A stretch of DNA of 35,357 nt from Clostridiales bacterium DTU023 (lineage in GTDB: Bacteria; Bacillota; Clostridia; Saccharofermentanales; DTU023): contig LFTF01000037.1 of NCBI GenBank assembly GCA_001512945.1, positions 1,044 through 36,400 of the forward strand. Direction: 5' to 3'. Positions 1 to 35,357 of this stretch are shown piece by piece. The notes beneath the pieces were generated by a model. That model saw only the letters and a list, made by a program, of their open reading frames with translations, had not been told where the DNA came from and ran no database searches. The number at the start of each line of letters is the position of its first letter. The stretch's first letter is position 1. The position numbers and the translations under genes are program-made.

Positions 1-16
1 GAGGAGAAGTGAAATC

Positions 17-1279
17 ATGTCTATGAGAATTGGCTATGCATGTCTTACAGTAGGGGTGCCGAACACTCAGTTACGAACCTGCATACTTAAAAACGCCAAC
101 GAAATGGTGTTACAAGGGTTGACACAATCTAATCTAACAGCACTGGATCATATGCTCGATTACAATATAAAAAACGAGATCCAACTTCTACGCATCAGTT
201 CTGACATTGTTCCGTTCGCCTCTCATCCAGAGGTGGAATTCGCGTGGCAAGAATTATTTCATGAGCAGCTGGCGTCATTGGGAGAAAAGGCACGCAATGC
301 CGGGATGCGCCTTTCGATGCATCCCGGTCAATACACCGTGCTCAATTCTCTTACTGATGATGTGGTCAAGCGGGCAGTTATGGACCTCACGTATCATTGC
401 CGTTTTCTTGATGCGCTGGGTATGGGATCGGAATGCAAGATCATTCTGCATGTGGGCGGTGCTTACGGAGATAAGAAAGCTGCCATTAAACGTTTTCAAG
501 ACAACTACGATCTCTTGGCCTCCTCTATTCGCCAACGCCTGGTCATTGAGAACGACGACAAAATTTACAGCATTGATGAGGTGCTTGAGATTGGACTCGA
601 CTGCGATATACCGGTCGTCTTTGACAATCTCCACAATGCGGTGTATCCAAGTGAACAACAAAAGCGAGAGAGTGAATGGATAGCCTTATCTAGTGAGACT
701 TGGAAGGCAGATGACGGGCCACAGAAAATTCACTATTCTCAGCAAGCTGAAGGGAAAAGATCCGGTTCGCATTCCGATACGATATCCGTTCACGAGTTCG
801 TGAATTTTGCGCCACAGCTTCCTGCCGCATGCGATGTGATGCTAGAAGTCAAAGACAAAAATATCTCGGCGGTCAAGTGCATATTGGCAACAGCTAAAAT
901 CGGCAAAATTGAAAAACTAGAAGAAGAATGGGCACGTTATAAATACGCTGTCCTTGAGCGGTCGCCACAAAATTACAAAGCGATAAGTTCGCTTTTGAAA
1001 GACAAAAGCTCTTATCCTGTTTTAGAGTTTTATGACCTTATTGAAAAATCGATTGGTACGATCTCAGAGCCTGGCAAGGCAAAAAACGCCGCGTTACACG
1101 TGTGGGGCTACTTCAAAGATATCGCAACGCAATCAGAAAAACGACGTTTTGAAAGCTTGCTGGAGCAATATCGAGAGGGCAGCGCGACGCTTCAAAGTCT
1201 CAAGCGCCATCTTTACAGATTGTCGGAAAAATACCGCCAAGATTATCTTTTGCAATCCCTCTATTTTTATGACGTATAA
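17..1279 (+). CDS. uvsE: UV DNA damage endonuclease UvsE with C-terminal DUF1722-like domain
   Basis: UvsE/UVDE enzymes nick DNA 5' of UV photoproducts and so start an excision-repair route independent of UvrABC. The TIM-barrel part (about residues 3-290) opens with RIGYACLTVGVPN. It carries the family's metal-ligand motifs SMHPGQY (near residue 100), HVGG, ENDDK, FDNLHN, HYSQQ and MLEVKDK. From about residue 300 to 420 there is an extra domain with the look of DUF1722/YbgA: KYAVLERSPQNYK, then NAALHVWGYFKD, LLEQYREG and a QDYLLQS end. This makes the protein about 100 residues longer than a minimal UvsE. GAGGAG at bases 1-6 supports the ATG at 17; the Met two codons later is an alternative. 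Gene context upstream is cut off by the window edge. Endonuclease assignment is firm; the role of the extra domain is unknown. Confidence 0.93.
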   Translation: MSMRIGYACLTVGVPNTQLRTCILKNANEMVLQGLTQSNLTALDHMLDYNIKNEIQLLRISSDIVPFASHPEVEFAWQELFHEQLASLGEKARNAGMRLSMHPGQYTVLNSLTDDVVKRAVMDLTYHCRFLDALGMGSECKIILHVGGAYGDKKAAIKRFQDNYDLLASSIRQRLVIENDDKIYSIDEVLEIGLDCDIPVVFDNLHNAVYPSEQQKRESEWIALSSETWKADDGPQKIHYSQQAEGKRSGSHSDTISVHEFVNFAPQLPAACDVMLEVKDKNISAVKCILATAKIGKIEKLEEEWARYKYAVLERSPQNYKAISSLLKDKSSYPVLEFYDLIEKSIGTISEPGKAKNAALHVWGYFKDIATQSEKRRFESLLEQYREGSATLQSLKRHLYRLSEKYRQDYLLQSLYFYDV

Positions 1280-1442
1280 ACTCACTTCCCATTTGAAATG
1301 AGATAAAATAAAACATCGTTCAATCCTTAACAGGCGAATTACAGCATTACTACTTGGATGACCCGAAATCACATATGCTAGTATTAGATTGAACTTACGT
1401 TTGTTTTAAGCCAACAGATATTTCTGTTGTTGGAGGATAAAA

Positions 1443-2189
1443 ATGATGGATAATCAAAATTTTATAAATACCCTTACCGATTGGATTAGTAAAGCACAGG
1501 ATATCGTATTTTTTGGAGGCGCAGGCGTGTCTACCGAGTCGGGTGTGCCTGATTTTCGCAGTCCGTCAGGAATTTACGCACAGATGGGTGGCGCGGAAGA
1601 ATATCTTACGTTGGGATTCATGAATCAATACCCTGAGAAGTTTTACGAATTTTATCGAGAATATTTCATGAAATCTGGGATAGAGCCAAATCCCGCTCAT
1701 TATAAACTGGCTGAAATGGAGAGCAAGAACAAACTCACTGCGGTTGTGACCCAGAACGTTGATGGCCTTCACCAGAAGGCGGGGAGCCGGCGTGTTCTTG
1801 AAGTACACGGAAACGGAACAAAGTTTTACTGTCAGCGTTGCGGGACACACTATTCGTTCGATGATGTCGTGGCGACCCAGGGTCCTTTTTACTGTCTGAA
1901 AAATGATTGTGGTGGGCTGGTACGCCCTGATATCGTGATGTATGGTGAATCTCTTGGTAATAAGGTGCTCAACCAATCCATTGACGCAATCGCAAAAGCC
2001 GACCTTGTAATCGTTGGCGGCTCCTCAATGACTGTATATCCCGCCGCCGGTCTGATCCACTACAGAAAGCCTGCCTCTAAGCTTGTCCTTGTCAATCTTG
2101 ACCCAACTCCTTATGACGGCGTTTGCGATCTCGTGGCACACGGACCAATCGGAGAATTGTTTGATCGCCTAGAGATCGCTTCCGAGTAA
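1443..2189 (+). CDS. Sir2 family NAD-dependent protein deacylase (sirtuin)
   Basis: Sirtuins remove acyl groups from protein lysines using NAD+, giving nicotinamide and O-acyl-ADP-ribose. The 248-residue protein has the full Rossmann-type signature: GGAGVSTESGVPDFRS near residue 25, TQNVDGLH, the catalytic histidine in LEVHGNG, a four-cysteine zinc site (CQRC and a CLKNDC pair) and the GGSSMTVYPAAGL nucleotide loop. It is close to a minimal catalytic core with no long extensions, and the PDFRS form argues against a strict SIRT5/CobB-type desuccinylase. A strong GGAGG (1432-1436) precedes the ATG-ATG start; either Met may be used. A small hairpin (CAACAGA-TATT-TCTGTTG, 1412-1429) sits directly upstream of the SD. 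The gene is separated from its neighbours by 163 and 139 bases and is probably its own unit. Confidence 0.93.
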   Translation: MMDNQNFINTLTDWISKAQDIVFFGGAGVSTESGVPDFRSPSGIYAQMGGAEEYLTLGFMNQYPEKFYEFYREYFMKSGIEPNPAHYKLAEMESKNKLTAVVTQNVDGLHQKAGSRRVLEVHGNGTKFYCQRCGTHYSFDDVVATQGPFYCLKNDCGGLVRPDIVMYGESLGNKVLNQSIDAIAKADLVIVGGSSMTVYPAAGLIHYRKPASKLVLVNLDPTPYDGVCDLVAHGPIGELFDRLEIASE

Positions 2190-2210
2190 CAGGGGGCTGT
2201 TCATTTGTCA

Positions 2211-2239
2211 TTGATAACTCGACCTCTTTTTGTTAGCAT
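2211..2239 (+). promoter_or_regulatory. Candidate sigma-A promoter for the CNNM/CorC gene
   Basis: TTGATA at 2211-2216 and TAGCAT at 2234-2239 are 17 bases apart, in the spacer after the sirtuin gene. The -35 is good and the -10 only fair. The expected transcript would have a leader of roughly 80 bases before the TTG start at 2329. Confidence 0.35.
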
Positions 2240-2328
2240 AAACTAACTTCAATTTGCGGACTGTAGTGTATCTCCGCTAAACTTGAATCCAATGAGTCCA
2301 TTCAGGACCAATAGGGAGGAAACACTAA

Positions 2329-3780
2329 TTGGACGGCAGTAGCTGTACCGGCCCTCTGTGGAGGGCCCTTCTAGAAAAGCAAACAATCGTAGGAACTTCT
2401 CGCGGTTCGCTTGCGTTCGATTTAATTCTAATATTTTTTCTCATTTTGATAAACGGTTTCTTTGCGGCCGCAGAGATGGCTGTTGTTACCCAAAACGACA
2501 ATAAGATTCGCCGGATGGCCCAAACAGGTCACATCAAGGCGCAAAGACTCTTGCGTTTCGTCGACGATAAGAGCCGTTTTTTGTCGACCATTCAAGTCGC
2601 GATCACGCTGGCGGGGTTCCTGTCGAGTGCCTTCGCAGCTGACAAACTGGCGGGGCGACTTTATCTTGTGGTCGACCCTTTATTGGAGAGACCTTCTCTG
2701 CGAACACTTTTTGTCATCCTGTTAACGATCGTGTTATCGTATTTTATGCTTGTCCTGGGAGAGCTGGTGCCGAAGCGGTTAGCCATGCGAAGACCAGAGG
2801 CGTTTGCTCTGTCCATTGCGGCAGTCCTCAGAGTGTTCGATATTGTGTTCCGTCCCTTTACGCGCCTGCTTGAATTATCGAGCAATGGCATCATACGTCT
2901 TCTGGGGATAGATCCCCAAGAGACGAATCAGCGTGTAACCGAAGAAGAGATACGGATTATGGTGGAAGCGGGAGCCGGATGCGGTGATCTTCAAGAAGAA
3001 GAGGCAACCCTGATCAATAATATTTTCGCCTTTGACGATAAATATGTTTCGGAGATAATGACGCCACGCGTCAATGTAACGGCTGTTCCGCTTGATTCAA
3101 CTTATCCTGAAGCCGTTGAGATCGTCTCCAATGCCTGTTATTCGCGATTCCCTGTTTATGACGATCATATCGATGATATCGTCGGAGTACTGACAGTCAA
3201 AGATCTTCTCAGAGCAGAGAATACGCCGAGCGATGAGCGGTTTACCCTCAAGAAGATATTGAGACCCACTTATTTTGTACCAGAGGGGAAAAAGATCGAC
3301 GTTCTGTTTAACGAGATGAAGCGGCAACACATCACAATGGCTGTGGTAGTTGATGAGTATGGCGGTACGGAAGGAATCGTTACGCTAGAAGATTTGCTCG
3401 AAGAGATCGTCGGTGAAATTGAAGATGAAGATGATGCGCCGGTAACCAGTGTAACGGTCAACACGGATGGTTCGTATGTGTTTAGTGGTTTATTAACCCC
3501 TGCCGAAGCCGGTCGCTATGTTCCAGAGCTCGACGCGCTAAAAGAAGATGATGATTTCGACACAATCGCTGGGTTTATTCTTTCGCTACTGGGTTATATT
3601 CCCGAACGCAATGATAACCCAGAGGTCATGTACGGCAATTTAAAATTTACAGTTCTTGAGATGGATGACAGACGGATCTCACGCATTAAGCTGGAAGTCA
3701 CGTCACCGGATCAGGAAGATCAAGCACAAGCCAAAAATGGTTTTGAGATAGGTGGACCGGAAGACTCCCGGCTCATTTGA
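2329..3780 (+). CDS. CNNM/CorC-family transporter (DUF21 - CBS pair - CorC_HlyC)
   Basis: Members of this 'hemolysin-related' family are membrane proteins linked to magnesium (and sometimes sodium or cobalt) transport, with cytosolic CBS domains that sense adenine nucleotides. Domain order is typical: hydrophobic DUF21/CNNM segment with LILINGFFAAAEMAVV and a LGELVPKRLA motif (about residues 28-200), a CBS pair starting at EIMTPR (near residue 243) and ending in EGIVTLEDLLEEIVGEIEDE, then a CorC_HlyC domain with FDTIAGFILSLLGYIPE (about 375-450). The start is TTG, chosen because AGGGAGGA (2313-2320) lies eight bases upstream and MDGSS-type N-termini are common in the family. A perfect hairpin lies at codons 8-13. 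The stop is nine bases before the preferred start of the calcium ATPase, so the two are probably one operon. Confidence 0.9.
   Translation: MDGSSCTGPLWRALLEKQTIVGTSRGSLAFDLILIFFLILINGFFAAAEMAVVTQNDNKIRRMAQTGHIKAQRLLRFVDDKSRFLSTIQVAITLAGFLSSAFAADKLAGRLYLVVDPLLERPSLRTLFVILLTIVLSYFMLVLGELVPKRLAMRRPEAFALSIAAVLRVFDIVFRPFTRLLELSSNGIIRLLGIDPQETNQRVTEEEIRIMVEAGAGCGDLQEEEATLINNIFAFDDKYVSEIMTPRVNVTAVPLDSTYPEAVEIVSNACYSRFPVYDDHIDDIVGVLTVKDLLRAENTPSDERFTLKKILRPTYFVPEGKKIDVLFNEMKRQHITMAVVVDEYGGTEGIVTLEDLLEEIVGEIEDEDDAPVTSVTVNTDGSYVFSGLLTPAEAGRYVPELDALKEDDDFDTIAGFILSLLGYIPERNDNPEVMYGNLKFTVLEMDDRRISRIKLEVTSPDQEDQAQAKNGFEIGGPEDSRLI
2350..2367 (+). repeat. Perfect 7-bp hairpin just inside the CNNM coding region
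   Basis: GGCCCTC-TGTG-GAGGGCC begins 21 bases downstream of the TTG start codon. It is GC-only except for one T-A pair, so it should fold in the mRNA. A hairpin at this distance can hold the ribosome over a weak start codon, or it may be incidental. Confidence 0.6.
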
Positions 3781-3788
3781 GGATTCAC

Positions 3789-6638
3789 ATGAAAAAAAAG
3801 GATTTTGATGTACGGCAGACTGCCGTCTCGCTTTTAAGTGGCGAGGAGGCCACCATTACTTCTGTCGAAGAGGTGGAACGTTTGCTTGGCTCTGACATTA
3901 AGGCAGGATTGACAGACCAAGAAGCTAAGCAAAGACTTGAAATACATGGGCGCAATGAGCTGGAAGGGGAGAAGAGCTCTCCGTTTATCCTCAAGTTGTT
4001 TGATCAATTCAAAGATTTTCTCATTTTAATCCTGATCGGAGCAGCTATTATCTCTGCCATCCTGGGAGAGTCAATCGACGCCATTATCATATTGGCAGTA
4101 GTTGTGATCAACGCTATCCTTGGCGCGGTGCAGGAAAATCAGGCGGAAAAAGCGCTGGCAGCTCTTAAGAAAATGTCAGCACCTTACGCGCGCGTTATTC
4201 GAGCAGGCACTACACACGAACTGCCCGCGACAGAACTTGTGCCCGGAGATCTCGTTGAGTTGTCAGCGGGAGATATTGTGCCTGCTGACATACGACTCTT
4301 CGATAGTAGCAACCTCAGAGCCAACGAATCTGCATTGACGGGTGAGTCACTTCCCGTTTCAAAAGACGCAAAAGCGATTTATAACGAGGTGCCTGGCATT
4401 GGCGACCGCACTAATATGGTATTCAGCGGCATGGAGATTGCATATGGGCGAGGCAATGGATTGGTTGTTTCGACTGCGGCGGCGACCGAGATTGGTAAAA
4501 TCGCCGATCGCCTTAAGAGCATTGAAGCAGAGTTGACACCGCTTCAGGTCAACCTTAACAAACTGGGGAAAATCCTGGGAATTCTCTTTCTTTTTATTAG
4601 CGCTATCGTTTTTGGAGTGGGTCTGCTTCAGGGTGGTCAACCGCTCGCGCTCTTTATGACGGCGATCAGTCTCGCTGTAGCCGCAATCCCGGAAGGGCTT
4701 CCGGCCGTTGTCACAATTATACTCGCCCTCGGCATGAACCGTATGGCAAAAGAGAATGCAATCGTCAAGCGGCTTCTCGCGGTTGAGACACTGGGAAGTG
4801 TAGACACCATCTGTACCGATAAAACCGGTACTTTGACACAAAATGAAATGACCGTGACTCGCCTTTATGCCGGTGGTCAAACCTACCAGGTCACAGGGGT
4901 CGGTTATTCAAAAAATGGCAAAATTTTCCGTGACAATGGGGAGAATGCGGATAAAGAGGTTGTCGATGCAGATTCATTAACTGTGATGGACCGTTTGCTC
5001 CAGATTGGAGCACTTTGCAATGATGCGGTTCTCACTCAAACAGATGGTGTTGCTTCCATAATAGGTGATCCGACAGAAGGCGCGATGTTGACTGTTGTCG
5101 AGAAGGGTGGATTATCTGTTAGCGAGCTGCGCGAAGAGAGTCCTATCATTTGGGAGCTTCCGTTTGATTCTGAAAGAAAGATGATGTCGGTCGGTTGCAA
5201 GTTGGAACAACAGCGCTCGTACTCCCTCACAAAGGGAGCTCCCGATAACGTGATTTTCCGTTGCGATTATGAGATGACGACTGATGGCGTCGTTGTGCTT
5301 ACTGATCAAAGACGCGAAGCGATTCTGAGTCAGAATTCTGCCTACGCGCGCAAAGCGCTGCGTGTGCTCGCGTTCGCATACAAGGAGCACGCGGATGAAC
5401 GCTTTGAAGGCGCAGAGCAGGGAATGGTTTTTGTCGGCTTTATGGGGATGATTGATCCTCCAAGGCCAGAAGTCAGAGACGCGATTGACGTGTGTCACAA
5501 TGCGGGTATTTCTGTGGTCATGATTACGGGAGATCACCAGGAAACTGCGGCGGCCATTGCCAATGATCTCAAGCTGCGATCACCTGAAGATGGAATAATT
5601 TCTGGCCACCTGCTGGAAAAGATGTCAGATGATGAGTTACTTGAAGCTTCCCGCTCGACTTCGGTCTATGCGCGAGTTTCTCCGGAACATAAAGTCAGAA
5701 TTGTCGAAGCGCTGAAGCGGTTGGGAAGAATTGTCTCCATGACGGGCGATGGAGTTAATGACGCACCTGCGTTAAAACGTGCCGACATCGGCGTTGCTAT
5801 GGGAATCACCGGAACGGAAGTTGCCAAAGGCGCAGCTGACGTGATTCTCACGGACGATAACTTTGGAACGATTGTCAGCGCGGTTGAAGAGGGGAGAGTA
5901 ATCTACTCTAATATTCGGAAGGTCGTTAGCTTTCTTTTGTCTTGCAATGTAGGAGAAATCCTCGTTATCTTTATTACGAGCATGATATTTGGCCCGGCGT
6001 ATTCGCCATTGATTCCGGTTCAACTCCTCTGGCTCAATCTAGTGACTGACAGCTTCCCTGCCCTTGCTCTGGGTCGTGAACGGGCTGAAGAAGGTATTAT
6101 GCTGCGACAACCTCGCAAGAAAGGGGACAGAATCCTTGACCGTCCCATGATGTGGTCAATTGCTTCTCAGGCGGTTGCCCTCTTCATTGCTGTATTTGTT
6201 GCCTTTAACATCGGACGTTTCTTTTATCCTGATCTGCTTGTTGTTAACGGCCTCACTTCTCACGGAGTTACAGTATCAACGTTTACCATGATGCCTCAGG
6301 CACAGACGATTCCCTCGTGGGGAGCTCACACGTACGCTTTCGTTGCTTTGATTCTCTCTGAGATCCTACGTGTGTTTTCAAGCAGATCTGAGTATTTGTC
6401 AGTCTTCAAGTTAGGATTCTTTTCGAATAAATCTCTGAACAGAGCAGTGTTGCTTTCAGTAGCCTTAACGCTCGTCGTAGTTTATGTTCCTTTTATTGAT
6501 CAGTATTTTAAAACGATCCCGCTAAACTTACGCGACTGGGGGGTTATTCTTGTTCTGATCTTGATTCCGTTCCTTGCGGGAGAATTGTTCAAGCGTATTT
6601 ATTACGCGAAGTTACGCAAAGCACAGCGAGAACTATAG
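3789..6638 (+). CDS. Calcium-translocating P-type ATPase (SERCA/PMCA-like, P2A)
   Basis: This membrane pump uses ATP to expel calcium. Motifs in order: N-terminal cation-ATPase domain, actuator motif TGES (near residue 184), transmembrane PEGLP with the calcium-binding glutamate, phosphorylation site DKTGTLT (Asp near 344), nucleotide-domain KGAPD, MITGDHQETA and the hinge TGDGVNDAP (near 652). TM5 keeps NVGE and TM6 keeps NLVTDSFPALALG, the residues that form the SERCA calcium sites, so calcium is more likely than another ion. The ORF track starts at a TTG (3777) that overlaps the CNNM stop. I prefer ATG 3789 because GAGG lies just upstream and MKKK is a normal cytosolic start, giving 949 residues. 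It lies directly behind a CNNM-family gene, suggesting joint divalent cation handling. Confidence 0.93.
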   Translation: MKKKDFDVRQTAVSLLSGEEATITSVEEVERLLGSDIKAGLTDQEAKQRLEIHGRNELEGEKSSPFILKLFDQFKDFLILILIGAAIISAILGESIDAIIILAVVVINAILGAVQENQAEKALAALKKMSAPYARVIRAGTTHELPATELVPGDLVELSAGDIVPADIRLFDSSNLRANESALTGESLPVSKDAKAIYNEVPGIGDRTNMVFSGMEIAYGRGNGLVVSTAAATEIGKIADRLKSIEAELTPLQVNLNKLGKILGILFLFISAIVFGVGLLQGGQPLALFMTAISLAVAAIPEGLPAVVTIILALGMNRMAKENAIVKRLLAVETLGSVDTICTDKTGTLTQNEMTVTRLYAGGQTYQVTGVGYSKNGKIFRDNGENADKEVVDADSLTVMDRLLQIGALCNDAVLTQTDGVASIIGDPTEGAMLTVVEKGGLSVSELREESPIIWELPFDSERKMMSVGCKLEQQRSYSLTKGAPDNVIFRCDYEMTTDGVVVLTDQRREAILSQNSAYARKALRVLAFAYKEHADERFEGAEQGMVFVGFMGMIDPPRPEVRDAIDVCHNAGISVVMITGDHQETAAAIANDLKLRSPEDGIISGHLLEKMSDDELLEASRSTSVYARVSPEHKVRIVEALKRLGRIVSMTGDGVNDAPALKRADIGVAMGITGTEVAKGAADVILTDDNFGTIVSAVEEGRVIYSNIRKVVSFLLSCNVGEILVIFITSMIFGPAYSPLIPVQLLWLNLVTDSFPALALGRERAEEGIMLRQPRKKGDRILDRPMMWSIASQAVALFIAVFVAFNIGRFFYPDLLVVNGLTSHGVTVSTFTMMPQAQTIPSWGAHTYAFVALILSEILRVFSSRSEYLSVFKLGFFSNKSLNRAVLLSVALTLVVVYVPFIDQYFKTIPLNLRDWGVILVLILIPFLAGELFKRIYYAKLRKAQREL

Positions 6639-6669
6639 TTACGATCGTTTTTAAATTTGTATTGAGTGC

Positions 6670-6698
6670 TTGACGCCACCGGGAAGAACGCTTATAAT
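6670..6698 (+). promoter_or_regulatory. Promoter of the infC-rpmI-rplT operon
   Basis: TTGACG (6670-6675) and a perfect TATAAT (6693-6698) are separated by exactly 17 bases. This is one of the strongest sigma-A-like promoters in the window. Transcription would start near 6705, leaving a 127-base leader before the AUC start of infC. Confidence 0.85.
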
Positions 6699-6704
6699 CA
6701 CTCA

Positions 6705-6831
6705 CGGACAAGTAGAAGTTCCGCTTCTCACCTCCAGCTCACGCAAAGAGGTCCGCAAAATCCGATCCAGGTAGGCGGTTTTGTTTAGCGGAACAAAACC
6801 GCTTTTTTGTTGCCCGTAGAGGAGGTAGGAT
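6705..6831 (+). ncRNA. Structured mRNA leader (L20/IF3-type attenuator) of infC-rpmI-rplT
   Basis: The leader holds a small hairpin AGAAG-TTCCG-CTTCT, an ACCTC...GAGGT pairing and then a strong intrinsic terminator. A CAAAATCCG segment (6757-6765) can pair with the CGGTTTTG of the terminator's 5' arm, with one bulge. That gives a possible antiterminator that excludes the terminator. Firmicutes commonly regulate this operon by L20-dependent attenuation, so that is the likely mechanism here; the L20-binding element itself was not identified. No T-box TGGNACC-type motif is seen. Confidence 0.65.
6775..6808 (+). terminator. Intrinsic terminator/attenuator in the infC leader
   Basis: GCGGTTTTGTT pairs with AACAAAACCGC (11 bp, six-base loop) and is followed by six T residues. 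It lies after the promoter and before infC, so it must act as an attenuator and not as the end of the upstream ATPase gene only. Confidence 0.85.
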
Positions 6832-7353
6832 ATCAGACAATCAAACAGGGGCCACATGATCAATGAGGATATTCGTTATCCCCAGGTTCGATTAGTGGAT
6901 CAAGAAGGTACTATGGTAGGCGTTGTTCCTATTGATGAGGCACAGCGCAGGGCGTATGACGCAGAACTCGATCTTGTGCTTATTTCAGCTTCAGCAGATA
7001 ATCCTGTGTGTAAGATTATGGATTATGGGAAATTCATATTTGAACAGGAAAAAAAGAAGCGCGAAGCCAGAAAGAACCAAAAAATCGTCAATGTCAAAGA
7101 AGTTCAACTCAAGCTGACGACAGAAGAACACGATCTAGACTTCAAGGTTAGAAACGCGAGACGTTTTCTTGAAGCGGGTGACCGAGTTAAGGTAGTAATC
7201 CGCTTCCGAGGCAGAGAGATGGCGCACACGGATCAAGGTTACGATGTCATGGGAGATTTCGCGGAAGCTGTCGCGGATATCGGCACGGTCGACCGTGCGG
7301 CTAGGGCTGAAGGCCGCAATATGATTATGTTTTTAGCGCCTTTAAAAGATTAA
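6832..7353 (+). CDS. infC: Translation initiation factor IF-3 (AUC start)
   Basis: IF-3 binds the 30S subunit, prevents 50S joining and checks the start codon. The protein shows the family pattern: N-domain INEDIRYPQVRLVDQEG, linker rich in KKKREARKNQK, and C-domain with KEVQLKLTTEEHDLDFKVRNARRFLEAGDRVKVVIRFRGREM. The ORF track begins at ATG 6856, but GGAGG (6821-6825) is then about 30 bases away. An in-frame ATC at 6832 is six bases after that SD and gives a 173-residue protein with an extra RQSNRGH, matching normal IF-3 length. Use of AUU/AUC-type starts by infC is well known and lets IF-3 limit its own synthesis. Start choice is inference, but strongly supported. Confidence 0.93.
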   Translation: MRQSNRGHMINEDIRYPQVRLVDQEGTMVGVVPIDEAQRRAYDAELDLVLISASADNPVCKIMDYGKFIFEQEKKKREARKNQKIVNVKEVQLKLTTEEHDLDFKVRNARRFLEAGDRVKVVIRFRGREMAHTDQGYDVMGDFAEAVADIGTVDRAARAEGRNMIMFLAPLKD

Positions 7354-7418
7354 CGTGGCGGGCATAGCCCCCAATAACGATATACAAATAATCAAAGAAC
7401 CTGAAGGGAGGGCATCTT

Positions 7419-7616
7419 ATGCCTAAACAGAAAACACATAGCTCGTCTAAGAAACGATACAAAAAGACCGCAACAGGTAAGTTCGTTCGGTCACAAGCTT
7501 TTAAGAGCCATATTTTGACCAAAAAATCACCGAAGAGAATACGTAAACTACGCAAGTCTACTCTGGTATCGTCGGCAGACGAGAAACGTTTGCGTCGGCT
7601 TCTGCCCTATAAATAA
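7419..7616 (+). CDS. rpmI: 50S ribosomal protein L35
   Basis: A small, very basic 65-residue protein of the large ribosomal subunit. It begins [24 protein letters not shown] and contains [10 protein letters not shown]-like and [10 protein letters not shown] segments typical of L35. GGGAGGG lies eight bases before the ATG. It sits between infC and rplT in the usual three-gene operon and should share the upstream attenuator. Confidence 0.96.
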
Positions 7617-7652
7617 TACGGTGAATCAAGGAAAAAGGGGAGGATAGTTCAT

Positions 7653-8015
7653 ATGTCAAGAGTTAAAAGAGGCTCAGTTTTGCGCCGGCGTCACAAGAGG
7701 GTCTTAAAACAAGCCAAAGGTTATTTTGGAAGAAAAGGCACTCAATATCGTGTGGCCAATCAAGCTGTCATGAAATCAGGCCAATATGCATACGTTGATC
7801 GCAAGAGGAAGAAACGGGATTTCCGTCGTCTTTGGATCGCTCGAATCAATGCGGCCGCGCGGATAAATGGAATGAGTTACAGTCGCTTTATGAACGGTTT
7901 GAATGTGGCAGGTATCGGACTTGACAGGAAAGCACTTGCTGACCTGGCTGTCAACGATAAGCGCGGTTTTGCAGAGCTTGTCACCATTTCTAAAAGTGCG
8001 TTGGCAGCATCATAA
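7653..8015 (+). CDS. rplT: 50S ribosomal protein L20
   Basis: L20 is an early-assembly 23S rRNA-binding protein and, in Firmicutes, the repressor of its own operon. The 120-residue sequence starts [26 protein letters not shown] and continues with the conserved [25 protein letters not shown] and [25 protein letters not shown] precedes the ATG. It is followed by a hairpin that probably ends the operon. Confidence 0.97.
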
Positions 8016-8044
8016 AGAACGGGTATCCAATACGAAATAGGACT

Positions 8045-8067
8045 AAGGCGGAGGAATCCGCCTTTCT
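8045..8067 (+). terminator. Likely terminator after rplT
   Basis: AAGGCGGA-GGAA-TCCGCCTT is a perfect 8-bp stem with a GNRA-type loop, followed by a short T-rich stretch (TTTCTC). Position 30 bases after rplT fits the end of the operon. The T-tract is weak. Confidence 0.65.
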
Positions 8068-8151
8068 CATGCATTTGATTGAACGTGCACAGCTAAATTG
8101 CAATGAGTACTGAGTATTGGTAAATAACAAAGAAATGTTCGGGAGCAACCT

Positions 8152-8991
8152 ATGAAAACCGTTGAGTCAAAGGATAATCCACTCTTCAAAAAACTCATTG
8201 CGTGCAGGTCTCCGCATCTTTCAAAGAGAAATCGCTTGATCAAGGTGGAGGGATTGCGTCATGTAGCCGATCTGTTCGCGAGCGGCGTTATGCCGGATGA
8301 TATCTTTATCTCGAACGATGTGAGGGGCAACAATGTGCTCAAACAGTTGCTTGATAGTGTCAATGAAAACGTAACAGGTTTTCTCCAAGAACGAGTGGTG
8401 ATGCTTCCTGACTATCTTTTCGTACGCGCCTCAGAGCTCAAGACACCGCAAGGCATCATGGCGCTGGTTAAGCTGCCTGTTGTGTCACTTGCTGGCCTTT
8501 TAAATTCCTGTAATTCTGAGTCTAAAACGATCCGCTTGCTGTTTCTTGAGGATGTTCAGGATCCTGGTAACGTGGGTACACTGATACGGACAGCAGATGC
8601 GTTTGCCTTTGACGGGGTTATTCTGAGCCAGACAACTGCCTCTCTTTGCAATCCAAAAACAATTTCCGCATCGATGGGCTCGCTATTTCATTTACCGGTC
8701 ATCGAAACCGACAGTACGGTGGAAGACGATATTGTATTGCTTAAAAATCACGACTTTACCATCATCGGCTCTGCGTTGCAGGGAGGGAGACCGGTACAAG
8801 AGTTACCTCCAGAGTCGCGGATTGTTCTTATACTTGGCAATGAGGGCAAAGGGTTATCGGAGGCAGCGCTTGCGAGCGTTGATGACCTTATACGAATTCC
8901 TATGCCGGGCAACGCTGAATCGCTCAACGTCGCTGCAGCAGGTGCGGTTATGATGTGGGAACTGGTCAAACAGATACCTGGCATATTGTGA
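8152..8991 (+). CDS. TrmH/SpoU-family RNA 2'-O-methyltransferase (23S rRNA type)
   Basis: SPOUT methyltransferases transfer a methyl group from SAM to a ribose 2'-OH of rRNA or tRNA. The N-terminal part (SKDNPLFKKL... KVEGLRHVADL) resembles the SpoU substrate-binding domain. The C-terminal knot has the three family motifs: FLEDVQDPGNVGTLIRTADAFAFDGV, LILGNEGKGLS and IPMPGNAESLNVAAAGAVMMWEL. Length (279 residues) fits the RlmB/YsgA-like group, and position right after rplT is common in Firmicutes. The SD (GGGAGC) is modest. The exact RNA target cannot be read from the sequence. Confidence 0.9.
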   Translation: MKTVESKDNPLFKKLIACRSPHLSKRNRLIKVEGLRHVADLFASGVMPDDIFISNDVRGNNVLKQLLDSVNENVTGFLQERVVMLPDYLFVRASELKTPQGIMALVKLPVVSLAGLLNSCNSESKTIRLLFLEDVQDPGNVGTLIRTADAFAFDGVILSQTTASLCNPKTISASMGSLFHLPVIETDSTVEDDIVLLKNHDFTIIGSALQGGRPVQELPPESRIVLILGNEGKGLSEAALASVDDLIRIPMPGNAESLNVAAAGAVMMWELVKQIPGIL

Positions 8992-9049
8992 TTTAATATT
9001 ATAATGATTTGAATGCAAGCCCAATTATCATCGAAATTGATACACAAGG

Positions 9050-9076
9050 CACAGTCTGGTATGCAGACTGTGTTTA
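9050..9076 (+). terminator. Hairpin terminator after the SpoU methyltransferase gene
   Basis: CACAGTCTG-GTATG-CAGACTGTG is a 9-bp perfect stem followed by TTTATGTT. It partly overlaps the likely rpsO promoter, whose -10 element lies directly downstream. Confidence 0.65.
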
Positions 9077-9085
9077 TGTTACAAT
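9077..9085 (+). promoter_or_regulatory. Extended -10 promoter element for rpsO
   Basis: TGTTACAAT is an extended -10 (TGn-TACAAT). The -35 position falls inside the preceding terminator hairpin and is poor (TGGTAT). The transcript would carry a leader of about 70 bases before rpsO, where S15 feedback sites are often found; I could not define one. Confidence 0.5.
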
Positions 9086-9162
9086 AATTGGTGGATCATT
9101 CCCTTTCATCGTTTGTTGGCTGAGTCCGGCCCTGACGCTGATTCGGGAGTATAGGAGGATAT

Positions 9163-9426
9163 ATGGACAAAGAAACGAAACAGACCATCATTGACGCGTA
9201 TGCTACGCACCCGAGTGACACAGGATCCCCCGAGGTGCAAGTCGCGCTATTGACGTGGAGAATCAAACATCTTACAGAACATTTAAAGGTTCATAAAGAG
9301 GATTTTCACTCACGTCGCGGACTGTTGAAGCTCGTCGGACATAGACGTGCGCTGCTCGATTATCTGATTACTATCGATATCGATCGCTATCGTACTCTTG
9401 TTGCCCGCCTGGGCCTCAGACGTTAA
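9163..9426 (+). CDS. rpsO: 30S ribosomal protein S15
   Basis: S15 is a primary binder of the 16S rRNA central domain and forms a bridge to the 50S subunit. The 87-residue protein has the diagnostic [28 protein letters not shown] and [27 protein letters not shown] lies just before the ATG. The rpsO-pnp order downstream is the classical arrangement in many bacteria. Confidence 0.97.
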
Positions 9427-9438
9427 AGAAGACAACCT

Positions 9439-9467
9439 TGGCGGCGAGTTCTAATAGCTCGCCGCCA
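9439..9467 (+). terminator. GC-rich hairpin after rpsO
   Basis: TGGCGGCGAG pairs with CTCGCCGCCA (10 bp, nine-base loop) just after the rpsO stop. No T-tract follows, so it may be a processing or mRNA-stabilising stem between rpsO and pnp as easily as a terminator. Confidence 0.55.
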
Positions 9468-9514
9468 TATGTGTTGCCAGATGAGATTGCGGTACTGGGA
9501 CGTAGATTGCGCCC

Positions 9515-9532
9515 CTCTTCACGATAGAAGAG
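9515..9532 (+). repeat. Small hairpin in the rpsO-pnp spacer
   Basis: CTCTTC-ACGATA-GAAGAG is a perfect 6-bp stem. It lies between the rpsO end hairpin and the larger folded element at 9587-9658, so the 262-base spacer is structured through most of its length. Confidence 0.4.
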
Positions 9533-9586
9533 ATGCGGACTCTACTCTCTAATGCCTTAAATCTCACTAGTGAACAATTAAATTGA

Positions 9587-9658
9587 TCGCGCCCGTTGCC
9601 GGTATTCGGCACGTCATTTCGCTGACCCGAACTGATGGGCATTGACGTTCAGGCGCGG
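9587..9658 (+). ncRNA. Candidate three-way-junction RNA element in the pnp leader
   Basis: An outer stem pairs CGCGCC (9588-9593) with GGCGCG (9652-9657). Inside are a TGCCG-GTATT-CGGCA hairpin (9597-9611) and a CGTCA...TGACG stem (9612-9616 with 9643-9647) capped by a small TTCG/CGAA helix. The element ends 31 bases before the pnp ATG. It matches no riboswitch class I can recognise. It could be a pnp autoregulatory or RNase III-sensitive structure, as known for pnp leaders elsewhere. Confidence 0.45.
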
Positions 9659-9688
9659 AACGCTATGTGTTAGTGAGAGGAAAAATAA

Positions 9689-12214
9689 ATGCAAAAACAC
9701 AAATATGAAATGCAGCTTACGGGCAGACCGTTAACGCTGGAAGTAGGCGAACTGGGTCAGTTCGCGAACGGATCGGTATTAGTCCGATTTGGAGATACAG
9801 TTGTCCTGACAACGGTAACAGCTTCAAACGAACCAAGGGAGGGGATAGACTATTTCCCTCTTTCCGTCGATTATGAAGAAAAAATGTATAGCGTAGGTAG
9901 AATCCCAGGTGGATTTCTCAAGCGCGAAGGTCGTCCCACTGAATACGCTGTCCTGACAGCGCGTTCGATTGACCGGACGATCCGACCACTATTCCCGGAT
10001 GATCTCCGAAACGATGTAGTGGTCAATAACTTGATCCTTTCTGTTGATCATGACAATTCGCCTCAGGTTGCCGCGTTAATCGGCACCTCGGCGGCTCTTT
10101 CGATCTCGGATATTCCGTGGAACGGTCCGGTCGTTGGCGTTCAGGTTGGTATCGTCGATGGTGACATCGTCCTTAATCCCAATCTCGAGCAGTCACAAAA
10201 GTCGGATCTCGATCTCTTCCTTTCTGGCACAATTGACAAGATCAATATGATCGAAGCTGGTGCCAATGAAGTCAGTGAAGAACTGATGATGGAAGCGATT
10301 GAAGAGGGACACAAGGTCATCGCCGAGTTGTGTGAGTTGATCAACCGTATGAGAAGCGAGATAGGCAAAGAATACTTTGAGTATGAGTCGCAAAGCGTAC
10401 CGGAAGAACTCTTGCGCAGTGTGTGTGACGAATATCGTGAGCGCATGCGTGAAGCAGTTCTTTCAGTCGACAAAAGGGTACGTGACTGTGCTGTATCGGC
10501 TTTGAGTAAAGATATACGCACGTTTATAGAGACGGAATTCGAAGACAGTGTCAGCTACACGGCTACAGTGATCGATGAATTGCAAAAGCGTGTTGTGCGC
10601 GATTATCTTCTCAATGAAGAGAGGCGAGTCGACGGGCGTGACCTCAACGAGATCCGACCACTGACAGCCAAAATCGATCTACTGCCTCGAGTCCATGGTT
10701 CCTCACTATTTTCACGCGGGCAGACACAGGTAATGACGATTTGCACCTTAGGTACAGTTGGTGATGCACAGCGTCTCGACAGTATTGAATCTCAAGAAAG
10801 CAAACGTTATATGCACCAATATAACTTCCCGGCTTACAGCGTCGGTGAAGCTCGTCCGAACCGTGGAGCCGGTCGTCGCGAAATTGGGCACGGCGCTCTG
10901 GCGGAACGCGCCCTTCTCCCGGTCCTGCCGGGGATTGACGAGTTCCCCTATGCAATTCGTTGCGTTTCCGAAGTAATCATGTCGAATGGATCTACCTCAC
11001 AAGCATCTGTCTGCTCCAGTTCACTGGCGTTGATGGCCGCAGGTGTGCCAATCAGCAAACCGGTCGCTGGTATATCTTCAGGTCTTATGATTGATCCGGA
11101 AGATACAAGCCGCTATCTCGTGTTCATGGACATTCAGGGTATTGAAGACTTCTTTGGTGACATGGACTTTAAGGTTGCCGGCACTCGTGACGGAATTACG
11201 GCGATCCAGGTTGACATTAAGGTAGATGGTTTGACGCTTGACATCATTCGTGACGCTTTCGCTTTAACACGCGAAGGTAGACTCCAAATTCTTGATGATG
11301 TGATGGCGCCTTGTATCGCTGAGCCGCGCTCTGAGCTTTCGCCCTTTGCGCCTAAGATCGATCAAGTTGACATTCCATCCGATAAAATCCGTGAGGTCAT
11401 CGGAGCAGGCGGTAAAGTTATCCGTCGGATCGTCGAACTCTCTGGGGCGCAGATTGACGTCGAAGAAGACGGATCTGTCGGTCATGTTTATGTTTCGTCA
11501 ACTGATCCCGACGCAAGAAAGAAAGCAGTGGATATTATCCATGCGATCGTCTTTGATCCCGAACCCGGAACTTCCTTTGAAGGCACCGTTACGCGATTGA
11601 TGACATTTGGAGCTTTTGTTGAGATAGCTCCAGGTAAAGAAGGTTTAGTCCACATCTCGAAGATGGCATGGCATCGCGTTGGTAGCGTTGAAGATGTCGT
11701 GAAGGTTGGAGATGTGGTCAAGGTTCATGTATCAGAAATCGATGATCAAGGCCGCCTGAATCTGGCAATGCGCGATCCAGCGGATAAACCAGAAGGTTAT
11801 GTGGAAGAAAGCCGCGAGCGTTCGAGCGGACGGAGCGACAGACGCTCATCCGGATCGAGCGGTGGCAGGAGTTTCCGAAGCAATGACCGAGGCGGACGCG
11901 ATGGTGAGCGTTCTGATTCATACCGGGGACGCGAACGCCGTGATAGCACTCCGCGCTCCGACTCTTACCGAGGACGCGAACGCACTGAAAGTGCGCCGCG
12001 CTCTGATTCGAACCGTGGACGCGAACGCACTGAAAGTGCGCCGCGCTCCGACTCATACCGAAGACGCGAACGCACTAATGATGCACCGCGATCTGACTCG
12101 TATCGCGGACGCGAACGTACCGAAGGTGCGCAACGCGGCGAGCAAAGTGAACGTCGTGATAACGATGATCGCGGAGAACGTAAAGGCGAACCCAGAAACG
12201 AACGCCGTTTCTAA
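9689..12214 (+). CDS. pnp: Polyribonucleotide nucleotidyltransferase (PNPase) with long RG/SR-rich tail
   Basis: PNPase degrades RNA 3'-5' by phosphorolysis as a trimer, and can add tails in reverse. The order is RNase PH domain 1 (from about residue 12), helical linker, RNase PH domain 2 with FFGDMDFKVAGTRDGITAIQVDIK, a KH domain with the GAGGK loop near residue 570, and an S1 domain (about 626-700). At 841 residues it is roughly 140 longer than usual. The extra tail is rich in R, S, G, E and D and contains five 15-residue repeats of the type DSYRGRERTESAPRS. The same S1-plus-tail sequence recurs twice in the next gene. The SD is GAGAGG. It follows a structured spacer after rpsO. Enzyme assignment is firm; the tail is probably disordered and RNA-binding. 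Confidence 0.96.
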   Translation: MQKHKYEMQLTGRPLTLEVGELGQFANGSVLVRFGDTVVLTTVTASNEPREGIDYFPLSVDYEEKMYSVGRIPGGFLKREGRPTEYAVLTARSIDRTIRPLFPDDLRNDVVVNNLILSVDHDNSPQVAALIGTSAALSISDIPWNGPVVGVQVGIVDGDIVLNPNLEQSQKSDLDLFLSGTIDKINMIEAGANEVSEELMMEAIEEGHKVIAELCELINRMRSEIGKEYFEYESQSVPEELLRSVCDEYRERMREAVLSVDKRVRDCAVSALSKDIRTFIETEFEDSVSYTATVIDELQKRVVRDYLLNEERRVDGRDLNEIRPLTAKIDLLPRVHGSSLFSRGQTQVMTICTLGTVGDAQRLDSIESQESKRYMHQYNFPAYSVGEARPNRGAGRREIGHGALAERALLPVLPGIDEFPYAIRCVSEVIMSNGSTSQASVCSSSLALMAAGVPISKPVAGISSGLMIDPEDTSRYLVFMDIQGIEDFFGDMDFKVAGTRDGITAIQVDIKVDGLTLDIIRDAFALTREGRLQILDDVMAPCIAEPRSELSPFAPKIDQVDIPSDKIREVIGAGGKVIRRIVELSGAQIDVEEDGSVGHVYVSSTDPDARKKAVDIIHAIVFDPEPGTSFEGTVTRLMTFGAFVEIAPGKEGLVHISKMAWHRVGSVEDVVKVGDVVKVHVSEIDDQGRLNLAMRDPADKPEGYVEESRERSSGRSDRRSSGSSGGRSFRSNDRGGRDGERSDSYRGRERRDSTPRSDSYRGRERTESAPRSDSNRGRERTESAPRSDSYRRRERTNDAPRSDSYRGRERTEGAQRGEQSERRDNDDRGERKGEPRNERRF
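11915..12139 (+). repeat. Five in-frame 45-bp tandem repeats in the pnp tail
   Basis: Units start at 11915, 11960, 12005, 12050 and 12095. Each encodes 15 residues (DSYRGRERxxxxPRS pattern); the last is the most diverged. Third-position differences between units show that the array is not brand new. Because units are exact multiples of three, copy-number change would keep the reading frame. Confidence 0.9.
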
Positions 12215-12224
12215 AGTAGTTTAA

Positions 12225-12254
12225 TGGACACGGCTTTCGCTTCGTTGTTATGTT
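12225..12254 (+). promoter_or_regulatory. Weakened copy of the tRNA-Trp promoter, now upstream of the S1 gene
   Basis: TGGACA and TATGTT are 18 bases apart. They align without gaps to the TTGACA/TATGAT promoter of tRNA-Trp at 13183-13212, and the bases after each -35 (CGGCTTTCG) are identical. Both hexamers have one change away from consensus. It is the best promoter candidate for the S1 gene. Confidence 0.6.
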
Positions 12255-12265
12255 GAATGCCATCT

Positions 12266-12289
12266 TGGTGTCACTGGAAAGTGTCGCCG
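12266..12289 (+). repeat. Copy of the tRNA-Trp leader hairpin
   Basis: A 10-position stem (nine pairs, one T-T mismatch) with a GGAA loop, aligned base for base with the perfect hairpin at 13223-13246. One G-C pair there is A-T here, and two pairs have become G-T wobbles, so pairing has mostly been kept. Confidence 0.6.
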
Positions 12290-12293
12290 AATC

Positions 12294-12331
12294 AGGAGAG
12301 TAACTCAATAGAAGATTACGGTCTCCAAAAA
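12294..12331 (+). pseudogene. Truncated, decayed 5' half of a tRNA-Trp gene
   Basis: This stretch aligns to bases 1-38 of the intact tRNA-Trp at 13251: acceptor strand AGGAGAG, D-arm remnant ACTCAATAGA and an exact ACGGTCTCCAAAA anticodon segment including CCA. The 3' half is missing; homology stops and is followed at once by AAGGA, the ribosome-binding site of the S1 gene. It cannot fold as a tRNA. Confidence 0.8.
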
Positions 12332-12342
12332 GGAAAAATGCA

Positions 12343-13116
12343 ATGGAAAATATGAATGAAAATACCTTTAATCCCCAACCAGGCGATGTCTACGACGGCA
12401 CCGTCAAAAGAATAATGACTTATGGGGCCTTCGTTGAAGTAGCCCCGGGTAAAGAAGGTCTGGTACACATCTCGAAGATGGCATGGCATCGTATTGGCAG
12501 TGTCGAAGATGTCGTCAAAGAAGGCGATGTCGTCAAGGTTTATCTCGAAGGTATCGATGATCTTGGTCGTCTAAATCTGGCAATCCGCAATCCAGCAGAC
12601 AAACCAGAAGATTATGTTGAAGAACGTCGCGAGCGCTCAAGCGGAAGGGGCGACAGGCGTCAATCCGGATCGGGCGGTGGAAGAGATTTCCGCAGCGATG
12701 ATCGGGGCCGACGCGGTGGGCGCTCTGATTTATCAGGATTTAAGGCAGAACCTGGTACAGCGTTTGACGGAACCGTCAAACGATTGATGACATTCGGAGC
12801 CTTTGTTGAGGTTGAGCCGGGCGTAGAAGGCCTGGTCCATATCTCTAAGATGGCTTGGCACCGCGTTGGCAGCGTCGAAGATGTTGTCCAAGTCGGTGAT
12901 GTTGTCAAGGTTTACGTCACAGAGATCGATGACCTAGGTCGTCTCAATCTGTCGATGCGCAATCCTGCTGATAAGCCTGAAGGTTTTGTTGAAGAAAGCC
13001 GTGGACGTTCGGGTGAGAGACGCTCATCTGGTGGTTCAGGCGGCGGCAGAAACTTCCGCAACGACGACCGTGGCGGACGCGGTGGCTCATACGGCGGAGG
13101 ACGCGATCGCCGGTAA
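12343..13116 (+). CDS. Two-S1-domain RNA-binding protein with RG-rich linkers, paralogous to the PNPase C-terminus
   Basis: The 257-residue protein consists of S1 domain (about 12-85), RG-rich linker (about 95-130), second S1 domain (about 133-205) and an RGG-type tail ending [14 protein letters not shown]. Both S1 copies contain [12 protein letters not shown](I/V)GSVEDVV and GRLNL, nearly identical to the S1 domain of the adjacent pnp; linkers also match the pnp tail at nucleotide level. It has no catalytic domain, so it is probably an RNA-binding accessory or chaperone protein, perhaps sharing RNA targets with PNPase. AGGA (12331-12334) supports ATG 12343; the Met at codon 4 is an alternative. 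The leader is a tRNA-Trp remnant. Function is inferred; the paralogy is directly visible. Confidence 0.88.
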
Positions 13117-13182
13117 TGGCGCGCTCTGACGCATAAAGCAATGGTGATTGTGCAAACGAACACTGTTGCTAAAATGCTTTGA

Positions 13183-13212
13183 TTGACACGGCTTTCGTAT
13201 CTTTGATATGAT
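13183..13212 (+). promoter_or_regulatory. Promoter of tRNA-Trp
   Basis: Perfect TTGACA (13183-13188), an 18-base spacer and TATGAT (13207-13212). Transcription should start near 13219, so nearly the entire pre-tRNA leader is the following hairpin. Confidence 0.8.
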
Positions 13213-13222
13213 GAACGCCGTC

Positions 13223-13246
13223 CGGTGGCGCTGAAAAGCGCCACCG
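13223..13246 (+). repeat. Perfect 10-bp GAAA-loop hairpin in the pre-tRNA-Trp leader
   Basis: CGGTGGCGCT-GAAA-AGCGCCACCG lies between the promoter and the tRNA, ending four bases before the mature 5' end. It has no T-tract, so it is not a normal terminator. A related copy with mostly preserved pairing lies at 12266-12289. Confidence 0.75.
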
Positions 13247-13250
13247 AAAT

Positions 13251-13325
13251 AGGGGAGTGGCTCAATGGCAGAGCAACGGTCTCCAAAACCGTAGGTTGCA
13301 GGTTCGAGTCCTGTCTCCCCTGCCA
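13251..13325 (+). tRNA. tRNA-Trp (anticodon CCA)
   Basis: Complete cloverleaf: acceptor AGGGGAG with CTCCCCT, D arm GCTC...GAGC, anticodon stem ACGGT/ACCGT with loop CTCCAAA (CCA at 13283-13285), T arm GCAGG-TTCGAGT-CCTGT, discriminator G and an encoded CCA end. G as discriminator is standard for bacterial tRNA-Trp. Confidence 0.97.
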
Positions 13326-13332
13326 AAGGGAG

Positions 13333-13360
13333 CCCCAGCGTATATATGGCTGGGGTTTCT
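13333..13360 (+). terminator. Hairpin between tRNA-Trp and tRNA-Pro
   Basis: CCCCAGC pairs with GCTGGGG (7 bp) and is followed by TTTCT. It resembles an intrinsic terminator, but tRNA-Pro begins only nine bases later with no visible promoter. It may be a leaky terminator or a processing stem. Confidence 0.55.
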
Positions 13361-13368
13361 AAAAAATT

Positions 13369-13445
13369 CGGGGTGTAGCTCAGGTGGCTAGAGTGCTTGC
13401 TTGGGGTGCAAGAGGTCGCAAGTTCAAGTCTTGTCACTCCGACCA
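13369..13445 (+). tRNA. tRNA-Pro (anticodon GGG)
   Basis: Acceptor CGGGGTG pairs with CACTCCG (one G-T), D arm GCTC...GAGT, anticodon stem CTTGC/GCAAG with loop TTGGGGT (GGG), T loop TTCAAGT, discriminator A and encoded CCA. The ORF track start at 13384 lies inside this gene and is not real. Confidence 0.94.
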
Positions 13446-13450
13446 ATGTG

Positions 13451-13484
13451 AAGGCTCTGAGATAGTGATATCTCAGGGCTTTTT
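13451..13484 (+). terminator. Terminator after tRNA-Pro
   Basis: GCTCTGAGATA and TATCTCAGGGC form an 11-bp stem (one wobble) with a four-base loop, followed by five T residues. It cleanly ends the tRNA unit. Confidence 0.85.
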
Positions 13485-13566
13485 CATTTTACGGCGCTAC
13501 AAGTCTATTGCCGCTATGCCTGCGGTTGTAACAGATTATTTCATCGTATTGTTTGGTGTGCTCATG

Positions 13567-13572
13567 TATAAT
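13567..13572 (+). promoter_or_regulatory. -10 element for rnhA
   Basis: A perfect TATAAT ends six bases before ATG 13579. No convincing -35 is present at 16-18 bases. If used, the transcript would begin at or next to the start codon. Confidence 0.4.
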
Positions 13573-13578
13573 AAACGT

Positions 13579-14046
13579 ATGATTGATAACAACAATGAAA
13601 ATCAACCGCTAACCGATGTCATTATCTACACGGATGGAGCTTGTTCAGGCAATCCGGGACCCGGCGGATGGGCGGCGATTATCAGTGTAAAAGACATTGA
13701 AAAAGAGATCTCCGGATTTAATCCTGACACGACCAATAACCGTATGGAAATGTCCGCGGCGCTTTTTGCATTGCAGACATTGAACCGTTCATGCCGAGTT
13801 GACCTATACAGTGACAGCGCATACCTTGTCTCTGCCTTCAATGAGAAGTGGCTTGAGAACTGGCAGAAACGTGGATGGAAAAATGCCGCAAAAATGCCTG
13901 TCGCTAACAAAGATTTGTGGGTTGCTCTCCTGGAAGAGCATGGTCGCCACGATATCACGTGGCATAAAGTCAAAGGTCATTCAGACAATGAATACAACAA
14001 CCGTTGTGATAAAATGGCCGTCAATGAAATTCTCAAGAATACATAA
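13579..14046 (+). CDS. rnhA: Ribonuclease HI
   Basis: RNase HI cuts the RNA strand of RNA-DNA hybrids, such as R-loops and primers. Catalytic residues are visible: YTDGACSGNPGPGGW (first Asp), NNRMEMSA (Glu), YSDSAYL (Asp), the flexible-loop His in KVKGHSDNEYNNRCD and the last Asp there. The ORF track starts inside tRNA-Pro, which cannot be right. In-frame ATGs are at 13564 and 13579. The second gives 155 residues, the usual length. It has no SD but a TATAAT just upstream, suggesting a leaderless transcript; the first has only a weak GGTG. The gene is preceded by the tRNA terminator, so it needs its own promoter. Confidence 0.93.
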   Translation: MIDNNNENQPLTDVIIYTDGACSGNPGPGGWAAIISVKDIEKEISGFNPDTTNNRMEMSAALFALQTLNRSCRVDLYSDSAYLVSAFNEKWLENWQKRGWKNAAKMPVANKDLWVALLEEHGRHDITWHKVKGHSDNEYNNRCDKMAVNEILKNT

Positions 14047-14089
14047 CACCGATAATTAACAAGTTTAAACGATTAGTAGGACGGGAAAT

Positions 14090-14752
14090 ATGAGTCAAAG
14101 ATCAGAAGGCAGGCAGGACAAGCCACAATCGAAGATTCCTGACCAGACACCTTCTGTTCGTTCGTTTGAAATCAAACGCGCGGACAGTAAAGAGCTGGTG
14201 GGAGAGGATTATTTTCAGGAGAAAATCCTTCATGTAGATCCAAGGTTTATCGGACGGATATTTTCGGTCGAAGTTCAGAAAGTCCGCTTGCCTGACGGAC
14301 GAGAGACGACACGTGAGATTGTTCGCCATCCTGGTGGGGCCTGCGTGGTTGCGCTTGATGCAGATGATACCGTCTATCTTGTCCACCAGTACCGTGTTGG
14401 AACGGGAGGTCCGTTGCGCGAAGTCCCGGCCGGCAAACTGGAACCACCGGAAGACGCGTTGAGTTGTGCCCGCAGAGAGCTGGCTGAGGAGACAGGGATT
14501 GTAGCTGATCGCTGGGACTTATTAACTCGTTTTAATCCTTCCCCTGGTTATACGGATGAGATCATAAGTATTTACCTTGCACGAGGATTATCTCAAGGAT
14601 ATGCGCAACCTGATGAAGGGGAGTTCATTTCCTGTGAACGTATTTTATTGTACGATGCACTTGAAGAAGTGAGACAAGGCACGCTCACAGATGGTAAGAC
14701 ATGTCTCGGCATCTTGCTGACGGCCGACCTGATCGGCTATACACGGTTATAG
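14090..14752 (+). CDS. Nudix hydrolase, ADP-ribose pyrophosphatase type
   Basis: Nudix enzymes of this group split ADP-ribose and related nucleotide sugars into AMP and a sugar phosphate. The protein contains a full Nudix box, GKLEPPEDALSCARRELAEETGIV, matching Gx5Ex7REUxEExGU. The preceding RIFSVEVQKVRLPDGRETTREIVRHPGGA is typical of the NudF/ADPRase subgroup. At 220 residues it has about 35 more at the N-terminus than common relatives (a charged MSQRSEGRQDKPQSK start). AGGACGGG precedes the ATG. It ends six bases before ftsK and may be cotranscribed with rnhA upstream and ftsK downstream. Substrate is inferred from the subgroup. Confidence 0.9.
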   Translation: MSQRSEGRQDKPQSKIPDQTPSVRSFEIKRADSKELVGEDYFQEKILHVDPRFIGRIFSVEVQKVRLPDGRETTREIVRHPGGACVVALDADDTVYLVHQYRVGTGGPLREVPAGKLEPPEDALSCARRELAEETGIVADRWDLLTRFNPSPGYTDEIISIYLARGLSQGYAQPDEGEFISCERILLYDALEEVRQGTLTDGKTCLGILLTADLIGYTRL

Positions 14753-14758
14753 TGTCGT

Positions 14759-17395
14759 ATGTCTGCTATTGAAAATAAATCGAACGGTAAACCGATGAAT
14801 CGCCAGCAACGCGATCTTCTTGGAACGTTATTCCTTGCCCTCGGCTTATTGTTGGCATTTGCTCTCTATGCACCTGTAACGTGGACAGGGTGGCTGGGCC
14901 GTAACCTCTCTACTGTTAGCACTGGGTTATTCGGATCACTTGCCTATGTCATGCCGGTTGCGTTACTTGCATTCTCATTAATGTTTTTTATTCGAAGAGA
15001 GATTCCCGTTTTGTCGAAAAAAATTGGTGCTCTGTTTTTACTTTACTTGATCGCAGATTCATTGCTTTCGTTATTTACCTTGCCTTATAAAACAATGCTT
15101 GAAGTCATGACACCGATTCCCGAAAAAGGTTGGGCCGGTTTTCATATTATTCGGGAACTGTGGCGGTTTGGCCGTTTTCCCGAGATGATCGGTTCTGGCA
15201 ACAAACTGAGTGGGGGATTGGCCGGCGGTATTATCGCACATCCACTTGAACGCGTGGCAGGTCTTACGGGAGCGCTTATACTTCTTTTCGCTGTTCTTCT
15301 AACCGTTCTTGTGTTTGCGTTTGATCTTTCACCTTCCAGGATACTGAAGCGCGCGGAGCACCTTGTCGCGGATCCGCTGGAGCCGGACAAGGAAGACGAT
15401 CATACCGAGATGATCGAGAATGAACCCCCGGGTATATTTTCACGTATATTTGGGAAAAAGCAAAAGTATCCAGACGAAATTTCTGTCGGAGAATCGGACA
15501 GTTCAGTCGAATTGCCAGGTGAGTCCGCACCCGATGTCACAGGAATAGGTCCTTTGGGCTGGGACTCTTTATACACAAACAAGATGAATGGAGCTTCGGA
15601 ACACGATAGAGAGAACTCATCGTTTGCAAAACCGCCCCCGGGATACCGGCCGATAGAAAAAACCTCCGGAACCTGCAAACCATTGCAGGGCACACCGTAT
15701 CTATTTTCCCCACCAAGAGGTGGAATGACTGAAGATCATACAACACCAGAGTCACAAGACGGTTATTTGCCTTCGGGAGGATTACGGACTCCGGCAGTTG
15801 AGTTTGGGCTCACAGTTGACCGCGAGGATGATAATTTAAACAAGCCGGTAACAAAACAACGCAAACCGGTCAGAACATACAAACCTGAACAGATGAGCAT
15901 GCTGGCAAGATACCAGCCGCCGCCGCTTACTTTGCTAAAAGAAGATAGTGGCATGACGAAAACGCCACAGGAAATGCGAGAGATACGCGAGCTGGGCAGA
16001 AAACTTGAGGAAACTTTAGACAATTTTGGTATTGATGCGAAAATCGTAAATTATACGACAGGTCCTACCATTACACGATTTGAACTTTCTCCCGGCCCTG
16101 GTATCAAAGTCAGTCGGATCGTCAACCTTGCGGACGACATTGCACTTAGTTTAGCGGCGATGGGTGTGCGTATAGAGGCCCCTATACCCGGGAAAGCCGC
16201 GATCGGCATAGAGATACCAAATAGGAAAATGCGTCCTGTATTATTGCGCAGTCTTTTACAATCCAAAGAGTTCAAGCAGGAAAAAGGCCCTCTTGTCGCG
16301 GCACTTGGCCGGGATGTGGGCGGCGAAGCGATCCTGTGTGATTTGAGTAAAATGCCTCATCTGCTGATTGCCGGCGCTACCGGATCTGGGAAATCGGTTT
16401 GTATCAACTCAATTCTGATCAGTATTCTTTACCGGTCTTCACCAGAAGAAGTCCGTATGCTGATGATTGATCCCAAAATAGTTGAACTCAATGTTTACAA
16501 CGGAATTCCACATCTGTTGCAACCAGTTGTCACAAATCCAGAAAAAGCATATGGCGTGCTGAACTATGCGATCGCCGAGATGGAGAGGCGCTACCGTCTC
16601 TTCGCCGATAGGAGAGTACGCGACATTACCTCATACAACAACGCTGTCAGAAAATTGAAAAACCCAGATGAAAACGAAGGTCCGATCCCGAATATTTTGA
16701 TTGTGATTGACGAACTTGCGGATCTTATGGCAATTACGCAGCACCAGGTTGAAAATGCCATCTCACGACTAATGGCTAAGGCGCGTGCCGTCGGTATCCA
16801 TGTGATTATTGCCACACAGCGCCCATCAGTTGACGTCATCACGGGTGTCATCAAGGCTAATATACCTTCGCGCATTGCATTCGCTGTAGCTTCTCAAGTC
16901 GATTCACGCACAATCATTGATTCGGGTGGCGCAGAAAAACTTTTAGGTAGAGGAGATATGCTCTATTATCCGCTCGGCTCTATCAAAGCGATCCGCGGAC
17001 AAGGTTCTTTCGTGACCAACAGCGAGGTTGAGCGTGTTTTATCGTTTATTAAGAGTTATTACCCTGAAAATTACGATGACAAAGTAGCGGCTGCAATCGA
17101 GAATCCAGATGGAGATGACAAGGCAGGCGCTCGTGTTGAAAGCGGAGAAGACGAACTTCTGATGGAAGCGCTCCGCGTGATCATCGAATCAGAATACGCC
17201 GCTGTTTCGCTGTTACAACGCAAGCTATCGGTTGGTTATCCGAGAGCTGCGCGCATTGTAGACCGCTTGAGTGAGCTCGGATATGTCGGCCCCTTTGAAG
17301 GTAGCAAGCCACGCAAAGTACTTATCACACCCGATCAATACGAACGCCTTTGCTCAGACGGCGATGGCGAGGGGAGCGATGACAGCTTTGCGTGA
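14759..17395 (+). CDS. ftsK: DNA translocase FtsK/SpoIIIE
   Basis: This septum-bound ATPase pumps chromosomal DNA during division or sporulation. The N-terminus has about four transmembrane helices (for example [20 protein letters not shown] and [20 protein letters not shown]). A roughly 200-residue polar linker follows, then the RecA-like motor with Walker [10 protein letters not shown] (near residue 539) and Walker [12 protein letters not shown] (near 648). The C-terminal winged-helix gamma domain (about 800-865: [24 protein letters not shown]...) reads orienting DNA sequences. Length 878 fits. ATG 14759 lacks a strong SD (only modest purines) and begins six bases after the Nudix stop. FtsK versus SpoIIIE cannot be separated by eye. 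Confidence 0.94.
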
Positions 17396-18647
17396 TTCAT
17401 CTTATTATTTCAAAACAGCTGAAATCATTTCAGTTGGTACAGAACTATTGATTGGGCAGACTGTTGACACGAATGCCCATTTTCTATCGGGTCAACTCAC
17501 AGAGCTGGGGATTTCGACTTATCGCCATACGGTCGTCGGTGATAATGAATCACGTCTTGAAAAGGCAATAAGGCTGGCATTGGAAGACAATGATCTCGTC
17601 ATTACGACGGGAGGCCTGGGGCCAACCAGGGATGATTTGACGTCTGCAGTCGTCGCGCATATTGCCGGAGTTTCTCTTGTCAAGGACACAGCGGTTGATG
17701 ATGAATTAAAAAGACGTTATTCTGACAAATCTCGTTTTGATTTTTCTTTTTATCCTACTATCCCGGAAGGCGCGACCGTTTTCATGAATGATAACGGGAC
17801 TGCTCCCGGTTCACTCATTATCTTTTTACAAAGCGACCAGCGGAAAGCCATCCTGATGTTGCCAGGTCCGCCTGATGAGATGAAACCGATGTTTCTCAAG
17901 TACGTCACACAGGCAATGGAACCGTTCTGCCGCTACCGGTTCATCCACAGGTATGTACGCCTCACAGGTATCGGTGAATCAAGTGCTGAACGGCTTGTTC
18001 GGGATCTCATCGATCAACAGGACGATGTCACGATCGCGCCATACGCGTCACCGGGTGAAGTTGTTATCCGTGTCTCTCAGCGACTAGATCTCAATAGCGA
18101 TGTTGACCTTACCGCTGCCGTCATCGAAATACTTTGCGACCGCTTGGGTGAGTATATCTTCGAGGTAGGTCCCAGGTCCCTCGAACAAGTGTTGTTCGAT
18201 TTGTTGGAACAAAAACAAGCTACCTGCGCCTTCGCCGAGTCTTGCACGGCGGGGTTGGCTTCTGCGATACTTGCTTCTGTACCAGGCGTTTCAGGCGTTT
18301 TTATTGGCAGCATTATTAGTTACAGTAATCAAATGAAACACAAATTACTCGGCGTATCTCAAGAGATTCTCACTGTTGAGGGATCCGTCAGCGAATCATG
18401 TGCGCGGGCAATGGCTGCAGGATGCCGTGAAAAAACAGGAGCAGATTTTGCTTTATCCTTTACCGGAATTGCCGGCCCGTCCGGTGGCAGTGACGACCAA
18501 CCAGTTGGTACTGTGTGGATCGCCTGTTCGGGAGATCAAAAAACAAAGGCGGTAGAATTTCATTTCAATGGGAACAGGGAGCGTATCAGGAAACTGGCCG
18601 TCTATGCGGGATTCAATCTTTTGAGAAGGAGTTTACTCGATCTATGA
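17379..18647 (+). CDS. cinA: CinA family protein (competence/damage-inducible; NMN amidohydrolase domain)
   Basis: CinA proteins join a MoCF-like domain (ADP-ribose pyrophosphatase-like) to a nicotinamide-nucleotide amidase domain, and are often cotranscribed with recA. Here the N-terminal part has [18 protein letters not shown] and [13 protein letters not shown]. The C-terminal part has [33 protein letters not shown] and [23 protein letters not shown]. The ORF track begins far inside ftsK (17271). I choose ATG 17379 because GAGGGGAGC is directly upstream; this gives 422 residues, normal for the family, and a 17-base overlap with ftsK. The stop overlaps murJ by four bases, so translation is probably coupled. 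Confidence 0.93.
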
Positions 18648-20269
18648 GAAAATCTCAGCGAGAAAAAGGGCAGCTCCTGACAGATCTGCAAGGAAGTGGC
18701 ATGCGTGTTATGTCGTCCAGCCGCGCAACTGCACTCCTAATGTTCTCGCTTGCTACCGCTAAAATCACAGGGTTTGCCCGTGAAATTCTGATCGCGCCGA
18801 CCTTCGGTTATGGTATCAATACAGACGCGTATTTCATTGGTTTTCAGATACCTGATCTATTTTACCAGCTACTAGTCGGCGGCACGTTCGCGGCTGCCGT
18901 GACCCCGGCCGTCTCCTCAGCGCTGGCACGTGATAAGGAAGGTAAACTGTGGCGCAGTCTGAGTACATTTATTAACGTATTCTTGATTGCCTTTCTGATC
19001 GCTATCGTGATTGGAGAAATATTCGCCGGGCCGCTTATCTGGAGCTACAATCCCAGCAAAGATCCCGAAACCATAGAGCGAGCGATCAGGGTTGCCCGGA
19101 CATTATTTCCGCAGACTATTTTTCTGTTTCTTGCCGGCATGTGCGTCGGTGTTTTGAACGGCCACAAATTATTTCAACGTGCAGCCTTTACGAGCACACT
19201 CTACAATGTGGTCTGCATCGTCTTCATGCTGCGCTGGGGCAGTGAGTCGGCAAGCGCTCCGGCAAAAGTCGCTTTCGGCGTTGTTATCGCCGCGGCAGTC
19301 AATTTTTTATATCTCGCATTCATGGCGAGGAAGGTTATACATTACCGTCCTTTAATAGACACGAAAGATAGTGGCTATAAGCGTTTACTTCGACTTGCTG
19401 TCCCCACACTGATCTCCGGAACGGCCATCCAGCTCAATTTGATCATTCAGACAGGGTTCGCCAATCAATTCACAGGGGCTGTGACTTCGTTGCGTCACGC
19501 GCAGACGACATGGAAACTGCCCTACGGCATTTTCGCGCTGGCTGTCGCAAGTGTCATGTCTCCCAATCTGACTAGAGCCTATGCAAACCATCGTTTCGAA
19601 GATATGCGCCAAATTTTTACGGAATCACTCCGCCGCGCTCTTTACTATGTGACGCCTTTTGTTTTGATTTTCGCAGTCATGGCTGAAGAGACGGTTGAGG
19701 CTATCTTTCAATGGGGCGGCGCGATCCCTCAGGAAAATCTTATGATCGAAGCAACCCTTCTGCGTTTTTATTGTCCCGCGATATTTTTCCTTACTTTTTA
19801 TGAAATTGTGAATCAGGCATTTTACGCGCGACACGTCACGCGTGTATCGCTTTTTACGGCGATCATCTCGCTGATACTCAATCCGATATTCTGTATCATT
19901 TTTACACGTACATTTAACATGGGAATTTATGGACTTCCCATCGCTTATGTGCTAAACAGCGTGATCAATATGCTAATGATCTCTATTCTGTACCGTGCGC
20001 ACATTCGTGAAGCGCGACCGTATAGGATGTTGCCTTTCTATCTGAGGCTACTGCTCTGTTCAGCAACCACAGTGATCGTTATTTTGGGTTTAAACACATT
20101 GCCGCTAGATACGAACAATAAGGTTCTTCAATTGGTATTTTATGCTGTCAAAGCTTTGCTTGCTATGGTGACTTACTACTTAACCGGTCTCGCGATCAAT
20201 TTCCGTGAATCACGAGATCTTCAGGGTATGGTTCGGCGTTTTTTAAGACTGTCGCCGACAAGGATGTGA
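18644..20269 (+). CDS. murJ: Lipid II flippase MurJ (MviN family)
   Basis: MurJ moves lipid-linked peptidoglycan precursor across the membrane. The protein is strongly hydrophobic with about 14 potential helices and family motifs near the start: ATALLMFSLATAKITGFAREILIAPTFGYGINTDAYFIGFQIPDLFYQLLVGGTFAAAVTPAV. A later LRLAVPTLISGTAIQLNLIIQTGFAN segment also fits. The ORF track start (18515) lies inside cinA. ATG 18644 has GAAGGAG upstream and an ATGA overlap with cinA, giving 541 residues. The first 30 residues are charged and cytosolic. MurJ between cinA and recA is a less common order than direct cinA-recA. Confidence 0.93.
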   Translation: MRKSQREKGQLLTDLQGSGMRVMSSSRATALLMFSLATAKITGFAREILIAPTFGYGINTDAYFIGFQIPDLFYQLLVGGTFAAAVTPAVSSALARDKEGKLWRSLSTFINVFLIAFLIAIVIGEIFAGPLIWSYNPSKDPETIERAIRVARTLFPQTIFLFLAGMCVGVLNGHKLFQRAAFTSTLYNVVCIVFMLRWGSESASAPAKVAFGVVIAAAVNFLYLAFMARKVIHYRPLIDTKDSGYKRLLRLAVPTLISGTAIQLNLIIQTGFANQFTGAVTSLRHAQTTWKLPYGIFALAVASVMSPNLTRAYANHRFEDMRQIFTESLRRALYYVTPFVLIFAVMAEETVEAIFQWGGAIPQENLMIEATLLRFYCPAIFFLTFYEIVNQAFYARHVTRVSLFTAIISLILNPIFCIIFTRTFNMGIYGLPIAYVLNSVINMLMISILYRAHIREARPYRMLPFYLRLLLCSATTVIVILGLNTLPLDTNNKVLQLVFYAVKALLAMVTYYLTGLAINFRESRDLQGMVRRFLRLSPTRM

Positions 20270-20331
20270 CCTTGTTCGTTGTTTGACTGCGAGAAATGAT
20301 CGGAAACGACGGATTGGGCCATAGATAGAGA

Positions 20332-20360
20332 TTGACGATTGATCACAGAAACGATAAGAT
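20332..20360 (+). promoter_or_regulatory. recA promoter
   Basis: TTGACG (20332-20337) and TAAGAT (20355-20360) are separated by 17 bases in the spacer after murJ. The expected start point is near 20367, just before the SOS box. Confidence 0.65.
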
Positions 20361-20376
20361 GGAATTAGATGAGAAG

Positions 20377-20388
20377 GAACAAAAGTTC
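20377..20388 (+). promoter_or_regulatory. LexA (DinR-type) SOS box
   Basis: GAAC-AAAA-GTTC is a perfect palindrome that fits the Gram-positive LexA consensus. It lies about 10-20 bases downstream of the predicted recA transcription start, where a bound repressor would block elongation or promoter clearance. Confidence 0.8.
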
Positions 20389-20439
20389 TGAAAGCAAATA
20401 TCATTAAACATGGGCTGAACAGATAACTAGGAGGTTGCT

Positions 20440-21570
20440 ATGGCTAAAGGAGCCAAATCAAAACAAGACGTCAAACCGACACAAGATAAAGATCGACAGA
20501 AGGCATTAAAAGCGGCACTCGACCGTATAGAAAAAGATTTTGGAAAAGGCGCTGTCCTGACACTTGGTGACACGAGCGTTATGGATGTGGAGTCGATCCC
20601 GACAGGCGCGCTGGCGCTTGACGTAGCGCTCGGCATTGGCGGTTTACCGCGCGGCCGTGTCGTGGAGATCTATGGTCCGGAATCTTCAGGCAAGACAACG
20701 GTAGCACTCCATAGTATCGCCGAAGCCCAAAAATTGGGTGGTATTGCCGCATTTATTGACGCTGAGCATGCGCTTGATCCCGCATATGCAGCAAAACTCG
20801 GTGTTGACATCGATAATCTGATCGTGTCACAACCCGATTACGGCGAACAGGCTCTGGAAATCGCGGAAGCTCTTGCCCGTTCAGGCGCCGTTGATGTCAT
20901 CGTCATAGATAGTGTATCTGCGCTTGTCCCACGTGCCGAGATTGACGGGGAGATGGGCGATGCGGTTGTAGGGTTGCAGGCACGCCTCATGTCACAGGCG
21001 CTCAGAAAGCTTGCAGCGGTCATAAATAAAAGCCGCACAATGGTTATATTTATCAATCAGCTTAGAGAAAAAATAGGCGTCATGTTTGGCAGTCCGGAGA
21101 CCACGTCTGGTGGCCGCGCTCTTAAGTTCTATGCAAGTGTTCGACTTGACGTTCGCAGGATCGGCAAGATTGAACTGGGTGATCAGTTAATCGGTTCGCG
21201 CACACGTATTAAAGTCGTGAAAAACAAGGTAGCGCCTCCTTTCCATGAAGCAGAAGTAGATATTATTTACGGCAGAGGCATCTCTCAGACAGGATGTGTT
21301 CTCGATATGGGAGTTGACGCAGATATTATCAAGAAGAGCGGATCATGGTTTTCTTACAAAGATCAGCGGCTCGGTCAGGGACGTGATAACGTGCGTGTTT
21401 TCCTTGATGACGAGGAGAACAGAGAACTTTACGAAACCATTGAGCAGGAAGTTCGCTCCCATTATCTGTCTGATCTAAAAGGAAAAGACGGGGGATCAAT
21501 CGATTCGGATGGTGATGTGGATGACATTCTGGATACAGATGTCGACGATATGCTCGGACTGGATCTGTGA
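20440..21570 (+). CDS. recA: Recombinase RecA
   Basis: RecA forms filaments on single-stranded DNA, carries out strand exchange and triggers LexA self-cleavage. All landmarks are present: Walker [10 protein letters not shown] near residue 79, [43 protein letters not shown], the L2 region [36 protein letters not shown], and an acidic C-terminus rich in D. Length 376 is slightly longer than E. coli's because of that tail. AGGAGG precedes the ATG. Regulation by the SOS box upstream is expected. The stop overlaps recX. Confidence 0.98.
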
Positions 21571-22043
21571 GTATCACTTCCGAATTTGACAAGGCAAGAC
21601 AAACAGCTGTAGCGTTCATCGGCATCGATCACTCTAAGTCATCGGGTCGCGTCAGGAACAAGCTTCTAACAAAAGGTGTGGATTCATCTATAGTTGATGA
21701 AGTGATTGAGTACCTGTGTGATATCGATTACATTAATGACCGGCGAGCAGCAAAAAGAATTGTCTCACGTTATAAGGGAAGGCGAATTCGATCAAAGCGA
21801 GCGATGGTTGCTGTTTTCATAAATAATGGAATCCCGTTCAAAGTGGCTGAATCCGTGGCGTCATCACTTGAGGACGACCGCGATACGGCGATCAGCTTGT
21901 GTCGATCGACTTATTCGATAATTTCAGAGGAATCGCGGCTCGATATAATGAAACTATTGCATCGCCGCGGTTACCCTGCCGATTTGTCTCGTGAAGTGAT
22001 ACGACAACTGTTGTCCCAAACAGAGGATTCATACGATAACTGA
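21567..22043 (+). CDS. recX: Regulatory protein RecX
   Basis: RecX binds RecA filaments and limits recombination and SOS activity. The 158-residue helical protein has the RecX pattern [32 protein letters not shown], then [27 protein letters not shown], and [18 protein letters not shown]. Translation starts at GTG 21567, overlapping the recA stop as GTGA, so expression is coupled to recA. The stop shares one base with the rimO start. Sequence conservation is moderate, but position and repeats make it clear. Confidence 0.9.
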
Positions 22044-23407
22044 TGAACCAGCCAACTTTTTATCTGCTCTCGCTTGGATGTCCTAAAAACGAGATCGATT
22101 CTGAATGCATGAGTTCCCTGTTGAAAGAAGAGGGGTTTATTTTCGAGCGCGATCCGCAGCTGGCAGATTTCCTCATCGTCAACACATGTGCATTTATTGA
22201 ACCGGCTGTGGACGAAGCCATTGAAGCTATCCTAGAACTTGCGGCAGTGAAAGCAAAAAGGAACGGGGAGCCTGGTCTCATCGTAGCAGGTTGTCTTGCC
22301 CAGCGATATAAAGAAGAGATATTTCAGGAGTTTCCTGAAGTCGATGCCATGCTTGGTACAGGTGAATACGGCAATGTTGTGATTACATTGCAAAAGCTGT
22401 TGCATGGCGAAAATCTTCGCAACGATATTCCCGGGGCGCCCGGCGATGTGTCGTATCTTGATTGCTCGCGTATTCCCTCTGCACCGGGATCAACTTACTC
22501 GTATCTCAAAATAGCAGAGGGATGTTCCAATGCTTGTGCCTATTGCGCCATTCCTAAACTCAGGGGGCCACAAAGGTCAAGACAGCCGGATTCAATTGTT
22601 CGTGAAGCACGCCATCTGGCAAAACTCGGCGTAAGAGAGCTGATTCTTATCGCGCAGGATACAACGCGTTATGGTTTTGATCTACCTAACCGGCCATCAC
22701 TCGCGTCACTTCTCAGACAAATCACAAGGCAAGTCCCCAACATTGAGCTAGTCCGCTGTTTGTACTTCTACGCTGATGCGCTGACCGATGAATTGATCGA
22801 GGAAATGTCAACAAATCCGAAGATAGCTCACTATGTTGATCTCCCCATCCAGCATGCTTCCAATGATGTCCTTGCCAGGATGCGCCGCCACGAAACCATT
22901 GAAATAATTGCCAAGAAGATAGATCAACTGCGGGACCGTATTCCGGGAGTCGTCTTGAGAACGACCGTTATGACAGGATTTCCCGGAGAAACAGAGGCTG
23001 ATTTTAACGAACTGCTGCATTTTATCAAAAAAGTAAAATTCGACAGGCTGGGTTGTTTTGTATTTTCAGCAGAGGAGGGTACTGTCGCGGCTCTGCTTCC
23101 TGACAAGATAGATCCAGACACAGCCGCTCGCCGTCGTGATCTTATTATGGAAGCACAACACTCAATCGCGCTGGAAGCCAATAAAAAAAGGATTGGTGAG
23201 GTAACACCTGTTATCTTTGAAGGCATTGATGACCGTGGTATACTCTTTCAAGGGAGAAGCTACGGTGAAGCACCGGAAATTGATCCCATTATTTTAGTTG
23301 CCGCGACTAAACCTTACTTAACGGTTGGCAGTCGAACACTCGTACGGATTGTTGACGCAGGGCCTTACGAGTTGATAGGGGAGTCTTTAGATGAATATTG
23401 CCAATAA
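22043..23407 (+). CDS. rimO: Ribosomal protein S12 methylthiotransferase RimO
   Basis: RimO is a radical-SAM enzyme that adds a methylthio group to an aspartate of S12. The N-terminal MTTase domain has three conserved cysteines (LGCPKNEIDSE, NTCAFIEPA, AGCLAQRY). The radical-SAM core has CSNACAYCAIP, i.e. CxxxCxxC, and GGFPGE-type motif TGFPGETEADF. A C-terminal TRAM domain (about 380-450) ends in GPYELIGESL. The LGCPKN start and short form separate it from MiaB. It overlaps recX by one base and pgsA by 17 bases. There is no strong SD, which fits translational coupling. Confidence 0.95.
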   Translation: MNQPTFYLLSLGCPKNEIDSECMSSLLKEEGFIFERDPQLADFLIVNTCAFIEPAVDEAIEAILELAAVKAKRNGEPGLIVAGCLAQRYKEEIFQEFPEVDAMLGTGEYGNVVITLQKLLHGENLRNDIPGAPGDVSYLDCSRIPSAPGSTYSYLKIAEGCSNACAYCAIPKLRGPQRSRQPDSIVREARHLAKLGVRELILIAQDTTRYGFDLPNRPSLASLLRQITRQVPNIELVRCLYFYADALTDELIEEMSTNPKIAHYVDLPIQHASNDVLARMRRHETIEIIAKKIDQLRDRIPGVVLRTTVMTGFPGETEADFNELLHFIKKVKFDRLGCFVFSAEEGTVAALLPDKIDPDTAARRRDLIMEAQHSIALEANKKRIGEVTPVIFEGIDDRGILFQGRSYGEAPEIDPIILVAATKPYLTVGSRTLVRIVDAGPYELIGESLDEYCQ

Positions 23408-24014
23408 GTTGACATTGTCAAGAATTATACTGATTCCGTTTATTTTATTTTTTATGTTACCCATCCCATATTGTGAGACATGCCTATTTTCTCAGTTTAT
23501 TGTTTCAGCGCCGGGCCGTGTCATTGCGTTTGTCATTTTTATTTTGGCGGCCATGACTGATATGCTTGATGGGATGTTGGCACGCAAACAGGGTCTTGTA
23601 TCCAATTTAGGCATACTCCTTGACCCCATCGCAGACAAATTGCTTGTATTGTCTGTCTTTGTGGCATTTGTACAACTCCATCGTATCTCGACATTTGTAA
23701 TCGTGTTGATCGCAGCGCGCGAGTTTATCGTGACGGGAATCAGGATGATTGCGATAGAAAATGGAATTGTTATAGCAGCGAGCTGGTTCGGAAAATTGAA
23801 GACGGTATTCCAGATCATCACGCTGTCAGCCCTGCTTTTTGAACCCATCATTGTGCAGTGGCTTGATCCAACTAATCCTTTCCTAGGTTATGGTTCACCG
23901 TGGACTATACCTGGGGATATTCTTGTGGGAATAACCCTGCTCCTGACAGTGCTTTCGGGACTTGATTATTGGCTGAAAAACAGAGAGCTTCTGTCAGGCG
24001 CATTGAAAGTTTAA
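23391..24014 (+). CDS. pgsA: CDP-diacylglycerol--glycerol-3-phosphate 3-phosphatidyltransferase
   Basis: PgsA makes phosphatidylglycerol phosphate, the committed step to anionic phospholipids, in the membrane. The full CDP-alcohol phosphatidyltransferase motif is present: DGMLARKQGLVSNLGILLDPIADK, matching DGx2ARx8Gx3Dx3D. The rest is hydrophobic with about five helices and MNIANKLTLSRIILIPF at the start, typical of the family. ATG 23391 lies inside the end of rimO with GGGGAG upstream. The 207-residue length fits. The rimO-pgsA pair near recA is common in Firmicutes. Confidence 0.95.
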   Translation: MNIANKLTLSRIILIPFILFFMLPIPYCETCLFSQFIVSAPGRVIAFVIFILAAMTDMLDGMLARKQGLVSNLGILLDPIADKLLVLSVFVAFVQLHRISTFVIVLIAAREFIVTGIRMIAIENGIVIAASWFGKLKTVFQIITLSALLFEPIIVQWLDPTNPFLGYGSPWTIPGDILVGITLLLTVLSGLDYWLKNRELLSGALKV

Positions 24015-24074
24015 TAGACTTCGCGTAGAGTGCAGAACAGCTCACATTGATTTAAACTTCTAGGAGGATAAAAT

Positions 24075-24314
24075 ATGACCAAACAGGAAATTTTGAAAAG
24101 AATCCAGGTAATACTAGCAGAACAGCTGAGTATTGAAGAGGATTCGGTAACGATGACATCTAACATTACAGAGGATTTAAACGCTGACTCGCTTGATATT
24201 GTAGAGCTCGTTATGTCGTTAGAATCTGAGTTTGATATGGCGATTGAGGATGAGGAGGCAGAGCGCATCCGCACGGTCGGTGACGCAGTCGAATTCATCC
24301 ATGTGCATGTATAA
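24075..24314 (+). CDS. acpP: Acyl carrier protein
   Basis: ACP carries growing fatty acids on a phosphopantetheine arm. The 79-residue acidic protein has the modification site DLNADSLDIVELVM (Ser of DSLD) and the usual four-helix pattern, starting QEILKRIQVILAEQL. A strong AGGAGG lies before the ATG. It stands ahead of rnc, the normal Firmicutes order, though the usual fab/plsX genes are not next to it here; pgsA is. Confidence 0.96.
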   Translation: MTKQEILKRIQVILAEQLSIEEDSVTMTSNITEDLNADSLDIVELVMSLESEFDMAIEDEEAERIRTVGDAVEFIHVHV

Positions 24315-24325
24315 AAGATAATCTG

Positions 24326-24355
24326 CCCGGCCTTTTAGACCGGGAGTATTCCCGG
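24326..24355 (+). promoter_or_regulatory. Alternative hairpins in front of rnc
   Basis: CCCGG (24326-24330) can pair with CCGGG (24340-24344). The same CCGGGA (24340-24345) can pair instead with TCCCGG (24350-24355). The second fold takes in the first part of the only SD-like GGGG before the GTG start at 24365. The two folds exclude each other. A regulatory role is inferred. Confidence 0.4.
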
Positions 24356-24364
24356 GGACCGTTC

Positions 24365-25066
24365 GTGACACTTGACTTGACCACATTGGAGACTAGGCTG
24401 GGTTTTTCATTCAGTAATCAACAGCGATTGCTGGAGGCGTTGACGCATCCCTCTCATGCTTACGAAAACGGCAAGCAAGAAGTGGACAATCAGCGCCTCG
24501 AGTTTTTGGGGGACGCGGTTTTACAGTTACTAGCTTCTGAGTATTTCTTTATTGCCAGACCAGACGCGCCAGAAGGTGAGATGACAAAGCTGCGCGCTGA
24601 CGTTGTCTGTGAGCAGACACTTACTCAGGTTGCCAACAGTCTGCAACTTGGCTCATATTTGCGCCTTGGGCACGGAGAGGCTCTGACGGGAGGAGGCTCC
24701 AATCCGTCAAATCTCTCAGATGCGCTAGAGGCAGTGATCGGTGCGATTTACCTTGAAGGTGATCTTGATCAAGTTCGGCAGGTGGTGGTTCGGTTGTTTG
24801 AGCCCTACTTTAAATTGTCGCTTGCCGGACATTTAACATACGATCATAAAAGCAAGCTTTATGAATGGGCTCAGGCACGCGATGACAAAGATATTTCATT
24901 TCGTGTTCAGGAGGAAATAGGTCCTGACCATGACCGCCGCTATATTGTTGGGCTTTATATCGATGGAATTTTGAAAACTGTCGGATCAGGCAGAACAAAA
25001 AAGGCAGCGGAGCAGGACGCTTCGTTTATATTTTTTAAAGAAAATGATAGAGGATTGATTGGGTAG
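24365..25066 (+). CDS. rnc: Ribonuclease III
   Basis: RNase III cleaves double-stranded RNA, including rRNA precursors and scRNA. The catalytic domain has the signature NQRLEFLGDAVLQLLASEYFF and later NLSDALEAVIGAIYLEGD, with the metal-binding acidic residues. A dsRNA-binding domain follows (about 160-230: YDHKSKLYEWAQ ... GSGRTKKAAEQDASFIFF). GTG 24365 is the start; no upstream ATG is in frame. Its SD is modest and lies in a possible hairpin. It ends two bases before smc, so the two are cotranscribed. Confidence 0.96.
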   Translation: MTLDLTTLETRLGFSFSNQQRLLEALTHPSHAYENGKQEVDNQRLEFLGDAVLQLLASEYFFIARPDAPEGEMTKLRADVVCEQTLTQVANSLQLGSYLRLGHGEALTGGGSNPSNLSDALEAVIGAIYLEGDLDQVRQVVVRLFEPYFKLSLAGHLTYDHKSKLYEWAQARDDKDISFRVQEEIGPDHDRRYIVGLYIDGILKTVGSGRTKKAAEQDASFIFFKENDRGLIG

Positions 25067-25068
25067 AG

Positions 25069-28000
25069 ATGCTGAAATCACTTGAAATACAAGGATTTAA
25101 GTCTTTTCCCGAGCGTACGGAAATCAGTTTCCACAAGGGCATTACGGCAATCGTAGGCCCCAACGGCACCGGTAAATCAAATATTACGGATGCTATCCGC
25201 TGGGTTCTTGGCGAACAAAGTGCCAAAACTTTGCGCGGCCAGCGCATGGAAGATGTCATATTTAGCGGAACAGCACAGCGTAGACCCGTTAGTTTCTCTG
25301 AAGTAACGCTAACGCTTGACAACTCAAAACACATTCTTCCCATCGATTATGAAACTGTCTCAATTACAAGGCGATATTACCGCTCAGGTGACAGCGAGTA
25401 TCTTATCAATAAAACGCCATGCCGTCTCAAAGATATCACTACGCTCCTGATGGATACGGGGATCGGTCTGGACGGGTATTCTATCATTGGGCAAGGTCGC
25501 ATCGATGACATTCTGAGCAATAGGTCAGAGGACCGTCGAGCGATATTCGAGGAAGCTTCTGGAATTGTTCAATATAGAGCGCGTAAAAGGGAATCCTTGA
25601 AAAGGCTTGATCGAAGCGAACAAAACTTGTTACGCGTCGACGATCTTCTGACAGAATTGTATGACCAGTCCACTTCACTTGAAAAACAGGCGAATGATGC
25701 TCGTTCACATATTGATCTCGCAACGCAATTCCGCAAACTCGACACAGCACTAACGCTTCGTCAGATCGGAAATTTTGAGTTGCAAAGAGCTAAACGCAAA
25801 GACGACGCGGGAATCATACATGCGGATCTCGAACTTGCGCGGTCTGAATTGTGTGATTTGCGTGCCGCTCATGCGGCTGCTGTTTCGTTGATCGATGATC
25901 TTGAGCACCAAGTCGAGCGGGAGCAGAATCGATTCAATGAACAGTCTGTCGCCAAGACAAAATGCATGGGGTTAGATGCGCTCTATAAAGAAAAATATGC
26001 TGGCTCCAAGAAAGGGGCCGAAACATTACTTGAAGAAAAGAATCGTCTGACGATGCAGGTAATGGCTGCAGAGCATGAGCTCACGGGCCGTGGAAACAGG
26101 CGCAATGAATTGGTCGAACGTCGGGACACATCCGTGCGGGAGCTTGGTGAAGCAGGATCTGCGCTCGAAGAAATGAATGCCGCTCTTGACATCTACAACC
26201 GACAAATTGAGACGGCAGTGGCAGAGCGTGAATCCTTGACTGATAGGCTATCAGCGCTTCGTGCTTCGTATCAGGAGAAGGTGGGAGAAAGCCAAGCGCT
26301 CCGCGCCAGGACAGACAGACTCGAAACGGAAAAACAAGCATTAGAACAAGAGAGTGCAGAAAGCGTCGAAACGCTCGATAAACTTCGTAAAGAATTAGAG
26401 GATTTAGAAGACGCGATCGGGATTGACGAATCACTTGCGGATCAAGCACATAAAAATACGCAGGGTGGTCACCTGATAGCAGATGACATTGAAAAATCTA
26501 TGGATGGAACTGCTCATCAAATCCGGCAACTTACTTACGAGGCAGATACGTTGGAACGCCTCGAATCGGGTTATGAAGGATATCATCGACCCGTTCAGTT
26601 ATTAATGCAACAGCTTAAAAAAACTCCACAACAAGGAGTTTATGGTCCACTTGGATCCCTTTTGAGTATTCCCGACACACTCGCGCTGGCACTTGAGACG
26701 TCGCTTGGAGCCACCACACACCATATCGTTTGTGATAATCCTGATACGGCTGAGAGATGGATTGATTGGCTTCACACTTCTCGTTCAGGCCGTGTAACAT
26801 TTTTACCTACTGGATCACTTAACGTGCGCGCGCTCGATGAAAGAACCCTTGCGACCTCATCGCAATCTGGCGGCTGGATTGGTATAGCCAGTGAACTTGT
26901 CGAATGTGAGGAACGAGCCAAGCCAGCACTTGAATTTGTTCTCGGCAGAACCCTTATTGTAGAGACACTGGAAGATGCCATTGCACTAAGCAAGGCACTT
27001 GGTCGTTCGCATACTGTAGTTTCGCTGTCAGGAGATATTGTCCACAGAGGCGGCTCCATGACGGGAGGTTATTGGGCGTCAAAATCGTCCGGAATTCTGG
27101 GTCGACCTAGTCGGATTCGGGCAATCAGACGCGAGATACAAACAAAACAAGAAGAATACCGTGAGCTTGCAGACGAACTTGATCATGCCAAGGACGCGTT
27201 GCGTGAAGCAGCGAGCGAGGAAGAAAAGATTCTCGATCGGCTAGCCACTTCGCGCAGATATTTAGTACGGATGACAGCGGAAGAGCAAGCACTTGCGACG
27301 GCTCATGAGCGATTGGCGCGTGATTTGGAGACTCTCAGAGTTGAGTCCGACATGATTGTCTCCAGAATCCAACAACTTGAATCAGAAATGGCCCGCGACA
27401 AACAGGATAGTATAAACGCGGATTCAAAAAGAATTGAGATAGTGTCGGAGATCTCAATATTGGAGAGTGATCATCGCGAGAAATTGCGTACGCGCGACGC
27501 ATTCCGAAGCGAGACAACCAAATTTGAATTTTCGATTGCATCTCTCGATGAGGCAATTGCAGAATTCGATGCCATGTCAGCCGTATCAAGCAAAGAGATC
27601 GACGCTTCCGGAACAAGGCTCAAGGCAATCGCACGCGAATGGGAGGATCAGACGGCGCGAATGGAACAAGCCCGTACAGATATCGCTGATAACGAGAAGA
27701 AACTTGTATGCGTCACACAGCAACTCAAGGACAGCGAGGAGCTTCTCAAACAGCTCATGGAGCAACGTGAAGATTCATCAGCAAAACAGCGCAAGCTTCT
27801 TGAGGATATGAACGATGCCAATGATCGCGTTGCTTCACTATATGCTGTCAATGAACGTCAAACCGCCGAACTGGATCGCGTGTCACAACAAATAGACGAT
27901 CAGCTTAACAAACTTTGGGAAACGCACGGATTAACTCGCAAAGAAGCGGAAGATGAAGCTGAGGCAATCGACTCTGTATCGCGTTCAACCTCGGAACGCG

Positions 28001-28638
28001 CCGAACTCAAACAGCGGATCGATCAGCTTGGACCAATCAACCATAACGCCATAAAAGATTACGAGTCGCTGAAAGCACGAATTGATTTCATGTCATCACA
28101 GCGTGAGGATATCGAAGAGGCGCGGATTGAATTAGAAGGGATTGTACGCGAGCTCGACAAGTCGATGCGTGAACAATTCAATGCAACTTTTAAAGAGATT
28201 AACCGAAATTTCAATCAGGTATTTGAAGAGCTGTTTTCTGGCGGACAGGCTGAGATCCTGCTCGAAGGAGAGAGTGATGTGCTTGAGGCAGACATTAGCA
28301 TACAGGCTCAACCTCCGGGCAAAAAACTTCAGAAACTATCGCTACTTTCAGGTGGTGAGCGTTCCCTCACAGCCATTGCGTTACTATTTGCTATTCTCAA
28401 ACTCAAACCGGCCCCATTTTGTGTGTTTGATGAAGTCGAATCGGCACTTGATGATGCGAATGTCAAACGTTTTACTGACTATGTGCGACGCTACGCTTGG
28501 TCGATGCAGTTCATTCTCGTTACGCACCGAAAAGGTACCATGGAGGCGTCTGACAGGCTCTATGGTGTAACAATGCAAGAGCGTGGCATATCGCGCGTGA
28601 TTTCCATGGTGTTGTCTTCGGCACTTGCCTTACAGTAA
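25069..28638 (+). CDS. smc: Chromosome segregation protein SMC
   Basis: SMC dimers with ScpA and ScpB extrude loops and help separate chromosomes. The N-terminal head has MLKSLEIQGFKSFPERTEI and Walker A GPNGTGKSN (residues near 32). Long coiled coils (about 170-500 and 660-1020, rich in E, R, L, A) flank a hinge around residues 510-640 with GYEGYHRPVQ and a GGSMTGGYWASKSSG end. The C-terminal head has signature LSGGERSLTAIALLFAI (near 1093) and Walker B PAPFCVFDEVESALDDANV. Length 1189 fits Firmicutes SMC. It starts two bases after the rnc stop with GGGTAGAG upstream. Confidence 0.97.
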   Translation: MLKSLEIQGFKSFPERTEISFHKGITAIVGPNGTGKSNITDAIRWVLGEQSAKTLRGQRMEDVIFSGTAQRRPVSFSEVTLTLDNSKHILPIDYETVSITRRYYRSGDSEYLINKTPCRLKDITTLLMDTGIGLDGYSIIGQGRIDDILSNRSEDRRAIFEEASGIVQYRARKRESLKRLDRSEQNLLRVDDLLTELYDQSTSLEKQANDARSHIDLATQFRKLDTALTLRQIGNFELQRAKRKDDAGIIHADLELARSELCDLRAAHAAAVSLIDDLEHQVEREQNRFNEQSVAKTKCMGLDALYKEKYAGSKKGAETLLEEKNRLTMQVMAAEHELTGRGNRRNELVERRDTSVRELGEAGSALEEMNAALDIYNRQIETAVAERESLTDRLSALRASYQEKVGESQALRARTDRLETEKQALEQESAESVETLDKLRKELEDLEDAIGIDESLADQAHKNTQGGHLIADDIEKSMDGTAHQIRQLTYEADTLERLESGYEGYHRPVQLLMQQLKKTPQQGVYGPLGSLLSIPDTLALALETSLGATTHHIVCDNPDTAERWIDWLHTSRSGRVTFLPTGSLNVRALDERTLATSSQSGGWIGIASELVECEERAKPALEFVLGRTLIVETLEDAIALSKALGRSHTVVSLSGDIVHRGGSMTGGYWASKSSGILGRPSRIRAIRREIQTKQEEYRELADELDHAKDALREAASEEEKILDRLATSRRYLVRMTAEEQALATAHERLARDLETLRVESDMIVSRIQQLESEMARDKQDSINADSKRIEIVSEISILESDHREKLRTRDAFRSETTKFEFSIASLDEAIAEFDAMSAVSSKEIDASGTRLKAIAREWEDQTARMEQARTDIADNEKKLVCVTQQLKDSEELLKQLMEQREDSSAKQRKLLEDMNDANDRVASLYAVNERQTAELDRVSQQIDDQLNKLWETHGLTRKEAEDEAEAIDSVSRSTSERAELKQRIDQLGPINHNAIKDYESLKARIDFMSSQREDIEEARIELEGIVRELDKSMREQFNATFKEINRNFNQVFEELFSGGQAEILLEGESDVLEADISIQAQPPGKKLQKLSLLSGGERSLTAIALLFAILKLKPAPFCVFDEVESALDDANVKRFTDYVRRYAWSMQFILVTHRKGTMEASDRLYGVTMQERGISRVISMVLSSALALQ

Positions 28639-28665
28639 TTAGACGCGCTATGACAGTGGAGAACA

Positions 28666-29580
28666 ATGATGGGATTATTCGATTCATTTAAACAGGGGTT
28701 AACAAAAACACGTGATTTCCTGACCGCTCAAATAAACAAAGTGGCCGCCGGCATCGGTGTCTTTGATGACGACATGCTCGATGAGCTTGAGATGACACTC
28801 ATCCAGGCTGATTGCGGAATCACAGCGTCAACTGAGGCCGTTGAAGCCATTCGCGATTATATACGCGAAACAGGGGATGCGACTCGTGAAGGAGTGTTAA
28901 GGTCATTGTCCAATACACTGGCGTCCATGATTAGTGAAAAAAAATTACAAGTCCAGCGCGGTCAATTAACGATCTATTTAATGATAGGTGTCAACGGCAC
29001 AGGCAAGACAACTACTGCGGCAAAGCTAGCCCAACGCGCGAAGAACGATGATTTCAGAGTATTGATGGCGGCAGCTGACACCTTCCGCGCAGCAGCTATT
29101 GAACAGCTCAAAGTATGGGGTGAGCGCACAAAGACTACCGTGATCGCCCACGAAACGGGCTCTGATCCTGCGGCGGTTGTTTTTGATGCGATCCACGCGG
29201 CAAAAGCAAGATCAACCGAACTTCTGATCATTGATACTGCCGGACGCCTTCATAATAAGAAAAATTTGATGGGGGAACTTGCGAAAATCAGACGCATTAT
29301 TGATCGCGAAGCACCCGATGCTCATCTTGAAACACTGCTTGTCATAGATGCGACAACAGGGCAGAATGCCATCATTCAAGCGCGTGCTTTTCATGAAGTG
29401 ACAACTGTTACTGGACTTGTCGTCACAAAGTTTGACGGGAACGCAAAAGGCGGTGTCGCCATCGCAGTCGCCCGCGAAACAGGATTACCTATTAGTCTTG
29501 CGGGATTTGGTGAGAATGCAGAGGATCTGCGAGATTTCGATCGCGAACTCTTTTTAAAGGCACTTCTTCCCGAATCGTAA
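28666..29580 (+). CDS. ftsY: Signal recognition particle receptor FtsY
   Basis: FtsY docks the SRP-ribosome complex at the membrane. The 304-residue protein is essentially the NG domain alone: four-helix N domain, then GTPase motifs [15 protein letters not shown] (near residue 107), [24 protein letters not shown] and [10 protein letters not shown]. The acidic A domain of E. coli FtsY is absent and replaced by a short amphipathic start ([18 protein letters not shown]), as in many Gram-positives. TGGAGA precedes two adjacent ATGs; either could be used. It follows smc by 27 bases. Confidence 0.95.
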
Positions 29581-29607
29581 ATTCATTATGACTGTCAATA
29601 CAATCAC

Positions 29608-29636
29608 TTGACAGCCATGACAACCCATTGTATGAT
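29608..29636 (+). promoter_or_regulatory. Consensus promoter for ylxM-ffh
   Basis: Perfect TTGACA (29608-29613), a 17-base spacer and TATGAT (29631-29636). The predicted start point coincides with the A of ATG 29643. Confidence 0.75.
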
Positions 29637-29642
29637 TGCCTC

Positions 29643-30065
29643 ATGCAAAAAGAGGCGAGTAATCGAATCGGACCGGTTCATACCGACGTATGCCTATGGC
29701 TTGACTATTATGGTGAGCTCTTGAGCGCGCGTCAAAAAGAGATCGTGAGTCTTTACTATGATGAAGATTTATCACTTTCAGAGATAGCCAGTTTAACAGG
29801 CTTAACAAGACAGGGCATACATGACCGGATCAGAAGGGGAGTAGCCAAACTTGAATCATATGAATCGGCGCTTGCGTTAGTGGAACGAGATCTGAAAATT
29901 GAAAATATTCTACAACAGTCATTGAGGTTCTGCGAAAAAGATGATAGCGACAGAGTCCGAGACTGTCTCGATAAATTGTGGAAAATTCTTAAACCCGGAG
30001 AAGATGTGATCACAGATGTAGCCGATGAAGGCCGGGAATCGAGAGGTGACAATGGCATTATTTGA
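29643..30065 (+). CDS. ylxM: YlxM/p13-family helix-turn-helix protein
   Basis: YlxM is a small DNA-binding-like protein coded just before ffh; it has been linked to SRP function in streptococci. The sequence shows WLDYYGELLSARQKEIVSLYYDEDLSLSEIASLTGLTRQGIHDRIRRGVAKLE, a sigma-70 region 4-like helix-turn-helix. The ORF track uses TTG 29628, which lies in the promoter spacer. I choose ATG 29643, six bases after a consensus -10, giving 140 residues. Neither start has an SD, so the mRNA is probably leaderless. The end overlaps ffh by 14 bases. Family is clear; exact role is not. Confidence 0.85.
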   Translation: MQKEASNRIGPVHTDVCLWLDYYGELLSARQKEIVSLYYDEDLSLSEIASLTGLTRQGIHDRIRRGVAKLESYESALALVERDLKIENILQQSLRFCEKDDSDRVRDCLDKLWKILKPGEDVITDVADEGRESRGDNGII

Positions 30066-31398
30066 GAATCTCAGTTCACGATTGAGCCGTATCACAGACG
30101 CGATGCGCGGCAAAAGTCGCGTAACCGAAAAAGACATCAAGGATATGATGCGTGAGATCAGACTCGCGCTTCTGGAAGCCGATGTCAACTATCAGGTTGT
30201 CAAAGATTTGACAGCGGAGATCAGCGACAAGGCACGCGGTTCAGATGTGTTAGAAAGTCTCACACCCGGACAGCAAGTTGTCAAAATTGTTTACGAAGCG
30301 CTGATCACTATTCTCGGTGAAGAGGAAAAACTTACAGTTTCATCGACCGGATTTACGGTCATCATGCTATACGGATTACAAGGGACAGGCAAGACGACAA
30401 CCGCTGCCAAACTCGCGCTTCACCTCAAAGATAAGGGCAAAAAGCCGATTCTGGTCAGTGTTGACACGCACCGACCGGCAGCCCAAGATCAGTTGCGTAT
30501 TCTAGCGGAACAAATTGATGTAGAGTGCTACATTGATCCCTCGGAGAAGAGCGCGACCGCTATCGCCGTTCGTGGCGTAGAGCGCGCCCGTTATATGATG
30601 TGCGACACTATGATTGTCGATACAGCCGGTCGTATGACAGTCGATGATGAGCTGATGGAAGAACTCAAGGCGATCAATGCAGTTGTTAAACCCGATGAAA
30701 GGCTTCTCATAGTCGATGCCATGATCGGTCAGGAAGCTGTCAACATAGCGGAAGCATTTGACAGGCAGATTGGTCTTGATGGTTTTATCATGACAAAACT
30801 CGACGGCGATGCGAGAGGTGGTGCGGCACTCTCCATTAGGCGCATGACGGGCAAACCGATCAAAATGATCGCAACCGGAGAAAAAGTCGGAGACCTCGAA
30901 GTATTTCACCCGGACCGCCTTGCATCCAGGATTCTCGGCATGGGGGATGTCCTGACGCTGATCGAAAAAGCGACAGATGCGTTCGATGAACAGCATGCCC
31001 AAAAGACGATGGACCGTCTCAAATCGAATCGTTTCACGATGCAGGATATGCTGGAACAACTCGAGCAGATCCGAGGTATGGGGTCTATGCAAGAGATGTT
31101 GGCGATGATTCCCGGTGTCGGAAAAAAACTCGGAAATGCTGAGATCGACGAACGAGAACTTGCCCGAACGCGCGCGATTATTCAATCAATGACCATGCGC
31201 GAACGAGAAAACCCAAAGGTATTGAATGCCTCACGTCGCCGCCGTATCGCGGCGGGAAGCGCGCTGACAGTGCAGGATGTTAACCGCGTTGTGCGTCAAT
31301 ATGATGATATGTTGAAAATGATGAAGCAGTTCGGCATGCTTGGCGGAGATAAAAAACGCCGCCGCGGCCGGATGCCTTTCAGCGGATTTGGCATCTAA
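30052..31398 (+). CDS. ffh: Signal recognition particle protein Ffh
   Basis: Ffh binds signal sequences and 4.5S/6S RNA and delivers ribosomes to FtsY. The N domain starts MALFENLSSRLSRITDAMRGK. The G domain has [15 protein letters not shown] (near residue 108), DTHRPAAQDQL, DTAGRMTVDDELMEEL and TKLDGDARGGAAL. The methionine-rich M domain (about 325-430) has RTRAIIQSMTMRERENPKVLNASRRRRIAAGSALTVQDVNR, the RNA-binding part. The ORF track start (30025) is nine codons too early; GAGAGGTGA supports ATG 30052, giving 448 residues. It overlaps ylxM. Confidence 0.97.
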   Translation: MALFENLSSRLSRITDAMRGKSRVTEKDIKDMMREIRLALLEADVNYQVVKDLTAEISDKARGSDVLESLTPGQQVVKIVYEALITILGEEEKLTVSSTGFTVIMLYGLQGTGKTTTAAKLALHLKDKGKKPILVSVDTHRPAAQDQLRILAEQIDVECYIDPSEKSATAIAVRGVERARYMMCDTMIVDTAGRMTVDDELMEELKAINAVVKPDERLLIVDAMIGQEAVNIAEAFDRQIGLDGFIMTKLDGDARGGAALSIRRMTGKPIKMIATGEKVGDLEVFHPDRLASRILGMGDVLTLIEKATDAFDEQHAQKTMDRLKSNRFTMQDMLEQLEQIRGMGSMQEMLAMIPGVGKKLGNAEIDERELARTRAIIQSMTMRERENPKVLNASRRRRIAAGSALTVQDVNRVVRQYDDMLKMMKQFGMLGGDKKRRRGRMPFSGFGI

Positions 31399-31480
31399 TA
31401 TTTAATCCTGATAGCGGACTTCAACAAGCCGGCAATAGCCTGTTTGAGAAGATAGAACAAAAACAAATTTGGAGGAAAAC

Positions 31481-31726
31481 ATGGCAGTAAAAATTCGCCT
31501 CAAACGAGTAGGCAAAAAGAAACAACCTTATTACAGGGTGGTAGTCGCGGATTCGCGTTTCCCACGAGATGGCCGTTTTATTGAGGAGATCGGAACGTAT
31601 GATCCACACACGAACCCTTCGACTTTTAAAGTGGACGCCGATAAGGCGAAGGACTGGATTGCCAAAGGCGCCCAGCCAACCGAAACCGTCAAGAAGCTGC
31701 TCAAATACAATGGCATTTTGGAGTAA
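31481..31726 (+). CDS. rpsP: 30S ribosomal protein S16
   Basis: S16 is a small-subunit assembly protein. The 81-residue sequence begins [42 protein letters not shown], diagnostic for the family. The ORF track starts at a TTG (31469); ATG 31481 with GGAGG just upstream is right. It heads the rpsP-khpA-rimM-trmD run, all with gaps under five bases or overlaps. Confidence 0.97.
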
Positions 31727-31729
31727 GCG

Positions 31730-31960
31730 ATGAAGAATTTATTAAAATCAGTAATCGAACCATTGATACAATATCCCAACGATTTGGTGATCAGTGAAGA
31801 AATTCGTGGCCGTGACGTCACACTCAGTGTAGGCGCTCATCCTGAGGATATCGGACGTGTTATCGGCAAGGGAGGCCGCAGAGCTCATGCCATCCGCGCG
31901 GTCATGAAAGCAAAAGGCGCAATCGATGGCAAACGCGTCTCCGTTGATATCCTTTCATGA
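31730..31960 (+). CDS. khpA: KH domain RNA-binding protein KhpA
   Basis: KhpA is a single-KH-domain protein that in Gram-positives pairs with KhpB/Jag and affects cell division and RNA metabolism. The 76 residues hold a KH fold with the GxxG loop in VIGKGGRRAHAIRAVM. Starts three bases after rpsP and overlaps rimM as ATGA. Position between rpsP and rimM is standard for this gene. Confidence 0.93.
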   Translation: MKNLLKSVIEPLIQYPNDLVISEEIRGRDVTLSVGAHPEDIGRVIGKGGRRAHAIRAVMKAKGAIDGKRVSVDILS

Positions 31961-32517
31961 AGTGTCCCTATCTGCTTATCGGCTATTGTCAGCGCGCGCA
32001 CGGCGTCTTGGGAGAGGTGCTCGTAAAGAATCTCTCCGACGACGACGCGCGCTTTTTTAAAGGCTTATCCTGCCAGTTAATGAGCAGCGCCGATACAACC
32101 CCGCACGGTCAATTGAAAATTGTAAAAGTCCGCTCGACGCCACAAGGACTTATTCTGGCGGTTGAGGGGATTGAGACACGTGAAGCAGCCGGCCGCTTGG
32201 CCGGCACTTACCTCGCTGTCAGCAGAGAAAATGCCGTAGAACTCGAAGATGAGTATGAATTCTATTCGGGGGACCTGATCGGTGCGCATGTAAAAGATCT
32301 TGTTAGAGGTGAACTCGGACGTGTAACAGATATTATGAATGCGGGCAGCGGAGACATTCTCGTCGTTCGAAAGCAGCCTGAAAATGATCTCTTGATTCCG
32401 TTTCGTCGCGCGATCGTTCACGCGTGCAATCCTGAAGAGGATATGATCATTGTTGAGCTACCGGAAGGACTCTTTGAGCTTTACCGGAAAGCTTCCAACG
32501 AAACGAACCCCAGGTGA
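31957..32517 (+). CDS. rimM: Ribosome maturation factor RimM
   Basis: RimM helps assemble the 30S head near S19. The N-terminal beta-barrel begins LIGYCQRAHGVLGEVLVKNLSDD and includes VKVRSTPQGLILAVEGIETREAAGRLAGTYLAV. The C-terminal PRC barrel has EFYSGDLIGAHVKD, LGRVTDIMNAGSGDILVV and LLIPFRRAIVHACN. Length is 186 residues. Overlaps khpA by four bases and ends three bases before trmD. Confidence 0.95.
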   Translation: MKCPYLLIGYCQRAHGVLGEVLVKNLSDDDARFFKGLSCQLMSSADTTPHGQLKIVKVRSTPQGLILAVEGIETREAAGRLAGTYLAVSRENAVELEDEYEFYSGDLIGAHVKDLVRGELGRVTDIMNAGSGDILVVRKQPENDLLIPFRRAIVHACNPEEDMIIVELPEGLFELYRKASNETNPR

Positions 32518-32520
32518 CAC

Positions 32521-33276
32521 ATGTCCATCATGTTCTCTGTATTATCACTATTTCCTGAACAGGTATTGTCAGCGCTTGATCACAGCATTACAGGTCGCGC
32601 GATCGCTCACGAGCATATTGAGATGGCACTCGTTCAAATTCGTGACTTTGCTGTTAATGACTACGGACAAGTCGATGATGCGCCCTATGGCGGCGGACGT
32701 GGCATGGTCATGATGTGCGATCCAGTATACAACGCGTGGCGTTCGGTTATCGGGGATGATGACACTGATGTCAGGACAATCTACCTTAGTCCTGCAGGAA
32801 AAGTGTTTGACCAGGCTATGGCCCTTTCATTGTCCGAGGAACAGCACATTGTCCTCATCTGCGGCCACTACGAAGGCGTTGATACTCGTGTGATCGAAGA
32901 GATCCAGGCCGAGGAAGTATCGATAGGGGACTTCATACTGACTGGTGGCGAACTTGCCGCTGCTGTGATCATTGACGCCGTCACGCGCCTGATACCGGGA
33001 GTGCTTCCTGATCAAGAAGCCTGGCAGCTCGAGTCATTTTCTGACGGTCTCCTTGAATGGCCGCAGTACACACGTCCACGCGCATGGCATAGTCGCACAG
33101 TGCCGGGAGTTCTTTTGTCGGGACATCAAGCCAATATTGACCGCGAACGCAGTGTCTTGCAGCTTCTTGAAACAATACGCAAAAAGCCTGCTCTGCTGAA
33201 GAGTCGGAAGATTGATCTTGAGCTATGGGAATTGTTAGCGGAACGCTTGGCTGACGAGGCGTTTGAGGAATCTTAA
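32521..33276 (+). CDS. trmD: tRNA (guanine-37-N1)-methyltransferase
   Basis: TrmD makes m1G37 next to the anticodon, preventing frameshifts; the tRNA-Pro(GGG) in this window is a typical substrate class. The knotted SPOUT fold shows YLSPAGKVFDQAMA, ICGHYEGVDTRVIEE and SIGDFILTGGELAAAVIIDAVTRLIPGVL, and the tRNA-contacting PQYTRPRAWHSRTVPGVLLSGHQANI. Length is 251. AGGTGACAC precedes the ATG. The common downstream partner rplS is not next to it here. Confidence 0.97.
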   Translation: MSIMFSVLSLFPEQVLSALDHSITGRAIAHEHIEMALVQIRDFAVNDYGQVDDAPYGGGRGMVMMCDPVYNAWRSVIGDDDTDVRTIYLSPAGKVFDQAMALSLSEEQHIVLICGHYEGVDTRVIEEIQAEEVSIGDFILTGGELAAAVIIDAVTRLIPGVLPDQEAWQLESFSDGLLEWPQYTRPRAWHSRTVPGVLLSGHQANIDRERSVLQLLETIRKKPALLKSRKIDLELWELLAERLADEAFEES

Positions 33277-33488
33277 CCGATACACCAATCGTGTCATTTA
33301 ATTGGTCATTTTCAAATTGATGAGCTTGAGATCGTTTTCTCAGGACATAAGATACATCATATAGTGAACTTCAAATGTATACTAAGGATGGTTTCAAAAT
33401 TCAAGCGATGTAAGGTAACACTAAGCCTGTTATCCAGACATTCATTTTCTAGTATTTTGAATCCACACGATACGAAGGAGGAACATGT

Positions 33489-34637
33489 ATGTTGTACAAA
33501 ATTGTTGATCGTTTCCCAGAAGATATGATTTTTAAAGAGACTGGACCGCTTATCTCTCTTTATCAGTCAACCCACAGATATTTTCCAGATAATAAGCAAG
33601 ACCCGATTGTCTTCAAAAACCTTTTGCGAGATATTGAAAATTCGTTGAAACAGAAAGTTGACTCAGCTTTTATCGATAAAATCATGAAACCACTCTACGA
33701 AATCAGACGAGATACTGATTTTTGGAATAACACTTTGGATGGGTTGGCCGTGATGGCAAGTGAAAACAAATGTATTGTTTATAAACTTCGCAACCCGGTC
33801 AAAGATTTCGCAGTAGTGTCTAACAGCTTTCATGTTAAACCGCTTCTACAGACTTTCCAGAGCCTCGAAAACTATCAGTTGCTTGGATTAAGTCGCGAAA
33901 ATTTTGTGCTTTATCAAGGTAATCGGTATGGTTTCCAAGAAGTTGAGATAGATCCTGACATTCCCAGAACAATGACAGATGTCTTAGGCGATCAGTTGTC
34001 CGGCTCACATTTGTCGCATGGCACGTATGCCGGGGCAGGCGTTTCAGCCTACCACGGTCATGTAGATGCAAAAGATGAAATTGACAAAGATACAGAAAAA
34101 TATTTTAGATATGTAGATTCATTCGTCTTCGAAAACTATTCAAAGCAATCAAAACTGCCACTTATTTTGGTCTCACTTAAGGAACATCGTGCCAAATTAA
34201 AATCCTTAAGCAATAATACCTATTTGCTTGAAGAGGGTATCAATAAATCGATTGACTCTCTTGAATTAGATGAAATCCAAAAACAAGCCAGCGCAATCAT
34301 AGAGACCTTTGATTTTGATAAAATGAAAATATTGGCTGACTCGTACGCAAAGGCTGAGGCAGATTCCTTAGGCTCATCTGATATAGCGCAAGTAGCGAAA
34401 GCGGCTCATGAAGGGCGTGTCAAAACGATATTGCTCGAAGAAAATAAAATTATTCCCGGGAAGATCTGCTTTAGCACAGGGGAGATAGAACCCTGTGATA
34501 TATCCAGCCCCGATTGTGGTGATATCCTGAATGACATGGCTGACTTGGTTCTGTTGAATAGGGGAGACGTATTTGTCTTAAATAGTGTCAAAATGCCTAG
34601 CACTACAGGGATAGCCGCCACCTACAGGTACAAATGA
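33489..34637 (+). CDS. baeRF-like protein (bacterial archaeo-eukaryotic release factor family, probably family 3)
   Basis: The N-terminal ISLYQSTHRYFPDNKQDPIVFKNLLRDIEN resembles the start of baeRF-family proteins (P-x-SLY-x-PTH..., QDPI-x-KNLL pattern). These are bacterial relatives of eRF1 and Pelota thought to act on stalled ribosomes or peptidyl-tRNA. A middle part with EKYFRYVDSFVFENYSKQSKLPLILVSLKEH and a C-terminal AKAAHEGRVKTILLEENKIIPG...LNDMADLVLLNRGDVFVL fit the eRF1 domain 2/3 pattern. No GGQ motif is seen. The SD AAGGAGG is strong. The gene is more AT-rich by eye than the ribosomal genes before it and stands alone after a 212-base spacer. Family call is moderately sure; substrate is unknown. 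Confidence 0.68.
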   Translation: MLYKIVDRFPEDMIFKETGPLISLYQSTHRYFPDNKQDPIVFKNLLRDIENSLKQKVDSAFIDKIMKPLYEIRRDTDFWNNTLDGLAVMASENKCIVYKLRNPVKDFAVVSNSFHVKPLLQTFQSLENYQLLGLSRENFVLYQGNRYGFQEVEIDPDIPRTMTDVLGDQLSGSHLSHGTYAGAGVSAYHGHVDAKDEIDKDTEKYFRYVDSFVFENYSKQSKLPLILVSLKEHRAKLKSLSNNTYLLEEGINKSIDSLELDEIQKQASAIIETFDFDKMKILADSYAKAEADSLGSSDIAQVAKAAHEGRVKTILLEENKIIPGKICFSTGEIEPCDISSPDCGDILNDMADLVLLNRGDVFVLNSVKMPSTTGIAATYRYK

Positions 34638-34717
34638 TTAAGTGTCTATAATCTTTTATTAAAGGGTTTGCAAAAGAACTCTGTTTGATACATACTCAAT
34701 AAGCTAAAAACATCAAA

Positions 34718-34875
34718 GGGGATGGTAAATCTGCCAGAAGGTGGATTACCATCCCCAAACTTATGCCCAAAACAATAACGAAATGTTCCGAAAAGTCTGG
34801 TTGTTCCACTAAGTAACCATGGAAGCCTTGAGAACGTTTAATTGTACGGTGGGGAAGTGCGTGACGGTTCACCGT
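34718..34875 (+). other. Structured non-coding stretch (possible ncRNA or mobile-element remnant)
   Basis: The 293-base spacer after the baeRF gene holds a strong hairpin, GGGGATGGTAA...TTACCATCCCC (34718-34728 with 34746-34756). At the other end ACGGTG (34846-34851) can pair with CACCGT (34870-34875), followed by TATTTTTA. A fair promoter-like pair lies upstream (TTGCAA 34668, CATACT 34691). The end segment GGAAGTGCGTGACGGTTC faintly recalls group II intron domain V, but the match is loose. No credible ORF is present on either strand. Confidence 0.35.
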
Positions 34876-34930
34876 TATTTTTATGCGTATCACCCCAATG
34901 ATGTTTATTATTAAAGGAGAAAATTAACTT

Positions 34931-35357
34931 ATGAAAAAAATCATTGCAATCTTGTTGCTATTCGTTGTCCTTATGACAGCGGCATGCCAATCTGCGAATC
35001 CCGGACAGGGTACTGGCACCACAGTGCCGGCCGAACCGACCGTGACAACACCAGTCGAAACACAACCTCAAACAACGCCTATACAAGAACCACAGGGCGA
35101 CTTAAAAACGATCCTCACTCAAATTGTCGAGGCGGCAGGCCTTCAAGATCTTATGGAAGGTTGCATGATCGATGAAGTTAAATCGGATGAAGTGGGCTTT
35201 TTGATTGGCGCAGAATCGTTTGATGGAAAATTTGAAGAAGGCGTCTCCATGCAGCCGCTCATCAATGTTAACCCATTTGCGATGGCTATGTTCCAATTGG
35301 CTGATGGGGATGACCCCGTTGCCTTTGCCAAAGAGTTGAAAGAAAAGGCCAATCTGC
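34931..35357 (+). CDS. Lipoprotein, DUF4358-like (3' end outside window)
   Basis: Starts MKKIIAILLLFVVLMTAACQS: a lipoprotein signal peptide with the lipid-modified Cys at residue 19. A Thr/Pro/Gln-rich linker (TTVPAEPTVTTPVETQPQTTP) follows, then a folded part beginning LKTILTQIVEAAGLQDLMEG. Its INVNPFAMAMFQLADGDDPVAFAKELKEKANL looks like the DUF4358 pattern of a short amphipathic strand and KEL-type helix. The frame stays open for 142 codons to the window end, so it is missing from the ORF track. AAAGGAGA precedes the ATG. Function is unknown; it is likely on the outer face of the membrane. Confidence 0.82.
   Translation, partial: MKKIIAILLLFVVLMTAACQSANPGQGTGTTVPAEPTVTTPVETQPQTTPIQEPQGDLKTILTQIVEAAGLQDLMEGCMIDEVKSDEVGFLIGAESFDGKFEEGVSMQPLINVNPFAMAMFQLADGDDPVAFAKELKEKANL

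Follow-up and report, generated by a model that had tools for sequence, protein, structure and literature searches.

Organization of the rpsO-pnp region

The window, i.e. the whole stretch of 35,357 nucleotides analysed here, comes from a Clostridia genome of 1.4 Mb in 132 contigs and contains rpsO immediately upstream of pnp, the gene presumed to be regulated, as well as rnc, which encodes the presumed processing enzyme. The features of the region are as follows.

9163-9426, + strand: rpsO, ribosomal protein S15 (TIGR00952, E 1.4e-36)
9439-9467, + strand: GC hairpin immediately 3' of rpsO (terminator-like scan match, weak U-tract)
9588-9657, + strand: candidate three-way junction proposed earlier (not conserved)
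9675-9681, + strand: Shine-Dalgarno sequence GAGAGGA of pnp (from the sequence)
9689-12214, + strand: pnp, PNPase (NF008805, E 3.6e-274)
24386-25021 (profile match span), + strand: rnc, RNase III (TIGR02191, 221.8 bits, above cut-off)

The rpsO-pnp spacer (9427-9688, 262 nt) is strongly folded, as the initial annotation had stated, with a predicted fold of -96.9 kcal/mol (z -4.59) that none of 200 shuffles equals in stability. The 10-bp GC stem named there is present at 9439-9448/9458-9467 and is probably an rpsO terminator or attenuator; equivalent GC hairpins, often with T-runs, stand 3' of rpsO in relatives. The same annotation had singled out a compact three-way junction nearest pnp. Its CGCGCC/GGCGCG outer arms do exist (9588-9593/9652-9657); as a conserved junction RNA it was rejected, the segment downstream of the long hairpin described below having a z of only -0.6 in the window and the region varying in sequence, length and shape among the spacers of relatives, with neither shape nor sequence kept in 12 relatives of the same genus. 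Some relatives carry other multi-hairpin folds at this side of the hairpin, and in a subset of the genus (L005 and L007-L010) an outer GTACTC/GAGTAC stem or similar encloses hairpins with TTCATT loops.

Structure of the pnp-leader hairpin

A long hairpin lies between the GC stem and the junction region, from which it is a distinct element. Its parts are listed below.

9482-9566, + strand: whole hairpin (inverted repeats I1 and I7, MFE fold)
9482-9488 and 9560-9566, + strand: outer stem, TGAGATT paired with AATCTCA (inverted repeats, MFE fold)
9486-9561, + strand: conserved core, 76 positions of covariance model R1 (61.2 bits)
9499-9501 and 9546-9548, + strand: 3x3 internal loop, GAC on the 5' side and TCT on the 3' side (alignment columns 15-17 and 116-118)
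9502-9509, + strand: 5' strand of the core, GUAGAUUG, paired with 9538-9545
9538-9545, + strand: 3' strand of the core, GACUCUAC (from the alignment)

In the window the hairpin comprises 37 pairs spanning the loop and by itself reaches a z of -4.9. The 6-bp CTCTTC/GAAGAG hairpin of the initial annotation is real, but it forms only the tip of a longer stem (9502-9520/9527-9545). In the conserved layout, read from the outside inwards, the 3x3 internal loop is followed by a 7-bp helix, then by a G.G mismatch (G9509.G9538 in the window, within the pairing of the two core strands) and finally by a terminal stem whose length varies; the consensus is GU(A/G)G-NNN-GUAGAUUG ... GAAUCUAC-NNN-CUAC, its 5' half being also written GURG-NNN-GUAGAYUG. 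The element is unbranched and has no junction. A rho-independent terminator is not called at 9482-9566, such a site being the separate stem at 9439-9467.

Conservation and covariation

Spacers from 13 genomes of the same genus and from over 40 others belonging to the same order were compared, and the long hairpin is the one feature that they have in common; in one genome of the order (L054) the motif was not seen. Across carriers the stem measures 26-48 pairs (median 34), and its end lies 15-192 nt (median 29.5) from the pnp start codon. In an alignment of 98 sequences (96 distinct) the 5' GUAG never varies and 97 of the 98 have the G.G mismatch; since the alignments were assembled from sequences found by motif, part of the core's conservation reflects that selection, but the double changes in the stem do not. 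Such changes on both sides occur in 19 of 26 pairs. With 37 sequences the covariation score is 0.472 against 0.180 for shuffled alignments; with the 98 it is 0.474, where shuffled alignments give 0.167 and slid ones no more than 0.139. None of 500 shuffles reaches it, and since shuffling ignores relatedness, the slid controls offer the fairer comparison.

The hairpin is nearly palindromic, its reverse strand scoring 27.4 bits against 61.2 bits, which would suit an operator acting at the DNA level. G-U pairs, however, far outnumber A-C combinations on the sense strand (188 versus 60 overall, 53 versus 5 in the core), indicating selection on the sense RNA rather than on a DNA palindrome, while the varying loop length, the covarying inner stem and the failure of every shuffle to reproduce the covariation score speak against both an operator and a chance structure. 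We regard either as very improbable.

Distribution of the hairpin and its linkage to pnp

When the whole genome of the window was searched with R1, a single place was found, the window copy, which is matched on both strands. Among 392 Clostridia genomes there are 50 carriers from 20 genera, with one place each, and pnp lies directly downstream at all 30 R1 loci examined. A sample of 399 Bacillota genomes, in which Clostridia make up only a part and for which stricter filters that lose weak matches were used, gave no match besides the window's own genome. The hairpin is tied exclusively to pnp, and in this respect the PNPase autoregulatory site suggested by the initial annotation fits a covarying conserved RNA element, although the element is the long hairpin and not the junction. 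A small-molecule sensor, also considered there, finds no support.

The proximity of rpsO in most carriers raises the question of whether ribosomal protein S15 binds the element and couples pnp to rpsO, and a GG/CU step in some of the sequences does resemble the G-U/G-C motif of S15. At six of the 30 loci examined, however, the element precedes pnp in a fetched stretch that yielded no rpsO; it occurs at no second locus; in 64 of the 96 distinct sequences an A-U pair stands in place of the key G-U; and the conserved element has no junction. It also differs from an S15 autoregulatory leader in lying outside the rpsO leader and in having neither the G-U/G-C motif nor a mimic of the three-way junction as a conserved feature. 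An S15 site is therefore highly unlikely.

Other, probably related hairpins in pnp leaders

Other conserved hairpins occur in pnp leaders where R1, which defines class A, gives no match. Class B has the form GUAGCUUG ... GAGGUUAC and class C the form UUUAGCA ... UGCUAAA; class D is found in a few genomes. Covariation is present in classes B and C too. Among the 392 Clostridia genomes, class B occurs in seven and class C in 48, with zero overlap with class A, and pnp stands alongside at all 27 class B or C loci fetched. One of the class C matches (G075) is not on the contig that carries pnp and is likely to be spurious. In unfiltered searches the class A model scores 29.1 bits at a class B hairpin, in the same register, and matches several class C and D hairpins at the pnp leader weakly (at most 23.5 bits). 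These cross-matches make the variants probable divergent relatives and are suggestive of classes A to D being divergent forms of one element. For Rfam, the covarying leader element supplies a candidate family set.

Comparison with known RNAs

No Rfam family attains its gathering score at the element, either in the window or at 16 related loci, and Actino-pnp (RF01688) has no match in the window's genome at E <= 10; the initial annotation had likewise recognised no known class. The hairpin is therefore filed as a new RNA family of a known functional kind, the pnp-leader processing hairpins, and outside Actino-pnp. The main text of the candidate-RNA papers that we compared makes no mention of a Clostridia pnp motif, and a limited set of reviews and papers gives no pnp-leader control in Firmicutes.

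Several pnp leaders from other phyla have been studied. In E. coli, RNase III cuts a hairpin in the pnp leader, after which the pnp message decays (PMC5371410). The E. coli leader and the one described here both carry, 3' of the rpsO terminator and ahead of pnp, a long stem with imperfect pairing; they share no sequence similarity by eye, and cleavage, which is established in E. coli, is presumed here. In Streptomyces, RNase III cuts an intergenic hairpin in a mechanism termed autoregulatory (PMC4681348; PMC5872136), and the arrangement of a terminator followed by an RNase III-cut hairpin just before pnp (PMC5872136) is alike; that hairpin is actinobacterial, and the likeness is drawn from its description. 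Mapping of the pnp leader of P. acnes shows staggered cuts (PMC3848588). Actino-pnp, a conserved structured RNA found in Actinomycetales, takes its name from pnp and is classed as cis-regulatory (PMC2864571); like the hairpin it resides in the pnp leader, but it belongs to a different phylum and is set apart here by the absent model match. Seemingly unrelated hairpins thus serve the same gene, pnp, in distant phyla.

The Listeria sRNA rliD (RF01494) is matched weakly at three Clostridia loci, in each case around the start of pnp; these matches reach into the coding region and, where traced, lie antisense to pnp. They fall below the gathering score and do not represent the hairpin itself; in Listeria, rliD presumably lies opposite pnpA. 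The annotated E. coli sRNA SraG is antisense to the pnp leader (L184, 284-499).

A proposed model for PNPase autoregulation

PNPase is a main 3'-5' RNA-decay enzyme, for which feedback control has been documented in E. coli and in Actinobacteria. The likeliest function of the hairpin, by analogy with E. coli and Streptomyces, is RNase III-dependent PNPase autoregulation. Stems of 26-48 pairs suffice for RNase III, which is encoded in the window and in 48 of 49 relatives, all 36 good genomes included; PNPase was found in 57 of 59 genomes. We propose that RNase III would cut the hairpin stem in the pnp leader, and that PNPase would then dock on the exposed 3' end and degrade the 5' strand of the cut duplex, perhaps aided by the fixed internal loop and the G.G mismatch. 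The processed pnp mRNA would be less translated or decay more quickly, and PNPase would thereby cap its own level. In some lineages, namely the window and one related family, an anti-Shine-Dalgarno sequence in the 3' arm might in addition be released once the 5' strand is gone. The feedback step leading from the conserved hairpin to RNase III and PNPase is what we infer; the joint proposal of an ancestral cis-acting pnp leader hairpin in a large part of Clostridia together with RNase III-dependent PNPase feedback seems to us reasonably probable. A covarying leader element present once per genome makes pnp-leader control in Clostridia testable in cultured species.

The constraint on the core sequence exceeds the needs of an RNase III site, which suggests a specific binder. 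The hairpin may be read primarily as a candidate site for PNPase (through its KH/S1 domains) or another RNA-binding protein, with the pnp mRNA repressed or protected as a result and RNase III cleavage incidental or absent. The invariant GUAG, CU and G.G mismatch flanking the 3x3 loop would fit such a site, as would the recurrence of the same core in the same register in class B and the weaker class A matches at class C and D leaders; the pnp leaders of like shape for which the compared papers give data are nevertheless RNase III substrates, and we think a protein site of this kind unlikely. A broader conjecture, which we put forward tentatively and consider somewhat doubtful, is that the tandem UAG steps around the purine-rich 3x3 loop, with the G.G mismatch, form an ancient class-wide recognition module for a specific protein, which persists as the divergent classes A to D in most Clostridia. 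If so, PNPase control in Clostridia would involve sequence-specific recognition in addition to the cutting of a generic stem by RNase III.

Promoter and Shine-Dalgarno signals around the hairpin

One family has a TATAAT box whose end lies, in most cases, 10-12 nt upstream of the position where the model begins, and the hairpin would therefore start near the mRNA 5' end. A long and stable stem in that position could block the entry of RNase J/Y and keep the pnp mRNA stable with no feedback. Most carriers, however, have the element in the rpsO-pnp spacer with no outstanding promoter signal (mean best score 6.6 outside the TATAAT family, versus 6.9 for whole-set shuffles), and a generic stem does not need an invariant core; we hold a stabilising role of this sort to be improbable. 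The promoter 5' of the hairpin was rejected as a general feature, being confined to that one family.

The RNase III-dependent autoregulation that we favour could be joined by a switch at the ribosome-binding site, for which the relevant segment is:

9562-9569, + strand: TCTCACTA (inverted repeat I5, 8 nt, 100%), which could pair within the hairpin or with TAGTGAGA at 9671-9678

The competition of TCTCACTA for the hairpin or for the Shine-Dalgarno region TAGTGAGA is a possible switch, with a predicted duplex of about -11 kcal/mol in the window. On visual inspection the pairing is evident in the window and in one family. Over the whole set, the leaders' own anti-Shine-Dalgarno pairs stand at -5.89 kcal/mol versus -5.30 kcal/mol when permuted (0 of 200 permutations as good), and within the genus 63 of 500 permutations are as good. 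As a general mechanism the switch was rejected, since it is weakly above permutation overall and non-significant in the genus.

Additional observations at the locus

The leader of rpsO (window 9098-9162) is kept within the genus as TTCCC..CATCGTTT..GG..GTCCG.CCC..ACGCTG..GGGAGTATAGGAGGA and is preceded by a -10-like TATGTTACAATA. It is a candidate S15 leader, its sole Rfam signal being a sub-threshold match to PyrD_leader.

The PNPase tail encoded at 11760-12211 is long, repetitive and Arg/Ser-rich, with repeats of SDSYRGRERTESAPR. Downstream of pnp, the window holds a gene (12343-13113) with two S1 domains and RGG-like linkers; it shows 76-82% identity to the C-terminus of PNPase and is apparently a duplicated 3' end of pnp.
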